64,000 bases of DNA, taken from Allomuricauda sp. GTDB lineage: Bacteria; Bacteroidota; Bacteroidia; Flavobacteriales; Flavobacteriaceae. Location of the stretch: assembly GCA_030148335.1 (NCBI GenBank), contig JASBTQ010000008.1:1-64000 (forward strand), in the 5' to 3' direction. This document shows positions 1-64,000 of this stretch, piece by piece; within the stretch, counting starts at the first letter, position 1, and each line of letters begins with the position of its first letter. Under the pieces are notes generated by a model that was not told the origin of the DNA, did not search any database, and was given only the letters and a program-made list of their open reading frames with translations. The position numbers and the translations under genes were made by a program.

Positions 1-115
1 CTTTTTTAAGCGTTCCTTCTACATTTCCCAAGAAAGATTCCAATGCTTTTTTTGCTGCTGCTTTAGTGATGCCAGCATCAGCTGCCATAGCATCGATTAA
101 TTCTGTTTTGTTCAT
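1..115 (-). CDS. HU-family DNA-binding protein, N-terminal part (cut by window edge)
   Basis: The reverse strand from 115 reads an ATG followed by MNKTELIDAMAADAGITKAA, the typical first helices of HU (histone-like, nucleoid-binding dimer). The gene runs off the window at base 1, so only about 38 of roughly 90 residues are visible; the DNA-binding beta arm lies outside. A good flavobacterial promoter sits just upstream (160-189). HU bends and compacts DNA; nothing here distinguishes which HU paralogue it is. Confidence 0.9.
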   Translation of the reverse strand, partial: MNKTELIDAMAADAGITKAAAKKALESFLGNVEGTLKK

Positions 116-159
116 AATGGAATTAAATTAATTGTTGTTAAAATAATTTTAATGCTAAA

Positions 160-189
160 CAAATTTATACGGATTTGGCAGTAACACAA
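160..189 (-). promoter_or_regulatory. Flavobacterial-type promoter of the HU gene
   Basis: On the minus strand a TTG (187-189) is followed after 19 bases by TAAATTTG (160-167), fitting the Bacteroidota sigma factor consensus TTG / TAnnTTTG. The start codon of HU lies 45 bases downstream. The assignment is by motif only. Confidence 0.5.
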
Positions 190-292
190 GCAAAACCAAG
201 GGAAATAGGGGTTTTTGTTGATAACTTCAAACGTTTGTTGATAAAGTCGGAAAAAATTGACACTTTTTTGCCAGCCCAATCACAGCAAGGGA

Positions 293-1258
293 TTAGCGAA
301 GGTGGGCGTCCTCATCCAGATTCAATCCGTTCAAAACCTCAGAGACCTTCATCCGACGCTTTCCAGAAAATTGGAGTTCCAACAGATTTAGATAACCACC
401 CTTAACGGCCACTTTCATGGATTTTTTATCCGCAATCAATTTACCGACCTGAAGTCCGTGCTTCGAAGGTTCTATCTGGGTAGCATAAATTTTGAGGGGC
501 TCTTCCACGCCATTATTGATGATAGTGGTCCACGCCCCGGGGTAGGGGCTGAGTCCTCGTATATGGTTATGGATATGTTCCAAAGATGTGTTCCAATCGA
601 TTTGGCAGGTTTCCTTATGGATCTTGGGAGCTGGTTTGAGTTCGCCGCTTTCGTTCTGTTTGCTTACGGTGACAGTTCCGGTCGCAATCTGTTTGCAGGT
701 TTCCACGACCAAATCTCCACCAATCTGCATCAATCGGTCATGCAAGCTCCCCGCATTGTCCTCGGGATTGATTTTTTCCTTGGCCTGAAGAATGATGTTT
801 CCCGTGTCTATCTTTTCATCGATAAAAAAAGTGGTGACCCCGGTTTCCGTTTCCCCGTTGATGATGGCCCAGTTGATGGGTGCCGCGCCACGGTATTGGG
901 GTAGGAGCGAGGCATGGAGATTGAACGTACCATGTTCCGGCATGTGCCAGACCGCTTTGGGCAGCATCCTAAATGCCACTACCACTTGCAGATTGGCATT
1001 AAGGCCTTTGAGTTCTTCCAAAAAGCCTTCATCTTTCAAATTGACGGGCTGCAATACCTTGAGTTGGTGCTGTACTGCGAATTCCTTGACAGCGGATTGC
1101 TGCACTTTACGGCCACGTCCAGCGGCTCTGTCCGGTGCGGTGACCACGCCGACCACATTCAGTCCGGCATCCAAGATGCGTGCAAGGCTGCCCACAGCAA
1201 AGTCGGGCGTGCCCATGAACACGATGTGGAGGTCCTTATTTTTTGATACTGTACTCAT
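293..1258 (-). CDS. fmt: Methionyl-tRNA formyltransferase
   Basis: This 321-residue protein formylates the methionyl group of initiator tRNA using 10-formyl-tetrahydrofolate. The Rossmann start is seen as FMGTPDFAV (about 14-22). The catalytic triad of the family is present: Asn113 and His115 in NLHASLLPQYRGAAP and Asp151 in IDTGNI. The C-terminal OB-like tRNA-binding domain follows from about residue 205. Length equals the family norm. The ATG at 1258 lies inside the end of recQ, so the two genes overlap by 23 bases and are presumably cotranscribed, recQ first. Confidence 0.97.
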   Translation of the reverse strand: MSTVSKNKDLHIVFMGTPDFAVGSLARILDAGLNVVGVVTAPDRAAGRGRKVQQSAVKEFAVQHQLKVLQPVNLKDEGFLEELKGLNANLQVVVAFRMLPKAVWHMPEHGTFNLHASLLPQYRGAAPINWAIINGETETGVTTFFIDEKIDTGNIILQAKEKINPEDNAGSLHDRLMQIGGDLVVETCKQIATGTVTVSKQNESGELKPAPKIHKETCQIDWNTSLEHIHNHIRGLSPYPGAWTTIINNGVEEPLKIYATQIEPSKHGLQVGKLIADKKSMKVAVKGGYLNLLELQFSGKRRMKVSEVLNGLNLDEDAHLR

Positions 1259-3131
1259 TTCTCTGGTTTAATTGGACCATCTCGTCCTCAAGCAACTGCT
1301 GCAAGGTCTTCAAAAGTGTTTTTTCGTCCGCCCCCGTGGCCTTTTCCAACTGTCTTGAAGTACTGGGCGCAATCTGTAACAGGTCCAATACCCGCTCCCC
1401 AAGGTTCGGTAACGATCCTTTCTTTTCCTTTTGGGTGCAAATATCGCAAGTACCACACTTTTCCTTGACGCTTTCGCCAAAATATTTCAATAGGTAGCTG
1501 CTTCGGCATTCCTCCCTGTTATCAATATAGCCCAGCATGGCCATCATGTTGTTTTGTTTCACCCTGTTGAAATCCTTGATCTTTTTCGCAAATGGATTGA
1601 TGGTATGGTCATCTTCCCTCGGGACCAAAAAGGTGATTTCCAGATCGCTGGTCGTGTTTTGGTAGTCCACCATGCCATCTTCCGCAAGCTGGTGCAGTAT
1701 TCTTTTAAGGCTAGCCTCCTTCTCATTGGTTTTTTTGGAAAGCAGGTACAGGTCTATTTTTGTTTCGTATTCCGTGATGCCACCATAGGTCCGCAAAATG
1801 GTCTGGACAATGGGGGCTGTTTTACGGTTTTTGCCCAAATAGTCAAAAATGGCTGTTTTTGGGGCAATGAACCTTAATGTATTCTTTTCGTTGAAATTGT
1901 CGGAAAGGGACAATACCGAGTTTTGGTCCAAGATCCGTAGTGCATGGAAAGCCATATAGGGATTTAGGCCATAGTGGCTACAAAATTTATTAAACTGAAA
2001 AGCTAAGGGTTCGGGAACCAATTCCCCGTAGGAAATCTGGAAATGGTTATTCAGTTTGGAATACACTTTTTTCACAAAATCCACATCGGGCAAGGACGAT
2101 AAAAACTGATCTTTGGCCCTTTCTTTGTCCTCGTTGGAGGTGAGGATGATGGCTGTGGATGGCTTGCCGTCCCTACCTGCCCTTCCAGCTTCTTGAAAGT
2201 AACTTTCCAGACTGTCCGGCACTTGATAATGGATTACCAAGCGCACATCGGGCTTGTCCACGCCCATGCCAAAGGCATTCGTGGCCACCATCACCCGGAT
2301 TTCACCACTTAACCAAATGTTAAGTTTCTGTTCTTTTTCGGACTTGGTGATACCGCCATGAAAAAAAGTGGAGGTGAACCCTTGTTTGATCAAAAAGTTG
2401 GACAGGGATACGCACATTTTCCGTGACCGTACATAAACAATGGAACTGCCCGGTATCTTGCCCATATATTTGTTGAGCTGGTACAGTTTGTCCTCGGTGT
2501 GTTTTACCTTGAACGCAATGTTGGCCCGGGAAAAAGAATCCTTGTACACTGCTGCATTGACCATATCAAGGTTTTCCAAGATGTCTTCCACCACTTGGGG
2601 CGTGGCCGTTGCGGTCAAGGCCATCATGGGGACACCGGGGGCCAATTCCCTAAGGATGGCACAGCCCAAATAAGCTGGCCTGAAATCATTTCCCCATTGG
2701 GAGATACAGTGGGCCTCGTCTATGGCGATGAGGTTCACGTTCATCCCTTGGATGCGTTCCTGGACGATGTTCTGCTGCAAGCGTTCGGGGGAGAGGTACA
2801 GGAACTTATAGTTGCCATAAAGGCAATTGTCCAGAAGGTCGTTGAGTTCATCAAATGGGATACCCCCTGTCAGTGCAATGGCCTTTATGCCCCTAGATTT
2901 CAATTGGGCCACCTGGTCCTGGATCAGGGCCACCAAAGGCGACACCACGATGCAGAGACCTTCTTGGGCCAATGCGGGGACCTGATAGCAGATGGATTTC
3001 CCCCCACCAGTCGGCATTAGGGCCAAGACGTCCCTTCCCGAAAGCACGGTATCGATAATGGCTTTTTGGGATCCCCGAAAACCATCATGACCCCAGAACT
3101 CTTTTAGAATGGCAGTGGTCTCCTTTTGCAC
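1236..3131 (-). CDS. recQ: ATP-dependent DNA helicase RecQ
   Basis: A 631-residue superfamily 2 3'-5' helicase for recombination and fork repair. Visible motifs are Walker A TGGGKS (41-46), DEAH (138-141), the helicase C domain with EAGRAGRDG, and four cysteines of the RecQ zinc-binding domain (EC...CGTCDIC) near residues 540-565, followed by a winged helix. An HRDC domain, present in longer RecQs, is not evident. The start is GTG at 3129-3131, overlapping the stop of the upstream ATPase by one base, so translation is probably coupled. Confidence 0.95.
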   Translation of the reverse strand: MQKETTAILKEFWGHDGFRGSQKAIIDTVLSGRDVLALMPTGGGKSICYQVPALAQEGLCIVVSPLVALIQDQVAQLKSRGIKAIALTGGIPFDELNDLLDNCLYGNYKFLYLSPERLQQNIVQERIQGMNVNLIAIDEAHCISQWGNDFRPAYLGCAILRELAPGVPMMALTATATPQVVEDILENLDMVNAAVYKDSFSRANIAFKVKHTEDKLYQLNKYMGKIPGSSIVYVRSRKMCVSLSNFLIKQGFTSTFFHGGITKSEKEQKLNIWLSGEIRVMVATNAFGMGVDKPDVRLVIHYQVPDSLESYFQEAGRAGRDGKPSTAIILTSNEDKERAKDQFLSSLPDVDFVKKVYSKLNNHFQISYGELVPEPLAFQFNKFCSHYGLNPYMAFHALRILDQNSVLSLSDNFNEKNTLRFIAPKTAIFDYLGKNRKTAPIVQTILRTYGGITEYETKIDLYLLSKKTNEKEASLKRILHQLAEDGMVDYQNTTSDLEITFLVPREDDHTINPFAKKIKDFNRVKQNNMMAMLGYIDNREECRSSYLLKYFGESVKEKCGTCDICTQKEKKGSLPNLGERVLDLLQIAPSTSRQLEKATGADEKTLLKTLQQLLEDEMVQLNQRNEYSIKK

Positions 3132-3799
3132 TACATTTTTTTAAGGGTTTCCAAAATAAAGGAAATACGTTCGGGAACAACATCTTTGGGCACTTCAATG
3201 GGCTCGTAACCATACTGGGAATAGGTGTTCATCAGGGCATGATGGATTTTTTCCGCCTCTTCATAGGTTTCCAGCCGCTCATTGTCCGACACATATATTT
3301 CTTCCCATGGCGGTACAATGAAGACAGCATCGTATCGATGATCCTCAATGTATTTCACAAACTCTTCGTCGTAGGTTTGTCCGAAGAAATCCATATAGGC
3401 AAGAACATCGGGGATGCCTCGGTCAAAGAAGCTGATGGGTTCATCTATCTTGAGTGATTCCTTGAAATGTGCCGTGCGACCTTCCAATAGATCTTTGTTG
3501 AATTGCAGTGCATCATCGACAAAAACCAACGGATTGGAAACGAAAACATTGGATTCTCCCCCTTGCTTTGCCTTGGAGGTCATGTCCCTTATGATTTCAT
3601 GGAAGCAATGGAACCCTTTGTTTTCCAGTTCTTTGATGATGGATGTTTTCCCTGTTCCGGGAGCTCCGGTAATGACTGTTTTGTTCTTGCCCAAATGCAA
3701 TATTTTATTCTTTACAAAGTAATGAAATCGCCCGAAGGAAAAAAAATTGTCAGGTAAGCCATATATTTGTAAAAAATACAAGATGGAGAAGGAGAACAC
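3131..3799 (-). CDS. P-loop ATPase/kinase of the AAA_28 type
   Basis: A P-loop protein of at most 222 residues with Walker A GAPGTGKTS, a later FFDRGIPD segment and VFIVPPWEEIY, resembling the AAA_28/NadR-kinase-like ATPases common in Bacteroidota. The substrate is unknown. The ATG at 3799 would make it overlap the divergent DUF493 gene by 17 bases and adds about 33 residues before the P-loop that lack a family match. A TTG at 3698-3700, which puts the P-loop near the N-terminus, is a likely alternative start. It abuts recQ and probably heads the recQ-fmt transcript. Confidence 0.8.
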   Translation of the reverse strand: MFSFSILYFLQIYGLPDNFFSFGRFHYFVKNKILHLGKNKTVITGAPGTGKTSIIKELENKGFHCFHEIIRDMTSKAKQGGESNVFVSNPLVFVDDALQFNKDLLEGRTAHFKESLKIDEPISFFDRGIPDVLAYMDFFGQTYDEEFVKYIEDHRYDAVFIVPPWEEIYVSDNERLETYEEAEKIHHALMNTYSQYGYEPIEVPKDVVPERISFILETLKKM

Positions 3800-4070
3800 G
3801 GACGAATTTTATGCACGACTCAAGGAGCAATTGTTGGAGAACACCAATTGGCCTTCCAACTACCTTTATAAATTCATAGTGCCCACAGACGACGAACGCA
3901 TTGCGCAGATCCAAGATATTTTTGACAATACGGGTGCGGTCATCGAGTCCAAAAAGTCCAAGAATGGCAACTATACCAGTCTTTCCATTACTGTGAACTT
4001 GAAAGATCCGGACGAGGTCATCAAAAAATACAAGGAAGTGGCCGTCGTTGAGGGCGTTATTTCCCTATAA
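3783..4070 (+). CDS. DUF493 family protein (YbeD-like ferredoxin fold)
   Basis: A 95-residue protein starting MEKENTDEFYARLKEQL and ending in a conserved VVEGVISL. The pattern FIVPTDD...SKNGNYTSLSITV fits DUF493, a small ferredoxin-like (ACT-resembling) family of unknown molecular role. I chose the ATG at 3783 over a start 36 bases earlier because family members begin a few residues before the first helix. It is divergent from the ATPase and upstream of DUF4290-murA. Confidence 0.88.
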   Translation: MEKENTDEFYARLKEQLLENTNWPSNYLYKFIVPTDDERIAQIQDIFDNTGAVIESKKSKNGNYTSLSITVNLKDPDEVIKKYKEVAVVEGVISL

Positions 4071-4156
4071 GCATAAAGATTGCCATAATTTTACTATTTT
4101 GCGGACGTTATCGGACAGATACTTCGCCATAACATAACTTCATTAAATCCTTTGAT

Positions 4157-4810
4157 TTGAACCTAGTAGAAAATTTAGAATACAACACCGAACGCCCAAA
4201 GCTTTTTATTCCGGAATACGGCCGTCATTTTCAGAAAATGGTGGACCATGCCGTTTCCATAGCGGATAGGGACGAACGGAACAAAGAGGCCAAGGCCATC
4301 ATAAGTGTCATGGGCAATTTACAGCCCCATTTGAGGGACGTGCCCGACTTTCAGCATAAGTTGTGGGACCAATTGTTCATCATGTCCGATTTTAAATTGG
4401 ATGTGGACTCCCCGTTCCCCATTACCTCCAAGGAAGTTTTGCAACAGCGACCAGAACCGTTGGAATATCCGCAGAACCATCCCAAATACCGTTTTTATGG
4501 CAACAACATCAAACGAATGATCGATGTGGCCGTAAAATGGGAAAAGGGGGACATGCGTTCCGGTCTGGAATATGCCATTGCCAACCACATGAAGAAATGT
4601 TACCTGAACTGGAACAAGGACACTGTTGAGGATTCTGCCATCTTCGTGCATTTGAAAGAAATGAGCGATGGACAGATAGATTTGGCAAGAGACGGCGAGA
4701 ACTTGACCGAGAGCGGACAGTTCCTCAAAAACCGCCCAGCCAAGTCTAACAGGAACAACAACGGTGGAGCAAAAAAGAATCAGCAGCGTAGCCGAAAGAA
4801 AAGATACTAA
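4157..4810 (+). CDS. DUF4290 domain protein
   Basis: A 217-residue Bacteroidota-specific protein. The body contains EYGRHFQKMVDHAV, then a region around PKYRFYGNNIKRMID, and the last 25 residues are a basic, Asn/Gln-rich tail (KSNRNNNGGAKKNQQRSRKK), suggesting nucleic-acid or ribosome contact, which is inference. The best start is a TTG at 4157; no ATG gives the conserved N-terminus. It lies 14 bases before murA and the pair is a common flavobacterial arrangement. Function unknown. Confidence 0.88.
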   Translation: MNLVENLEYNTERPKLFIPEYGRHFQKMVDHAVSIADRDERNKEAKAIISVMGNLQPHLRDVPDFQHKLWDQLFIMSDFKLDVDSPFPITSKEVLQQRPEPLEYPQNHPKYRFYGNNIKRMIDVAVKWEKGDMRSGLEYAIANHMKKCYLNWNKDTVEDSAIFVHLKEMSDGQIDLARDGENLTESGQFLKNRPAKSNRNNNGGAKKNQQRSRKKRY

Positions 4811-4824
4811 ACTCTAGACGGTCC

Positions 4825-6132
4825 ATGGGTACATTTCGAATAGAGGGTGGCCACCAATTGAAAGGTGAAATTACGCCCCAAGGTGCAAAGAACGAAGCAT
4901 TGCAGATTCTTTGTGCCGTATTGCTTTCCGAAGAAAAAATCACCATAAACAACATACCGGACATTGTAGATGTCAACAAATTGATAGCCCTTTTGGAAGA
5001 TTTGGGGGTCAAGATCCAGAAGAAGGGGAAGGGCTCCTACACTTTCATGGCGGACGATATCAATTTGGAATACCTACAATCGAGCCAGTTCAAGGAAGAT
5101 GGGAGGGCCCTAAGAGGGTCCATCATGCTGGTCGGGCCGCTGTTGGCCAGGTTTGGCAAAGGATATATTCCCAAACCGGGAGGTGACAAGATTGGAAGGC
5201 GGAGATTGGACACCCATTTCGAAGGATTTATCAAACTCGGGGCAAAGTTCCGGTACAACAAGGAAGAATATTTTTATGGGGTAGAAGCCGAAAAGCTCAC
5301 TGGGATCCACATGTTGTTGGATGAGGCCTCGGTAACGGGCACGGCCAACATTGTGATGGCCGCTGTGATGGCCGAGGGCACTACCACCATCTACAATGCC
5401 GCTTGCGAGCCTTATTTGCAGCAATTGTGCAAAATGCTGAACCGCATGGGTGCCAAGATTTCAGGAATCGGTTCCAACCTGTTGACCATAGAGGGCGTGA
5501 AGGTTTTGGGCGGTACCGAGCATACCATGTTGCCGGATATGATTGAAATCGGTAGCTGGATAGGACTGGCGGCCATGACCCGTAGCGAGCTCACCATCAA
5601 AAATGTGAGTTGGGACGATTTGGGCCAGATTCCCGCCGTTTTCCGGAAATTGGGGATCACTATCGAACGTAAGAACGATGACATCTTTATTCCAAAACAT
5701 GAAAAGGGCTATCAGATCCAGAATTTTATAGACGGCTCCATCTTGACCATCGCCGATGCGCCATGGCCAGGATTTACCCCGGACCTTTTGAGCATCATCC
5801 TCGTAGTGGCCACTCAGGCCAAGGGGGAAGTGCTCATTCATCAAAAGATGTTCGAGAGCCGCCTGTTCTTTGTGGATAAATTGATAGACATGGGGGCCAA
5901 GATCATTCTGTGCGATCCCCATCGTGCCACGGTCATTGGGCATGATTTTAAATCCACTTTGAAGGCCACTACGATGACCTCGCCCGATATCAGGGCAGGG
6001 ATTTCCTTGTTGATAGCAGCCCTTTCGGCGGAGGGGACATCCACTATCCATAATATTGAACAGATTGATCGTGGGTATGAGAATATTGATGAGCGACTAA
6101 GGGCCATAGGTGCCCGTATCGTGAGGGTTTAA
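4825..6132 (+). CDS. murA: UDP-N-acetylglucosamine 1-carboxyvinyltransferase MurA
   Basis: A 435-residue cytoplasmic enzyme that transfers enolpyruvate from PEP to UDP-GlcNAc, the first committed step of peptidoglycan synthesis. The N-terminus GGHQLKGEITPQGAKNEALQ and the LRGSIMLVGPLLARFGKGY loop are diagnostic. The active-site loop reads PKPGGDKIGRRR: residue 121 is Asp (codon 5185-5187) where E. coli MurA has Cys115. Asp at this place is known from naturally fosfomycin-insensitive MurA enzymes such as that of Mycobacterium. It follows DUF4290 by 14 bases and probably shares its transcript. Confidence 0.96.
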   Translation: MGTFRIEGGHQLKGEITPQGAKNEALQILCAVLLSEEKITINNIPDIVDVNKLIALLEDLGVKIQKKGKGSYTFMADDINLEYLQSSQFKEDGRALRGSIMLVGPLLARFGKGYIPKPGGDKIGRRRLDTHFEGFIKLGAKFRYNKEEYFYGVEAEKLTGIHMLLDEASVTGTANIVMAAVMAEGTTTIYNAACEPYLQQLCKMLNRMGAKISGIGSNLLTIEGVKVLGGTEHTMLPDMIEIGSWIGLAAMTRSELTIKNVSWDDLGQIPAVFRKLGITIERKNDDIFIPKHEKGYQIQNFIDGSILTIADAPWPGFTPDLLSIILVVATQAKGEVLIHQKMFESRLFFVDKLIDMGAKIILCDPHRATVIGHDFKSTLKATTMTSPDIRAGISLLIAALSAEGTSTIHNIEQIDRGYENIDERLRAIGARIVRV

Positions 6133-6165
6133 GTTTCAGCAACCTCTTTCAAAATACAATGTGTA

Positions 6166-8169
6166 TTAAGCGATGGCTTTCTCCTGCTCGCTTGTCGAAG
6201 ACTGGTCTTTGGGAATGGTGATGGTCACCCTTGTACCTGTAACGTCGCCATTGCCCAAGTTCTCGATTTTGATAAGTTCTTGGTCCGAGAATTTCTTTAA
6301 TGCATTGATCCTGGTTTCAGTGATGGACATTCCCCTGGATGTTCTTTTTTCCTTATCCTTATTGGATTTTGGGTTGAAACCGACCCCATTGTCCTCTATG
6401 ATACACTCAATATGGTCGGATCTGTCATTGAACGAAATTTGGAGGTTTTTTGGTCCCTCAAGGGGAAGCAGCCCATGGACAATGGCATTTTCAATATAGG
6501 GCTGCACCAGCAGCATGGGGATCTCGTTTTGGTACAGATCAAGGTTTTCATCAACATGAAAACTATAACTGAAGGAATTGTCGAATCGGAGCGCTTCGAG
6601 CTCCACATAGATCTTCAGCAATTCTATCTCTTCTTTTAGCACCAAACTGACATTCACGGAGCTTTCCAGTACTTGGCGGAGCAATTTCGAGAATTTGGAG
6701 AGGTATTTCAGGGCGTTTTCCCTATCCCCTGAATTGACAAGGTGTTTGATCGAGTTCAGGGAATTGAAGATGAAGTGCGGGTTCATCTGGGCGCGGAGCA
6801 TGCGTTTTTCCAGTTCAACATTCATGGACTCGATCACTTCGTTCTGATGGGAAATGAGCTTGTTCTTTTCCATTAGGACAGCGTTCGATTTTTTCTTGGC
6901 CGAGAACCGAAAATAGAGCAAGCTGGCTGAAAACAGCAATAGTACTGCAATGATGGTCATATAGGCCAACCTTTTGTTGTTCAGGAGCACTTCGGTGTTG
7001 AGCAACGCCATTTGTAGCTCCCCTTCCTTTATTTCCTTGTCCTTTAAATACACATCATGTTGGACTTGGAGGTTTTGGATTTCCTTGATCTTGGTCTCGT
7101 TGAGCAGGCTGTCCTTATAGGCCATGGTCTGGTTCAGGTGGTAAATGGCCTTGGGCAATTGGCCCGCCGCCTCATAGATCTTATAGGCCATTTCATGAGC
7201 TTCCTGTTTTCTTTGATATCCATCCGTTTTTTCCAAAGTCAAAAGATTTTTATCGGAATAGCCAATGGCTTCGTCCAGTTTGTTTTGGCGGAGCATAAGA
7301 TCGGCAAGATTATAGTAGGCAGTTGCAGCCTGTTGTTCCATGGAAAGCTGTTGGGCCAGTTCCAGGGATTTCATGAGATGTTCATGGGCCTTTTCCCACT
7401 GTTCTAGACGTATGTAACAATTGCCTATGTTTGAATGGCTTTCACATAGATCAATATTGTATTCCCGTTTTTCATAAAAAGCATGGATTTTCAGAAATTT
7501 TTCCAGGGCCGCTCTGTAGTTTTTTTTGTCAAGGTCTATTACAGCTAGATTTACCATTACGGAGTTTTGAAGGTTTTCCAAATCTGGTCCCTTATGGACC
7601 TCGAGGGCTTTTTCATAGCTTTCCACGGCCTTGTCTTCTTGCTCCATAAGATCATGAAGCACTCCCAAGTTCATGTAAATGGAGGAGACATCAACGCCCA
7701 ATTGTAAGGAATCCACCAATTGGAGCCCTTTGAGATAATAGGATTGACTGGTAGGGTAATCACCTATATTTTTATAGATTATTCCATAGGAATTATATAT
7801 GTGAAGGATTCTTTCAAAATCCTTATGCTTGGCAGCGAGGTCTTGACACTTATTGAAGTATTCCAACGATTCTCCATAACTGCCGGTCATCCCATAGATT
7901 GCCCCAATGCTAAATAAACCTTGAATTTCGCCTCGTATAAATCCAATTCCTTTTGACTTTTCCACACTTTCTTCCAGTATATCAATGGCTTTTTTCCTGT
8001 CATAGGACCTCAACAGGTATCCCTGATCTATCATTAGTTTGATTTGCGCAGTGTCACTGGTGGTCTCAATCAAGGCTTGAAGACTGTCTATTTCTTTGGA
8101 CTGACCGACACAAAATTGGGTACAGCAAAACATTGCTGAAATGCAAAGAATGGATTGGAACGGTTTCAT
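6166..8169 (-). CDS. TPR-containing LytS-type sensor histidine kinase
   Basis: A roughly 667-residue membrane kinase. It has a signal peptide (from MKPFQSILCISAMFCC), a periplasmic array of tetratricopeptide repeats (about 30-340), one transmembrane segment around RLAYMTIIAVLLLFSASLLYF, a coiled coil, and a His_kinase domain with MNPHFIFNSLNSIKHLV carrying the phospho-accepting His. A HATPase_c domain follows with PYIENAIVHG and DNGVGF. I chose the ATG at 8169 because an ATG at 8187 would add residues ahead of the signal peptide. No LytR-type response regulator lies beside it, which is unusual for this class. It converges on murA. Confidence 0.92.
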   Translation of the reverse strand: MKPFQSILCISAMFCCTQFCVGQSKEIDSLQALIETTSDTAQIKLMIDQGYLLRSYDRKKAIDILEESVEKSKGIGFIRGEIQGLFSIGAIYGMTGSYGESLEYFNKCQDLAAKHKDFERILHIYNSYGIIYKNIGDYPTSQSYYLKGLQLVDSLQLGVDVSSIYMNLGVLHDLMEQEDKAVESYEKALEVHKGPDLENLQNSVMVNLAVIDLDKKNYRAALEKFLKIHAFYEKREYNIDLCESHSNIGNCYIRLEQWEKAHEHLMKSLELAQQLSMEQQAATAYYNLADLMLRQNKLDEAIGYSDKNLLTLEKTDGYQRKQEAHEMAYKIYEAAGQLPKAIYHLNQTMAYKDSLLNETKIKEIQNLQVQHDVYLKDKEIKEGELQMALLNTEVLLNNKRLAYMTIIAVLLLFSASLLYFRFSAKKKSNAVLMEKNKLISHQNEVIESMNVELEKRMLRAQMNPHFIFNSLNSIKHLVNSGDRENALKYLSKFSKLLRQVLESSVNVSLVLKEEIELLKIYVELEALRFDNSFSYSFHVDENLDLYQNEIPMLLVQPYIENAIVHGLLPLEGPKNLQISFNDRSDHIECIIEDNGVGFNPKSNKDKEKRTSRGMSITETRINALKKFSDQELIKIENLGNGDVTGTRVTITIPKDQSSTSEQEKAIA

Positions 8170-8192
8170 TGGTTTGGTGCATGTCAAACCAA
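8169..8192 (-). promoter_or_regulatory. Perfect 8-bp inverted repeat at the kinase start codon
   Basis: TTGGTTTG (8169-8176) and CAAACCAA (8185-8192) form a perfect inverted repeat with an 8-base loop. On the minus-strand transcript its 3' arm ends at the first base of the chosen ATG. It could be a hairpin that gates translation or a protein-binding site; this is inferred from symmetry alone. Confidence 0.35.
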
Positions 8193-8220
8193 TTTATTCT
8201 TTTTATCGATTAGTTTGTAC

Positions 8221-8245
8221 TTTTGTGATTCTTTTTATCACAAAA
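8221..8245. promoter_or_regulatory. Perfect 9-bp inverted repeat upstream of the kinase gene
   Basis: TTTTGTGAT (8221-8229) and ATCACAAAA (8237-8245) are exact complements separated by 7 bases. The element lies about 50-75 bases upstream of the kinase start, where an operator would be expected. The half-site TGTGA-N-TCACA resembles CRP/FNR-family sites, but no regulator is encoded nearby, so the link is only suggestive. Confidence 0.4.
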
Positions 8246-8308
8246 TCAGCTATTTATAGGAATTGAACAGCAAGTAGTGTGTTACTTTTCCTTAATAATG
8301 TCTTTAAA

Positions 8309-9313
8309 TCAACTTTTTTCCACCAACCTCCCATCTGGGTATAGTGCAAATCGCCCTCTATCCTTGTCATGGACATGGTCTGCATAAGGCCAGGGCCATC
8401 CCCCGAATTGGGTAAGGCGGTACTCTTCCATGGCTTTCTGGATCTCTTCGTCCGAATTCATCACAAAAGGACCATATTTGGCAACCGGCTCTTCAATGGG
8501 CTTTCCTTGCAATAGTATAAAATGTGCCTTTTCAGCTCCAATTCGGATGGTAACGTCCTGTGAAGGATCCAGTGCAATCCCAAACTTTGGATTGATCTTT
8601 TGCTCTCCGAAATAAATTTCCGAGCCTTCGTAAAAGTATAAGGAACGGGTCAGTCCGGAAGTGGCTTTGGGCAGGATGTATTCCGAACCAGCATCTACAT
8701 GGATGTTCCAGATGGCCACATGGTTGTCCGGATCGGCAGCCCATGAATCCGGGGCGGGGGCGGGGGCCTGGGTTTCCTTATAGTTTCCCGCAATCACCTT
8801 TATTCTTGCATTTGCTTCATTTACTATGGGAATCTCTTCATGCCACAACATCTTAAAATGAGGCTCCACAAATTTGCTGGACCGAGGCAGGTTTAACCAT
8901 ATCTGGAACAGTTCCAGGGGATTGTCCTTATTGTCATTGAGCAAGGGGAACATTTCTGAATGTTGCACCCCTCTTCCGGCTGTCATCCACTGCACATCAC
9001 CTTCACCGAACCTACCGGCGGCTCCCAGGGAATCGGAATGGTCACAAAACCCCTTGTTCACGATGGTGATGGTCTCAAAACCCCGATGTGGGTGGTACGG
9101 AAAACCAGGGATGCTCTGCCCGTGGTACATGCGCCACTTTTCACTGGTATTGAAATCATTGCCCAGGTTTCTTCCTTGCAGTAGGGATGGGTCAGGCCCC
9201 ATTTCACCATTTCCGTGAGGATAAAGGTCAAAGTGGTATACACTGAAAAGGAAAGGGTCCTGGGTCTGCCAAGGAGTTCCCAAAGGAAAGGTTTGTATGA
9301 TAGGTGTGCTCAT
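8309..9313 (-). CDS. Pirin family protein
   Basis: A 334-residue bicupin of the pirin family. The N-terminal cupin carries the metal-binding pattern HPHRGFETIT, then a His in GFCDHSD and the HSEMFP segment; a pirin_C domain occupies about residues 190-290. Family members bind Fe and some act as quercetin 2,3-dioxygenase; the substrate here is not predictable. I used the ATG at 9313 (MSTPIIQTFPLG) rather than an in-frame start 96 bases upstream, whose extension has no cupin similarity. The C-terminal tail GGWPWPYADH is typical of a long pirin subgroup. Confidence 0.9.
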   Translation of the reverse strand: MSTPIIQTFPLGTPWQTQDPFLFSVYHFDLYPHGNGEMGPDPSLLQGRNLGNDFNTSEKWRMYHGQSIPGFPYHPHRGFETITIVNKGFCDHSDSLGAAGRFGEGDVQWMTAGRGVQHSEMFPLLNDNKDNPLELFQIWLNLPRSSKFVEPHFKMLWHEEIPIVNEANARIKVIAGNYKETQAPAPAPDSWAADPDNHVAIWNIHVDAGSEYILPKATSGLTRSLYFYEGSEIYFGEQKINPKFGIALDPSQDVTIRIGAEKAHFILLQGKPIEEPVAKYGPFVMNSDEEIQKAMEEYRLTQFGGWPWPYADHVHDKDRGRFALYPDGRLVEKS

Positions 9314-9412
9314 ATAATGATTTGAGGTATGGACTTCTGTTCGATGTTCACCAAGGTCTGGACTTTGGTGTTCGATACTGTGATACGGTATGTCGATTCC
9401 CCTACCCAAAAA

Positions 9413-10846
9413 TTACTTTCCGGTAATGGGTGGTGGGCCATCGATCATGGCCTCGTATTTTTCATCACCTTTTCGGGTCTTATATTCTTCCTTGACCTTT
9501 TCCACCAATTTTGGGTCTTCAAAAAGATCCAGCATGGTCATTCCCATGGCCTTGGCCGCATAGACCATTCCTTTGTGGCCGATGCTCATACCGCCACAGG
9601 CCACTACGGCCCACGAATGCCAAGGTGTGTCCTTGGGAGCTACCGTCACTCCCAAATTGATATTGGGCACGTTCCAACTCACGTCGCCAACATCTGTGGA
9701 ACCACCTCCGGGCAGTTCCTCCGTCTCCCGAAGTGGCTTGATCTCTGCATCCATGCCCACTTCTGGCTTTCCTGTGGCTTTTTGGATGGCCTTGCCATAG
9801 GCAATTTCTTCTTCCGTATAAGTGATCGGTCCCAAAAGTTCCAGATTGCCTTGCATGATCTCCCCGCCAGCACGGTTCACCAAGGTCTCATAAATACCCG
9901 AAACCAATGATACTTTATGGTCCACATTGGCCATTATTGCGGCGCCTTCTGCCATTTTTTTGACCTGTTCATAGGTGGGCAGCATCACTTTTCGCTTGGG
10001 GTCCCTCACCCTCACCCAAATTTTGGCATAATCAGGAACTACGTTGACTACTTGACCACCATCTTGGATGTGATAGTGGATACGGGAGGTTGGCCTTATA
10101 TGTTCCCTGTAGTAATTGATACCTGTTGTATAGAGTTCCAAGGCATCGGAGGCACTGCGACCGTTCCAAGGATCTGCGGAAGCATGGGCGGCCTGTCCAT
10201 AGAATTCCACAATAAAATCCACCAATGAAAGCCCGCTCTGCACATCGGCCTCTATTTCTGCGGAAGGATGCCAGCTCACATTCACGTCCACATCGTCCCA
10301 CAGTCCTGCTTCCACCATCCAAATTTTTCCAAAGAATTTTTCTTCGGCTGGGGTCCCTAGAAATTTTACGGTTCCTTTGATGTTCCCTGCCTCAATCTGT
10401 TCCTTAATGGCAATGGCGGCACCAAGACTGGCCGCACCGAACATATTGTGTCCGCAGCCATGACCAGGAGCACCCTCTGTCTTGGGATCTTTTGTAGGGA
10501 CGGTATTTTGGGAAAGTCCGGGCAGGGCGTCAAATTCGCCCAGCACACTGATCACAGGTTTGCCCGACCCATATGTTGCGGTAAACGCAGTTGGGATATC
10601 GGCAACCCCACGGGTCACTTTCAGGCCATTTTTTTCAGCATAATCGGCCAACAGTTCTGCGGAAATGGTTTCTTCAAAGGCCGTTTCTGCCAAGGCCCAA
10701 ATGGAATCACTGATCTGAATGAGGTTTTCCTTGTGCTTTTCGATGGAAGCAACAACCTCTTTTTTGTGTTTGGTCATTTTTTGGGCTGAGAGATTCCCTG
10801 AGATAAGACCCAAAAGGAACAGGGCGAGGATTTTTTTCATTTTCAA
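9413..10846 (-). CDS. Exported M20 amidohydrolase, AbgB-like
   Basis: A 477-residue M20 metallo-amidohydrolase with an N-terminal signal peptide (MKKILALFLLGLISGNLSAQ), so it should act in the periplasm or outside. Metal-site patterns visible are EFDALPGL, GHGCGHNMFG and TPAEEK, and a dimerisation lid in the middle. Overall it resembles the AbgB subunit of p-aminobenzoyl-glutamate hydrolase, but AbgB works with AbgA, absent here, and is cytoplasmic, so the substrate should be left open (an N-acyl amino acid or peptide). It precedes pirin on the same strand with a 99-base gap. Confidence 0.88.
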   Translation of the reverse strand: MKMKKILALFLLGLISGNLSAQKMTKHKKEVVASIEKHKENLIQISDSIWALAETAFEETISAELLADYAEKNGLKVTRGVADIPTAFTATYGSGKPVISVLGEFDALPGLSQNTVPTKDPKTEGAPGHGCGHNMFGAASLGAAIAIKEQIEAGNIKGTVKFLGTPAEEKFFGKIWMVEAGLWDDVDVNVSWHPSAEIEADVQSGLSLVDFIVEFYGQAAHASADPWNGRSASDALELYTTGINYYREHIRPTSRIHYHIQDGGQVVNVVPDYAKIWVRVRDPKRKVMLPTYEQVKKMAEGAAIMANVDHKVSLVSGIYETLVNRAGGEIMQGNLELLGPITYTEEEIAYGKAIQKATGKPEVGMDAEIKPLRETEELPGGGSTDVGDVSWNVPNINLGVTVAPKDTPWHSWAVVACGGMSIGHKGMVYAAKAMGMTMLDLFEDPKLVEKVKEEYKTRKGDEKYEAMIDGPPPITGK

Positions 10847-10887
10847 AAGGTTTGAGTTAGTTGGTGTTGAGCTTGAAAAAAAATCGC

Positions 10888-10957
10888 TGTCAGTCCGTTC
10901 GAATGGAGTCGAGAACTTAAAATGTATAAGGGGGTTTCGACTGCGCTCAACCTGACA
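10888..10957. repeat. MITE-like intergenic repeat with TGTCAG/CTGACA ends
   Basis: A 70-base intergenic segment begins TGTCAG (10888-10893) and ends CTGACA (10952-10957), with inner partly inverted blocks GTTCGAATGGAGTCGAGAAC and GTTTCGACTGCGCTCAACC. I recall similar 'TCGAGT.GAGTCGAGAAC ... TTTCGACTGCGCTCAA' units between genes in marine Flavobacteriaceae; copy number in this genome cannot be seen here. It lies upstream of the M20 gene. Confidence 0.5.
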
Positions 10958-11022
10958 AAATCAAAATTCCACTTGTTTTGGACGACTTTTATTCAATTCG
11001 TCTTAAAAATAAAGAAAAAGCA

Positions 11023-12336
11023 TTAACCAACGGCCTCTTTGTATACTTTTAGGCATCGTTCGCGTGCCATTTTATGGTCGACCATGGGAGAAGGGTAGGT
11101 GAGCTCTTGAAATTCGGGCACCCATTTTTCGATATACTTCAAGTTTTTGTCAAACTTTTCCGCTTGGGTGATGGGGTTGAATATCCTGAAATAAGGTGCG
11201 GCGTCCACACCGCTTCCCGCCGCCCACTGCCAGTTGCCCACATTGCTGGCCAGTTCATAATCCAACAGCTTTTCAGCAAAATAGGCCTCTCCCCAGCGCC
11301 AATCTATCAATAAGTGCTTGCAAAGAAAGCTGGCCACCAACATACGGACCCGATTGTGCATGTAGCCCGTGGCATTCAGTTCCCGCATGCCGGCATCCAC
11401 AAGTGGATAACCAGTGGTTCCCGTTTTCCAACGTTCAAACTCGTCCTCATCGTTGCGCCATTTGATACGGTCATATTTAGGTTTGAAGGCATGGTTCACC
11501 GTTTTTGGGAAATGCCATAAGATCTGCATGAAGAATTCGCGCCAGATCAGTTCATTTTGGAAGGTCTTGTCCTTTTCGGCAATGGCCTTTTGTACCATTT
11601 TCCGGATGGACACGGTCCCGAACCGGAGGTGTGGACCCAATCTGGATGTACCATGTTGGATGCCTGGATAATCCCTGGTCTCTTTATAGTCCTGGATCAG
11701 ATCTGGGGAAACCTTATAGTCGGGCACTTTGATGTCAGCAGGTTCAAAGCCGATGTCCTTAAGACTGAGATTAGGGAAGGAAGGAGCCCTATAAAGATTT
11801 TTCTCCATCAGCGGATGGGTGTCATAGTCCACCAAATGAATGGATGGTTTAAAGGCTTCCTTCCAGCGTTTCATGTAGGGCGTGTAAACGACATAAGGAT
11901 CCCCGTTATCCTTCTCAACTTCATTTTTCTCAAATATGACCTGATCTTTAAAAGTTTGGAAAAGAATGCCTTTTTCGACGAGATAATCCTTTACCTTGGC
12001 ATCACGCCCAAGGGCGTAAGGCTCATAATCGTGGTTGGTAAAAACCTGTTGTACTTGATACTCTTCGGTCAGTTTCTTGAAAATGGACAACGGTTCGCCA
12101 TGGTAAAGTGCTATGCCACTTTGATGGTTGTCCCGAAGTTGGTTGCGCAGCTTTTGGAGTTGCAGGTGTATGAAGGGTACCCGGGGATCTTTGCGCGGAA
12201 GGGTGCCTAAGATTTCGGTGTCAAAAATGAATATGGGCAGAACGGGTAGATTACTTTGTAGTGCCTGATAGAGGCCTACGTTATCATCCAACCGCAGGTC
12301 CCGTCTGAACCAAAAAATGGAAATCCTTTCACTCAT
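11023..12336 (-). CDS. phrB: Deoxyribodipyrimidine photolyase (CPD class I)
   Basis: A 437-residue flavoprotein that repairs cyclobutane pyrimidine dimers with blue light. The N-terminal antenna-binding Rossmann domain starts ISIFWFRRDLRLDDN. The FAD domain has GTSRLGPHLRFGTVS, ELIWREFFMQ, GYPLVDAGMRELNATGYMHNR and the ASNVGNWQWAAGSGVDAAPY signature. A cryptochrome assignment is possible in principle, but the intact repair motifs favour photolyase. The start overlaps the SDR stop by 4 bases (ATGA), so it is translationally coupled to SRPBCC and SDR genes upstream. Confidence 0.95.
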   Translation of the reverse strand: MSERISIFWFRRDLRLDDNVGLYQALQSNLPVLPIFIFDTEILGTLPRKDPRVPFIHLQLQKLRNQLRDNHQSGIALYHGEPLSIFKKLTEEYQVQQVFTNHDYEPYALGRDAKVKDYLVEKGILFQTFKDQVIFEKNEVEKDNGDPYVVYTPYMKRWKEAFKPSIHLVDYDTHPLMEKNLYRAPSFPNLSLKDIGFEPADIKVPDYKVSPDLIQDYKETRDYPGIQHGTSRLGPHLRFGTVSIRKMVQKAIAEKDKTFQNELIWREFFMQILWHFPKTVNHAFKPKYDRIKWRNDEDEFERWKTGTTGYPLVDAGMRELNATGYMHNRVRMLVASFLCKHLLIDWRWGEAYFAEKLLDYELASNVGNWQWAAGSGVDAAPYFRIFNPITQAEKFDKNLKYIEKWVPEFQELTYPSPMVDHKMARERCLKVYKEAVG

Positions 12337-13028
12337 GGGTTTGTATTCAGTTTGGACATTCCTCCATCAACGGCGAACACTTGCCCTGTAATCCATGAAT
12401 TGTCCGAGTTCAATAAAAAAGCGGCCATATTAGCAACATCCTTGGCAATGCCGACCCGTTTTAGAGGATGGCGTTCCGCCATCATGGTCTTCTTTTTGTC
12501 ATTGTTCAGCAGTCTTCCGGCCAATGGAGTGTCCACCAATGATGGTGCAATCACATTTACCCGTATCCTTGGGGCATATTCAGCGGCCAATGCCAATGCA
12601 AAACCCTCTATGGCACCCTTGGCAGCGGCCACACTGGTGTGGAAAGGCATGCCCGTTTCGACTGCAACTGTACTGAAAAACACCATGCTGGAGTTTTCCG
12701 CCATTTTGGGCATGATGGCTTTGACCACTTTGACCATGGAGAAAAAATTGATTTCCATATCTTCCTTGAAGGTATCGATATCCATCATTTTCAATGGTTT
12801 TAGGGTAATACTCCCTGGACAGAAGGCAAAGCCATGGAGCTCATCAGGAAGAGACGTATTGGAAATATCCCCACTTAGGACATCGAAAGGGATATGCGTA
12901 GCACCATTTCCGGCCAACTCCCCAATTGTTCTTGAGGCCACAAATACATGGTATGTAGCAGATAGTTGCTTTGCCATTTCAAACCCGATGCCATAGGACC
13001 CTCCTATCAACAGTATATTCTTTTGCAT
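12333..13028 (-). CDS. Short-chain dehydrogenase-like protein lacking the catalytic Tyr
   Basis: A 231-residue SDR-fold protein. The nucleotide-binding glycine motif is clear (GGSYGIG, about 9-15), and Ser119 and Lys137 are in place. The catalytic YxxxK is not: the aligned stretch reads HTSVAAAKGAIEGF, so Val133 replaces Tyr. The C-terminal TGQVFAVDGG is normal. It may bind NAD(P) without ordinary oxidoreductase chemistry. I chose ATG 13028 (MQKNILLIGG) because the upstream extension precedes the first beta strand. Position in a photolyase operon suggests a light-response role, known only by association. Confidence 0.87.
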   Translation of the reverse strand: MQKNILLIGGSYGIGFEMAKQLSATYHVFVASRTIGELAGNGATHIPFDVLSGDISNTSLPDELHGFAFCPGSITLKPLKMMDIDTFKEDMEINFFSMVKVVKAIMPKMAENSSMVFFSTVAVETGMPFHTSVAAAKGAIEGFALALAAEYAPRIRVNVIAPSLVDTPLAGRLLNNDKKKTMMAERHPLKRVGIAKDVANMAAFLLNSDNSWITGQVFAVDGGMSKLNTNP

Positions 13029-13029
13029 T

Positions 13030-13527
13030 TCAAATCGTTTTGAATTCCAATGAATTATTGGTTTGCGGAATTGCCCCAAAAACACTGCATAGCTTTTGCT
13101 CGCGATACTTGAAAATTTTCATCAATTGTTTTTTGACCAAAAGGGAATGGCCCCATGTTCCCAAGATACCAAAGGGCAGTTTGTAATCTATCACATCTTC
13201 CATTTCCACACCATTTTCAATGGGAGTCAAGAAATGTTTGTGGTGCCAAAGGGCGTAGGGCCCAAAACGCTGTTCGTCCACAAAATAGCTGCCTTCCTGA
13301 ACATGGGTGATTTCCGTGACCCATCGGGTCGTCAAGAACGGGAAGGGTTTTACAATGTACTGTATGATCTGTCCTGCATACATTTTTTTCTCTGCACCCG
13401 AAAGAATATGGAACCCCATGTGGCTGGGGGTGATGACCTGAAGGTTCTTTGGGTTGGATAGGAATTCCCAGGCTTCATTCATGGAAATGGGAAGAAATTG
13501 TTTGGAACGGAGCTGATATAGTTTCAT
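13030..13527 (-). CDS. SRPBCC (START-like) family protein
   Basis: A 165-residue helix-grip protein, starting MKLYQLRSKQFLPISMNEAW and containing the SNPKNLQVITPSHMGFHI segment typical of SRPBCC ligand-binding folds (often annotated as cell-division inhibitor-like or CDP-paratose epimerase-like). It probably binds a hydrophobic ligand; its target is unknown. A TTG three bases upstream is also possible. It is the first gene of the SRPBCC-SDR-photolyase operon, with only 1 base to the SDR start. Confidence 0.85.
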   Translation of the reverse strand: MKLYQLRSKQFLPISMNEAWEFLSNPKNLQVITPSHMGFHILSGAEKKMYAGQIIQYIVKPFPFLTTRWVTEITHVQEGSYFVDEQRFGPYALWHHKHFLTPIENGVEMEDVIDYKLPFGILGTWGHSLLVKKQLMKIFKYREQKLCSVFGAIPQTNNSLEFKTI

Positions 13528-13541
13528 CAAGCGCTTTTAGT

Positions 13542-13588
13542 CAAAGATACATTTTGTTTAATTAATAATTAAAAATATTAAACAAAAT
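13542..13588 (-). promoter_or_regulatory. Promoter -7 box and 12-bp palindrome upstream of photolyase operon
   Basis: On the minus strand TATCTTTG (13542-13549) matches TAnnTTTG and lies 14 bases before the SRPBCC start. Just upstream, ATTTTGTTTAAT (13551-13562) and ATTAAACAAAAT (13577-13588) form a perfect 12-bp inverted repeat with a 14-base spacer that covers the -33 region, where no TTTG is seen. This geometry is what a MerR-type (CarH/LitR-like) or other repressor operator could look like; no such regulator gene is in the window. Confidence 0.5.
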
Positions 13589-13708
13589 AATTTGACTCTT
13601 TCAAATTCTATGGTTCAAACACGCCCGTTTCTTTTAAGATTTTATTAACAAATGGCGGATTTCTTTTGGTATAGCTTTGTTGCGCTAAACAATTTAAACA
13701 CTATTCCT

Positions 13709-14560
13709 ATGAAGAAAATTTCACTATTCCTTTTTGTTGCACTGTTGTCCATGTCTTTGGAGGCCCAAGTGCAGACACCGGCTCCCAGCCCTTTCTCAAA
13801 AATTGAGCAAAAAGTAGGCCTCACCGATGTAGTAGTCGAATATTCCCGGCCATCCATGAAGGGCAGAAAGGTATTCGGGGATTTGGTTCCTTTCGATGCT
13901 ATCTGGAGAACAGGGGCCAACATGAACACAAAGATCACTTTTAGTGACGATGTTGTGGTAGAGGGCAAAGAACTCAAAGCAGGGACTTATGCCATCTACA
14001 CCAAGCCGAACGAGGCTGTTTGGGAAGTCTTCTTTTACACCGATACCAACAATGGTGGATTGCCAGAGGAATGGGATGCCTCAAAAGTAGCGGCCACGGT
14101 GAAGGTAGAGGCTTATCCAATCTCCGAGTCCATCGAAACCTTTACCATTACCTTTGATGACCTGCACAATAACGGGGCCACATTGGGATTGCTTTGGGAA
14201 AAGACCTATGCCGGAGTAAAATTTGTTGTTCCGACTGTGGACAAGGCCATCAAGAGCATCCAAGAGACCATGTCCAAACCCGATCTTTCCGCAAATGATT
14301 ATTTTGCTGCAGCTTCTTACTACTTCAGTGAGGGGATGAACATGGAGCAAGCGAAGGAATGGGTGGAGAAAGCCGTATCCATGGGTAAAGGAAACGAGTT
14401 TTGGATGATGCGCACCCAATCCTTGATCTATGCCAAACTGGGAGACAAGAAAGGTGCTATCGAAGCAGCCAAAAAATCCTTGGCAGCGGCTCAAGCGGCA
14501 GGTAACCAAGATTATGTAAAAATGAACAAGGAATCCCTACAAGAGTGGGCTGGACTTTAA
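13709..14560 (+). CDS. Secreted DUF2911 domain protein with C-terminal TPR-like region
   Basis: A 283-residue protein with a signal peptide (MKKISLFLFVALLSMSLEAQ) and a DUF2911 domain over about residues 30-170 (SRPSMKGRKVFGDLVPFDAIWRTGAN). The last 90 residues look like two helical TPR-like units (AKEWVEKAVSM..., GAIEAAKKSLAAAQ). DUF2911 proteins are exported and abundant in Bacteroidota; function unknown. I used ATG 13709 as the start because it begins the signal peptide. A possible -7 box TAGCTTTG lies at 13672-13679. It is followed by a strong terminator. Confidence 0.9.
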   Translation: MKKISLFLFVALLSMSLEAQVQTPAPSPFSKIEQKVGLTDVVVEYSRPSMKGRKVFGDLVPFDAIWRTGANMNTKITFSDDVVVEGKELKAGTYAIYTKPNEAVWEVFFYTDTNNGGLPEEWDASKVAATVKVEAYPISESIETFTITFDDLHNNGATLGLLWEKTYAGVKFVVPTVDKAIKSIQETMSKPDLSANDYFAAASYYFSEGMNMEQAKEWVEKAVSMGKGNEFWMMRTQSLIYAKLGDKKGAIEAAKKSLAAAQAAGNQDYVKMNKESLQEWAGL

Positions 14561-14589
14561 GATTTTTATTTCATGAAAAACATGAAGAG

Positions 14590-14613
14590 CCCACTTTTAT
14601 AGTGGGTTTTTTT
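14590..14613 (+). terminator. Rho-independent terminator after the DUF2911 gene
   Basis: Stem CCCACT (14590-14595) / AGTGGG (14601-14606) with loop TTTAT, followed by seven T (14607-14613). It sits between the convergent DUF2911 and symporter genes and reaches the stop codon of the latter. Confidence 0.8.
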
Positions 14614-16321
14614 ATGCCTCTTCGGGTGAGTTTCCAAGGAAATTGTCAAAAATCTGGGTGATGAAGGACAGGAGGATGACCAGAACACAGCCGAAGGCAT
14701 TGAGCCACAAATAAGACATCCAATCGAGGTACCAGCCTATGATCACGATGATTTGTGTGACTATTGCGGCCACAAACACGGCATTTCCTTTCACAAACTT
14801 GAAAAAGAAGGCCAAAAGGAAGATTCCCAGTACATTGCCATAGAAAATGGAGCCAATGATGTTCACCAATTGGATAAGGTTGTCAAAGAGGCTGGCCACA
14901 TTGGCAATCGCAATGGCCAATATTCCCCAAAGCAATGTAAAACCTTTGGTTGCCAAGAGATAGTGTTTTTCATCATGCTCCTTTTTGACGTTCCTTTTGT
15001 ATAGATCAAGGGCCGTTATCGTCCCCAATGCATTCAATTCGGAAGCGGTGGATGACATGGCGGCTGACAAGATCACGGCCAAGAGCAAACCAATAAGGCC
15101 AACGGGCAGATTGTTCAGGATAAAATGGATGAACACATAATCCTTGTCGTTGGTCTCGACCGCAGTGTTCGCCTTACCAATCAAAGCCTTAGCTGCATCC
15201 CTACTGGCTTTTTCCTTTTCATTGATTTTGATGATGTTCTGTTCCGCCTGTTGAATGGCATTGTATTCCTTGAGTTCCAAAGCTGCAGAAAAAGAATGTT
15301 GGGCCATTCGTTTCTCCATCTCCAGTTTCTTATGATCTTCTTCCAGGGCCTGGTATTGACCCGCATATTCAGATTCCATCACGGCTTCTGTGGCAGCTGG
15401 GTTAAAATTGAGGGGAGAGGTATTGTACTGATAAAAAACGAACACCATGGCCCCGACCAAAAGAATGAAGAACTGCATGGGAATTTTAAAGATGCCATTG
15501 AACACAAGTCCCAATTGGCTTTCCCTGACCGATTTTCCAGAAAGATACCGTTGGACCTGGCTTTGGTCGGTGCCGAAATAGGCCAATGCAAGGAAAAAAC
15601 CTCCGGTGATACCACTCCAAAATGTATAGCGGTTGTTGGCATCAAAAGTAAAGTCGAGGATGTTGAGTTTGCCATTTGCCCCGGCAATTTTGAGTGCTTT
15701 TCCAAAGGAAACATCGGTAGGAAGGGCTCCAAGGATGAAGAAAAAAGCAAAGAACATCCCCAACATGATGATGAACATTTGTTGCTTTTGGGTAACGCTC
15801 ACAGCCTTTGTTCCCCCAGAAACCGTGTAAATGATCACCAAGATACCAATGATTACGTTAAGAGTCCTCAAATCCCATCCCAGCACGGCCGAAAGGATAA
15901 TGGAGGGCGCAAAAATGGTGATGCCCGCCGCCAGTCCCCTTTGCACCAAGAAGAGCAGGGCCGTAAGTGTCCTTGTTTTCAGGTCGAACCTACCTTCGAG
16001 CATTTCGTAGGCGGTGAACACCTTGAGTTTTTTGTAGATTGGGATAAAGACCAAACAGATGACGATCATGGCCAAGGGCAGTCCGAAATAGAACTGAACG
16101 AAACCCATTCCATCGTGGAATGCCTGTCCGGGTGTGGATAAAAAGGTGATGGCACTGGCCTGGGTGGCCATTACGGAAAGACCAATGGTCCACCATTTCA
16201 CATCATTCCCACCGCCACGGACATAATCGTCCACATTTTTGCTCCCACGGGTTTTCCAGACTCCATACGCAACAATGAAGAGCAAGGTACTGCCAAGAAT
16301 GATCCAATCTAGATAGGCCAT
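14612..16321 (-). CDS. Sodium:solute symporter (SSS family)
   Basis: A 569-residue inner-membrane transporter with about 13-14 hydrophobic segments, beginning DWIILGSTLLFIVAYGVWKTRG. The GGG..VKWWTIGLSVMATQASAITFLSTPGQ stretch is an SSS signature, with sodium-site residues likely in the AMSSTASELNALGTI segment. Between two membrane spans (about 320-390) there is a charged coiled-coil insert (LEEDHKKLEMEKRMAQ... INEKEKASRDAAKAL). I cannot tell the solute; sialic acid, sugars and amino acids all occur in this family. It follows a PIG-L deacetylase and a tiny membrane protein, suggesting uptake of an amide-bearing compound. Confidence 0.92.
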   Translation of the reverse strand: MAYLDWIILGSTLLFIVAYGVWKTRGSKNVDDYVRGGGNDVKWWTIGLSVMATQASAITFLSTPGQAFHDGMGFVQFYFGLPLAMIVICLVFIPIYKKLKVFTAYEMLEGRFDLKTRTLTALLFLVQRGLAAGITIFAPSIILSAVLGWDLRTLNVIIGILVIIYTVSGGTKAVSVTQKQQMFIIMLGMFFAFFFILGALPTDVSFGKALKIAGANGKLNILDFTFDANNRYTFWSGITGGFFLALAYFGTDQSQVQRYLSGKSVRESQLGLVFNGIFKIPMQFFILLVGAMVFVFYQYNTSPLNFNPAATEAVMESEYAGQYQALEEDHKKLEMEKRMAQHSFSAALELKEYNAIQQAEQNIIKINEKEKASRDAAKALIGKANTAVETNDKDYVFIHFILNNLPVGLIGLLLAVILSAAMSSTASELNALGTITALDLYKRNVKKEHDEKHYLLATKGFTLLWGILAIAIANVASLFDNLIQLVNIIGSIFYGNVLGIFLLAFFFKFVKGNAVFVAAIVTQIIVIIGWYLDWMSYLWLNAFGCVLVILLSFITQIFDNFLGNSPEEA

Positions 16322-16329
16322 TAAGGGTT

Positions 16330-16431
16330 TTAGTTATTAAAGATCATGATGAAGTAAAAAACCAATATATAGATGATGTTTAAGAGCAATACGATGGTGT
16401 ACTCCTTTTTCCATTCTATTTTTTCGAGCAT
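16330..16431 (-). CDS. 33-residue single-span membrane protein
   Basis: Between the PIG-L gene and the symporter there is a complete small reading frame starting ATG at 16431 and ending TAA at 16330. It encodes a charged N-terminus (MLEKIEWKKEY) and one long hydrophobic helix rich in Ile, Leu, Val and Tyr that ends MIFNN. It starts 1 base after the PIG-L stop and ends 8 bases before the symporter start. The tight packing and clean amphipathic-to-hydrophobic layout suggest a real accessory subunit of the symporter, which is inference. The family is not known to me. Confidence 0.65.
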   Translation of the reverse strand: MLEKIEWKKEYTIVLLLNIIYILVFYFIMIFNN

Positions 16432-16432
16432 T

Positions 16433-18964
16433 TTATCCTTTGACATTGTTTTCTTTTTTTACTTCATCCTTCCCCACTGAAAGCATGTTTGCAAACAGTT
16501 TGTAGGCCCCCGACACGCCAGCGGGCAGCTCCCTGAAAAAGCTCAACCCGGTGTAAATATAATGACCTTTGCCATATGGCGCCACCAAGAGGCTGCCTTT
16601 TGATTGGGGTTCACCTTCATCCCCCATGGAAAGCACTGGGGTGAATTCTTGGCTCCAACGGGTCGGGAAATATAGTCCTCTTTCCTGTATCCAACCCTCA
16701 AAATCCTTTTCTGAAATGGTGTTTGGGAAATTGACGAGGGAGTTTTGTGGAGACACTATGCCCACTTTTGAATTTTCATCGGTGACTCGTTCGCTGGAAA
16801 GAATTAGGTCATACGGGGCAATGTTTTCAAATTGTGCCGCCCACCTACCTGCGGTATTGTACTGGACGATCATGTTCCCACCGTTTTTCACATAGTCGAA
16901 CAGGATAGGCTGTTTGAATTTGAGTGACTCCACCACGTTATAAGCACGGATGCCGACAACGACGGCATCGTACTTGTCCAAGGAACCTTTTTCAATTTTA
17001 TCTGGGTCTATGATGTGCACTTGATAACCTATTTGTTCCAAACTTTCAGGGACCATGTCGCCTGCTCCCATGATGTAACCGATATGCTCCCCGGATTTTC
17101 TGATGTCCATGCGTACCACTTTGGCCTTGGAGGGCAACAAAATGGATTGCCTTGGGATATGGTCATAGTTGATCTCCACAAGTTCCTTGCCATAGGTGTT
17201 GTTTCCAATGGTGATAATGGGTGAAATTTCACCTTCACTCTCGGTATTGGGTGGGGTGACCATAAAGGTCACCATTTGTTCCTGCCCCTTTTGGACTATG
17301 GAAAAAGGTATATTAGAGGGGGTCACCGTCCAACCTGTTGGGTGGCCCAATGCCACATTTCCATTGACATTGTCCTTACCGGCCTTTATTTTGACATGGA
17401 TTGCCTTGGTCTTTTCATCGGCAAATATCAAAACCTTTTCGTCAATCTTAGAAGTGGCTTCAGGCAAGACGGCGAACGGCTCGTACAATTCCCCTTTTTC
17501 AGGTCTGGAAAAGCGGTGGACCACGGGTTTTTCAAAAGCGATTTCCGTTCCGTTGAAATCCAGGATGAACTTCGCCTTGAAGGCACAGTCAGTTTCGGGT
17601 TGCCCTATCAATTTTTGGTCATTGACCGTATAGGTGCCCAACGTGCCGGGCTCATTTAACCAGTACGGACTGGAATATGGAGTGTTTTCAGGCACTTCAA
17701 AAGTGATGTCCAGTTCCTGTTTCTTGTTATTGGAAAGCATCTTGTTCGGAGCTATTTTGGCGTCGGCTCCCACAATCTGTATCTCTTTTAGAAGAATTTG
17801 CTGTGAACTCCTGTTCAACACCTCCATGTCCACTTTGGCCATACTGCCTGGGGTAGTGGAGGAACCCTCGGAACTTGCCTCGAGGTACAGACCTGCACAG
17901 GCCAGAATGATGGATTTCAATTCTTCCGATTTTAACAGCTTCCAGTGCTCGTCCTTGATTTTTTGCAAAAGCTGATAGGCCTTGACCAGTTCCGGGATAT
18001 GCTTTGAGGGATCCCTAAAATCAAAATTCTTTTCTACATCATATAGGATGGCCCCAACGGCTTCGCCACCCTCCACTCGGGACCAGGTGGTGTTGATGCC
18101 GTCAAATAGATCGTTCCCTTTGGGAATTTCCCCTTTGAGCAGTTCCAAATATTCCTCTGATGAACCTCGGTCAGTCAACCGACCAAAACCTTGGCATAGA
18201 TGCTGGCTACGGGCCAGGGCGGCAATCTCGTTGTTGGACAGGCCAAGCTCAGGGTAATACACACCAATGTCCACTTTGAACATATTCGATTTATCCGCTG
18301 CTTCAAATTTTTCTCGACTTCCATATTGCCACCAAGATGTGTTGTAGAACGATTTTTTGGGCTGCCAGGTGGATGTCAGTTCCAATTGCTCCGGATAGGC
18401 ATTGGGATTATTGGCAAGGTCAAAGGCTTCCATGCTCAAAATGGCCGAAGATGTGTGGTGCCCATGGGTGGAACCTGGCGTCCTATGATCAAAACGGTTG
18501 ATGATGATGTCCGGCTTAAGGGTACGGATGGCCCAGACCACATCTCCCAACACCTTTTCCTTGTCCCATATTTTGAGGGTTTCGTTCGGATGTTTGGAAA
18601 AGCCAAAGTCGTTGGCGCGGGTGAACCGCTGTTCGCCACCATCAACACCTCTTGCGGCCAGTAGTTCCTGCGTTCGAAGCACACCCAGAAGTTCTTGGAG
18701 TTCGGAGCCAATCAGGTTTTGTCCTCCATCCCCACGGGTCAGGGAAAGATATATGGTCCTAGCTTTTTCTTGGTTGGATAGGTAGGAGATCAAACTGGTG
18801 TTCTCATCATCGGGGTGGGCAGCTATATAAAGCGCAGTACCTAAAAAATTCAGTTTTTGCAGATCGTGATGGATCTCGGCAGATGTAGGCTTGACAGGTT
18901 TTTGGGCAAAGGTTTTTGGAAAAGACAGGGTTATAGCTACAAAACAGGCCCAAAGGTATCGCAT
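16433..18964 (-). CDS. Exported PIG-L (LmbE-like) family deacetylase
   Basis: An 843-residue protein with a signal peptide (MRYLWACFVAITLSFPKTFAQ) and an N-terminal PIG-L zinc deacetylase domain: HPDDE at about 50-54 and HGHHTSS further on. The remaining ~550 residues are beta-sandwich-like with a later Rossmann-like segment (DKYDAVVVGIRAYNVVESL), possibly glutamine-amidotransferase-like. It probably removes N-acetyl groups from amino sugars or related compounds outside the cytoplasm. The ATG at 18964 begins the signal peptide; an earlier in-frame start at 19048 is less likely. It lies in line with the small membrane protein and the symporter. Confidence 0.9.
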   Translation of the reverse strand: MRYLWACFVAITLSFPKTFAQKPVKPTSAEIHHDLQKLNFLGTALYIAAHPDDENTSLISYLSNQEKARTIYLSLTRGDGGQNLIGSELQELLGVLRTQELLAARGVDGGEQRFTRANDFGFSKHPNETLKIWDKEKVLGDVVWAIRTLKPDIIINRFDHRTPGSTHGHHTSSAILSMEAFDLANNPNAYPEQLELTSTWQPKKSFYNTSWWQYGSREKFEAADKSNMFKVDIGVYYPELGLSNNEIAALARSQHLCQGFGRLTDRGSSEEYLELLKGEIPKGNDLFDGINTTWSRVEGGEAVGAILYDVEKNFDFRDPSKHIPELVKAYQLLQKIKDEHWKLLKSEELKSIILACAGLYLEASSEGSSTTPGSMAKVDMEVLNRSSQQILLKEIQIVGADAKIAPNKMLSNNKKQELDITFEVPENTPYSSPYWLNEPGTLGTYTVNDQKLIGQPETDCAFKAKFILDFNGTEIAFEKPVVHRFSRPEKGELYEPFAVLPEATSKIDEKVLIFADEKTKAIHVKIKAGKDNVNGNVALGHPTGWTVTPSNIPFSIVQKGQEQMVTFMVTPPNTESEGEISPIITIGNNTYGKELVEINYDHIPRQSILLPSKAKVVRMDIRKSGEHIGYIMGAGDMVPESLEQIGYQVHIIDPDKIEKGSLDKYDAVVVGIRAYNVVESLKFKQPILFDYVKNGGNMIVQYNTAGRWAAQFENIAPYDLILSSERVTDENSKVGIVSPQNSLVNFPNTISEKDFEGWIQERGLYFPTRWSQEFTPVLSMGDEGEPQSKGSLLVAPYGKGHYIYTGLSFFRELPAGVSGAYKLFANMLSVGKDEVKKENNVKG

Positions 18965-19058
18965 AGTTGGTTTTTTAGTGGCGTGGCCAAATATAGAAAG
19001 ATTGTTAGCAGTGTTTACGCTATTTAGAAGAGTTTTAACAAGGCTCATTCGTTACGTT

Positions 19059-20015
19059 TTAATGGGATGACAACCCCAAACTATCCCTTAAAAATAGATC
19101 ATTGTTTCCATGTTGGCCCCAATAAGCTGTTTTTAAAGTCTTGATTTTTTTGGCGGATGTGGTCAGCAGTTTGGCATTGGCCCCGAACCCATCCCGAGTC
19201 TCCTCGGTCCAACTTTCAATGGAATGGGGAAAATCAGCAGTGAAATTGATATGCAAGCTTCGCTCTAACTCGGGATAGGTCAGGGAGTAAGCGGTGATTC
19301 CGTCTTTGGTGGACAGGGATGCCTCAGCTTCATATGCTTTCGGGTCCTTATGGTACAGGCGCAAGAATTCCAAAGAGGGGATTACTTTTAGTTGACCCAC
19401 GGGCAAACCTTCGGGGTTGATCCGGATCTTGGTCCAGATTTCATTTTCCAAGATGTCTTTGTCCATTTTCATATGCTGGTCTGCCTCATTCTCAAAATAG
19501 GAATGTGAGGTAAATTCAAATCGGTCCCTATTGTTGATCTGTGCATAGACATGGCCGCACCATTCCTGAACAGACAAACTGGTCTTTATGGCATGTTGGT
19601 TGTCATGAACTGGGTAAAAGGTACTGCCCATGATGGAGTAGGGGTAAATGCCCGTCAAGAACTTCTTCGCCATGTTCAGTTTGAGTACGGAAATGTTCCC
19701 AGGATTTTGTCCATCTGCCTTCACTTGCTTTTCGGGCAAAAAGGGTTCGGTGACATAGATCAGCACCGCATGCCCATCCCGGAGTTCTCCATAGCGGGCC
19801 TGTTCCAAGGCATACGAAGTGATCTCGGCATCCCCGGCATACCAATACTGTTTGAATTCATCCGAAAGTGGTCTCTTGGGACCTACATTTTCTGGTTCCA
19901 CTTTTACTGTGGGAGGGATCATGCTGTTATTGGCTTCCTTTTTCTCGGAACAAGAGATGCTTAGAACAAGCAAAAGAGTTATGCCTACTGTTTTTAAAAA
20001 TCGCTTTTCTTTCAT
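19059..20015 (-). CDS. Lipoprotein of unknown function adjacent to maf
   Basis: A 318-residue lipoprotein with signal MKEKRFLKTVGITLLLVLSIS and lipobox Cys in SISCSEKKE. The mature part has FKQYWYAGDAEITSYALEQARYGELRDGHAVLIYVTEPFL and later YPYSIMGSTFYPV. I recall this Bacteroidota family being labelled 'septum formation inhibitor Maf', apparently by adjacency; there is no Maf fold here. Start ATG at 20015 begins the lipoprotein signal; an ATG 24 bases earlier is possible. It is 41 bases after maf on the same strand. Confidence 0.87.
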   Translation of the reverse strand: MKEKRFLKTVGITLLLVLSISCSEKKEANNSMIPPTVKVEPENVGPKRPLSDEFKQYWYAGDAEITSYALEQARYGELRDGHAVLIYVTEPFLPEKQVKADGQNPGNISVLKLNMAKKFLTGIYPYSIMGSTFYPVHDNQHAIKTSLSVQEWCGHVYAQINNRDRFEFTSHSYFENEADQHMKMDKDILENEIWTKIRINPEGLPVGQLKVIPSLEFLRLYHKDPKAYEAEASLSTKDGITAYSLTYPELERSLHINFTADFPHSIESWTEETRDGFGANAKLLTTSAKKIKTLKTAYWGQHGNNDLFLRDSLGLSSH

Positions 20016-20056
20016 GGGAACAGGAATAGATTCCCTCAAAGTTAATCATAGAAAAT

Positions 20057-20656
20057 TTAGGAAACCATATCCATCAACGTCTTATATACCAGATGGGTAG
20101 GCAGTCCTACGACGTTGGTATACGAGCCCTTGATTTTGGAGATACCGATTATGCCTATCCATTCCTGTATGCCATAGGCCCCGGCTTTGTCAAAAGGAAG
20201 GTATTTATCTATATAGTAATGTATTTCTGCATCGGAAAGTTTTTTTAGCTTCACCTTAGTGATGGAACTCACGATTTTTTGGGAATCCTTGGTCGTAAAA
20301 CAGACAGAAGTGATTACCTTGTGCCAATCCCCGGATAGGGTGCGCAGCATTTTGGCGGCCTCTTCTTTGTTTTCCGCCTTGGCCAAAGAGGTTCCCTTGT
20401 GCCAGACCACCGTGTCGGAAGTGATCACAATCTCATTGTGTTGGAGTTCTTCCTTAAAAGGTGTGGCCTTCAATCGGGCCAAATATTCGGAGATTTTCTT
20501 GCCGCGCAGTCTTTTGGGATAGACTTCATCCACCGATTTTGGTCGGACCTCAAAGTCCAGGCCCAGTTCTTCCAGAAACTGCTTTCGCCGCGGCGAACCG
20601 GAACCCAAAATGAGTTTGTGATCTTTCAGGCTTTCCTGCAAGGGGTTTTTAGTCAT
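20057..20656 (-). CDS. maf: Maf family nucleotide pyrophosphatase
   Basis: A 199-residue house-cleaning pyrophosphatase that hydrolyses (d)TTP/UTP or related nucleoside triphosphates. LILGSGSPRRKQFLEELG is the family N-terminal signature. SDTVVWHKG contains the catalytic Asp, and FDKAGAYGIQEWIG the conserved C-terminal substrate loop. Gln in YGIQ is typical of the dTTP/UTP-preferring YhdE subgroup. It overlaps the KdsC-like gene by 8 bases. Confidence 0.94.
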   Translation of the reverse strand: MTKNPLQESLKDHKLILGSGSPRRKQFLEELGLDFEVRPKSVDEVYPKRLRGKKISEYLARLKATPFKEELQHNEIVITSDTVVWHKGTSLAKAENKEEAAKMLRTLSGDWHKVITSVCFTTKDSQKIVSSITKVKLKKLSDAEIHYYIDKYLPFDKAGAYGIQEWIGIIGISKIKGSYTNVVGLPTHLVYKTLMDMVS

Positions 20657-21176
20657 TTTTGGCGCTGAAATTATCGTTCCAGTCCCCTCGGACCTTCAAC
20701 ACTTGCTCAATGATGTCACGTACACAGCCATCCCCACCATTTTTATGGGAAACATAGTCGGAAATGGTCTTCACTTCTGGCACGGCATTCTGTGGGGAAG
20801 TGGCCAGTGCCACCAGTTTCATGGGAGGGATGTCCGGAAGATCGTCCCCCATATAGACCACGGTCTGTGGATCAATATTATAAATGTCCAAGTATTCTTT
20901 CAGGGGCTCTTCCTTGTGGTGCGCTCCCATATAAAAATCGGTCACACCAAGGCCTTTTAACCGTTCCTTGACCCCTTCATTGGTGCCGCCAGTAATGATG
21001 CAGACATTGTATCCCTTCTGTATGGCGGTCTTTACGGCATACCCGTCCTTGACACTCATTTTTCGTAGCAACTGCCCATCGGAAGTGATCAGGACGGACC
21101 CATCCGTGAACACCCCGTCCACGTCAAAGACAAAAGTGGTGATGTTGCTCAAAAGCTCTTTATAGTTTTTTTTCAT
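20649..21176 (-). CDS. HAD phosphatase, KdsC-like (KDO-8-phosphate phosphatase)
   Basis: A 175-residue class C0 HAD hydrolase (no cap). FDVDGVFTDGS has the nucleophile Asp and the acid/base Asp, IITGGTNEGV motif II, and MGDDLPDIPPM motif IV. Length and motifs match KdsC, which releases phosphate from 3-deoxy-D-manno-octulosonate 8-phosphate in lipopolysaccharide core synthesis, although related N-acylneuraminate-9-P or other sugar phosphatases cannot be excluded. It overlaps its upstream neighbour by 17 bases and maf by 8. Confidence 0.9.
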   Translation of the reverse strand: MKKNYKELLSNITTFVFDVDGVFTDGSVLITSDGQLLRKMSVKDGYAVKTAIQKGYNVCIITGGTNEGVKERLKGLGVTDFYMGAHHKEEPLKEYLDIYNIDPQTVVYMGDDLPDIPPMKLVALATSPQNAVPEVKTISDYVSHKNGGDGCVRDIIEQVLKVRGDWNDNFSAKND

Positions 21177-21921
21177 AGGCTTGTTTTATGGCTTCGCTCA
21201 TCAACTTGTAGAGCGCAATATGTTTTTCGTTATCCAAAAGTTTCAAGTGGTCCTGCATGCTTTTTTGGTCATTCCTTCGGGCAGGACCGGTCTGTGCCTC
21301 TTTGGGGGACATGGACTGGATTTTCTCCGCGGTTTCCAATATCAAAGGTTTTAAAAGGTCGAACGGAAGCCCCTCCTTTATGCAGATTTCTTCGCCTACC
21401 GCATAGAGATAGTTGGTGAAATTGTTCACAAAAACCGCCGCAAGATGCAATTTTTTTCGCTGTTCCGAATGGACCTCATGGACATTTTGGGATAGGGTGT
21501 GGGCCAATGACCTAAGGATGATCAATGACTGTTCTTCTTTGGCCTCGATACAGATGGGCACTTTTTCAAAATCGATGTCCTTACCTTTGGTAAAAGTCTG
21601 TAACGGGTAGAAAACCCCTCGGTTTTCAGGTATCAAAGCATCCATTTCCACAGTGCCTGAAGTGTGGGCCACAACCCCTTTTTTACCATGCAGATGGTGT
21701 GAAACTTCGGCTGTGGCATCATCCTTTACGGCTATGAGATACACATCTGCATCTTCTATGATCGTAAAATCGGTCGTGGTGGAAACAAGCCCTGAAAACC
21801 AATACAGGCTTTCTGGATTTCTGCCGACCACTTGCACCACACGGACGCCAGAGGATCTTGAAAAAGCCCTGAACAGGTGCATGGCAAGATTCCCGGTTCC
21901 CAAAATAACGACGCTGAGCAT
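21160..21921 (-). CDS. Rossmann-fold plus DUF2520 protein
   Basis: A 253-residue protein with an NAD(P)-binding N-terminus (VVILGTGNLAMHLFRAF) and a C-terminal helical DUF2520 domain containing HLAAVFVNNFTNYLYAVGEE, similar to the dimerisation half of pyrroline-5-carboxylate or ketopantoate reductases. The reaction is not known. ATG at 21921 is the best start; a TTG at 21927 adds two residues. It is the first gene of the minus-strand run through kdsC-like and maf to the symporter, and is divergent from ccsBA. Confidence 0.88.
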   Translation of the reverse strand: MLSVVILGTGNLAMHLFRAFSRSSGVRVVQVVGRNPESLYWFSGLVSTTTDFTIIEDADVYLIAVKDDATAEVSHHLHGKKGVVAHTSGTVEMDALIPENRGVFYPLQTFTKGKDIDFEKVPICIEAKEEQSLIILRSLAHTLSQNVHEVHSEQRKKLHLAAVFVNNFTNYLYAVGEEICIKEGLPFDLLKPLILETAEKIQSMSPKEAQTGPARRNDQKSMQDHLKLLDNEKHIALYKLMSEAIKQAYEKKL

Positions 21922-22057
21922 GTTCAAAATTACAAATTTAAGGGAGAAGCATCATACCAATAATTAACAATCCCATCTGATGTTTTATTGCCCATAAAAA
22001 ACAACTAAGTTGTAAAAAGGCCGTATTTTTGCAAGCCGAAAGCAGACCGATTTTTCC

Positions 22058-25000
22058 ATGATCAATATTCTTAAAAAGACCCTATTTTCCACAAGACTTA
22101 TGGCCGTTCTTTTTTTGGTTTTTGCTACGGCAATGGCCATCGGCACTTTTGTGGAAAGCAAGTACAGCACCGAGACCGCACGAATCTATATTTACAATGC
22201 CACTTGGTTTGAGGTGATCATGGTGTTTTTTATGATCAATTTCTTCGGAAACATATACAGATACAAATTGCTACAGTGGAAAAAATGGCCGGTGTTGGTA
22301 CTCCATCTGTCATGGATCTTGATCATTCTTGGGGCCTTTGTGACCCGATATATCAGTTATGAGGGAATGATGCCCATTCGTGAAGGGGCTACGGAGAACC
22401 AGTTCTATTCGGACAAGACCTATTTGACCGCCTATGTGGACGGTGACATCAACGGGGAGACCAAGCGTCGTATTTTGGAAGATGACATCCTTGTGACCCC
22501 TGAAGGAAAACGTAGCAGCCTGCCGTGGAAATCCGACTTCAACGGACAACCGTTCACCATTTCCTATGTGGATTTCATTGATGGGGCCGAAAAAGGATTG
22601 ATTCCCGACGAAAATGGACAGGAATACCTCCAGATTGTGGAAGCTGGCGATGGCCAACGTCACGAGCATTATCTCGAAAACGGGAAGATTGCCAGCATAC
22701 ACAATGTACTTTTTGCCTTGAACAACGATACCGAAGGGGCCATCAATATTTACGTCACCGAAGAGGGGGATTACCAAATAAAGACCCCTTTTGAAGGGAA
22801 TTTTATGCGGATGGCGGACCAATTTCAAGATCAGGTAACCGCGGATAGCATCCAGCCCTTGCAATTACGGTCGCTTTACTCTATGGCCGGGATGCAATTC
22901 GTTGTCCCAGAACCCATGGTCAAAGGAAAATATGGCATAGTCAAGATTCCTGAGGGAGAGCCCACCGAAATGGCAGAAGATGCCTTGGTTGTTGCCATCT
23001 CTGCTAATGGGGAGACCCAAGAAGTGAAATTGCTCGGTGGCAAGGGCACGACCAATTTTTCGGACAAGATACACGTAGGGGGATTGGACTTTTCGCTCAG
23101 TTACGGCTCCAAGGTCTATGAACTTCCTTTCTCCATAGAATTGAATGATTTTATCGCCGAAAAATATCCCGGTACAGAAACGGGTTATGCATCCTTCATG
23201 AGCAAGGTGACCGTGCACGATGAACGCCCATTCGATTATGATATTTATATGAACCACGTGTTGGACCACAAGGGATATCGTTTTTTCCAGGCCAATTTTG
23301 ACCCCGATGAAAAAGGGACCGGACTTTCTGTGAACCACGATTTTTGGGGCACTTGGATTACCTATATTGGTTATTTTCTGCTTTATATCGGTCTGATGGG
23401 CATTATGTTCTTTGGCAAGACTCGTTTTAGGGATTTACAGGAAATGCTGGAAAAGATCAAGGCCAAAAAAGCGGCCCTGACCTTGGTCGGACTGTTGATG
23501 ATCTCCTCTTTGATGACCGCTCAAGAAAATACAGACCATGCACATGCTGTGGGGCCAACAAAGGCACAGGTGGATTCAGTGATCCATTCCACTGTGGTGG
23601 ACAAGGCCCATGCCGAAAAATTCGGGGCCTTGGTCATACAGGATGAGGGAGGGCGGATGAAACCCATCAATACCTTTGCCTCAGAGCTGTTGAGAAAACT
23701 GAGCGGTGATGACAAATACAAGGACCTCTCCGCCAACCAAGTGTTCCTCTCCATGATGTTGAACCCAGGGGTTTGGTACAATACCGAGTTCATTGCCCTG
23801 GGCAAGGAGGAGAATGACAGCATCCGCAAGGTAATTGGGGTGCCCGAAGGAACAGAATTTGTAAAGGCCACCGATTTTTTTGATTCCAAAGGAGCCTATA
23901 AACTGCGACCCTATCTGGAGAAAGCTACTTCTACCAACAATCCATCCAATTTTGAAAAGGATTTCAAAAAAGTAGGGGAAAGACTCAGTCTTCTGAATTT
24001 GGCCCTCAGCGGGAATATGGTGAAGATTTTTCCTTTGTTGAACGATGAAAACAATAAATGGATCTCTGCCGTGGAATACCGGGGTGGACAATACCAGGTA
24101 CAAGATTCGTTGTATTCCAATTTTATCCGGAATGCCATGCCCTACTACCTGAATTCCTTGCAGCAGTCCATTGCTTCCGGGGATTATTCCCAACCGGACC
24201 GACTGTTGGAGGCCTTCAAGCAAAACCAACTCAATCACGGGGCAGAGGTACTTCCGTCCGACCAAAAGGTCAAGACGGAGATCATCTACAACAAACTGGA
24301 TATTTTCAACCGGTTGTACAAATATTATGTATTCGTCGGTGGGCTCCTTTTCATCATCTTGGTCTTTAAGATTTTTAAGGAAAGGGAAATATGGAACGTA
24401 GCGGCCTATTTTTTGAAAGGCACCATCATTCTATTCTTTATTTGGCACACGGCGGGACTGGTCCTTCGCTGGTACATTTCTGGCCACGCCCCTTGGAGCG
24501 ATGCTTATGAGAGTATCCTGTATGTTTCTTGGGCCACGATGGGAATTGGTCTGGCCTTGGGCAGAAAGAGCGAACTTACCATTGCGGCAAGTGCCTTTGT
24601 GACCTCCATGCTGCTTTGGATAGCCCATCAGAGTTGGGTGGACCCGGCCATTGCCAACCTGCAGCCGGTACTGGACAGCTATTGGTTGATGATCCATGTG
24701 GCGGTCATCGTGGGCAGTTATGGCCCGTTGACAGTGGGGATGATCTTGGGAGTGGTCACTTTGCTGCTCATGGTCCTCACGACCGAAAAGAACAAAAAAC
24801 GCATGGAGTTGAACATCAAGGAATTGACAATCATCAATGAACTGGCACTCACAGCCGGGCTGGTCATGCTCACCATTGGGAACTTTTTGGGCGGGCAGTG
24901 GGCCAATGAGAGTTGGGGACGATACTGGGGCTGGGATCCCAAGGAAACCTGGGCCTTGATCTCCATCATGGTCTATGCCTTTGTGCTCCATATGCGTTTG

Positions 25001-25228
25001 GTTCCCGGGCTTCGGGGCAAATGGATCTATAACTTTGCCAGCATTCTGGCCTTTGCAAGCATTATGATGACCTATTTTGGGGTGAATTTTTACCTTGTGG
25101 GCCTTCATAGCTATGCCAGTGGGGACCAAGTCATCACACCAACTTTTGTGTGGTACACGGTGCTGGGTGTCTTTGTTCTGGGAGGAATCAGTTTATGGCG
25201 TTACAAGGTACACTACGCCAAAGAATAG
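22058..25228 (+). CDS. ccsBA: Fused ResB-CcsA cytochrome c haem lyase (CcsBA)
   Basis: A 1056-residue inner-membrane protein that exports haem and attaches it to c-type apocytochromes (system II). The N-terminal ResB/CcsB part has spans near residues 10-30, 45-60 and 85-105, a long periplasmic section and another span near 430-450. A further periplasmic section has FGALVIQDEGGRMKPINTFA. The C-terminal CcsA half has about 7-8 spans with the haem-handling tryptophan motif WGRYWGWD at 953-960 and conserved His residues. Fusion of both parts is normal for Bacteroidota. An ACAACT-A-AGTTGT inverted repeat (22001-22013) and TATTTTTG (22025 region) precede it. Confidence 0.95.
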   Translation: MINILKKTLFSTRLMAVLFLVFATAMAIGTFVESKYSTETARIYIYNATWFEVIMVFFMINFFGNIYRYKLLQWKKWPVLVLHLSWILIILGAFVTRYISYEGMMPIREGATENQFYSDKTYLTAYVDGDINGETKRRILEDDILVTPEGKRSSLPWKSDFNGQPFTISYVDFIDGAEKGLIPDENGQEYLQIVEAGDGQRHEHYLENGKIASIHNVLFALNNDTEGAINIYVTEEGDYQIKTPFEGNFMRMADQFQDQVTADSIQPLQLRSLYSMAGMQFVVPEPMVKGKYGIVKIPEGEPTEMAEDALVVAISANGETQEVKLLGGKGTTNFSDKIHVGGLDFSLSYGSKVYELPFSIELNDFIAEKYPGTETGYASFMSKVTVHDERPFDYDIYMNHVLDHKGYRFFQANFDPDEKGTGLSVNHDFWGTWITYIGYFLLYIGLMGIMFFGKTRFRDLQEMLEKIKAKKAALTLVGLLMISSLMTAQENTDHAHAVGPTKAQVDSVIHSTVVDKAHAEKFGALVIQDEGGRMKPINTFASELLRKLSGDDKYKDLSANQVFLSMMLNPGVWYNTEFIALGKEENDSIRKVIGVPEGTEFVKATDFFDSKGAYKLRPYLEKATSTNNPSNFEKDFKKVGERLSLLNLALSGNMVKIFPLLNDENNKWISAVEYRGGQYQVQDSLYSNFIRNAMPYYLNSLQQSIASGDYSQPDRLLEAFKQNQLNHGAEVLPSDQKVKTEIIYNKLDIFNRLYKYYVFVGGLLFIILVFKIFKEREIWNVAAYFLKGTIILFFIWHTAGLVLRWYISGHAPWSDAYESILYVSWATMGIGLALGRKSELTIAASAFVTSMLLWIAHQSWVDPAIANLQPVLDSYWLMIHVAVIVGSYGPLTVGMILGVVTLLLMVLTTEKNKKRMELNIKELTIINELALTAGLVMLTIGNFLGGQWANESWGRYWGWDPKETWALISIMVYAFVLHMRLVPGLRGKWIYNFASILAFASIMMTYFGVNFYLVGLHSYASGDQVITPTFVWYTVLGVFVLGGISLWRYKVHYAKE

Positions 25229-25450
25229 TGTTTGCTTGACCAATATTTTTGGAATCAGCAAATGGGTTTAGAAAAGAAATTTTTGAAATTTCTTCCTTTT
25301 TTTGAAAAAAGTTGCATATTTGCCCCATCATGAAGTTATAAGAATTATGTACACCATGGATGTCACCTTTGGCTCTTCGCCAAAAAAGTAACCGAAGACT
25401 TTTCGGTCAGTTGACATTTTCCCTTTTTCCAAACATAATTCTTGACAACA

Positions 25451-26863
25451 ATGACACCATCCAATAATACCCTTACATTCAAAAAATTCATACAATACTT
25501 CTGGATTGCCGTATCCGGAAAAGAAACAGAATTCACTTCAGGAAGCATCCGAAAGGCCATTTTCATGCTTTCCATCCCCATGATCTTGGAAATGCTCATG
25601 GAATCCATTTTTGCTTTGGTCGATATCGCCTATGTGTCCAAAGTAAGCGTGAATGCCGTTGCGACCATAGGTCTGACAGAATCCGTGATCACATTGGTTT
25701 ATGCCCTGGCCATTGGCTTGAGTATGGCTGCGACCGCCGTTGTGGCCCGCCGCATTGGCGAAAAAGATGTGCAAGGCGCACGCGTTGCGGCTGTGCAGGC
25801 CATCAGTTTGGGTATCTTGATATCCATTGTCATTGGCGTGATAGGAATGCTCTATGCCAAGGAGATTTTGGCACTGATGGGCGGAGAACCTGATTTGATT
25901 GCCGAAGGATATGGCTATACTCAGATCATGATAGGTGGTAACATAACAGTGGTACTGCTTTTCTTGATAAATGCCATTTTTAGGGGGGCGGGTAATGCTT
26001 CCATCGCCATGTGGACCTTGGTACTTTCCAACGGACTCAATATCATTTTGGACCCCATGTTCATCTTCGGATTTGGGCCCATCCCCGAATTTGGGGTGAT
26101 GGGGGCCGCCATTGCCACCAATATTGGCCGTGGGACCGCTGTTCTCTTCCAATTGGGGATTTTGTTCTTTGGTTGGGGCAAGATCAAACTGGCCGTTAAG
26201 GATTTGGTATTGAACATTAAGGTAATGGTCAATTTGATCAAAGTTTCCTTGGGCGGGATTGCGCAGTTCCTGATCGGTACTTCGAGCTGGATCTTTCTGA
26301 TGCGGATCATGTCCGAGTTCGGTAGCGAAGTGTTGGCCGGCTATACCATCGCCATCCGCGTGATGATGTTTACCTTGATGCCTTCCTGGGGAATGAGCAA
26401 TGCTGCGGCCACTTTGGTAGGGCAGAACCTTGGGGCCAAACAACCAGACAGGGCCGAAACATCGGTCTGGAAAACAGGGAAATACAATGCCATTTTCATG
26501 GGTACGGTTTCCTTGATCTATCTCATTTTTGCCAAGAGTATTGTTTCATGGTTCAACACCACTCCGGCAGTGGTCCAAAATGGGGCACTCTGCCTTCAGG
26601 TCATTGCCTTGGGTTATGTATTCTATGCCTATGGCATGGTGGTCAGCCAGGCGTTCAATGGGGCAGGGGACACCCGTACCCCGACCAAGATCAACTTGAT
26701 TTCTTTTTGGTTGATCCAATTGCCCTTGGCCTATATATCGGCCCTTGTTTTGGGGTGGGGTGCCATGGGGGTTTTTGTGGCCATCACATTTGCAGAGATC
26801 CTATTGGCCATCATCGCCATGGTGTGGTTCAAAAAAGGAAAATGGAAGCAGGTCCAAGTATGA
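25451..26863 (+). CDS. MATE family efflux transporter
   Basis: A 470-residue inner-membrane exporter with twelve predicted spans in two MatE halves; the repeated starts are FMLSIPMILEMLMESIFALVD (about 40) and VNLIKVSLGGIAQFLIGTSS (about 260). MATE proteins expel cationic drugs or metabolites in exchange for Na+ or H+. The substrate is unknown. I chose ATG at 25451; a TTG at 25442 would add three residues. The 220 bases upstream hold no gene. It lies 37 bases before the PLP enzyme gene. Confidence 0.93.
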   Translation: MTPSNNTLTFKKFIQYFWIAVSGKETEFTSGSIRKAIFMLSIPMILEMLMESIFALVDIAYVSKVSVNAVATIGLTESVITLVYALAIGLSMAATAVVARRIGEKDVQGARVAAVQAISLGILISIVIGVIGMLYAKEILALMGGEPDLIAEGYGYTQIMIGGNITVVLLFLINAIFRGAGNASIAMWTLVLSNGLNIILDPMFIFGFGPIPEFGVMGAAIATNIGRGTAVLFQLGILFFGWGKIKLAVKDLVLNIKVMVNLIKVSLGGIAQFLIGTSSWIFLMRIMSEFGSEVLAGYTIAIRVMMFTLMPSWGMSNAAATLVGQNLGAKQPDRAETSVWKTGKYNAIFMGTVSLIYLIFAKSIVSWFNTTPAVVQNGALCLQVIALGYVFYAYGMVVSQAFNGAGDTRTPTKINLISFWLIQLPLAYISALVLGWGAMGVFVAITFAEILLAIIAMVWFKKGKWKQVQV

Positions 26864-26899
26864 TGGGTTTCGTATCTTTAGCCTAAAGATTTTTTTCTC

Positions 26900-28069
26900 A
26901 TGGACAAAGCAAAAAAAGGCATCAACACGGTTTGCACCCACGAAGGGGAACTTGTGGACAGCCAGTTCAAAGGGGCCGTTTCTCCCTTATATATGAGCAC
27001 TTCCTATGAGTTCGAGGATGTGGATGTAAAACGGTATCCCAGATACTTCAACACTCCTAACCAGGAAGCACTGTGCAATAAACTGGCGGCATTGGAACAT
27101 ACCGAGGCCGCATTGATATTCGGAAGTGGCATGGCCGCTATAAGCACGGCCTTGATGGCCTTCTTGAAAGCGGGGGACCATATCGTTTTGCAGCAGACCA
27201 TATACGGGGGTACATATCACTTTGCCGTGACCCAGTTTGAAAAGTTTGGGATCGAATATTCGTTCACGGATGGTTGGTCAGTGGCGGATTTTGAGAAAAA
27301 GATTAAACCAAACACCAAAGTGATCTACATAGAAACCCCGTCCAACCCTTTGTTGACGATAACGGATATTGCCGGAGTGGCCCAATTGGCCCAAAAACAT
27401 GGTATCCTTCCCATGATAGACAACACTTTTGCCAGCCCCATCAACCAAACTCCCATCGATTTTGGGATTGATGTGGTGCTGCACAGTGCTACAAAATATA
27501 TGGGAGGCCATTCCGACATTTGTGCGGGTGTGGTCGCGGCTTCCAAAGAGCGCATGGACAAAGTCTTCCAGACCGCCATTTGCTTTGGAGGAAGTTTGAG
27601 TGATTATACGGTATGGCTGCTGGAACGCAGTATCAAGACCATGGCCATACGGGTGAAGGCCCAAAATGACAACGCCATGCAGATGGCACTATACCTGAAA
27701 AACAACACGGATGTGGAAAATGTCTATTACCCAGGTTTGGAGGACCATCCGGACCATGCGTTGGCCAAAGCACAGATGCACGGATTTGGGGGAATGCTCT
27801 CTTTTGAAATGGATCCAAGTATAGATGTCTCCTTGTTCTTCAAGCAGTTGAAACTCATCAAACCATCGATGAGCCTTGCAGGGATTGAAAGTACTTTGGT
27901 ATCCCCGGTGATGACATCGCATGCGCTCATGAGCCCGGAGGACAGGGAAAAGCAGGGCATCAAAGATTCGCTGATCCGTCTGTCATTGGGCATAGAAGAA
28001 ATAGAAGATTTAACAGCAGACATTGAACAGGCCATCGCCAAGGTAAAAGCAATGACTGTGACCGCATAA
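26900..28069 (+). CDS. Cys/Met metabolism PLP-dependent enzyme (gamma-lyase/synthase type)
   Basis: A 389-residue fold-type I PLP enzyme. The PLP-binding Lys199 is in HSATKYMGGHSD; FGSGMAAISTALMAFLKAGDH and YIETPSNPLLTITDI are also family signatures. It could be cystathionine gamma-synthase, cystathionine gamma-lyase or methionine gamma-lyase; sequence alone does not separate them here. With bshB1 only 5 bases downstream, a link to cysteine supply for bacillithiol is plausible but inferred. Confidence 0.9.
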   Translation: MDKAKKGINTVCTHEGELVDSQFKGAVSPLYMSTSYEFEDVDVKRYPRYFNTPNQEALCNKLAALEHTEAALIFGSGMAAISTALMAFLKAGDHIVLQQTIYGGTYHFAVTQFEKFGIEYSFTDGWSVADFEKKIKPNTKVIYIETPSNPLLTITDIAGVAQLAQKHGILPMIDNTFASPINQTPIDFGIDVVLHSATKYMGGHSDICAGVVAASKERMDKVFQTAICFGGSLSDYTVWLLERSIKTMAIRVKAQNDNAMQMALYLKNNTDVENVYYPGLEDHPDHALAKAQMHGFGGMLSFEMDPSIDVSLFFKQLKLIKPSMSLAGIESTLVSPVMTSHALMSPEDREKQGIKDSLIRLSLGIEEIEDLTADIEQAIAKVKAMTVTA

Positions 28070-28074
28070 CCAAT

Positions 28075-28797
28075 ATGAAACTAGACATTTTAGTATTCGG
28101 AGCCCATCCTGATGATGCCGAACTGGGCGCAGGGGCCACCATGGCCAAGGAAGTTTCCAAAGGAAAAAAAGTAGGGGTCGTTGACTTGACCCGTGGTGAA
28201 CTTGGAACACGGGGCACGGCGGAAATTAGGGATCAAGAAGCCACCAATGCGGCAAAAATATTGGGTCTGTCCGTTCGGGAGAACATGGAATTTGCCGATG
28301 GATTTTTCACCAATGACAAGGAACACCAATTGGAGCTGATCAAGGTCATCCGAAAGTACAGGCCGGAAATCGTGCTGTGCAATGCAGTGGATGATAGGCA
28401 CATCGATCATGCGAGGGGAAGCAAATTGGTGAGCGACGCTTGTTTTTTGAGCGGACTCGTTAAAATTGACACCAAAATGGACGGGGATGACCAATGGCAG
28501 GCACCATGGCGACCCAAGGTAGTGTACCATTACATCCAATGGAAAAATTTGGAGCCCGATTTTGTGGTGGATGTATCTGGTTTTATCGAAAAAAAGACAG
28601 AAGCCATCATGGCGTACAGTTCCCAGTTTTATGACCCAAAAAGTAAAGAACCTGAAACTCCGATCAGCAGCAAGAATTTCACCGACAGTGTGATCTATCG
28701 CGCTAGGGATTTGGGTAGAATAGTTGGTGTGGAATATGCCGAAGGCTTTACCGTGGAGCGATATGTCGCGGTGGACAGCCTAGGGGACCTTATCTGA
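28075..28797 (+). CDS. bshB1: Bacillithiol biosynthesis deacetylase BshB1
   Basis: A 240-residue cytoplasmic zinc deacetylase that converts GlcNAc-malate to GlcN-malate in bacillithiol synthesis. Zinc and catalytic residues are visible in GAHPDDAELGAG (His11, Asp13, Asp14) and in DDRHIDHARGS. Length and the C-terminal GVEYAEGF match BshB1 rather than the large PIG-L protein at 16.4 kb. bshA and bshC are not in the window. It follows the PLP enzyme by 5 bases and its stop codon abuts that of the convergent kinase without any gap. Confidence 0.94.
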   Translation: MKLDILVFGAHPDDAELGAGATMAKEVSKGKKVGVVDLTRGELGTRGTAEIRDQEATNAAKILGLSVRENMEFADGFFTNDKEHQLELIKVIRKYRPEIVLCNAVDDRHIDHARGSKLVSDACFLSGLVKIDTKMDGDDQWQAPWRPKVVYHYIQWKNLEPDFVVDVSGFIEKKTEAIMAYSSQFYDPKSKEPETPISSKNFTDSVIYRARDLGRIVGVEYAEGFTVERYVAVDSLGDLI

Positions 28798-30894
28798 TCA
28801 ACTGGCTTTCTGGTATCGTTTTTCGGCCTTTGGTAGGGTAAAATAAAAGGTGGTTCCCTTGCGAAGTGTACTTTCCACCCAAATGGAGCCTTTGTTCTTC
28901 AGTACCATTTCCTTGCATAGTGACAATCCAAGACCAGTACCCTTTTCATTGTTGGTGCCATAAGTGGTGATGTTCGTATAATCTTCAAAGACCTTTCGCT
29001 GCATTTCCTTGTTCATACCGATTCCAGTATCGCGTATCGAAATTTGCCATGAGGTAGGTTTCTCTTCCGCCTCTATGGTGATCAAACCGTCATTGGGGGT
29101 AAATTTGATGGCATTGCTGAGCAGGTTCCTTACCACAATATCAACTTGGTTCTGGTCTGCCCAAATCTGTGGATTATCAGGTAGTTGGTTGATGATTTTG
29201 ATGGACTTGCTCTTCGCCAGTTCGGACAACAATCGGATATTGCTCACCACTATTTTCTCCAAAGAAATCCTTTTAGGTCTTGTCACCGCTCCGTTGAGCT
29301 GATTTTGCCCCCAGGATAATAAGTTATTGAGGGTGAATGAAATGTTCTCTACATCGCTCTTGAGTTTGGGGATAAAGGAAATAAACTCGTCTTTCCCAAT
29401 TTCCCCTTCCATAAATAGCTTCAGCAATTCCTGCAAAGCACCAATAGGTCCCCTAAGATCGTGCCCGATGATGGAGAACAGTTTGGTCTTGGTCCTGTTG
29501 ATCTCGTTGAGCTCTGACTCGCGTTCAGTGACCGCTATGGATTTTTCCTTGAGTTCCTTGTTCAGTTTTTTCTGGATTTTTTCACTACGCCTTACCACCA
29601 AAATGATGATGCTCAGGATGAGCAGCACGATCACGGAAAAGTAAATGTAGTTCCGTTGTTTTGCCAATGCGACTTGGTTGGACTCGATGAGCTCCTTTTT
29701 TTCCTGTTCATATTGCAGTTTGGTCTCCAATAGGGACAAACTTTGTTTGTTCTTGTCCCTGAACAAAGAATCCGAAAGGGATTTGAAGGTTTCCAGATAC
29801 TCTAGCGCGGCCGTGTTGTCACCCTTCTTCTTATGAAGTTTGTACAAGGTTTCGGAGCAATCTATCTGCCCTTGTAGTGATTTGATTTTTTTGGACAGTT
29901 CCAGTCCTTCTTGGGCATGGACGAGTGAAAGGCTGTCTTTTTCCAGACCAAGATACACTTTGGCCATACCGTTCATCAATTGGATCTTTATCCGGTCATC
30001 CTCGATTTGGTGTTTGAAGAGCATATTGCTCTGATCGAACCAATAGAGGGCCCACTGGTATTTTTGCTGTTCCAAGTAAATGTTTCCCTTTACTTCGTAG
30101 GCATAGGCCAACCAGTCGTAAATTTTGTTTTTTTCAAAGGTGATGATACTCCTGTTGATGTTGAACATGGCATGCTTGAAATCCTTGGCATCCATATATA
30201 AGGAAGCCATATTGCTCTGGGTCTCCGCATCGATGACCTCGTTCCCTAGCTTTCTATTGATTTTTTGAACGGTATCATAGAACATCAGGGCATTTTTAAA
30301 GTCTTTCTGATCTGCGTAGAGTCCAGCAATGTTCTCGTTCAATATGGAGAGCATTTTTTGGTCGTCGATTTTTTTGGCCAGATCAATGCCTTTGAGATTA
30401 AGGTTGAGTGCATCTGCATAGTTGCCCTCAAAACTATAGTTTTGCGCCAAGGTATTGATGATGGAAATCTCGCAATGGACATCGTCCATTTCTTTTGCCA
30501 AATAAAGGGCCTCTTCGAAAAGGGGCATGGATTTTTTCCTGTCACCCCTGTCGTAATAGTAATTACCCAATGCATCCAATCCTTTTACCCTCCCATAACC
30601 ATAATCAATAGCCTCACTGTATTTGAGAGCTCTTTCCGCTATGGAATACAGACTGTCACTGTCCAGATATCTGTAGGAAAAAGCAAGTCGGATCAGTAGG
30701 TTGATGTGGGTAGTGTCCTTGGGATTGAATCTATTGGTGGACTCTAGGCGTTGCAATTTGAAAGCCAGACTATCCTTTTTGCTGATTTGGCCCAGAAGTG
30801 TGACCGTGGAAAGGAAAAAGCACACACACACCGTTACTCTGGAGAGCACGATTTTATAATTGGGTATGGAGTTTTTTTCTGACAGCAAAGACAA
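28798..30894 (-). CDS. TPR-containing HisKA sensor histidine kinase
   Basis: A 698-residue membrane kinase. It has an N-terminal signal/anchor (about 15-35), tetratricopeptide repeats over about 45-370, one membrane span around IYFSVIVLLILSIIILVV, a coiled coil, and a HisKA domain with FSIIGHDLRGPIGALQELL (phospho-His). The HATPase_c domain has LLSNAIKFTPNDG, IRDTGIGM and GTGLGLSLCKEMV. It differs from the LytS-type kinase at 6.2 kb in catalytic class but shares the TPR sensor layout. No response regulator is adjacent. Confidence 0.93.
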   Translation of the reverse strand: MSLLSEKNSIPNYKIVLSRVTVCVCFFLSTVTLLGQISKKDSLAFKLQRLESTNRFNPKDTTHINLLIRLAFSYRYLDSDSLYSIAERALKYSEAIDYGYGRVKGLDALGNYYYDRGDRKKSMPLFEEALYLAKEMDDVHCEISIINTLAQNYSFEGNYADALNLNLKGIDLAKKIDDQKMLSILNENIAGLYADQKDFKNALMFYDTVQKINRKLGNEVIDAETQSNMASLYMDAKDFKHAMFNINRSIITFEKNKIYDWLAYAYEVKGNIYLEQQKYQWALYWFDQSNMLFKHQIEDDRIKIQLMNGMAKVYLGLEKDSLSLVHAQEGLELSKKIKSLQGQIDCSETLYKLHKKKGDNTAALEYLETFKSLSDSLFRDKNKQSLSLLETKLQYEQEKKELIESNQVALAKQRNYIYFSVIVLLILSIIILVVRRSEKIQKKLNKELKEKSIAVTERESELNEINRTKTKLFSIIGHDLRGPIGALQELLKLFMEGEIGKDEFISFIPKLKSDVENISFTLNNLLSWGQNQLNGAVTRPKRISLEKIVVSNIRLLSELAKSKSIKIINQLPDNPQIWADQNQVDIVVRNLLSNAIKFTPNDGLITIEAEEKPTSWQISIRDTGIGMNKEMQRKVFEDYTNITTYGTNNEKGTGLGLSLCKEMVLKNKGSIWVESTLRKGTTFYFTLPKAEKRYQKAS

Positions 30895-31105
30895 TATCTA
30901 TTAAAGTGCTAAAATAATTTCATAGCTGTTTTTGGAAAATTAAATGTTGTGAAACGTCAAAATAAGTGTGTTTGGTCTAAAAAAACGTGTATTTTGTCGA
31001 TGGATTGTACTAAACTTCAAAAAGCAGGTGTACAGACTATTATGTGGCACAACGAACAGGAAGAATATTACTTCTGATTTTTTGTGAATGTAATGCCCAA
31101 AATAT

Positions 31106-31137
31106 TTTGGTTGGATCAATACAAAAAAGTATTTTTG
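31106..31137 (+). promoter_or_regulatory. Promoter of tRNA-His
   Basis: TTTG (31106-31109) and TATTTTTG (31130-31137) are separated by exactly 20 bases, a full match to the Bacteroidota housekeeping promoter TTTG / TAnnTTTG. The tRNA begins 16 bases downstream. Confidence 0.7.
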
Positions 31138-31152
31138 CATCCGCTTTAAATG

Positions 31153-31226
31153 GTGGTTGTAGCTCAGTTGGTTAGAGCGCTGGATTGTGGTTCCAGAGGT
31201 CGCCGGTTCGAGCCCGGTCTTCCACC
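31153..31226 (+). tRNA. tRNA-His (GTG anticodon)
   Basis: The cloverleaf is readable: D arm GCTC/GAGC, anticodon stem CTGGA/TCCAG around loop TTGTGGT (anticodon GTG), T arm GCCGG/CCGGT around TTCGAGC. The acceptor pairs GTGGTTG with CTTCCAC, leaving positions 5-68 and 6-67 as U-U. A G at 31152 supplies the -1 G typical of tRNA-His opposite C73 (31226). No complete CCA is encoded. It is a single tRNA gene with its own promoter and terminator. Confidence 0.93.
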
Positions 31227-31240
31227 CAAGCGTTTGATAG

Positions 31241-31270
31241 ATCCCAAGCCGAAAGGTTTGGGATTTTTTT
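31241..31270 (+). terminator. Terminator after tRNA-His
   Basis: Stem ATCCCAAGCC (31241-31250) pairs with GGTTTGGGAT (31255-31264), with one G-U pair, around a GAAA tetraloop, and is followed by a run of T. It separates the tRNA from the large surface-protein operon. Confidence 0.8.
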
Positions 31271-31434
31271 GTTTTAAAAGTTTCTTTTTTTCTAATCCGT
31301 CCATTGATAAAGCCCATCCATCAATTGAAATGGGACATCCGTCAATTCTGGTACCTATGACTTGATTGTTTGCCTTACTTTCCCTCCCAACCTCTACATT
31401 TTTTATTTCATCACTTTAAAAGAAGTTGGAATTT

Positions 31435-34400
31435 ATGGGAAAAAGAGTGTTGTGGCTGTGTTTTGTCGGACTCATTTTATATCAATCGGTCTTGGCCAAA
31501 AATGGTACGGAAAAGGATTCGTTATCCATTGAACAACCTGGCAAGGAACAAAAAAATATCAAGAGGCACTTCAAAGGATTGGACAACGATTTCTCGAATG
31601 TTCATTTCCTCCAAACACTTCAAAGTGAGTTCGATGATGCTTATTTCCAACAAAACTTTATACTGGACACTACTACTACCCAGATTGTCCAAACTGCAAA
31701 ATCGGTCTTCGATGAGTTGGAAGCCACCCAAAACTATGTGAACCTGATTGCACCCAATGACATGGTCACACTTCCAATTGGGGTCAAGAAGGAAATCGGG
31801 ACCATTACATATACGCTGGCAATCAGCAAGGCCATCATTTTTCCAGATCATATGGAAGTCACGGCATTTGTCCACATAGGCATTCCACAATCCGATTCCA
31901 ATAAGGATCCAATTGAACTGTTTTTTGGTGCGGAGGGAATCAAGATTTCCCACAAAGGGGGCATCTATGGTGATGCCAATTTGGTATTATTGGGGGATAT
32001 AGGTATCCCCATCAACGGTGGTAATGGCCTTGTTGCCCTAAGGGGAGGGTTCGATATGGAATCGGGAAATACGGACAAGTTTACCTACGTTACCATTGAC
32101 TGTGGAGGGTTTAAGGAATTGGGGATTACGGCCGACTTGATGTTTCCGAGAAGCATGTTGGAACCCGTGGATTCCAAATACGAAGTGATCCCGGATGAAA
32201 ATGTAAAAGTGGAGGGACATTTCCAGACCATTGTGAGTGATTGGAACGATATCCTTGTTGAAGTGGACCTGCCACCGTTTCAACTGACCAAACAGGGAAG
32301 TGCAGATGGAAGGGGAAAGGCTGGATTGGTCTTTGAACTGAATAAGGCCATTTTTGATTTCAGTGACCTTAGGAATTCCCCCAATGTTATATTTCCTGAA
32401 GGATACCAGCAGTATTTGATTCCTGGAAATGAACAATTGTGGAGGGGAGTCTATGTAGATACTTTCACAGTCATCTTGCCCGAGCAGTTCAATAAAAGGA
32501 ACGGAGAGGAACGTGTCCAATTTCAGGCACAACATTTATTGGTGGATGGAATGGGTGTTTCGGGAAGCTTTTCCGTAGATAACATTTTGCCGCTCCATGA
32601 AGGCAATGCATCCAATTGGCAATTTTCCGTTGACCATATCGAGGCAGAGTTCGTGACGAACAACATAATAGGAGCAGGCTTTAATGGAAAGATTGTACTT
32701 CCCGTTTCCAAAGAGGTGACAGCCACGGAACTATCGAATGAAAATTCAGAAACCATACAGCGAAAAACGTTGGTGTACGAAGCCATTATCGACCCTGTCA
32801 ATGATGAATACATTTTATCGGCTTCGGTCAATGAGGCTATATCGTTCAATGTGTTCAAGGCAACGGCCACACTCACGGAGAATTCTTATGTGGAACTCAA
32901 GGTAAAGGAAAAAAAGTTCAGGCCCAAAGCAGTTTTACATGGAAGTTTGGAAATACGGGGCGACAATTCCGAATCGGAAAACGATAATCCGCTGATCAAT
33001 TTTAAAGGAATCACCTTTCAAAACCTTCAATTGCAAACGGAAAGTCCTTATTTTCAAGTAGATTATCTAGGGTATAATGGAGAAGTGAAGTTTGCCGACT
33101 TCCCGGTGACCCTTTCACAAATTGGATTTACCTCCACCAATTCCATGGCGGCGCTCTCTTTCAACCTCGATGTGAACATGATGGAAAAGGGGTTTGCGGG
33201 AAATACCACCCTTTCCATTGTGGGGGGATTCAATGAAGATGAAGGATTGCATCGTTGGCACTTCCAAAAAATCGAACTCCATCAAATCTATCTGGAAGCC
33301 GATTTGGGAACCATCCAGATCAGTGGAACGGTGGACATTAAAAGGGACGACCCCATTTACGGAAATGGGTTCTATGGGGAATTGGGAGCGACTTTCAATG
33401 GGATCGCCGTGGACGCCTCGGCATGGTTTGGAAGAAAAGATTTTAGGTACTGGTTCGTGGATACGTATGTGGATCTATCCAATTCTTTGACCCCCTCTTA
33501 TATAGGTCCGGCAAAAGTAAATGGAATAGGCGGTGGCGCATATTACAAAATGTCCAAAAAACCAGGCACTTATTCTGCAATGATTCCTTCAGGACAGTCC
33601 TATGTGCCAAACCACAACAATGGATTAGGTTTCAGGGCTCTTCTTGGATTTGCACTCACCAATGAGAAGGCGTTCAACGGAAAGGTGGGCTTTGAAATGG
33701 ATTTCAACAACCACTATGGATTGAACCGTGTGATGTTCTTTGGTGAAGGCCATATTGTGAAAGCGTTGGACTTTGAGTTTGGCGACAAGTTCAAGCAAAA
33801 GCTAAAGGGGATGGAGGAGCAAATCAATTCCTTTGGTGAGAACAATCCCACGATGGAACGTCTGAAGGAAACCAATCTAGTGGATTACAGTAAAGTGAGT
33901 TTCCCACAGGATGGATTGACCTTTGATGTGGGCATCGATGCCCATTTTGCCATGGAAATGGATTTTCAGCACAGTACGTTCCATGCCGAGCTGGAAATTT
34001 ATGTGAACACCCCAGGCGGATTTTTTCAGGGAGTTGGGCCAAAAGGAAGGGCAGGTTGGGCCGTTTTCCACATTGAACCGGATGAATGGTATCTCCATAT
34101 AGGTACACCCGAAGATCGTATTGGTCTAAAGCTTGGATTGGGCAATTTCAGTCTAAAAAGCACTTCTTATTTAATGATTGGGGACAATATTCCCGGAAGT
34201 CCGCCACCACCTTCCATTGTGGCTGAAATATTGGGGGTTGAACTGTCGAGTCTGGACTATATGCGCGACCTGAATGCTCTTGAGAGTGGCATGGGCTTTG
34301 CCTTCGGCTCCGATTTCAGCATCGACACAGGGGATATGACCTTTTTGATTTTCTATGCCCGTTTTCAAGCTGGATTGGGCTTTGACATCATGATAAAGGA

Positions 34401-36159
34401 TTATGGAGAGACGGCCTGTAAGGGAAGTGGACAGATTGGTATTGATGGTTGGTATGCGAACGGCCAGGCCTATGCCTACTTGCAAGGGGAACTCGGCATC
34501 AACATCAAACTGTTTTTTGTACGGAAAAAAATACCCATCATTAAAGCAGGTGCCGCGGTATTGCTGCAGGCAAAACTACCAAATCCGGCTTGGTTCAAGG
34601 GATATTTGGGAGGGCATTTCAACCTTCTGGGCGGATTGGTCAAGGGCAGGTTCCGGTTCAAGATAGAATTGGGCGAGGACTGCGAAGTGATTGGGGGCGC
34701 ACCGTTGGGGGGGTTGAAGGTCATTTCCGATGTGACCCCGCGGAACGGGTCCGGAGAAATGGATGTCTTTACCGTTCCCCAGGCCGCTTTCAATATGCGT
34801 GTCAACCACCCCTTTGAACTAGAGGATGATGAAGGAGTGAAAACGTATCGAATTCTGTTGGATGAATATAGTGTTACCAAAGATGGCAATGCCATCACTG
34901 GTGAACTGAAATGGAACGAAAACAATGATCTGGCCAACTTTGTGTCCCATGATATTTTGCCTCCCAACTCGTCCATCCATGTCAAAGTCGCTGTAAGTTT
35001 TCAAGAATGGCGGGGCGGTAGGTGGATCACCCTGACAGAAGGCGGCAAACCGGCCAAGGAAATCGAGGAGCGCGGTTTCACCACTGGCGAGGCACCAGAT
35101 TACATACCGCTTACCAATATTGTGTATTGCTACCCCGTAATTGATCAGCAGTATTTCTATCAAAATGAGAGAAGGTCTGGATACGTAAAACTGGAGAGAG
35201 GGCAACCCTATCTGTTCGCACCGGAAACCGATTGGGTACAATATACGAGATTCATCACGGAAACAAGGGAAGTGGAAGCAAAAGCAAAAGGGGTATCGTA
35301 CAATCAGGCAGAAAAGATGGTGCGGTTTGATATCCCATCGCTGGAGAACCAAAAAGCCTATACGTTCCAGCTACTGAGCAGTTCACCTGAAGAGGCCACG
35401 TCGGGAAGGGTGGATGAAAGCTACACGGCCCAAAATACTGGACAAGAAGGAAATTCCGTAGAAGTCCGTAACCGTCAGGTGGGGACAACAGCCAAAAAGG
35501 CGGCCGAGACCGAAGTTTTGGTATATGGGTTTTCCACAAGCCAATACAATACTTTCAAAGAAAAGGTATCGGACAAAAAAGTGGACAAATATTTATTGGA
35601 CCCCATACATTCCAATGTCCATGCATTGCAAGTGGATGTAATACCCTCTGAGCGTTTTGGAAAGGAGGAACTATTGGGGGATAAATACACGGCCGATTTG
35701 CCGATGATTACCAAAGAGGCGGTTCTGAGTGACAGCTATTACCATGAAGTCATTGACCCCCTCATTTATGAAGGATATCCCTTGGAACCCCTCTTCACTG
35801 TCGATAGGGATGTAATGGAGCTTGGCCTGCCCCCAAAAAAGGGTGTGGATATCATGACATGGTACATCTCTTATCTGGAGTCCAACCCTGATTATACTTT
35901 GTTGGATAGAAGGGTTCCCTATCGCTACAACCTTCCCTTTTACTACAAGCAGGATTTTATTGACATTCAATACAAAGTGGTCAATGCATACCTACACGAA
36001 CCCAATAAATACGAATCGCAGATCAGCAGGTACAATTACATTATAAATGGAACAATGCCACCCATCCGAAAAGGGGATTACAAAGTAATGTTCCAATATA
36101 TGCTCCCCGGCAATATACCTGGGACTTCCCAAATCTTCATTTATAACAACCCTTATTAA
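31435..36159 (+). CDS. Very large exported beta-rich protein, first gene of surface operon
   Basis: A 1574-residue protein with a signal peptide (MGKRVLWLCFVGLILYQSVLA). I recognise no domain. Residues 100-1050 are beta-rich with recurring blocks such as GHFQTIVSDWNDILVEVDLP and GSLEIRGDNS, reminiscent of repeated shell- or fibre-like strands. Segments around 1050-1130 (GYLGGHFNLLGGLVKGRFRFK) are glycine-rich, and the last 400 residues look like Ig-like sheets (PQAAFNMRVNHPFELEDDEG). No T9SS sorting domain is seen at the C-terminus. ATG 31435 starts the signal. The stop overlaps the next ATG by one base (TAATG), so it is coupled to the fibronectin gene. Confidence 0.88.
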   Translation: MGKRVLWLCFVGLILYQSVLAKNGTEKDSLSIEQPGKEQKNIKRHFKGLDNDFSNVHFLQTLQSEFDDAYFQQNFILDTTTTQIVQTAKSVFDELEATQNYVNLIAPNDMVTLPIGVKKEIGTITYTLAISKAIIFPDHMEVTAFVHIGIPQSDSNKDPIELFFGAEGIKISHKGGIYGDANLVLLGDIGIPINGGNGLVALRGGFDMESGNTDKFTYVTIDCGGFKELGITADLMFPRSMLEPVDSKYEVIPDENVKVEGHFQTIVSDWNDILVEVDLPPFQLTKQGSADGRGKAGLVFELNKAIFDFSDLRNSPNVIFPEGYQQYLIPGNEQLWRGVYVDTFTVILPEQFNKRNGEERVQFQAQHLLVDGMGVSGSFSVDNILPLHEGNASNWQFSVDHIEAEFVTNNIIGAGFNGKIVLPVSKEVTATELSNENSETIQRKTLVYEAIIDPVNDEYILSASVNEAISFNVFKATATLTENSYVELKVKEKKFRPKAVLHGSLEIRGDNSESENDNPLINFKGITFQNLQLQTESPYFQVDYLGYNGEVKFADFPVTLSQIGFTSTNSMAALSFNLDVNMMEKGFAGNTTLSIVGGFNEDEGLHRWHFQKIELHQIYLEADLGTIQISGTVDIKRDDPIYGNGFYGELGATFNGIAVDASAWFGRKDFRYWFVDTYVDLSNSLTPSYIGPAKVNGIGGGAYYKMSKKPGTYSAMIPSGQSYVPNHNNGLGFRALLGFALTNEKAFNGKVGFEMDFNNHYGLNRVMFFGEGHIVKALDFEFGDKFKQKLKGMEEQINSFGENNPTMERLKETNLVDYSKVSFPQDGLTFDVGIDAHFAMEMDFQHSTFHAELEIYVNTPGGFFQGVGPKGRAGWAVFHIEPDEWYLHIGTPEDRIGLKLGLGNFSLKSTSYLMIGDNIPGSPPPPSIVAEILGVELSSLDYMRDLNALESGMGFAFGSDFSIDTGDMTFLIFYARFQAGLGFDIMIKDYGETACKGSGQIGIDGWYANGQAYAYLQGELGINIKLFFVRKKIPIIKAGAAVLLQAKLPNPAWFKGYLGGHFNLLGGLVKGRFRFKIELGEDCEVIGGAPLGGLKVISDVTPRNGSGEMDVFTVPQAAFNMRVNHPFELEDDEGVKTYRILLDEYSVTKDGNAITGELKWNENNDLANFVSHDILPPNSSIHVKVAVSFQEWRGGRWITLTEGGKPAKEIEERGFTTGEAPDYIPLTNIVYCYPVIDQQYFYQNERRSGYVKLERGQPYLFAPETDWVQYTRFITETREVEAKAKGVSYNQAEKMVRFDIPSLENQKAYTFQLLSSSPEEATSGRVDESYTAQNTGQEGNSVEVRNRQVGTTAKKAAETEVLVYGFSTSQYNTFKEKVSDKKVDKYLLDPIHSNVHALQVDVIPSERFGKEELLGDKYTADLPMITKEAVLSDSYYHEVIDPLIYEGYPLEPLFTVDRDVMELGLPPKKGVDIMTWYISYLESNPDYTLLDRRVPYRYNLPFYYKQDFIDIQYKVVNAYLHEPNKYESQISRYNYIINGTMPPIRKGDYKVMFQYMLPGNIPGTSQIFIYNNPY

Positions 36160-38339
36160 TGGTAAGTTCAATGAAAAGACATTCGAGTTCACGGAGTTTT
36201 TCCTTCGCTTTTTTATTGGGTTGTTTGTGTGCGATAAAATCCTACTCCCAACAAGATTCATTGATAGTGGACAAGCCACAAATTGTTGTCATGGCCCGTC
36301 CACAACAAGACGGTAAGATTATGCTACGCTGGGCGGTTACCACACCCCTTGCCTGGCGAAAGCTCAATGAACACGGCTACGAGTTGAAACGCTATACCAT
36401 AACCCGCAACAACACAACACTGGCCCAGCCTGTTGAAAAATTCTTAGGTGTTTTTAAGCCTGCAACCCTGGAGGAATGGATGCCTTTGGTTGAGAGTAAT
36501 GACAATGCCGCAGTAATGGCCCAATCCCTCTACGGCGAAAGTTTTGATGTGGAAGGCATGGACCAGCTTTCGGCCATTGTCAATTTGGCGGAAGAGCAGG
36601 AACAGCGGTTCACCTGGGGCCTGTATGCTGCTGATCAAGATTATGAAGTGGCGCGAATATCAGGTTTGGCGTATGTGGACATGGAGGCATACCCCAACGA
36701 AAAATACTTATATAAGATAACCTCAATGGTTCTCGAAGATGTTTTGGAAATTCAAGAAGGTGGTGTGTTTGTTGGGCTGCAAGATTATGAGGATTTACCA
36801 AAACCCTTGGATTTGGCCGTTGTTTTCTTTGATGGTAAATCCATGTTGAGTTGGAACTATGCCATCCATAACCAGATATATAACAGTTACTTCATTGAAA
36901 GGTCCATGGATGGGGTCAGTTTTGAACGGTTGAATGATTTGCCTCTCACCACCCTCAACAACAGCGAAAAAACAGACCCTTTGCGGATGTTTTATACGGA
37001 TTCCATCACCAATGGGAAAACATACCACTACCGTATCAGGGGGAAAACCCCTTTTGGAGAGATCGGCCCAGTTTCGGAGACAGTATTGGGAAAAGGGGAA
37101 AAGCAACTTGCCTACGTGCCACACATCACCTCCAAATATTACGAGGATGATAAAACGGTGTTGTTGGAGTGGGAGTTTATGGAAGAGGGGAATGACCTGA
37201 TCACGGGCTTTGAACTCAACCGAGGTGATAATGTGGATGGCCCGTACAAAGCAGTAGTAAAAAACATCCCGCCCGAAGCGCGAAAGGTATATTACGATAG
37301 TTTGATGCCCACCAATTATATGACCATTACAGCTCTGGGTAAAAACGGAAGCAAACGTACCTCGTTTCCTGCTTTGGTGCAGCCCGTGGATTCCGTGCCG
37401 CCCCATAAACCCAAAGGGTTTCATGGACTCGTGGACAGTCTGGGGGTGGTGACCTTAAGTTGGGAAGCCAACACCGACGAGGATATTCTTGGGTACCGGA
37501 TTTTTAAGGGACATAACAAGAATGAGGAATATTCCCAGATCACGGTCTCCCCGCACCAAGCGATCATCTATTACGACAGTGTTTCGGTAAAGAACCTGAA
37601 CAGTAAGGTATATTACCAGCTTATCGCCGTGGACCAACGGTTCAACATGTCCGAACCTTCGGATGTTTTGGAGATCAAGAAACCGGACTTTATAAAACCC
37701 ACCCAACCCGTATTCAAATCGTATGAGATCAAAGAGGGAAAAGTACACCTGACCTGGGCGAACAGTTCCAGTGAGGATGTGGTACGGCATGAGGTGTACA
37801 GAAAGGAGCGGGATAGTCTGGATTGGAAACTTGTTTATACGGTTGACAGTAAGCAGTATGCAGGTAGCAGTGAGCAGTCAGTGGTACGTAGTAAACAGAG
37901 TGTCGATTCCCTAACCATTGCCCAACTGCCAACTGCCTACTGGATAGACGAAGACGTAAAAGAAGGACAGCAATACAGCTACACCCTAGTGGCCATTGAC
38001 GACAGTGCGTTGGAGTCCGACCCGGCACCGCCTTTGACGGTCATTGTGCCCAAGGCCACTTTATACCCGCCTTTGGAAGGATTATATGGAGAAGCGGACA
38101 GGGAAAAGGGCAGCATCACCATTCTTTGGAAAGCCTATGGCGAGCCCAATGCTGTCAAAATAGCCATTTACAAGGGAACGGAAGGCAAACCGAAAAATTT
38201 GTTGAAGGAAATCCCGGTGGATACCAAAGGGATTGTGGACAGCAAATTAAAACCGAACAATATCTATGAATACCTGTTTCGGGTGGTTTTTACCGATGGT
38301 GGGGTGAGTAGGGTGACAGTGTTGAATGTAAAATATTAG
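36159..38339 (+). CDS. Secreted fibronectin type III repeat protein
   Basis: A 726-residue protein with a signal peptide ending near SYSQQD. The mature part begins with a conserved block (PQIVVMARPQQDGKIMLRWAV) and then carries about four to five fibronectin-III-like domains, seen as GVVTLSWEANTDEDILGYRIF and GKVHLTWANSSSEDVVRHEV. An insert around residues 562-595 is encoded by a low-complexity repeat (37844-37943). The protein probably forms part of a surface assembly with its neighbours. It could start at the ATG 12 bases downstream (MKRHSSS). It starts on the last base of the previous stop and ends 4 bases before the next start. Confidence 0.87.
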   Translation: MVSSMKRHSSSRSFSFAFLLGCLCAIKSYSQQDSLIVDKPQIVVMARPQQDGKIMLRWAVTTPLAWRKLNEHGYELKRYTITRNNTTLAQPVEKFLGVFKPATLEEWMPLVESNDNAAVMAQSLYGESFDVEGMDQLSAIVNLAEEQEQRFTWGLYAADQDYEVARISGLAYVDMEAYPNEKYLYKITSMVLEDVLEIQEGGVFVGLQDYEDLPKPLDLAVVFFDGKSMLSWNYAIHNQIYNSYFIERSMDGVSFERLNDLPLTTLNNSEKTDPLRMFYTDSITNGKTYHYRIRGKTPFGEIGPVSETVLGKGEKQLAYVPHITSKYYEDDKTVLLEWEFMEEGNDLITGFELNRGDNVDGPYKAVVKNIPPEARKVYYDSLMPTNYMTITALGKNGSKRTSFPALVQPVDSVPPHKPKGFHGLVDSLGVVTLSWEANTDEDILGYRIFKGHNKNEEYSQITVSPHQAIIYYDSVSVKNLNSKVYYQLIAVDQRFNMSEPSDVLEIKKPDFIKPTQPVFKSYEIKEGKVHLTWANSSSEDVVRHEVYRKERDSLDWKLVYTVDSKQYAGSSEQSVVRSKQSVDSLTIAQLPTAYWIDEDVKEGQQYSYTLVAIDDSALESDPAPPLTVIVPKATLYPPLEGLYGEADREKGSITILWKAYGEPNAVKIAIYKGTEGKPKNLLKEIPVDTKGIVDSKLKPNNIYEYLFRVVFTDGGVSRVTVLNVKY
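37844..37943 (+). repeat. Intergenic-type low-complexity repeat captured inside a fibronectin domain
   Basis: The stretch has iterated AGCAGT/GAGCAGTCAGT words followed by CAACTGCCAACTGCCTACTG, a style of sequence I recall from spacers between flavobacterial genes. Here it stays in frame and adds about 30 residues (SKQYAGSSEQSVVRSKQSVD and onward) between two strands of a fibronectin-III domain. Confidence 0.45.
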
Positions 38340-38343
38340 ATTG

Positions 38344-41300
38344 ATGAAAATTAAAGTTTTATTTATCCTATTTGGATTGTGCGGTTATGCAGGTTTTTCC
38401 CAATCAACCCTATTTGTACATTCAAAGAAACCTACAAATATATCACCAGCAAATGGCTGTATAATTGGAGATTATGAATACCACTATGACCTATCTCATG
38501 AAATGGGAATTTTTCCAATAAATGATATGGAGGTATTGGTCAGTGTGGATTATAGAGAAGGATACAATGACGACCCTAATAATAACTGTAATGGTATCTG
38601 TGGACAGTTTGCTTGGTATTGCGATGATCCCAATGATATGGAAGAGGAAGTTTTACAGCCTTTAGAAACATTGATTGTTGAATATAATGGACCAGATGTC
38701 ATTGAATGTGGATCTAACGTAGATAGCTGCCTCCCAATTGATTACCAAGCAATTTTATTACCAAACTTAAACCCTGGAGACAACGAACGGTGTTCAACAC
38801 AACTGCTTTTTGAACAATATGAAGATGGCCAAGATCATTTTGTGGAAGGGTTGAGATGGAAATATCTTGGTTTGTTTGGTTGGCAGGATATACCAAACTA
38901 TACCAATCGTTATCCGCTAAATGTAAGTATTGAAGACATTTTTGGGCCTGATTATGAAACTTCATTTATGGGCAATTTACAATTGACTTATGAGGTTACA
39001 GCCCCATTCAACAATATTGTGCTTGAATCAGGAGTATATTTTTCATTTTCTTTGATTGGCTGCTCCCCCGAACTCCTTAACCTAACCCCCCATCAAACCA
39101 CCTGCCCAGGAGCCAACGATGGCAGTTTCACCATGACCTTGGACAGGAATTTGGAAGATGGGGAAGAGTTAGTAGTTTCAATATACAATGTCAATAATTT
39201 GAATGGAGAATCTTTGGATCAAGAAGATACTACTTCACTTATTGACAACGGAGACACCACTTATTCTTTTCAGTGGTCCAATAGTTTACCAGAAGGAAAT
39301 TATGTGGTAAAGTACCAGACCCATCCCATAGGTGAAGATATTGTAGATGAGTCATGGAACAGCCTAATACCAACTGATCCATTCGAAATCTTACTCCCAC
39401 CCCAGGTAACCTTCACCCTTCAAAAACTCAACGATGCCCGTTGCCACGACGGTAGCGATGGCCGAATCGAAATTGAAGCATCCGGTGGAATAGGTGCTAA
39501 TTACCAGTACCGGGTCAACAATGAAGTGGACTGGCATGATTTCAGTAATGGGGACACCCACATTTTGGATGGTTTGGCGGCAAATGACTACGAAATCGAG
39601 GTCAGGGATGGCAACGAATGTGAAGGAATAAGCCAGGATAATTCCGAGACCATTGATGAACCATCGGACCCATTGGTGGTTGATGATGCAGTGGATTATG
39701 TGGAGCCCACGGCCTACAATTTCACGGATGGAAGCATCACTGTGGATGCATCTGGCGGCACGCCCTATCAAAACAATAGCTACAACTATACGTGGCATGA
39801 CGAAAACAACAACCCTGTCAATACCACTTCGGCACTTTTCGTGGATGGGATGTATCGCATCACCGTGGAAGATATTGCAGGAGGAACCTACATCTTGACG
39901 ATCAGGGACGCCAATTACAATCAAGCCACAAACAAAGGAGGCTGTATCCTCATTGAGGAATTTGTGTTGACAGGTCCTCCTGAGCTACAATTGAGCATAG
40001 AGGAAACCATTCCCATATCCTGTAACAGTGCCAACAACTACAACAATCCGTCCAACGATGGGCAATTAACGGCAGTTGCTTCTGGTGGAGTGCCTTTTGA
40101 TCCCTTGATCGATGGCCAGTATGCATATCTCTATACTTGGAAGAAAAAGATTGGCCCGAACACTTGGCAGGATATTCCCAACAACGGTTCCAATATACTT
40201 AGCAATCTGGAAGCGGGCGAATATGCCGTCAATATTGAGGATGCCCACGGAATTGTCATCGGAACCTATGTGAACAACCAATTGCAACAGGTCAATGACG
40301 TGGTGTACGTCTTGGAAGAACCCGAACTGCTCACCATTCAAATAGAGAAAACGGATATCAATTGCTTTGGGGGAAGCGATGGCACCGCTACCGCCTTGGT
40401 CAGTGGTGGAACCCCACCTTATGAATTTTTGTGGTCCACAGGGGCAACCATTGAGATCGCCGAAGGGCTTTGGTTGGGCAACCATTCCGTTTATGTGGTG
40501 GATGTCAGGGGTTGTGAGGCCGAGGCGGAAGTCACCATCGGGCAGCCCGATGCACCCGTTTCCATTTCAAATCCGCAATATGTGCAACCCACGGCATACG
40601 GTTTTACCAATGGCAGTATCACGGTACAGGTAAATGGTGGCACGCCCTTTAATAATGATAGCTATAATTACGAATGGCGGGATGAGCAGAACAACATTAT
40701 CAACACCACTTCGGCACAGCACACGGCCGATGGCTATGTCATACAAGCTCACGATATACCCGCAGGTACTTACACCATCACCGTAACCGACGCCAATCAT
40801 GAAAATGCAGTCCAAAAAGAAGGATGTACCTATGTTGCTGAATTCATTTTAGAAGAGCCACCCGCTTTGGAATTGAGCGTGGAGCAGACTATTCCGATTT
40901 CCTGTAATGGCGGCAACCAGTTCAATAACCCTTCGGATGACGGTCAACTTGTGGCCATAGCATCAGGCGGGGTGCCTTTTGATCCTTTGATCGATGGGCA
41001 ATATGCCTACATCTATACTTGGAAAAGGAAAGATGAACAGAACATCTGGCAAATAATACCCAATGTTATAGGAAATGTGTTGGATAATGTGGGCGCAGGG
41101 GAATATGCTGTAAACATTGAAGATGCAAACGGGATCGTTTTGGGGATCTATGTGAACAATATGTTGGATGTGCCCACAGACTATCTCTATCCCGTGCAGG
41201 AAACGGACCCCATTGTGCTTCAAATCGAAAAGATGGATGTCAGTTGTTTTGATGGCAGCGATGGTTTTGCATCAGTATCCATCGAGGGCGGAATGCCGCC

Positions 41301-42429
41301 TTACGATATTTCGTGGTCATCAGGAGCTTCTGGTGAAATTGCGGAAAACTTGACTGCAGGCAACTATTTTGTCTATGTCAAGGATTTCTACGGTTGTGAG
41401 GTAAGTGGCCAAGTGACCATAACACAGCCCGAAGAATTGGAAATCAACATAGTTGATACTGTTGTTCCTACTTGTTATGATGCCAACAATGGTAGCCTGA
41501 CGGTCGAGATTTCGGGTGGAGTGGCTCCCTATACCTATATATGGAATACAGGGGAAAACTCCTTGTCGCTGGGCAATCTGGGTGAAGGTGTCTATACTTT
41601 CGAAGTGATGGATGCCATTGGATGTTCCGCCACAAAGCAAATTGTTTTGGAAGCACCTTACCCTACCCAAGTAGATCTAGGGGAAGACCGAACGCTTTGC
41701 AACGGACAGGAACATTCTTTGGACATTTCGGTGGATGATCCCGCCGCGACCTATTCTTGGACCTCCAATAATGGGTTTTCCAGCAACTCACCGCAGGTCA
41801 CTTTATCCGAACAAGGAATTTATACCGCTTCGGTGACCAATAGCTTGGGATGCTCCGGGGTAGATACCATTGAGATAGGAACCACCGAAGTAGAAATGGA
41901 TGCCCAATTTTTGATTACATCGCAGGCCTTCGCAGGCGAAGAAGTGGTGCTGGTGAACACAAGTAATCCTATCGGCACCAACGAAGCATGGGTTTTTCCA
42001 AATGGAGCTGAGATTGTGGAGCGGGAGAAGGGTGTGGCAATCCTACGATTTGATGTACCGGGAGCCTACGAAGTCATTCTCAGGAACTATCATGGTGATT
42101 GCTATGAAGACGTGGCCAAGACCATCATCGTGGCAGAGGCAAGGGAACTTCCCGATGTGGGGGACGCCATATCGCCCTTCATCAAGGATTTCAAGGTCTA
42201 TCCCAATCCTTCCTCAGGATCATTTTCGGTGATGGTCTCGCTCCAAGAAATATCAGTTGTTTCATTGCGGTTGTTCGGACTCACCACTAACCACATTCAC
42301 GATGAAAAACAATTGTCAGGAAAAGTCCTGTATGAAGTGTCCTATACCATGAACCTGCCCTCCGGAGTGTATCTCCTATTATTGGAAACAGCCAAAGGAA
42401 GTGAGGTCAGAAAGATTGTGATTTTGTGA
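38344..42429 (+). CDS. SprB-repeat adhesin-like protein with T9SS type A sorting domain
   Basis: A 1361-residue secreted protein. It has a signal peptide (MKIKVLFILFGLCGYAGFSQ) and a Cys-rich N-terminal region (to about 240) unlike the rest. From about 245 to 1100 there are SprB-type repeats, each with a C..G.DG...V..SGG.PPY.Y.WS pattern (for example CFGGSDGTATALVSGGTPPYEF). Two 285-residue blocks are tandem copies. Then come a PKD-like domain and a C-terminal T9SS type A sorting domain (FKVYPNPSSGSFSV ... LPSGVYLLLLE). SprB is the mobile gliding adhesin of Flavobacterium, but these repeats also occur in other surface proteins. ATG 38344 chosen; the stop overlaps the next start. Confidence 0.93.
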   Translation: MKIKVLFILFGLCGYAGFSQSTLFVHSKKPTNISPANGCIIGDYEYHYDLSHEMGIFPINDMEVLVSVDYREGYNDDPNNNCNGICGQFAWYCDDPNDMEEEVLQPLETLIVEYNGPDVIECGSNVDSCLPIDYQAILLPNLNPGDNERCSTQLLFEQYEDGQDHFVEGLRWKYLGLFGWQDIPNYTNRYPLNVSIEDIFGPDYETSFMGNLQLTYEVTAPFNNIVLESGVYFSFSLIGCSPELLNLTPHQTTCPGANDGSFTMTLDRNLEDGEELVVSIYNVNNLNGESLDQEDTTSLIDNGDTTYSFQWSNSLPEGNYVVKYQTHPIGEDIVDESWNSLIPTDPFEILLPPQVTFTLQKLNDARCHDGSDGRIEIEASGGIGANYQYRVNNEVDWHDFSNGDTHILDGLAANDYEIEVRDGNECEGISQDNSETIDEPSDPLVVDDAVDYVEPTAYNFTDGSITVDASGGTPYQNNSYNYTWHDENNNPVNTTSALFVDGMYRITVEDIAGGTYILTIRDANYNQATNKGGCILIEEFVLTGPPELQLSIEETIPISCNSANNYNNPSNDGQLTAVASGGVPFDPLIDGQYAYLYTWKKKIGPNTWQDIPNNGSNILSNLEAGEYAVNIEDAHGIVIGTYVNNQLQQVNDVVYVLEEPELLTIQIEKTDINCFGGSDGTATALVSGGTPPYEFLWSTGATIEIAEGLWLGNHSVYVVDVRGCEAEAEVTIGQPDAPVSISNPQYVQPTAYGFTNGSITVQVNGGTPFNNDSYNYEWRDEQNNIINTTSAQHTADGYVIQAHDIPAGTYTITVTDANHENAVQKEGCTYVAEFILEEPPALELSVEQTIPISCNGGNQFNNPSDDGQLVAIASGGVPFDPLIDGQYAYIYTWKRKDEQNIWQIIPNVIGNVLDNVGAGEYAVNIEDANGIVLGIYVNNMLDVPTDYLYPVQETDPIVLQIEKMDVSCFDGSDGFASVSIEGGMPPYDISWSSGASGEIAENLTAGNYFVYVKDFYGCEVSGQVTITQPEELEINIVDTVVPTCYDANNGSLTVEISGGVAPYTYIWNTGENSLSLGNLGEGVYTFEVMDAIGCSATKQIVLEAPYPTQVDLGEDRTLCNGQEHSLDISVDDPAATYSWTSNNGFSSNSPQVTLSEQGIYTASVTNSLGCSGVDTIEIGTTEVEMDAQFLITSQAFAGEEVVLVNTSNPIGTNEAWVFPNGAEIVEREKGVAILRFDVPGAYEVILRNYHGDCYEDVAKTIIVAEARELPDVGDAISPFIKDFKVYPNPSSGSFSVMVSLQEISVVSLRLFGLTTNHIHDEKQLSGKVLYEVSYTMNLPSGVYLLLLETAKGSEVRKIVIL
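39700..41433 (+). repeat. Tandem duplication of ~285 codons within the SprB-like gene
   Basis: Unit 1 (39700-40554) begins VEPTAYNFTDGSITV and unit 2 (40582-41433) begins VQPTAYGFTNGSITV. Both continue through IPISCN, then SGGVPFDPLIDGQYAY and GEYAVNIEDA in the same order. The units differ at many positions, so this is an old duplication rather than an assembly artefact. Confidence 0.85.
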
Positions 42430-43781
42430 TGCGAAGCCTAAAAAACATAGCTTTTGTTGGGTTGGTAGGGCTTCTGATGTCTTGTGCAAAAGAAGTGGCA
42501 TTGCCCATTGAGGCCAATTTTGAAGTTGAGGTGGTGGATAACGATTATTCGGTCCCGGTTCATGTAAAGATCCATAACCGGACCCAAGGTGCCGATACTT
42601 TTGAATGGACTTTTGAAGGCGGGGAACCCTCCCAATCCACTGACAAAAACCCGGGAACGGTGCGTTACAGTACCGAAGGGGAATATTCAATTCATTTAAA
42701 AGCGTCCAATAGGGATGGAGTAGAGGAAGAGGTGAATTATGGATTGGTAATCGATAAAGCGATTGTGCCCGGTTTTATCATCACTATTGAAGGTGATGAT
42801 TATGCCCCCGTGACCATCAACATTGAGAATACTACAACCGGGGCAACCACATTCGATTGGACGTTTGAAGGAGGAGTCCCACCAAAATCCAAAGCGCATA
42901 CACCAGGAAAAATTGTATTTCAAGGGCCAGGGGACCATTTGGTAACCCTTGTTGCAGGTAATGGGCGGGAAACCCAGATTTTTTCAGATACGGTTTCTGT
43001 TTCCCAAGATATTATGGCAGATTTTGAGATTGAACCCGCTTTTGAAGATGATGATTTTCAAACGCCTGTCACTTTGAACCTGACCAACAAAAGCATCAAT
43101 GCCACAAGTTTTGAATGGACTTTTGAAACGGCTGAACCAGCTTTCAGCACAGCAACCGACCCAATGATCACCATAAACGAGCCAGGGCTACATCAACTCA
43201 AACTCAAAGCTTCCAACAGCAAGCGTAGCCATACCATCATCAAGGAAGTGAGCATTTTTGAGGACACCAATCTCAGGGTTTTGGAAAATGTGGAACTGGG
43301 AACCGGAACGGCCCATAATGCCAATCAAAAGGGTGCCCTATATTCAACAATGATGAGACAAGTGTATGATGCCGCCAGTGTTCCAATTGATGATGGAAGT
43401 ACAATCGACATAGCTTTTTTTGCGCTCAACCAAGAGTTCAATTTCAACAAATTTGTGTCCCCGGATGAGGTTCAGGAGTACACCTTTGAACCTATACCCA
43501 ATGCAAAGCATACCAAATTCATCAACCTACAGGAATCCTGCGAATGTGAAACGTCACTCTCTGTTGATGAGTTCGATGCCATGGAAGATGATTCCCTTTT
43601 GGAAGCAATGCCTATCGAAGAAACCATAGGTGGCATTCAGGATTTTGATAGTTCCGTGGTTCCGCGGATTGTGCTATTTGAAACCTCGGACGGGCGAAAA
43701 GGTGCCATCAAAATAAAGGAATTTGTACAAGCTGGAACCAATTCGCATATCGTGGTGGACATAAAAGTGCAGAAACAGTGA
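42429..43781 (+). CDS. PKD-domain lipoprotein
   Basis: A 450-residue lipoprotein (MRSLKNIAFVGLVGLLMSCAKE; lipobox LMSC). Three PKD-like Ig folds follow one another, marked by TFEWTFEGGEPSQS, TFDWTFEGGVPPKS and SFEWTFETAEPAFS, each ending in a GEYSIHLKASN-like strand. The last 180 residues form another domain without a match (LRVLENVELGTGTAHN). Being lipid-anchored, it could fix the secreted partners to the outer membrane. ATG at 42429 overlaps the TGA of the SprB-like gene, showing coupling. Confidence 0.9.
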   Translation: MRSLKNIAFVGLVGLLMSCAKEVALPIEANFEVEVVDNDYSVPVHVKIHNRTQGADTFEWTFEGGEPSQSTDKNPGTVRYSTEGEYSIHLKASNRDGVEEEVNYGLVIDKAIVPGFIITIEGDDYAPVTINIENTTTGATTFDWTFEGGVPPKSKAHTPGKIVFQGPGDHLVTLVAGNGRETQIFSDTVSVSQDIMADFEIEPAFEDDDFQTPVTLNLTNKSINATSFEWTFETAEPAFSTATDPMITINEPGLHQLKLKASNSKRSHTIIKEVSIFEDTNLRVLENVELGTGTAHNANQKGALYSTMMRQVYDAASVPIDDGSTIDIAFFALNQEFNFNKFVSPDEVQEYTFEPIPNAKHTKFINLQESCECETSLSVDEFDAMEDDSLLEAMPIEETIGGIQDFDSSVVPRIVLFETSDGRKGAIKIKEFVQAGTNSHIVVDIKVQKQ

Positions 43782-43798
43782 TTAATTAACAATAATCA

Positions 43799-46159
43799 AT
43801 GGGCAATCAAACAATTTCAATCAATATGGGAAGTGTAATTCTGAAGCTAGTGAAGAAACTCTTATGGTCTCAAACCTACAAGCCACTTTATAAAAAACTG
43901 TTCATTGTATATTGTTTGTTGTATTATGCATTGGCAACGGCCCAAATTTACCCTGTACAGGTCACGCCGCAACTGATCCCGCCCTACAGTTTCAAACTCT
44001 CCGATTACACCACAACAACCCAGGAAAAACTGTTCGTGAACCTTTTGCTCACGGATGCCCAGGAAGCAGGACGGCAGGTACGCCTGAAAATGTTCGTGGA
44101 AGGCCCCGGGATAAAGTTCCAGACGCTGGACTTTGTTTCCGGCACGCTGCCCATCATCCTGGACGGAGGGGTGAACCAACGCTTGACCAATCTGGACCTG
44201 CAACCCTATTTTAACCTGAACAACCTAGTGGGGATAACGCCCAAACAGTACGGCCAGCAATTGCCCGAAGGGCAGTACCGTTTCTGTTTTGAGGTCTATG
44301 ACCAGTTCTCGGGCCAGCGCATCTCCAACCGCAGCTGTGCCAACATCTTTCTGGTGCTCAACGATCCGCCCCTGCTCAACGTTCCCTTCCGTGGCGACCT
44401 GGTGACGGCCCGGGACCCACAGAACCTTGTCTTCAACTGGACACCCAGGCATTTCAACGCAGGGGCGGTACAGTACGAGTTCACCCTGAAGGAGCTCTGG
44501 GACACGGGCATGGACCCACAGGCGGCCTTTATGGCAAGTCCACCGCTGTACCGGACCACCACCTTTGCCAACACGCTGCATTATGGTCCCGCGCAGATGC
44601 CGTTGTTGGAAGGAAAGAGCTACGGTTGGCAGGTAAGGGCCTTTGTGAGCGATGGCATCACCGAAACCTCTTTGTTTAGGAACAACGGGCTGAGCGAGAT
44701 TTTCCATTTTGCCTACCGTGCCGATTGCCACCCGCCCCATTTTGTGCTCTCGGAGGCGCAGAACTCCCAAACGGTGAAGATTACATGGCAAATGGGGGAA
44801 CATTTGCGCTACCGGGTGCAGTACCGCAAAAAGGGCTATGGGGAGGACGACTGGTTCGGGCTGTGGTCGCAGGGGAACGAGGCCACCATCCGCAACCTGG
44901 AGGCGGGTACCGTTTACGAGTTCAGGGTGGGTGGGGACTGTACAGGCCCCCTCTCGGTCTCCCCCTTTGGGGGAGAAGAAAGTGGAGAAGGACTTGCTTT
45001 TTCTCCGATACACGAATTTACCACCCCGAGCGAGGACGAGATGGCCTACTACAACTGTGGCATCCCGCCCGAGATCGAGATCGACAACCAAGAGCCGTTG
45101 CAGCAATTACAACCTTATGAGGTGTTCACTGCGGGGGATTTTCCGGTGGTGGTCAGGGAAGCATCAGGAAGCAATGGGTACTTCTCGGGATGGGGCTATA
45201 TCACCCTACCGTTCCTGGAACAGTTCAAGGAAGTCATCGATGCAGCTAACATCGCCACTGGAGGAGAGGTGAACATTGGCAAGTTCAGCCGGATAAGGGT
45301 AGAATTTGACGACATTAAGATCAACACCGATTACCAACTGGTGGAGGGCATGGTCCAGACCAGCTACGACCCCAATTGGTCGGGTATTGTGGATGTGGAC
45401 CAGGCGATTTCGGATATAAAAATGACTTTGGAGCAATTGGTTGAACTACTGTCCAACATGGGAATCGACAGTGCCACGAGGGAGAATATCAGAAAACTGA
45501 CCGAAATGCTCGTGAAACAGGCCCAAGCAGAGCTTCCACAGCCCATTGCCGAAAAAATACAAACAGCTACAGATAAAATGAACAGTGCCAAGGAACAACA
45601 TGACTCAGCGATTGAAGGTGGAAATCAAGAACTGGCCAATAAGGCAAAAAATGATTTTAAAGCGGCACAGAACGAACTTAAAGATGCAGAGAAGGAAAGG
45701 GACGATTTCTTAAAGGCGTATGCTTCTATCATCAAGGATGCTTTAAAGGAAATTGTGCGCGAAAGTGACGATAATTTGAACAATGGATTGAATCAATTTG
45801 GAGAAGAAAGCATTGTAGTGACAGAAACTAGCGAAACTATGGAGTTGAATGCTTCCGGTTTGGACCAATTAACCAATGCGTTGCAGCCAGTTGCAGCTAC
45901 CACTAGTGAACAGGATTTGCTACAACATTTTGAATATGAACGTTGGCAGATGTTGAACTATATCTCCACCAACCTGCAAACTGATGAAGGTACCCAAGAA
46001 CTGGGCAATTTATTGGAGAATGAAGGAGAGAAGTTAGGTGTTTATATCTACAACCGATTGGAAGACAACGTAAAAAGAAGTGAACTGATTTTTGAAGTTA
46101 AAGAAATACTTATTGAAACCATTACAGAAAAAATAGCGCTATCTACCAAACTCTTTTAG
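43799..46159 (+). CDS. TANFOR-like fibronectin protein with exchangeable C-terminal tip
   Basis: A 786-residue exported protein; the signal peptide ends near ALATAQIYPVQ. Residues 50-450 fit the TANFOR-type conserved region of Bacteroidota (QVTPQLIPPYSFKLSDY, YFNLNNLVGITPKQYG, PEGQYRFCFEVYDQ, with a fibronectin-III domain EAGTVYEFRVGGDC). A 86-residue block (454-540, 45158-45416) is duplicated in the orphan cassette at 50655. Past it the protein becomes a long charged helical region (LTEMLVKQAQAELPQPIAEK...) and the DNA turns AT-rich. A shorter start (MGSVILKLVKKLL, 43826) is possible. It ends 3 bases before the NlpC/P60-like gene. Confidence 0.87.
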   Translation: MGNQTISINMGSVILKLVKKLLWSQTYKPLYKKLFIVYCLLYYALATAQIYPVQVTPQLIPPYSFKLSDYTTTTQEKLFVNLLLTDAQEAGRQVRLKMFVEGPGIKFQTLDFVSGTLPIILDGGVNQRLTNLDLQPYFNLNNLVGITPKQYGQQLPEGQYRFCFEVYDQFSGQRISNRSCANIFLVLNDPPLLNVPFRGDLVTARDPQNLVFNWTPRHFNAGAVQYEFTLKELWDTGMDPQAAFMASPPLYRTTTFANTLHYGPAQMPLLEGKSYGWQVRAFVSDGITETSLFRNNGLSEIFHFAYRADCHPPHFVLSEAQNSQTVKITWQMGEHLRYRVQYRKKGYGEDDWFGLWSQGNEATIRNLEAGTVYEFRVGGDCTGPLSVSPFGGEESGEGLAFSPIHEFTTPSEDEMAYYNCGIPPEIEIDNQEPLQQLQPYEVFTAGDFPVVVREASGSNGYFSGWGYITLPFLEQFKEVIDAANIATGGEVNIGKFSRIRVEFDDIKINTDYQLVEGMVQTSYDPNWSGIVDVDQAISDIKMTLEQLVELLSNMGIDSATRENIRKLTEMLVKQAQAELPQPIAEKIQTATDKMNSAKEQHDSAIEGGNQELANKAKNDFKAAQNELKDAEKERDDFLKAYASIIKDALKEIVRESDDNLNNGLNQFGEESIVVTETSETMELNASGLDQLTNALQPVAATTSEQDLLQHFEYERWQMLNYISTNLQTDEGTQELGNLLENEGEKLGVYIYNRLEDNVKRSELIFEVKEILIETITEKIALSTKLF
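44958..44976 (+). repeat. Perfect palindrome TCTCCCCC-TTT-GGGGGAGA inside the TANFOR-like gene
   Basis: An 8-bp perfect stem with a 3-base loop, the kind of CCCCCTTTGGGGG unit common between Bacteroidota genes. It sits in frame inside a fibronectin loop and encodes SPFGGEES. Confidence 0.5.
45158..45416 (+). repeat. Junction block shared with orphan cassette (copy 1)
   Basis: These 259 bases, encoding from EASGSNGYFSGWGYITLPFL to VDVDQAISDI, recur at 50655-50915 with roughly nine of ten bases identical by eye and no other similarity beyond the right edge. It is the last part of the conserved TANFOR-like region before the variable tip. Confidence 0.85.
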
Positions 46160-46162
46160 AAA

Positions 46163-47677
46163 ATGAAAAACTTAACCTTCTTTGCCCTATTATGTTGGGG
46201 CTTTTTATGCCACGCGTCCCCTACACCCAAGGATACCATTTACACTAGTATGGAAACCTTGATGAGGGAAGTAAAAACCACGAAAAAGAAAACGGCCACG
46301 TACTATCTTCATCTTGCCACCTCAGATGATAAGGACGTAAGAGTACGTATAGATTTAAAGCAGATCGATGCTGAAATACCCATATATAAATCTAATGAAT
46401 TGGACATAAAAAAACTCCTAGCCTTGAAAGAAGAAAGTTTGGAAGCCCCAATAAAAAAGTTTGCCGAATTCAAGGTAAAACTAGATGCGTGGAAAAGTGT
46501 TAATAATGAAGTAAAAACTTTAAACGCGGAAATCAAAAGTTTAAAGACTGGGGATAGCCTTAGTTGGGATACCGAGTCTATTGATTCTATTCAAGAAATT
46601 TTGGATGAAAAGAATATCGTAAAAAAAGAAAGGCATGAAGCTTACGAAGCTACTTTTAGTGAATATGAAAAAATGGTAGGTGAGATGCTTGGAGATTTGA
46701 AGAACCAATACAGCGAAAGGTTATCTTCTGCCATTGAAGAAGCCTACAACAAGCTTGAAAACATCGAAACAGTTTTTTTAAGCGCTCAAGATAGCCCTAC
46801 TTGGCACGATGTTCGGATAAACCTGATCAAACTGGATGCACGTCGCCCCATGCAGGTAAATTATGTGGGGCGTAGTGCCAAAAAAGTTACAGAGAACATT
46901 TCGGCGGGAAAATTTTACTACATACTGCATTTTGCAGAATTTGGAATCTACTTCCCCGATAAAGTACAAGCCATCATTGATGATATCAAGGAAAAAGAAA
47001 TGAGGTTGAATCCTTTTCTTATTGAAGAACGTTTTGCACTCGTTTGTGATGACAAAGATAGAGCCCAGGACCATATTAATGTGGTGACCAACCCTTGGGA
47101 TTATAATTTAAAAAAGGAAGAGGATATAATTGCTTTGGCTTTAAATGAAATGCTTACTATTGCCGAGGCCCATATACCCTATGAACAGGAAAGTAATGAA
47201 CCACCAGATTACATGAGAACCGCAGAAACCGAGGAAGCATTGGCAAAAATGGACTGCAGCGAGTTTGTTAGCCGATATTTAAAGGCTTTGGGATTATTTG
47301 ATGAAGTGCCTTACTTTCATACTGGAGAAATGGCGACGAATAGTTTTAAACAAGAAAATGATGGTAAGTTGAGGTATTTAAGAGGGAGTGAACTAGAGAC
47401 ATTTAATGATATTAAAAAAGGAGATGTTTTTTTGTGGAGAAGAAATATGGATGATCATGGCAAAAATGATGGTCACACTGGGGTAGTTTTAGGTTATGAC
47501 CAAAATACAGAAATTGTTGAAGTAATGGAAGCTTTGGGAAATGGCGGCAGTAGTGACAACTCATTGAACAAAGGAGAATGTGTTGGATGTTCTAGAGTCT
47601 CCAAATACAAAAAAAATGGAGGAGCTTTGCAGGGACATGCTGGTTGGGTAGGGTATTTTAGGCCGATAACAAATTAA
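46163..47677 (+). CDS. Exported NlpC/P60- or CHAP-like cysteine amidase, candidate toxin
   Basis: A 504-residue protein with a signal peptide (MKNLTFFALLCWGFLCHASP). Residues 20-330 are helical and unassigned (a Lys/Glu-rich region). The C-terminal 140 residues look like a papain-fold NlpC/P60 or CHAP domain: MDCSEFVSRYLKALG with the nucleophile Cys365, then GDVFLWRR and DGHTGVVLGYD with His438, and a VEVMEALGNGG strand. Such domains cut peptidoglycan peptides or amides. It follows the TANFOR-like gene by 3 bases and is followed by paralogous lipoproteins, the layout of a toxin with immunity genes. An autolysin role is the main alternative. Confidence 0.78.
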   Translation: MKNLTFFALLCWGFLCHASPTPKDTIYTSMETLMREVKTTKKKTATYYLHLATSDDKDVRVRIDLKQIDAEIPIYKSNELDIKKLLALKEESLEAPIKKFAEFKVKLDAWKSVNNEVKTLNAEIKSLKTGDSLSWDTESIDSIQEILDEKNIVKKERHEAYEATFSEYEKMVGEMLGDLKNQYSERLSSAIEEAYNKLENIETVFLSAQDSPTWHDVRINLIKLDARRPMQVNYVGRSAKKVTENISAGKFYYILHFAEFGIYFPDKVQAIIDDIKEKEMRLNPFLIEERFALVCDDKDRAQDHINVVTNPWDYNLKKEEDIIALALNEMLTIAEAHIPYEQESNEPPDYMRTAETEEALAKMDCSEFVSRYLKALGLFDEVPYFHTGEMATNSFKQENDGKLRYLRGSELETFNDIKKGDVFLWRRNMDDHGKNDGHTGVVLGYDQNTEIVEVMEALGNGGSSDNSLNKGECVGCSRVSKYKKNGGALQGHAGWVGYFRPITN

Positions 47678-47687
47678 ACATAGAGAG

Positions 47688-48290
47688 ATGAGAAAAAATA
47701 TTGTTCTGATTTTGGTAATGGTTTTTGCAAATAATTGTGCACAAACAAATAAAAATGCTCCAATGGACTTTGTTGAATACAATGGAGATTTAAAATATTC
47801 TGCCAGTAGCGGTGATGGTATTGTTTATTTTAGATGCTATCATGGGTATTCTGATGATTCTGAAAACCCTTATGGAAACGCTAGAGTTTATATGATACAT
47901 AAAAATGGTGGAAATTGGTGGATGAAACAGGCAAAAAAAGAATTCCCGGAGATGGCTTATCCAGAAGATTGGTATGTTGAAAATTTATATAAAAATGAAG
48001 ATTCTATGAAGTTGGAAGATTATCATAAGTGGGCATTCTTTATTGATAAAAAGTATTTGAAAGCAGAGACTTCAGGTGGTGGTGAAAAGGACGTTGTTTA
48101 CACCTCCTATTTCCCAACCTATCCCTACACTGTTGTACTTTATGAGCAAAAAGCAGGGTCAGATGAATGGGTGGAGATAGATAGAAAGACCTTCCATTCA
48201 GAAGAAGAAAAAATCAAAGAGAACTGTGAATGGGAATGTAGGTTTTACAACAATAAATTGAAGGAACTCAATGAAAAATTTAAAGAATGA
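47688..48290 (+). CDS. Small lipoprotein, candidate immunity protein (paralogue 1)
   Basis: A 200-residue protein with a lipoprotein-like signal (MRKNIVLILVMVFANNCAQ; the lipobox is weak). It shares GGNWWMKQAKKEFPE, KWAFFIDKKYL and VVLYEQKAGSDEWVEID with the next gene. No known domain. It starts 10 bases after the amidase and overlaps the next start by 20 bases. A periplasm-facing lipoprotein right after an exported peptidoglycan-cutting enzyme suggests an inhibitor (immunity) role; this is inferred from context. The DNA is visibly AT-rich. Confidence 0.75.
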   Translation: MRKNIVLILVMVFANNCAQTNKNAPMDFVEYNGDLKYSASSGDGIVYFRCYHGYSDDSENPYGNARVYMIHKNGGNWWMKQAKKEFPEMAYPEDWYVENLYKNEDSMKLEDYHKWAFFIDKKYLKAETSGGGEKDVVYTSYFPTYPYTVVLYEQKAGSDEWVEIDRKTFHSEEEKIKENCEWECRFYNNKLKELNEKFKE

Positions 48291-48903
48291 ATCAATGATT
48301 GTTCTGATATCTTTTTTGTTGATTGCTTCATGTGGGCAAAACCCAAAAGCTAGAATAGAAACCCAAAAGCTACCAGGCAATTTTTTAAATAGTGCTGGAA
48401 ATGTTTCTGCGAACACCAAGGGAGTAATTCATTTAGATGCCGAATACTCTGTAAAGAACAATGAGTTGGGCAATGCTGATATTTATCTCATCCACGAGAA
48501 AGGGGGTAATTGGTGGATAATGCAGGCAAAGAAAAAATTTCCTGACAACTATTATGCGGAAGGATTTTACGCAACTTCATTAGTAGAAAAAGATTCAAGT
48601 TGGTCAGACAGCTATGACAAATGGGCATTCTTCATTGCTAAAAAATATCTGGAACCCCAATTGGAATCTGCTGAGGGAGGAGAATTTACTTCTTACTACC
48701 CCAAAAGGAACTCTGAGATAGTCGTAATACTGTTTGAGCAGAAAGCAGGAAATTCTGAGTGGGTTGCCATCGATAGTATTACCTATAAAACCGATGATGA
48801 TGGAAATGAGATCAAGACCAATGATGAAAAAGGGAGCTACTATTTATCTTCTGAATGGGAAAGCAATTTTATCAAACAAAAAGTCAAGGAAAGCAACAAA
48901 TGA
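48271..48903 (+). CDS. Small lipoprotein, candidate immunity protein (paralogue 2)
   Basis: A 210-residue protein with a clear lipoprotein signal (MIVLISFLLIASCGQN) and the same core as its neighbour: GGNWWIMQAKKKFPD, KWAFFIAKKYLE and ILFEQKAGNSEWVAID. It may start at 48271, overlapping the previous gene, or at ATG 48295, which begins the signal more compactly. Tandem diverged immunity paralogues are common in polymorphic toxin loci, protecting against different toxin variants. The function is inferred. Confidence 0.75.
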   Translation: MKNLKNESMIVLISFLLIASCGQNPKARIETQKLPGNFLNSAGNVSANTKGVIHLDAEYSVKNNELGNADIYLIHEKGGNWWIMQAKKKFPDNYYAEGFYATSLVEKDSSWSDSYDKWAFFIAKKYLEPQLESAEGGEFTSYYPKRNSEIVVILFEQKAGNSEWVAIDSITYKTDDDGNEIKTNDEKGSYYLSSEWESNFIKQKVKESNK

Positions 48904-48992
48904 TAAAGAGAATCTTGGTTGTTTGGTCAATGGTTTTATCTGTAAATAGTTGTGCCCCCCGCTCGCGCGAGCATCATGCTCGTGCCGTATAA
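48900..48992 (+). pseudogene. Truncated third lipoprotein gene interrupted by a REP palindrome
   Basis: An ATG overlapping the previous TGA starts a 30-residue frame with a lipoprotein signal (MIKRILVVWSMVLSVNSCA), and right after the Cys the reading enters a GC-rich palindrome (RSREHHARAV) and stops. It looks like the remains of another lipoprotein of the same tandem series whose body was lost when the repeat arrived. Confidence 0.55.
48955..48987. repeat. REP-like palindromic element A
   Basis: CCCCCC followed by the perfect palindrome GCTCGCGCGAGC (48961-48972) and a second imperfect stem ATCATGCTCGTGCC. It shares the CCCGCT.GCG head with elements at 49167 and 56056, and lies near a REP-associated transposase remnant, which is the family known to handle such repeats. 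Confidence 0.6.
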
Positions 48993-49034
48993 GAGTGAGC
49001 ACAGAACACAAAAAATGATTAAACAATAGAATGG

Positions 49035-49184
49035 ATGAGTCGTAAATACAAGTTTCACAACCCAGAAGCAGCTTACTTTGTAAGTTTTGCCACGGTGTAT
49101 TGGATAGATGTGTTTACGAGACAGATGTACTTTAATGTATTGGAAGAGAGTATAAATTATTGTCGGTCCCCCGCTAGCGCCTAG
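49035..49184 (+). pseudogene. Remnant of a REP-associated tyrosine transposase (RAYT, IS200-like)
   Basis: The frame starts MSRKYKFHNPEAAYFVSFAT and continues to VYWIDVFTR and NVLEESINYC, the typical N-terminus of the Y1 transposases common in Flavobacteriaceae. After 45 residues it enters a REP element and stops at TAG 49182-49184, so the HUH motif and catalytic Tyr are missing. It is inactive. Confidence 0.7.
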
Positions 49185-49195
49185 CTTATGCCTCT
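49167..49195. repeat. REP-like palindromic element B
   Basis: TCCCCCGCTAGCGCCTAGCTTATGCC shares its CCCGCTAGCG head with elements A and C. It cuts the 3' side of the transposase remnant and abuts the metalloprotease fragment. Confidence 0.5.
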
Positions 49196-49204
49196 AACGA
49201 GAAA

Positions 49205-49588
49205 ATGGATTTGAACGCACGACAGGATAAATTCACTGTCATGTTCTTATCGAGTGAATTTAATGGCACAAATTCTGGAGCGGTAATTTCACAAGTGAAT
49301 GGCAGCAACATTTTCAGCTATCACACTACGATTTTTTATTCAACAGGGGATATGCAGACCGTAGCTCATGAACAAGGACATGATGTAGGATTACCACATA
49401 TTTTTTGTTATGATAAAGTGAGCCCTATAAATGAGCGCGATACACAAAGTTGTAAGGATTTGATTTGGGGTTCAGGAGAAGACAGAAAAATGCCTCAACA
49501 TTCGGCACTTAATAACTATATGGATTATACAAACGGTTCAGATAACCGAAATATCTTTTTTAAATATCAAATGGAAAAAAGTCAATGA
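49205..49588 (+). CDS. Metzincin-type metalloprotease fragment, candidate toxin tip
   Basis: A 127-residue frame with the zinc motif HEQGHDVGLPH (HExxHxxGxxH; metal His residues) and a Met-turn NNYMDYT about 40 residues on, which together define metzincins. No signal peptide or carrier part precedes it; the upstream side is a REP element and a transposase remnant, so this is probably the C-terminal end of a larger gene that has lost its front. Whether it is translated is unclear. Its TGA overlaps the next ATG, keeping the pairing with the following gene. Confidence 0.7.
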   Translation: MDLNARQDKFTVMFLSSEFNGTNSGAVISQVNGSNIFSYHTTIFYSTGDMQTVAHEQGHDVGLPHIFCYDKVSPINERDTQSCKDLIWGSGEDRKMPQHSALNNYMDYTNGSDNRNIFFKYQMEKSQ

Positions 49589-50565
49589 TTAAAATAAAAA
49601 TGAAAGACCTAATAATAATAGTACTCATTATGAAAGGATTAACTTGTAATGCTCAGATTGATCCTTTCAAACTCGAGGGAAAAAAACCGGCTCTCTTGGA
49701 AGATATTCAAAGAGCACTTGAATACAATTTAGACCACGTTAAGATTGAAGGTTCCGATTATTATAGAATCTATACCTATCCTGGACAAAATCACTACTAT
49801 TACAACTACTTTACCGAAAGGGCAAGGGAACGTATGGTGGAACTTCTTGAAGGGAAATGGACTGAGGAAGAAATCCAGTCGAGAATAAATCTCGATTATG
49901 AAAAAGACACCTTAAATCCCAGAAATGAATTTTATAAAGATGCTAAGAGAATGGCGAAACAAGACAGTTTGCCATTGAATCGCGTATGGGACAGTATGCT
50001 AAAGGCTAGAATACAAGAGGATAGACAAATCATTCTTAATAGTGAATATGTCCCAGCACAGATTATAAGCATAGCTGGCTTTTTGAAGGATTCTAGATTT
50101 TTACCTTACTTATTAAAAATGGGAGAAGGTAACTATGTCTCTGATGATGTTGAACTGGGTTTGGCCCGATATGGGATTGAACCCTACCATACCAATGCGG
50201 TGAAAAAATATGCTTATACCCCTAAAAATTGGAATACCAATGTCTCTAAATTGATGTATATCTGTTCCAAAGAGGCTATTGAGGAAATATACAATTACAT
50301 TATGAAAGAGGATGGCCAGATTTGTGACTCTAATGGTGTGTGTCATGGATATTTGGCTGTATTGAAAATGGGGGCTTTGGTAACATTATTCAAAAGTGAA
50401 ACTATGCGTGAAGAAATGGATGCGCTGGATGTTGAGTATTACCAAAATGGAAAAGAAATAGATGAATCCTACCTAAAAGATATGCGGAGTATAGCGGAAA
50501 GATATTATCAGAAATTTAAAAGCCAAACACCTGATTGTGAAAATGTACCTGTTAATGCTTGGTAG
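49585..50565 (+). CDS. Exported helical protein, candidate immunity for the metzincin
   Basis: A 326-residue protein with a signal peptide (MKDLIIIVLIMKGLTCNAQ, from ATG 49600 or 49585). The mature part is largely alpha-helical with Tyr-rich stretches (YYRIYTYPGQNHYYYNYF) and a HEAT-like middle (PAQIISIAGFLKDSRFLPYLLKMG). No known family. It overlaps the metzincin frame by 4 bases, and the combination of an exported protein directly after a peptidase fragment mirrors the other toxin-immunity pairs here. Function inferred only. Confidence 0.65.
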   Translation: MIKIKMKDLIIIVLIMKGLTCNAQIDPFKLEGKKPALLEDIQRALEYNLDHVKIEGSDYYRIYTYPGQNHYYYNYFTERARERMVELLEGKWTEEEIQSRINLDYEKDTLNPRNEFYKDAKRMAKQDSLPLNRVWDSMLKARIQEDRQIILNSEYVPAQIISIAGFLKDSRFLPYLLKMGEGNYVSDDVELGLARYGIEPYHTNAVKKYAYTPKNWNTNVSKLMYICSKEAIEEIYNYIMKEDGQICDSNGVCHGYLAVLKMGALVTLFKSETMREEMDALDVEYYQNGKEIDESYLKDMRSIAERYYQKFKSQTPDCENVPVNAW

Positions 50566-50654
50566 TTTAATAAAGACGTAAAGATTCTATAAATAGGAAT
50601 AAGTTCTTTGACATATTGAGACCAAAATAATCTACGGGCTTTCTGAGAAAAAAG

Positions 50655-50915
50655 GAAGTCAGTGGAAGCAATGGTTACTTCTCAGGGCTGGGGCTATATC
50701 ACCCTACCATTCTTGGAGCAGTTCAAGGAAGTCATCGATGCAGCCAACATCGCCACTGGGGGAGAGGTGAACATTGGCAAATTCAGCCGGATACGGGTGG
50801 AGTTTGACAACATCAAGATCAATACCGATTACCAACTGGTGGAGGGCATGGTCCAGACCAGCTACGACCCCGATTGGTTGGGTGTTGTGGATGTGGATCA
50901 GGCAATTGCGGATAT
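50655..50915 (+). repeat. Junction block shared with TANFOR-like gene (copy 2, one-base offset)
   Basis: Aligns with 45158-45416. Relative to copy 1 a single extra C lies at 50688 (GGG C TGG against GGA TGG), so the first 30 bases of homology are out of frame with the rest. Most other differences are silent or conservative codon changes. Confidence 0.85.
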
Positions 50916-52548
50916 TGGTCAACTTTTAGGTGAACTTTTTTCCAGAAAGGAGGAGCTTTTAACTGAGCTTTCAGAAGCAGAAGGGTTTGAAGAACAACAG
51001 GGTATTATCTCACAAATCAATGAACTGGAGGTGACGATAGGTCAACAAATAGACCAGATACCCAATAAAGAAAACCTCTCACAGGATTTACAGGACGAAC
51101 TGGAAAGTTTGAAACAGGAAGGCAGTATCGTTTCCAATTCAGAGTTGACTTCGCAGGAAATCGAGGCTATATCCAATGCAGATGCCAAACGAAGGGAACG
51201 GGTAAAGGAGATTGCGGCGATAGCGGAAGAAGACCATCTGACAAGATGTACCTTGGAAAAGCTCTTGGACGCAAATACAATGTCGAGGGAAAAAGTATTT
51301 GATATTACTTCAAATGGTGAAATAATTAGGATTATTAAAGAGAATTTCGAAGATTGGTTAGGGCAATCCCAAAATGTAACAAGCTCAAGTATTGAAATAA
51401 ATGCGATTCAGGAATGGTCCGTTCGGGCAGATGCACAGTACAGCAAAAGGCAAGGCAGGGCATTGTTCGATAGATTGTTCGAGACCATTCGGAAGGCTCC
51501 AAAAAAGGAACTGTACGCATTGCATTCTGGGCTCTATCCCAAAGGGATTTATTTAAGGAAGTATGAAATGGAAGGTAAACGCCATAGTTTGGCCCTCTAC
51601 AGCCCAAAAGAAATACCTCAGGTCTTTAAAATGGAAGCAAAAGACTATTGTGAGTTGGTAAGTTCACAGGAACTCAACTATCGTATAAAAGTGATAGAGG
51701 TTGCCAACTCATTGGTATTGGCCTTTTTAAACGAAAACCAAGAAGTTACTTTTATGGTACAGTTGATGGGCAATGAGGATGCGGATTTCGAAAGTATCCT
51801 AAAATGGTTCGGGGTATTGAAATTGCACAAACCCAATATCCTTGTTCGGGATTTGTCCCAACAGCAAATTTTGGACGAACTTTCCACTCATGGAGAGCTA
51901 CAGGCCGTGGACATAGCGGCATACCGGGAAATGATAGGTAACCTTCCCGAAGAGGAACGCGCAGAGGCCTATTTGGAACTGCAGCGGCATGTACCTTACA
52001 GGAGCCAATTGGACAATGAGTGCAAAATTGTAAGCGGCTCCCGAATGTGCAACGTGACCAGTTTGGCCATGAACTTTGAGGCCTTGGGAATTTCCAACCC
52101 TACCGAAAACGAGCAATTTGAAGATTGGCTGGCTGTGGAAGCTGGGGGAGCACCTAATATTTTTAAAGCTGAGTCATGGATTAACTTGGGAAAAAATCTT
52201 ACCATAAATGGTGCCAAAGAGGAATTGTATACCTCTAACAAGATTGTATTGACATCGAAAATCAAACCAGAATTAGAAATGGGGAATAGTATAAGTCTTT
52301 CACTCTATCCAGGCTGTAAAGGCCACATTGTACGGGTACAGGGTATAGATGAACAGGGGTTATATATCGATGACCCCAATGGCCATTGTCCTTTGGCCTG
52401 TATGTTGGATAGGGAGGGTTGTGAAGGCAGATATGATAAAGGAACTCGGAATACAGAGAATCCCATCGCAGGTAACAATAACTTATATACTTGGGAAGAG
52501 ATTGCACAAATTACTGTTAAATACATGGTTGTATTTTCAAATCAATAA
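50662..52548 (+). CDS. Orphan tip cassette: TANFOR junction fused to a C39-like cysteine peptidase
   Basis: A 628-residue frame with no signal peptide, opening GTG at 50662 or ATG at 50671 inside the duplicated junction block. After the block (about 1-85) it has a charged coiled coil, a middle region (220-440), and a C-terminal papain-fold domain: ECKIVSGSRMCNVTSLAM with Cys463 matching the C39 nucleophile site, GHIVRVQGIDEQGLYIDDPNG with His555. C39-like domains cut proteins or peptides after Gly-Gly or similar. Without a front end it resembles the orphan cassettes of polymorphic toxin loci, usable after recombination with the full-length gene at 43.8 kb. Confidence 0.82.
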   Translation: MEAMVTSQGWGYITLPFLEQFKEVIDAANIATGGEVNIGKFSRIRVEFDNIKINTDYQLVEGMVQTSYDPDWLGVVDVDQAIADIGQLLGELFSRKEELLTELSEAEGFEEQQGIISQINELEVTIGQQIDQIPNKENLSQDLQDELESLKQEGSIVSNSELTSQEIEAISNADAKRRERVKEIAAIAEEDHLTRCTLEKLLDANTMSREKVFDITSNGEIIRIIKENFEDWLGQSQNVTSSSIEINAIQEWSVRADAQYSKRQGRALFDRLFETIRKAPKKELYALHSGLYPKGIYLRKYEMEGKRHSLALYSPKEIPQVFKMEAKDYCELVSSQELNYRIKVIEVANSLVLAFLNENQEVTFMVQLMGNEDADFESILKWFGVLKLHKPNILVRDLSQQQILDELSTHGELQAVDIAAYREMIGNLPEEERAEAYLELQRHVPYRSQLDNECKIVSGSRMCNVTSLAMNFEALGISNPTENEQFEDWLAVEAGGAPNIFKAESWINLGKNLTINGAKEELYTSNKIVLTSKIKPELEMGNSISLSLYPGCKGHIVRVQGIDEQGLYIDDPNGHCPLACMLDREGCEGRYDKGTRNTENPIAGNNNLYTWEEIAQITVKYMVVFSNQ

Positions 52549-52559
52549 AATTTAAGATT

Positions 52560-53483
52560 ATGAGACAAATACTGAAATTATTTATAATCCTGCCCTTATT
52601 GGCACAATGTCAGACCAAAGAAAATTTAGATAGTGATAATTGGAAGAAATTTCTAGAAAAATTTCCAACCCAATCCATTGATGCTTTGAAATGGGTTCCT
52701 TCTATTGAGAATGTGAAGGATACTATTGATCCGAAACTCATCAACAAAATGTTATGGAAGCAAAGGAAAAGACCTGAAACGATTTATAAAGGGGATAATT
52801 TTCAATATCCTATTGGAGGACATCTTTATATAGGAGAAGAGTATAGGACTTATAGCCAAACTAAAGAAGGTAAGGAATGCAGAATACCATTGATTGTGTA
52901 TCCATTTTTTAAAATTAAAATTACAGACGGTAAAACCTTAGTTTCATATTTGGAATTTGAAAGTGGAGAACGTCTTATTTTTCAAACTTTGATTATCCTT
53001 AATGAAAACAATGAAAGGATAGGGTATTTTGCCTTTATACATAGTCATACATGGAGATATTGTGATAGTGACTTAGAGGAAATCCTTGAAGAAACCAAGC
53101 CATACAGTGCCCCTGTTGCACTTTATGAAAACGGCTTTCTGCTTCATGATGAGTTGGTGGGAGTCTATTATGAAGATGTTTTGGATGATCAATATTGGAA
53201 GGTCATTATACGGGAAGATGGAAAGTTTGAAATTGTGGAAGAGAAAAAAAACTATGAGGATGGTACCGTAACACTCTGGAACAAATATGGTTATCATGTG
53301 TCGGATCCTGATGGAGACACCAACCTTAGGGAATCCCCATCAACATCTTCCGAAATTCTTTCCCAAGTCAAAAACAATACAGCGTTGGAAATACTGGACG
53401 CGAGCTCAGATTGGTGGAAGGTGCGCACACCGGATGGGAACGAGGGCTATATACACAGTTCACGGATTGTTAAAGGAGAATAG
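52560..53483 (+). CDS. SH3-domain lipoprotein, candidate immunity for the C39-like peptidase
   Basis: A 307-residue lipoprotein (MRQILKLFIILPLLAQCQTK; lipobox LAQC). The last 65 residues form a bacterial SH3 domain (SDPDGDTNLRESPSTSSEIL ... WWKVRTPDGNEGYIHSSRI), which in other proteins binds cell-wall peptides. The front 240 residues are unassigned. It starts 11 bases after the C39-like gene. As a surface- or periplasm-facing lipoprotein following an exported peptidase, it fits an inhibitor; alternatively it may just bind peptidoglycan. Confidence 0.78.
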   Translation: MRQILKLFIILPLLAQCQTKENLDSDNWKKFLEKFPTQSIDALKWVPSIENVKDTIDPKLINKMLWKQRKRPETIYKGDNFQYPIGGHLYIGEEYRTYSQTKEGKECRIPLIVYPFFKIKITDGKTLVSYLEFESGERLIFQTLIILNENNERIGYFAFIHSHTWRYCDSDLEEILEETKPYSAPVALYENGFLLHDELVGVYYEDVLDDQYWKVIIREDGKFEIVEEKKNYEDGTVTLWNKYGYHVSDPDGDTNLRESPSTSSEILSQVKNNTALEILDASSDWWKVRTPDGNEGYIHSSRIVKGE

Positions 53484-53575
53484 TTTGTTTTCTATTATTA
53501 GAATTGCTTAGATCAGATTGGCGATTTTAAGATTAGATATGAGGAAAATGAAAACACTGTATAAGTAACTAAACT

Positions 53576-53680
53576 GTTTTAGAAGAAGTCTCTGAAACGA
53601 ATGCCAAAATACTGAGATATGATTCTTTTGACGAGGTGAGTAAAGAGCCTTCTGAACAGATTTTTTGGCAATTAAAATAA
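53576..53680 (+). pseudogene. C-terminal remnant of a small gene
   Basis: A 34-codon open stretch without a start codon reads LEEVSETNAKILRYDSFDEV and on to FWQLK before TAA at 53678-53680, preceded closely by a stop. It looks like the end of a decayed gene in the immunity series; the family is unknown, and chance openness cannot be excluded. Confidence 0.25.
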
Positions 53681-53695
53681 GTAAAAGGCTAGTTA

Positions 53696-54358
53696 ATGGG
53701 TAAATATCTAATCATAATGATTTTTATGATTTTAGGCACTATCAAGAGTAGGGCCCAAAATAAAAGACCTTCTGATTTTTTGCCTCAAGGATATTTGTTA
53801 TTTGAAGAATACTATGGGGACTTGAATAAAGATGGCAAGCAAGATTGTGTTCTTATAATAAAGAAGATTGATCATGATAATATTGTAGTAGATAGGTTTG
53901 ATAAAAAAGTAGATCGAAATAGGAGAGGAATTATGGTTTTATTCAAAAAAAATAAAGGATATAAAATTGCGGAAGTGAATTATGATTGCTTTTCCTCAGA
54001 GAACGAAGATGGCGGAGTTTATTTCCCACCTGAACTTTGGGTCGAGGTCGAAAAAGGTAATCTAGTAGTTCATTATGGCCATGGCAGATACGGATTTTGG
54101 AGATACATATTTGAATTTCAAGATTCTAACTTCAAACTAATTGGATATTTTTCAAGTAATAATTACGGGCCAGTAGTGAATAGGGAAACAAGTATTAATT
54201 TTTTAACCAAAGAAAAGCTGATCAAAGAGAATATTAATGAAAATGATGACGGAGGAGATGAAATATTTAAAGAAACGTTGGAAGAAATAGAAATAGAGAA
54301 GTTATTAAAGCTTTCTGAAATTAAAGATTTTGATGAATTGGATATGTATTCCTATTAA
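53696..54358 (+). CDS. Secreted small protein with a Ca-loop-like motif, candidate immunity
   Basis: A 220-residue protein with a signal peptide ending near SRAQNK. The mature part includes YYGDLNKDGKQDCVLIIKK, which resembles an FG-GAP/dockerin-like calcium loop (DxNxDGxxD). Similar loops are found in periplasmic inhibitors of bacterial antibacterial effectors such as XAC2610-like proteins, as I recall. The rest is beta-rich with an acidic C-terminus. It follows the SH3 lipoprotein in the cassette array; assignment as immunity is inference. Confidence 0.7.
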   Translation: MGKYLIIMIFMILGTIKSRAQNKRPSDFLPQGYLLFEEYYGDLNKDGKQDCVLIIKKIDHDNIVVDRFDKKVDRNRRGIMVLFKKNKGYKIAEVNYDCFSSENEDGGVYFPPELWVEVEKGNLVVHYGHGRYGFWRYIFEFQDSNFKLIGYFSSNNYGPVVNRETSINFLTKEKLIKENINENDDGGDEIFKETLEEIEIEKLLKLSEIKDFDELDMYSY

Positions 54359-54556
54359 AGAAAAGCTGTCTCGTTAGAATGAATTTTTAGGCTAGTGTAG
54401 GAACAAAAAGAAAAACTAACAATTGAAAACCCTTACACACGCAATGAGCAAATAAAAATTAAACGCAGCATAACCCCAAATCAAGGCTTCTTACAACCAA
54501 GTAACCTAAATAGATAGGGTTGTTTGAGGTGAATATTAACCAATTAAAATTTACTT

Positions 54557-55951
54557 ATGCTACGTAAAAATTATGCAGTACTTCATCAAGAAAAGCTTTG
54601 TAAGGCTAAAATACAATACAAGCTTTATTTTTCAGTACTAATTGTCCTCTTCACTCTTTTTAGTTCATGCAGTAAGGATGATCCAAAGGCAGGAGAAGTA
54701 ATAGTGACTGTCCAAACTGAAGATAAGTTCTTCACAATTGATGAGAATCCTACAGAAAATCAATTGATTGGCACTGTTCCGGGTACAACAAATCAAGGCA
54801 GTGTAACATTTTCCATTATTGAACAATCTCCAATAGGTTCTTTTAAAATTGATGCCAATACAGGCCAATTATATGTGGATAAGACTTCCATTTATGATTT
54901 TGAAACAAATACCAGCATAACGGGAAAAGTAAAAGTTGAAAATGGAAATATTTCTAAAGAAAGTGCCATTAATATCACCATAAACGATGTGGACGAAGAT
55001 ATATTCGTTGGTAGTGTTGAATTAAGAAGCCAAGAAGATGTAGATGAATTTGGGTTTAACAAGTACAGGGAAATAACAGGTGATCTTAAACTAAGAGAAG
55101 ACGAGGATTCCGAAAACCCTATCATTGATTTATCTAGTTTAAATACTATACAAAATATAGGTGGGGATTTGGCCATTTTTGCAACAAGTGCGCTACAAAC
55201 CCTTGAAGGGTTGAACAACATTGAAAATGTTAATAGGTGTATTATATACGATAACCAAAATGTTGAAGATATAAGTGCCCTACAGGGTATCATGGTCACC
55301 AGATTTATTAACGTAAGTAATAATCCTAAAATAACCTCACTAGGTGTTTTTTCAAATATTGAAACTTTGGAAAGTGGAGTTCAAATTTCAGGAAACAATT
55401 CCCTAACAAGCTTACAAGGATTTAATAATTTGATTTTTATAGGTGGAAGTTTAATTATTAGGTATAACGAAAACTTGAACAATATTTTTGAATTGAATTT
55501 GCTCACAACAATTGGTGGACGATTGGACATTTCGGATAACCCTAACCTTATTAATCTAAATGGATTGAGCAATCTTCAAACCGTGCAGAGTGATGTGTGG
55601 TTAATGGATAATGAACATCTTTTTGATATTAATGGCCTTCAAAATCTGACATCTTTTAATGGAGAAATGATCATTAACCGATGTGATAATTTGCAAAATG
55701 TGGATGGCCTTATAGGTTTAACTTCAATAGAGCGATTACAAATTCTCCAATGTGATTCTTTACAGCATTTAGATGGTGCAGCTAACCTAACATCCGTGGA
55801 TGCAGTGTCTATAAACAACAATGAATCTTTGAATGACTTTTGTGGCCTAACAACCCTTATAAAGAATAGTTTTTCAGGTTCTTATTCAGTATATGAAAAT
55901 TTATTTAATCCAACGATTGAAGACATGATAAATGAAAACTGTAGTAACTAA
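54557..55951 (+). CDS. Lipoprotein with cadherin-like and receptor L-domain-like repeats
   Basis: A 464-residue lipoprotein. The N-terminus reaches a lipobox in LFTLFSSCSKDDP. A cadherin-like domain follows (FFTIDENPTENQLIGTVPGT ... SFKIDANTGQLYV, ITINDVDED). Then come leucine-rich repeat strands of the receptor L-domain type (LSSLNTIQNIGGDLAIFATS, LEGLNNIENV, LQGFNNLIFIGGSLIIRYNE). Such proteins are usually surface binding proteins. It sits at the end of the AT-rich array and its role in that array is unknown. A start further downstream than 54557 is possible. Confidence 0.85.
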   Translation: MLRKNYAVLHQEKLCKAKIQYKLYFSVLIVLFTLFSSCSKDDPKAGEVIVTVQTEDKFFTIDENPTENQLIGTVPGTTNQGSVTFSIIEQSPIGSFKIDANTGQLYVDKTSIYDFETNTSITGKVKVENGNISKESAINITINDVDEDIFVGSVELRSQEDVDEFGFNKYREITGDLKLREDEDSENPIIDLSSLNTIQNIGGDLAIFATSALQTLEGLNNIENVNRCIIYDNQNVEDISALQGIMVTRFINVSNNPKITSLGVFSNIETLESGVQISGNNSLTSLQGFNNLIFIGGSLIIRYNENLNNIFELNLLTTIGGRLDISDNPNLINLNGLSNLQTVQSDVWLMDNEHLFDINGLQNLTSFNGEMIINRCDNLQNVDGLIGLTSIERLQILQCDSLQHLDGAANLTSVDAVSINNNESLNDFCGLTTLIKNSFSGSYSVYENLFNPTIEDMINENCSN

Positions 55952-56055
55952 AAACTTAGAGAATAATCGTTGCCATATTAAAATCGTTTTGACATTTTTA
56001 GTGAGAATGCCTACTATAAGATTTTGGGCTACATAAAAATAAGAATTAAAGGATA

Positions 56056-56098
56056 GTCCCGCTAGCGTTAGCACCTGCACTGAGCTTGCCGGAGTGTC
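56056..56098. repeat. REP-like palindromic element C
   Basis: Begins GTCCCGCTAGCGTTAGC and continues ACCTGCACTGAGCTTGCCGG. It shares CCCGCTAGCG with elements A and B and lies between the last gene of the AT-rich array and the outer-membrane barrel, so REP-like elements occur at both sides of the cassette region. Confidence 0.5.
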
Positions 56099-56196
56099 AC
56101 ACCTATATTTAAAGAGAAACAATAAAAAATCCATCAACCTCAAAAACAAACCGATGAAAACATAAACCCAAATCACGCCCAAACCCTAACCTACCT

Positions 56197-57915
56197 ATGC
56201 CAATTTTAAAAGCGGCCAAATCTTGGCTCACGCTGTCTTTTTTCTTTTTTGTTACCCTCACAATTGCCCAAACCGTAGATCTGGAGACCTTGGGTAAGGG
56301 CAAGGCCTTCAAACTGGGTGGTGGAATCTCATCCAACGGTGTTTTTTACAATTCCAACCAAGATGGGGGGCGGGCACCGTTCACGTACTTTTTGCAGGGC
56401 AATCTCAATATTTCGTTCTACCAGTTCAGCATGCCCATCAGCTATAGTTGGTCCAATCAGGGGGAACAGTTGAATTATAATTTGCCTTTCAATTTCAACC
56501 GTTTGAGCCTACACCCCAAATACAAATGGACCCAAGGGCATATCGGTGATGTGAACATGGCTTTTTCACCCTACACGCTGAACGGGCATCAATTTACCGG
56601 GGGAGGAGTGGAGCTGTCGCCCAACGGCCCATGGAAGGTCAGTGCCATGGCAGGCCGATTGTTGAAGGCAACCGAGGATGATGGCAACGAACAAACGCTC
56701 CCCGCTTTTCGCCGGATGGGGTATGGCTTGAAAGTGGGCTATGAACAAGAACAATATAGCATCGGAGTTACAACTTTCTATGCGAAGGACGACCTCAACT
56801 CAATCAACAACGTGCCCGATGAAAAGGAAGTGACCCCCAAGGAGAATATGGTATTGGGCCTGGAAGGCTCCTATACAATTTTAGAAAACCTACAGCTCAA
56901 CGCAGAATATGCCACCTCGGCAATGACCCAAGATCTAAGGGCAGCTGAAGTGGACAATGCGCAGGGAAATTTGGCCGGTTTGGTAATGAACAGTAGGGCC
57001 TCCACCGAATATTTCGACGCTATCCGCGCCGGATTGGACTACCGTTTTGAGAAGTCCACCCTTGGCGTTGGTTATGAGCGCATTGCCCCTGGTTACGAAA
57101 CCCTTGGCGCTTATTTTTTCAACAATGATTTTGAAAACATCACGTTGAATACCGGCACGGTTTTGTTCAATGATCAATTGAACTTGGCATTCAACATCGG
57201 ATACCAGCGGGACAATCTGAAAAATCAAAAGGGACGGGCGATGAACAGGACGGTGGGTTCTGTCAATGCCACATATACTGCCTCAGAATCGTTGGCCATA
57301 ACAGGTTCATATTCCAACTTCACCACATTTACCAATTCCAGATTGGACCAGTTTGAGGTCATCAATGACGACAATCTATTGGACAATGCGGAAGAGGTGT
57401 TGAACTATAAACAGCTTTCCCAAAATGCCAATGTGAACATCAATTATATTCTTTCCAAAAAGGAAAGCCTCCAACAGAACCTGAACCTCAATTACGCCCT
57501 GGCCGATGTTTCCAACGAGGAGGACGGGGTGGTGCGGATGGGAAATGCATCCACGTTCCACAACGGGAATGTTTCCTATACCCTGGGTTTTCCGAACAAG
57601 GGCATGAATATCACTACTGCTTTGAATGGAACCATCAACACCATTGGCATGGACAATTCATCCACTTGGGGCCCCACTCTGAACCTGAACAAAAAGTTTT
57701 TGGACAACACCCTTAACACCAATCTTGGGGCTTCCCACAACAGCAGTAATTCTAATATGACCAATACCCATGTCACCAATTTCAGGCTCAATGCCACTTA
57801 TGTTTGGAAAGAGAAGCATAATTTCCACTTGAACCTTATTCAATTGTTCAAGTATCTTTCCAATGGAAACACCCAAGAGCTGACTATTACATTTGGGCAC
57901 AGCTACACTTTTTGA
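56197..57915 (+). CDS. Outer-membrane beta-barrel protein of the surface operon
   Basis: A 572-residue protein with a signal peptide ending near TIAQTVDL. The mature part is built of alternating amphipathic strands (QGNLNISFYQFSMPISYSWS, LNLAFNIGYQRDN, NFHLNLIQLFKYLS) and ends TITFGHSYTF with an aromatic last residue, typical of an outer-membrane barrel. Its base composition matches the first five surface genes rather than the AT-rich array, suggesting it was once next to them. It could anchor or export the complex. A strong terminator follows. Confidence 0.85.
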   Translation: MPILKAAKSWLTLSFFFFVTLTIAQTVDLETLGKGKAFKLGGGISSNGVFYNSNQDGGRAPFTYFLQGNLNISFYQFSMPISYSWSNQGEQLNYNLPFNFNRLSLHPKYKWTQGHIGDVNMAFSPYTLNGHQFTGGGVELSPNGPWKVSAMAGRLLKATEDDGNEQTLPAFRRMGYGLKVGYEQEQYSIGVTTFYAKDDLNSINNVPDEKEVTPKENMVLGLEGSYTILENLQLNAEYATSAMTQDLRAAEVDNAQGNLAGLVMNSRASTEYFDAIRAGLDYRFEKSTLGVGYERIAPGYETLGAYFFNNDFENITLNTGTVLFNDQLNLAFNIGYQRDNLKNQKGRAMNRTVGSVNATYTASESLAITGSYSNFTTFTNSRLDQFEVINDDNLLDNAEEVLNYKQLSQNANVNINYILSKKESLQQNLNLNYALADVSNEEDGVVRMGNASTFHNGNVSYTLGFPNKGMNITTALNGTINTIGMDNSSTWGPTLNLNKKFLDNTLNTNLGASHNSSNSNMTNTHVTNFRLNATYVWKEKHNFHLNLIQLFKYLSNGNTQELTITFGHSYTF

Positions 57916-57928
57916 TATTACGCACAAA

Positions 57929-57957
57929 AAAGGGCCCTTATTTTATAAGGGCCCTTT
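57929..57957. terminator. Bidirectional terminator
   Basis: Perfect 12-bp stem AAAGGGCCCTTA (57929-57940) / TAAGGGCCCTTT (57946-57957) with loop TTTTA, flanked by A-rich sequence on the left and ACTTTTTG on the right. It serves the convergent barrel and M28 peptidase genes. Confidence 0.85.
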
Positions 57958-57978
57958 ACTTTTTGTCACGGTTAAATC

Positions 57979-59544
57979 TTATTCCTCTGTGGCCGGTGCC
58001 TTGTCAACCACCAATCGCTTATCCTTATTGGCTATCTCCCAAGCGGTATAGAAAATAAGACGGGTACGGTTTTCCAAAAGATCGTAGTTGATCTTGTCCG
58101 GTGTGTCGCCTGGGCGGTGGTAGTCCGCATGCGTACCGTTGAAGTAGAAGATGATCGGAATATTGTTCTTGGCAAAATTGTAATGGTCGCTTCTGTAGTA
58201 GAACCTGTTCGGGTCGTTTTCGTCGTTATAGGTGTAGTCGAACTCAATATTGGTGTATTTTTTGTTCACTTCTTCGGAAAGATTATGGAGCTCTGTACTC
58301 AATTTGTCCGATCCGATCAAGTACAGGTAATTTCTGGCCCCTTTGTAATTGGGGTCGATACGTCCGATCATGTCAATGTTCAGGTCAACAACGGTTTGGT
58401 CCAATGGGAAAATAGGATCCACGTCGGTATAGTATTGAGATCCCAAAAGCCCTTTTTCCTCTCCTGTTACGTGTAGGAAGACAATAGATCGTTTGGGTCC
58501 ATTCCCCGCATCTGCCGCTTTTTTGAATGCTTGTGCAATTTCCAATAGGGCCACACTTCCCGAACCGTCATCATCGGCTCCGTTGTTGATCTGTCCGTCC
58601 GCAGTGACACCAATATGGTCTAAATGGGAAGAGATGATCACATATTCATCTGGTTTTTCAGTTCCTTTTAGTATGGCGACCACATTTTCAGAACTCACCT
58701 TGTCGTTAGCACTGGCAATGTTGAGTGCTATGCTTGTTGGAATGGTCTTGGTGGCATTTTCATTTTCAATGTCACTATAAATGGCCTTTGCTGACTTTTC
58801 ATCAAGAATGATGAGAATGGTTTCAGCATGGTCTCCAGCCAATTGCATCCTTCCGCTGTTGTTGGTCTTCATAAAACCAAAGTAACCTTTGTACCGTGGA
58901 TAATTTTGGGAGTCATAGTACAGTATTCCTTTGGCTCCCTTACTCTGTGCCAGTTCGGCCTTTTTTCCCATCCCTTCGGACATATTGCTCCAAACGGATT
59001 TTTCGGCACTTCCTGAAATGATATAATTCCCATCACCGTCAACAGGTTCCCCTGCCTTGATAAGGACCAATTTTCCGGTAACGTCCACATCTTTGTAATC
59101 GGAATAGTCACCTTCCTCAATACCATATCCTACATATACCACATTTTCATAGTTGCCTTCGGCGGATGAAAAGGAGACTACATTTTCTCCCAATTCAAAT
59201 ACAGTATTGTTGATGGAGATGCTTCCTTCTGGCACATTGGATACTTCCAAGGGCACTTCCTGAAAATAATTGCCATCTGCCTTTGCTGCGGGAATGCCCA
59301 AAGATTCGTAATGGGCCTTGAGGTATTCCACGGCCTTTTTCTGTCCAGGTTGCCCGGTTTCCCTTCCTTCAAACTCGTCGGAAGCGTAGGTATAAAGGTG
59401 TTCCTTGAGATCGTCCTGGGTGATGGTTTCCGCATAGGGCACCGGGTCGGCCACTTTTGCGGTCTGTGCAGGCTCTGATACAGTTTTCTGTGTGGAGTTA
59501 CAAGCAAACACAAGCCCCAGAGCAAGAATAGATAACTTTTTCAT
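57979..59544 (-). CDS. M28 family zinc peptidase lipoprotein with PA domain
   Basis: A 521-residue lipoprotein (MKKLSILALGLVFACNST; lipobox VFAC). A protease-associated (PA) insert lies in the middle (VGYGIEEGDYSDYKDVDVTGKLVLIKAGEP). The peptidase domain shows the two-zinc residues in SSHLDHIG, NNGADDDGSGS and HVTGEEKGLLGS. The final His is in DHYNFAKN. It is an aminopeptidase-like enzyme acting outside the cytoplasm. ATG 59544 starts the lipoprotein signal; an earlier ATG at 59562 adds six residues. Confidence 0.92.
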   Translation of the reverse strand: MKKLSILALGLVFACNSTQKTVSEPAQTAKVADPVPYAETITQDDLKEHLYTYASDEFEGRETGQPGQKKAVEYLKAHYESLGIPAAKADGNYFQEVPLEVSNVPEGSISINNTVFELGENVVSFSSAEGNYENVVYVGYGIEEGDYSDYKDVDVTGKLVLIKAGEPVDGDGNYIISGSAEKSVWSNMSEGMGKKAELAQSKGAKGILYYDSQNYPRYKGYFGFMKTNNSGRMQLAGDHAETILIILDEKSAKAIYSDIENENATKTIPTSIALNIASANDKVSSENVVAILKGTEKPDEYVIISSHLDHIGVTADGQINNGADDDGSGSVALLEIAQAFKKAADAGNGPKRSIVFLHVTGEEKGLLGSQYYTDVDPIFPLDQTVVDLNIDMIGRIDPNYKGARNYLYLIGSDKLSTELHNLSEEVNKKYTNIEFDYTYNDENDPNRFYYRSDHYNFAKNNIPIIFYFNGTHADYHRPGDTPDKINYDLLENRTRLIFYTAWEIANKDKRLVVDKAPATEE

Positions 59545-59667
59545 TCGTTTGTTATTTTTCAAAATCTTCCAAAAGTAGTTAAAAGATCGGTAATGGAATG
59601 TGTATCTGGATTGAAGGATTTGAATTTGAAAAAAAGTGGCGTTAAGACTGCATCATGACTATATGGT

Positions 59668-59726
59668 CAAGTTTCAGGTTTCCAAGTTTCAGGTTTCAAG
59701 TTTCAGGTTTCCAAGTTTCTGGTTTC
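59668..59726 (+). repeat. Four tandem copies of a 14-15 bp unit
   Basis: CAAGTTTCAGGTTTC occurs at about 59668, 59683 and 59697, and a variant with CTGG at 59711. It lies in the spacer between the divergent M28 and oxidoreductase genes. Similar AAGTTTCAGGTTTC strings are known to me from spacers of related genomes. Confidence 0.6.
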
Positions 59727-59837
59727 AATCTCCAAATTTTAAATAACAGAATAACCTATGCTAAAAGTTCAAAAATTCTCATGCCTTTGTTTATCTTGGT
59801 CCCTAAATTCAACTTCATATATCGTAAACCACGGAAT

Positions 59838-61094
59838 ATGGACAGTAGTAAAAGTGTTGTTGTCGTAGGAGGCGGAATTGTTGGGCTTTCCACGGCATAT
59901 TTTTTACAGAAAGAAGGTCACCAAGTGACCGTTTTGGACAAATCGGAAATTGATTCCGGGGCATCTTTTGTGAATGCAGGGTACCTTACCCCAAGCCATA
60001 TCATCCCACTGGCCTCACCGGGGATGATCACCAAGGGGCTGAAGTATATGTTCAATTCGTCCAGCCCATTCTATATGAAGCCCCGGTTGGATGTGGAGTT
60101 CATCAAATGGGCCTGGTACTTTAAAAAATCATCCACCAAGGCCAAGGTCGAAAAGGCCATGCCCATCATCAGGGACATCAACCTGCTGAGCCGTGAGCTA
60201 TATGAAGGAATGAAGGCCTCTGGTGACCTGGGCGATTTTTTGATTGGGGAAAAGGGACTGTTGATGGTATATCAGACCGAACAGGCCAGGGACCACGAGA
60301 TGGAGGTTGTGGAAAAAGCGGCTGAAATGGGGCTTATTGGCAGACATTTGTCCAAAGAAGAATTGAGAAAAATTGAACCCCATGTGGATTTCAATGCGGA
60401 GGGAGCCATACTTTGGGAATGTGATCGACATACCACACCTCCATTGATTATGAAAAAGTTGTTGGAACATTTGGACCAAAGCGGGGTGACCATCAAAAAA
60501 GGGGAAGAGGTACGGGATATTTCAGTATCGGGCAGAAAAATCACCAAAGTCATGACCAATCAGTCCAGTTACGAAGCGGATGAAGTGGTACTGGCGGCAG
60601 GATCCTGGACCTCGCAATTATCAAAGAAATTGGGACTTCCGTTGCCATTGCAGGGAGGTAAGGGATATCGGATCAATGTGGAATCTCCGACCGGCATCAC
60701 CATGCCCGCCATCTTGATGGAAGCAAAAATGGCCGTTACGCCAATGGAAGGCTTTACCCGTTTTGCAGGTACCATGGAATTTTCGGGCATCAACCATACC
60801 ATCAGAAAAGAAAGGGTGGAAGCCATTGCCAAAGGAGCGGAGCGGTATTACAAAGGACTCCAAATATCCGAAGAGGACAAGAGCAATGCCCAGTGCGGTC
60901 TGCGCCCCGTGACCCCGGATGGCCTGCCGTATATTGGACGGCCGACCAAGTACGATAACCTGACCATTGCCACAGGACATGCCATGATGGGATGGAGCTT
61001 GGGGCCGGCAACAGGCAAACTGATCACCGAACTGATTTCTGGCCAAAAACTGTCCATGGACATCGCTCCTTTTGATCCTGACCGTAAATTTTAG
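59838..61094 (+). CDS. FAD-dependent oxidoreductase, D-amino-acid dehydrogenase-like
   Basis: A 418-residue DAO-fold enzyme. The FAD dinucleotide motif is VVVVGGGIVGLSTAYFLQKE, with the acidic end in VTVLDKSE. C-terminal FAD contacts are CGLRPVTPDGLPYIG and GHAMMGWSLGPATGKLI. It most resembles DadA, oxidising D-amino acids to 2-oxo acids with electrons passed to the quinone pool; other amine substrates (hydroxyproline, glycine) are possible. I used ATG 59838 because the 61-codon upstream extension runs through the tandem repeat. Confidence 0.9.
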   Translation: MDSSKSVVVVGGGIVGLSTAYFLQKEGHQVTVLDKSEIDSGASFVNAGYLTPSHIIPLASPGMITKGLKYMFNSSSPFYMKPRLDVEFIKWAWYFKKSSTKAKVEKAMPIIRDINLLSRELYEGMKASGDLGDFLIGEKGLLMVYQTEQARDHEMEVVEKAAEMGLIGRHLSKEELRKIEPHVDFNAEGAILWECDRHTTPPLIMKKLLEHLDQSGVTIKKGEEVRDISVSGRKITKVMTNQSSYEADEVVLAAGSWTSQLSKKLGLPLPLQGGKGYRINVESPTGITMPAILMEAKMAVTPMEGFTRFAGTMEFSGINHTIRKERVEAIAKGAERYYKGLQISEEDKSNAQCGLRPVTPDGLPYIGRPTKYDNLTIATGHAMMGWSLGPATGKLITELISGQKLSMDIAPFDPDRKF

Positions 61095-61168
61095 GGAAAC
61101 CCGCATTTTCTTTAGGTTAATTTGGGCATAGTATGCACCATAAATTTTTTAATTGCCTTAATTCGAAG

Positions 61169-61176
61169 TAATTTTG
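61169..61176 (+). promoter_or_regulatory. -7 box placing the transcript start at the ATG
   Basis: TAATTTTG (TAnnTTTG) ends 4 bases before the ATG of the next gene, so transcription would begin at or next to the start codon. No clear TTTG is seen at the -33 spacing. Confidence 0.3.
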
Positions 61177-61180
61177 TAGT

Positions 61181-62104
61181 ATGATCAAACACTACACCAC
61201 CACCCTTATTTCTTTTTTCTATGCCTTTGGCCTTCACTCCCAAGAAGTCCAGATTTTTACTGTGGAAGATTTTGATCTTCAGGGAAAGGTCAAATCGTGC
61301 TTGGTCATTACAGATTACGGCAAGGAACTCTTTGAGTTCAACAAAAATGGCATTTTGACCAAGACCGTTACCCAATACAACGATACAGATCAGGACATCA
61401 CCTATTATAAGTATAAAGAAGGTGAATTGCTAGAAAAGCGTATGGAAAGTTACAAGAACAACGTTTTGGACGAATCCACTTCAATGGCGAACTTCTATAC
61501 CATAGACACGGTCCCGAACAGGAAAGTGGTGGAAAAGATCGTTTCCTACGACAAGCAGTTCTTGGAACAACAGGTATATCTCTATGGTGAAGAGGGCAAA
61601 TTGCAGAAGATGGTTTCCTCCAATATAGAGGGGGTGGATGAGACAACATTTGAATATGCCCCATCCAAGGACGAGGTCACTGTGAGCACCTACACCAATG
61701 GCATTTTGGAGAAATCGGTCAGGACCTCGGAGCGAAAAGGACCCAAGGGAACCCAAAAATCAGTGCTCACCAAGGAATATATTGATGGTGAACCCAACCG
61801 CGCGACCGAGGAGGTGTACAACGACAAAGGAAAACTTGTCACTAGTGAAGACTTTCTATACAGTGTGGAAGAAAAGGAATTTGTTTCCCAAAAAAAACTA
61901 TTCTATCACTACAAAGAAGGCGTGTTGGACAGGGTGGTCACCAAGACCTTGACTACGGAATCCACCAACAACTACATTTTTCAGTTCGACAGCCATACGC
62001 CGAAGAACTGGGTGAAGCAGATTGTGACCCCAAACAATACCTACACTACAAGGGTCATCAAATACTATCCCGAAGAAGCAGAAAAGACCGATGTCAACCG
62101 ATAG
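61181..62104 (+). CDS. Secreted protein of unknown function
   Basis: A 307-residue protein with a signal peptide (MIKHYTTTLISFFYAFGLHSQ). The mature part is made of short repeating beta hairpins such as YKYKEGELLEKRMESYKNN, YGEEGKLQKMVSS and YNDKGKLVTSEDFLY, a pattern close to MORN/YwqK- or RHS-like hairpin repeats. No enzyme motif is visible. It stands alone between the oxidoreductase and a convergent hydrolase. A 7-bp hairpin TAGATAC-TTT-GTATCTA (62102-62118) follows the stop but lacks a T run. Confidence 0.8.
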   Translation: MIKHYTTTLISFFYAFGLHSQEVQIFTVEDFDLQGKVKSCLVITDYGKELFEFNKNGILTKTVTQYNDTDQDITYYKYKEGELLEKRMESYKNNVLDESTSMANFYTIDTVPNRKVVEKIVSYDKQFLEQQVYLYGEEGKLQKMVSSNIEGVDETTFEYAPSKDEVTVSTYTNGILEKSVRTSERKGPKGTQKSVLTKEYIDGEPNRATEEVYNDKGKLVTSEDFLYSVEEKEFVSQKKLFYHYKEGVLDRVVTKTLTTESTNNYIFQFDSHTPKNWVKQIVTPNNTYTTRVIKYYPEEAEKTDVNR

Positions 62105-62131
62105 ATACTTTGTATCTACGATTTAGATAAT

Positions 62132-62782
62132 CTACACCAAACTTTTGATGATCTCAGGCTTCACCTCGTGTCCGCCCGGAAAGGTGATGATCTCTGCCTT
62201 TCCTCTAAATAGCGTATCGATCTTGACTTTTTCTGCCTTCAAGCGGTCTGGGGTCAAAAATTCATCCGTGTCCCCATAAATGATCTTGATGCTGGTTGTG
62301 GTGAAATCCAAAAAATCAAAATCTTTCTCGGTCAATTCGTTGGGAATGCCCCCGGCATAGAGTGCTACCGTTTTGCAGGGAATTTGTTTATGGACCAACC
62401 ACCGTATGGCAATGGAAACTCCTTGTGAGAAGCCAAAGAGGATGAAATTCAGTTCTTTTGGAAGATTCTCGGCCTCTAGCACCGCATCGATATAGTTGAG
62501 CACGTTGCCAATCTCCATTTGGGTGTTCTCCTTGGTGAGCCAACTCGCACCCACGTATTTGTACTCGTTCCCCAAATAATATTTGGAAGGCGCCTGTGGC
62601 ACAATGATATAATTGGTCTCTGGGTCCAGCGCATTGAAATATTTTACAAAGTAACGGCTCAGATATCCGATGCCATGGAACACCAACCAAACGTTCTTGG
62701 TCTTGTTGGTGATGCTGTTTTGGGTCAGATAGGAGTTTTCCGTAGTATAGGCGACCGTTTTTTCACTGTGGGGCATAATCAT
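62132..62782 (-). CDS. Alpha/beta hydrolase (phospholipase/carboxylesterase-like)
   Basis: A roughly 216-residue serine hydrolase. LVFHGIGYLSRYF is the oxyanion-side strand, GFSQG the nucleophile elbow (Ser), GDTDEFLTP carries the acid and FPGGHEV the catalytic His. It resembles esterase YitV/YpfH-like and carboxylesterase families; the substrate is unknown. Start is ATG 62782 or 62776 (MIM); a start at 62848 would run into the divergent hotdog gene promoter region. Confidence 0.88.
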   Translation of the reverse strand: MIMPHSEKTVAYTTENSYLTQNSITNKTKNVWLVFHGIGYLSRYFVKYFNALDPETNYIIVPQAPSKYYLGNEYKYVGASWLTKENTQMEIGNVLNYIDAVLEAENLPKELNFILFGFSQGVSIAIRWLVHKQIPCKTVALYAGGIPNELTEKDFDFLDFTTTSIKIIYGDTDEFLTPDRLKAEKVKIDTLFRGKAEIITFPGGHEVKPEIIKSLV

Positions 62783-62836
62783 GGACTTTGATTCGATATT
62801 GCCATCGCTTTGTGTAATTTTACAAAAAATAAGAGG

Positions 62837-63259
62837 ATGAACGAGCACAAAGAGAAAATTCTGGCTGTCTGCAACGAGATATGCAAAGGAACTTTAATGG
62901 AAACATTGGACATCACCTATATCGATGTGGGCGAGAATTTCCTTTTGGCACGCATGCCCGTTACGCCAAGGGTGTACCAACCGGATGGTGTTCTGCACGG
63001 CGGGGCATCGGTGGCCTTGGCCGAGAGCGTGGGCAGTGCCGCCTCCTATATTTTCTTGGATGGAAAGGAGTTTTTTGTACGTGGGATAGAGATTGCCGCA
63101 AACCATGTGAAATCCGTGAAAGAAGGATATGTGTATGCCCGTGCATCCATCCTTCACAAGGGCCGGACCACCCAACTTTGGGAGATCAAGATCACCAATG
63201 AGGAAGGCGATCTCATTTCCAACTGTAAATTGACTACCATTGCATTACCCAGAAAATAA
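62837..63259 (+). CDS. menI: Hotdog-fold acyl-CoA thioesterase, probably DHNA-CoA thioesterase
   Basis: A 140-residue PaaI-type hotdog thioesterase. The active-site segment YQPDGVLHGGASVALAESVGS contains the conserved HGG and catalytic Glu. The gene overlaps an isochorismate synthase, which makes 1,4-dihydroxy-2-naphthoyl-CoA hydrolysis in menaquinone synthesis the most likely role; by sequence alone it is only a generic PaaI-type thioesterase. ATG 62837 was chosen over an in-frame start at 62810. Confidence 0.82.
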   Translation: MNEHKEKILAVCNEICKGTLMETLDITYIDVGENFLLARMPVTPRVYQPDGVLHGGASVALAESVGSAASYIFLDGKEFFVRGIEIAANHVKSVKEGYVYARASILHKGRTTQLWEIKITNEEGDLISNCKLTTIALPRK

Positions 63260-64000
63260 AGAACTTCAATACCTGTTCGACAGAGTCGAAAACCAACTGA
63301 AAAAAGACCTTCCCTTTGCCATCTATCGAAAACCGCAACAGGAAGAACTTGTCGGTGTTTTTCAGATGGACAATGAACTCCGGTTTACCAATTTTCAGGA
63401 AAAAGGATTTGTTTTTGCCCCGTTCGATCTGAAAAAAGGGACCGTCCTGATTCGACCTGATGAAATTGCAACGGGAACCCATTCGTTTCAAAAGAAATTG
63501 GACAGAGCCGAAGTCGCTCTTTCTGATGAGGGAAAAAAGGAACATTTGCAATTGGTTGAAAAGGGAATCCAGGAAATTGGAAAAGGAAACCTGAAAAAAG
63601 TGGTCCTATCCAGAAAAATGGAGGTGGCCTTGACCAAAAGTCCCCTTGCCTTTTTTGATGGTCTTTTGCAACAGTACCCTAACGCATGTTGTTACCTGTT
63701 CCACCATCCCGAAGTGGGCACTTGGTGCGGGGCAACACCCGAAACTTTGGTAAAGGTCAAGGGTGGGGAGTTATGGACCATGTCCTTGGCCGCGACCTTG
63801 ACCTTCGAAGGCAACGAAAACCCAAAATGGGGTAGTAAGGAGATCGAGGAGCAGAACATGGTGTCCGATTACATCCGGGAAAAATTGCACCCCGCTCTGG
63901 AACGGCTGGAAATCGATGAGGCAAAATCCATTAGGGCGGGAAATCTTTGGCATTTGAGGTCCGAAGTGAGGGGAAGGATGAAACCCGAAACGGACATCCA
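63240..64000 (+). CDS. menF: Isochorismate synthase / chorismate-binding enzyme (cut by window edge)
   Basis: An open frame runs from 63234 to the window end. It contains KKDLPFAIYRKP, KKVVLSRKMEVALTKSPLA, LFHHPEVGTWCGATPETLV and MSLAATLTFEG, the conserved core of chorismate-using enzymes; the isochorismate synthase subgroup is favoured by the menI neighbour. The only start giving the full N-terminus is TTG at 63240 (HYPENKELQYLF), which overlaps the thioesterase by 20 bases. About 253 residues are visible; the C-terminal active-site half (EIHP region) lies outside. It starts menaquinone synthesis from chorismate. Confidence 0.88.
   Translation, partial: MHYPENKELQYLFDRVENQLKKDLPFAIYRKPQQEELVGVFQMDNELRFTNFQEKGFVFAPFDLKKGTVLIRPDEIATGTHSFQKKLDRAEVALSDEGKKEHLQLVEKGIQEIGKGNLKKVVLSRKMEVALTKSPLAFFDGLLQQYPNACCYLFHHPEVGTWCGATPETLVKVKGGELWTMSLAATLTFEGNENPKWGSKEIEEQNMVSDYIREKLHPALERLEIDEAKSIRAGNLWHLRSEVRGRMKPETDI

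What the first reader, a model, noticed from the sequence alone, without database searches (positions are those of the whole stretch)
50655..52548. Orphan cassette is silent as it stands: no signal peptide and a one-base offset in the junction block
The cassette begins mid-gene relative to its parent, has no export signal, and carries one extra C at 50688 that throws the first 30 bases of homology out of frame. A crossover anywhere downstream of that base would place the C39-like tip in frame on the full carrier. That is what one expects of a stored, recombination-ready tip.
Basis: partly seen in the sequence, partly recalled or inferred. Interest (0 to 1): 0.7.

Follow-up and report, generated by a model that had tools for sequence, protein, structure and literature searches.

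The report
Orphan toxin-tip cassette behind TANFOR carrier
A marine flavobacterium keeps a detached peptidase toxin tip with a probable antidote gene downstream of a toxin carrier, and a related species has the same tip attached to a full carrier, so it looks like a displaced, exchangeable weapon module of an already known kind.

Summary
ORF 50662-52548 begins with a 231-bp, 92% copy of an internal piece of the carrier gene 43799-46159, carries a C39-like peptidase tip, shows no export signal, and has one extra base near its 5' end. That base is best placed as a third G in 50685-50687, not a C at 50688; none of 9 carriers covering the spot has it. The gapless part of the repeat is in the same codon phase in both genes.

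The locus is a TANFOR-type polymorphic toxin locus, a published Bacteroidetes class, with displaced tip-immunity modules: a metalloprotease remnant with an immunity-like gene, and the C39 tip with an SH3 lipoprotein. In one relative (G062) a 67%-identical C39 tip ends a full 1056-aa carrier; in another (G011) a C39 tip ends the split toxin gene that bears CHAP here. Nine junction-bearing orphan ORFs in 8 of 86 loci show that the layout recurs.

"Stored, recombination-ready tip" is partly supported: parts, frames and counterparts fit; an actual crossover is untested, and keeping it for immunity is an equally good reason. New member of a known kind (orphan CdiA-CT/Rhs-CT modules). Side finding: REP-like palindromes and a Y1 transposase occur in these arrays.

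The parts
38341..42429 (+). T9SS substrate with five SprB repeat stretches and a type A sorting tail, upstream of the carrier
   Evidence: PF13573 E 7e-46, PF18962 and TIGR04183 over cut-off
42426..43781 (+). PKD-domain protein between the SprB gene and the carrier
   Evidence: PF00801 E 3e-16; a like 450-451-aa gene precedes the carrier in L024, L028 and L048-L050, by inspection
43799..46159 (+). Carrier A: TANFOR-like and fn3 regions, no recognised toxin tip of its own
   Evidence: TIGR02542 27.4 bits (cut-off 67), fn3; C-terminal 241 aa 76-92% identical in L022, L048-L051
45187..45417 (+). Junction block, carrier copy
46163..47677 (+). Split toxin gene with its own signal-like N-terminus and a CHAP-like tip; first 314 residues shared with relatives whose tips differ
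   Evidence: CHAP E 2e-4, 22.2 bits, below gathering 26; relatives carry CHAP-like (L049), M23 (L050, L051), C39 (L022) or unassigned (L048) tips
47688..48290 (+). Putative immunity lipoprotein 1 for the CHAP toxin
   Evidence: homologue beside the CHAP gene in L049, order swapped; lipoprotein by inspection
48271..48903 (+). Putative immunity lipoprotein 2 (paralogue of 1)
   Evidence: lipoprotein by inspection
48955..49190 (+). Remnant of a Y1-transposase element: REP-like hairpin at 48955-48986, transposase N-terminus 49035-49166, second REP-like edge near 49168
   Evidence: 95% identical over 44 aa to L053 15987-16526 (PF01797)
49178..49588 (+). Remnant of a second orphan tip: M12-like metalloprotease end, no junction found
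   Evidence: PF13688 26.9 bits, just under gathering 27; matches the ends of carriers in L098 (36%) and L097 (32%)
49585..50565 (+). Intact immunity-like gene of the M12 tip (imm3)
   Evidence: 39-40% identical to the gene after the M12-tipped carriers in L097 and L098
50654..50915 (+). Junction block, orphan copy, one extra base at 50685-50688
50662..52548 (+). Orphan tip ORF: junction, linker (50914-51231), pre-toxin region, C39-like peptidase (about 51988-52380)
52560..53483 (+). Putative immunity lipoprotein with SH3 domain
   Evidence: PF08239 E 1e-16; 54% identical to the gene after the displaced C39 end in G062; lipoprotein by inspection

Best explanation
50662-53483 is an orphan tip-immunity module of a TANFOR-type polymorphic toxin system. 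Shown by sequence: the tip is a C39-like peptidase with no export signal in view, preceded by a carrier-derived junction and a linker and followed by an SH3 lipoprotein-like gene; the same tip ends a full-length carrier in a related species. Inferred: the tip was once the end of a carrier and lost it when another toxin (today the split CHAP gene) came to lie behind the carrier; its lipoprotein still guards against relatives that deploy C39 tips; homologous recombination in the junction (with a duplicated or incoming copy) could put the tip back on a carrier in frame. The extra base is a private mutation with no function.
For: Junction repeat and phase. G062: 1056-aa carrier with a 67%-identical C39 tip, followed by a gene 29% identical to 52560-53483, then a displaced last-110-aa C39 end (80% to the window orphan; one stop in its row) with an intact gene 54% identical to 52560-53483. 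G011: C39 tip on the split gene that bears CHAP in the window (assembly gap there). Linker of the orphan shared (58-83%) with carriers in L021, L023, L024, L025, L026 and L029, which end in at least four different tips. Nine junction-bearing orphan ORFs in 8 of 86 loci given (84 with a carrier ORF). Q265, C279, H371, D386 of the tip are identical in window and G062 (that these are the catalytic residues is recalled). Tip dN/dS about 0.12 with saturated dS. Junction block: 1 private substitution in 76 codons.
Against: No toxicity, immunity or export data. The own genome is an 83.6%-complete assembly; no strain-level comparison exists here. The TANFOR profile score is below its cut-off. Papain-like domains also serve as releasing peptidases, so 'toxin' is inferred from the C-terminal position and the following gene. 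The orphan's linker is not that of either carrier in its own genome, so it may have arrived from another species rather than been displaced in place.
Confidence: 0.85

Rival explanations
1. Why it is kept, reading 1, immunity memory: the module is kept only for its lipoprotein; the tip is a passenger on its way to decay and is never redeployed.
For: The M12 remnant of this window and the second C39 end of G062 are truncated while their immunity-like genes are intact. The same logic is argued for V. cholerae T6SS immunity arrays (PMC5361080, abstract and start of introduction seen). The orphan has a frame slip.
Against: The window tip is open over 628 codons with the expected active-site residues and a nearly unchanged junction. 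This does not separate 'kept' from 'recent'.
Confidence: 0.45
2. Why it is kept, reading 2, stored and redeployed tip: crossovers between the junction copies recurrently load the C39 tip on the carrier.
For: 252 bp at 91.7% with a 48-bp identical run, in phase; shown to happen for the S. Typhimurium rhs orphan, 522 bp at 95% (PMC3967940, passages read); C39 tips on full-length proteins in G062 and G011.
Against: No recombinant seen in this species; a direct crossover deletes the CHAP toxin and several immunity-like genes; carrier A is followed by a split toxin gene and has no fused tip.
Confidence: 0.35
3. The ORF is an independent cytoplasmic or processing C39 peptidase that merely picked up a carrier fragment.
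For: Open frame with possible starts; papain-like domains also act as releasing peptidases in polymorphic toxins (PMC3482391, passages).
Against: A counterpart sits at the end of a full carrier; a related gene follows in both; the same pattern recurs with unrelated tips.
Confidence: 0.07
4. The extra base is an assembly or sequencing error and the junction is in frame from about 50654.
For: It lies in a short G run of an incomplete 47-contig assembly; the other 8 of 9 interpretable junction orphans are in frame from their start.
Against: No reads available; slips are expected in frames that are not needed.
Confidence: 0.25

Closest known systems
TANFOR polymorphic toxins of Bacteroidetes (Jana, Salomon, Bosis 2020, PMC7073777)
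   Same: Variable C-terminal tips plus immunity genes; toxin sometimes in the next gene; SprB, PKD and T9SS-tail domains enriched beside the carrier; nearly always in T9SS genomes (part 1 of section 5 and section 9 read)
   Different: Its main text has no word beginning with orphan or recombin; here the TANFOR profile scores below cut-off
Orphan cdiA-CT/cdiI modules (Poole 2011, PMC3150448, passages)
   Same: Detached C-terminal toxin fragments, often with homology to the upstream carrier, lacking start and export signals, own immunity gene, arrays downstream of the main gene; counterparts on full carriers elsewhere
   Different: Two-partner secretion; marker is the VENN motif, here a carrier block starting at residues 403-465 or a later linker
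rhs orphan of S. Typhimurium (Koskiniemi 2014, PMC3967940, passages)
   Same: Homology between main gene and orphan allows fusion; the crossover would remove the main immunity gene
   Different: There recombination was demonstrated; here homology is 252 bp at 91.7% against 522 bp at 95%, and nothing is demonstrated
Sequential T6SS effector displacement in V. cholerae (Kirchberger 2017, PMC5361080, abstract)
   Same: Old immunity genes kept downstream after effector replacement
   Different: Different secretion system; ancestral effectors are replaced there, here a whole tip is still open
Tox-PLC39 toxins (Zhang 2012, PMC3482391, passages)
   Same: C39 papain-like domain listed as a toxin domain, Bacteroidetes among its bearers
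   Different: TANFOR is not mentioned in the held part of the text (first 300,000 of 357,715 characters)

Membership tests
TANFOR polymorphic toxin class | N-terminal TANFOR domain (TIGR02542) | tested here: inconclusive
   27.4, 26.0, 26.1, 23.0 bits against cut-off 67 for carrier A, carrier B, L098, L090; no match for the G062 and L026 carriers
TANFOR polymorphic toxin class | Variable C-terminal toxin tips on a shared N-terminal carrier | tested here: met
TANFOR polymorphic toxin class | SprB, PKD and T9SS sorting-tail genes adjacent; T9SS genome | tested here: met
   SprA in own genome, 2924.5 bits; other T9SS parts not searched
TANFOR polymorphic toxin class | Cognate immunity gene downstream | not testable with these tools
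   lipoprotein-like genes sit in place; function needs an assay
Orphan CT-immunity modules (CDI/Rhs sense) | Homology to internal carrier sequence upstream of the variable tip | tested here: met
Orphan CT-immunity modules (CDI/Rhs sense) | No carrier N-terminus or export signal | tested here: met
   export signal by inspection only
Orphan CT-immunity modules (CDI/Rhs sense) | Same tip on a full carrier elsewhere | tested here: met
   G062
Orphan CT-immunity modules (CDI/Rhs sense) | Toxin and immunity active when expressed | not testable with these tools
   needs expression assay
Peptidase C39-like (PF13529) | Score over gathering cut-off | tested here: met
   37.4 bits against 24

The most novel reading that the evidence does not exclude
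TANFOR tip-immunity cassettes are exchanged as two-ended units: carrier-derived junction homology at the 5' end and, at the 3' end, a REP-like palindrome left by a Y1 (RAYT-type) transposase just after the immunity gene, so that a transposase-made repeat gives toxin arrays their second recombination edge or moves them directly.
Probability: 0.15. Interest if true: 0.7.

Novelty: new member of a known kind. Interest (0 to 1): 0.42.

Why it matters
It brings the orphan-module logic known from CDI and Rhs to the T9SS-linked TANFOR class of Bacteroidota, with one kind of tip caught in three states: orphan, carrier-fused and split-gene. That makes 'arsenal or immunity memory?' testable in marine flavobacteria, with a natural pair of a full carrier (G062) and an orphan (window).

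Tried and rejected
Genome-contig scan with the C39 tip alignment gave no relative (140 stretches matched a pattern, none confirmed; records near the window's genome may be left out there), although G062 and G011 were found by the genome search. Single-sequence structure of the C39 domain: mean pLDDT 37, not used for any fold search. PDB sequence search of the C39 domain: 0 matches up to E 1. Promoter scans: 9 sigma-70-like sites in 50500-52700 against 5.2 in shuffles; Bacteroidetes-type pattern (recalled) 4 in the window against 3.3 expected, none near the orphan: no conclusion on transcription. Of the 27 candidates I do not count as orphans the two L022 rows (contig-cut carrier; split gene) nor the large downstream proteins of L065, L068, L069 (two rows) and L070, which look like second full toxins; the rest were not checked one by one. 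Of the 15 ORFs I count nine as junction-bearing; I set aside L020 (a displaced tip end, not a junction) and five (L099, L109, L111, L117, L122) as weak, short or signal-region matches. In one search the frame verdict for the second L060 item is void (contig end, start set by hand). The idea that the REP palindrome is specific to TANFOR arrays in all genera was dropped: in the 12 genomes it has 75 hits, many outside TANFOR loci; of 16 such other regions fetched only L138 and L146 matched a carrier (whose printout was cut in the middle).

Full report
What is there. The window holds an SprB-repeat protein with a T9SS sorting tail (38341-42429), a PKD protein (42426-43781) and carrier A (43799-46159), with TANFOR-like and fn3 regions. 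After carrier A come a split CHAP-like toxin gene with two paralogous lipoprotein-like genes, a transposase remnant, a metalloprotease-tip remnant with an intact immunity-like gene, and then the cassette of the finding with an SH3 lipoprotein-like gene. The nearest named relatives are Flagellimonas/Allomuricauda (Muricauda); the organism itself is not named.

The observation. The block 45187-45417 recurs at 50685-50915 (231 bp, 92%). One search shows the single inserted base; one search shows that 9 of 9 carriers covering the site lack it, and that the simplest reading is a third G at 50685-50687. Phase arithmetic shows that the gapless block is in the same frame in both genes. The orphan block is closest to carrier A (91.7%), then to carrier B of the same genome (88.1%); over its distal 125 bp the L049 carrier is as close (94.4%). 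Against A it shows dN 0.028 and dS 0.36 and only one private substitution, a replacement, in 76 codons, against three for A: a young fragment, or one kept similar by conversion.

Counterparts. In the genus set, 3 of 71 genomes including the own one hold a relative of the C39 tip. In a family sample, 3 of 397 matched the two-row tip profile: the own genome, and G133 and G138 only over parts before the C39 domain; G062 and G011 were not listed there. G062 carries the tip at the end of a 1056-aa carrier with a lipoprotein-like gene behind it, and then a broken second C39 end whose following gene is the nearest relative of 52560-53483 (54%; the gene after the active tip is 29%). This looks like a tip replacement with the old immunity gene kept. 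G011 carries a C39 tip on the split gene (the contig has a gap). The metalloprotease remnant has carrier counterparts in L098 and L097, each followed by a homologue of 49585-50565.

Generality. In 86 loci, 87 carrier ORFs lie in 84 loci; 27 non-carrier ORFs match the last 180 residues of a carrier (26 of them a carrier of another locus; exclusions are told in Tried and rejected). Nine ORFs in 8 loci begin with homology to the carrier of the same locus. At DNA level these nine junctions are 95-375 bp at 80-96% identity, 8 in frame from their start, the window one out of frame for its first bases only. Two junction zones appear: carrier residues 403-465 (window, L021 twice, L029, L060, L090) and a later one nearer the tip (L004, L026, L053). 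Because the ORFs were chosen by protein match, the in-frame count is not a test against chance. Carriers themselves are not universal: 19 of 71 genus genomes match the carrier profile, some only in part, and the junction block was found in 12 of 118 relatives, all of one genus.

How it most likely works. Carrier and tip go out together by an unproven T9SS-linked route; the C39 tip acts as a peptidase outside the cytoplasm, where a lipoprotein can guard the maker (inferred from tips of the CHAP, M23 and C39 kinds and from lipoprotein-like partners). When a new toxin is set behind the carrier the old tip loses its carrier but keeps its immunity gene. The orphan can be loaded again by homologous recombination in the junction; a single direct crossover would delete about 5.5 kb with other immunity-like genes, so a duplication first, as proposed for rhs (PMC3967940, passages), would be safer for the cell.

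Comparison with the known. TANFOR toxins are published (PMC7073777; part 1 of 2 of section 5 and all of section 9 read). A search for 'TANFOR domain' finds that paper alone; one more paper has the word once (PMC11796102, listing only). The text of PMC7073777 has no hit for orphan or recombin (its supplements could not be read). My searches (listings seen) showed no description of orphan modules in this class, but the held library misses most subscription journals. The concept is the orphan module of CDI and Rhs. Hence: new member of a known kind.

Side finding. A Y1 transposase (PF01797) has 14 hits in 9 of 78 carrier loci, all downstream of the carrier, none upstream (binomial p 3.5e-4; the query came from one of the nine, L053). 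Its REP-like core, at most one mismatch, has 30 hits downstream in 15 of 78 loci against 2 upstream in 2, and none in 20 rounds of randomised sequence. Of 23 downstream copies on the carrier strand (these loci plus window and L004) 17 lie within 60 bp of the end of the preceding ORF, one of those ORFs on the other strand; by position it is often the immunity-like gene. In the genus there are 27 hits in 16 of 71 genomes, against 8 for the reversed control pattern; compared with the carrier places, 12 of the 27 lie within 8 kb downstream of a carrier and on its strand, among them both hits of the own genome. The core was chosen after looking at loci of this kind, so 7 of the 12 (four in G012, two in G049, one in the window, genomes judged by equal contig coordinates) are not independent; the other 5 are in G066 (two), G016, G040 and contig C41 of the own genome. 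Against it: of 10 transposase hits in the genus only one lies near a carrier and one on a contig with a linker piece; in other genera the palindrome also follows ordinary genes; the C39 cassette itself has no such palindrome behind it; and the 111-bp stretch of the window occurs once in the own genome. A paper search for this link listed 10 papers, none with the RAYT term.

Noticed in passing
window 48955-49190; L004 8998; L048, L050, L053, L103, L109, L121, L122, L125: REP-like palindrome, alone or with a Y1 (IS200-like) transposase, sits just 3' of immunity-like genes in TANFOR arrays; both copies of the core found in the own genome lie in its two arrays.
   Followed up: partly
window 46163-47677; L048-L051, L022: The split toxin gene is itself polymorphic: residues 1-314 shared, tips CHAP-like, M23, C39 or unassigned.
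   Followed up: yes
window 49178-50565: Second, decayed orphan: metalloprotease tip end plus intact immunity-like gene, with carrier counterparts in Aquimarina sp. AU58 (L098) and a Bacteroidia MAG (L097).
   Followed up: yes
L004 9899-14047 (own genome, contig C41): Second full carrier (1046 aa) with a different tip, an immunity-like gene and its own orphan tip sharing a later junction (58% over 65 aa; 92% over 95 bp).
   Followed up: partly
L053 15790-15900: 95%-identical 37-aa piece of the window CHAP gene lies as a fragment next to the transposase element in [Muricauda] yonaguniensis.
   Followed up: partly
L133, L134 (G133, another genus): Modules on another carrier-like frame reuse the region before the C39 domain with other endings, a further shuffling level.
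   Followed up: partly
window 39697-40717 and 40204-41159: Direct repeats 882 bp apart in the SprB gene (72% and 76%), internal repeats of that protein.
   Followed up: no
window 53696-54358: 220-aa ORF of unknown family after the C39 immunity-like gene; no relative in the other 89 loci of the set searched.
   Followed up: no
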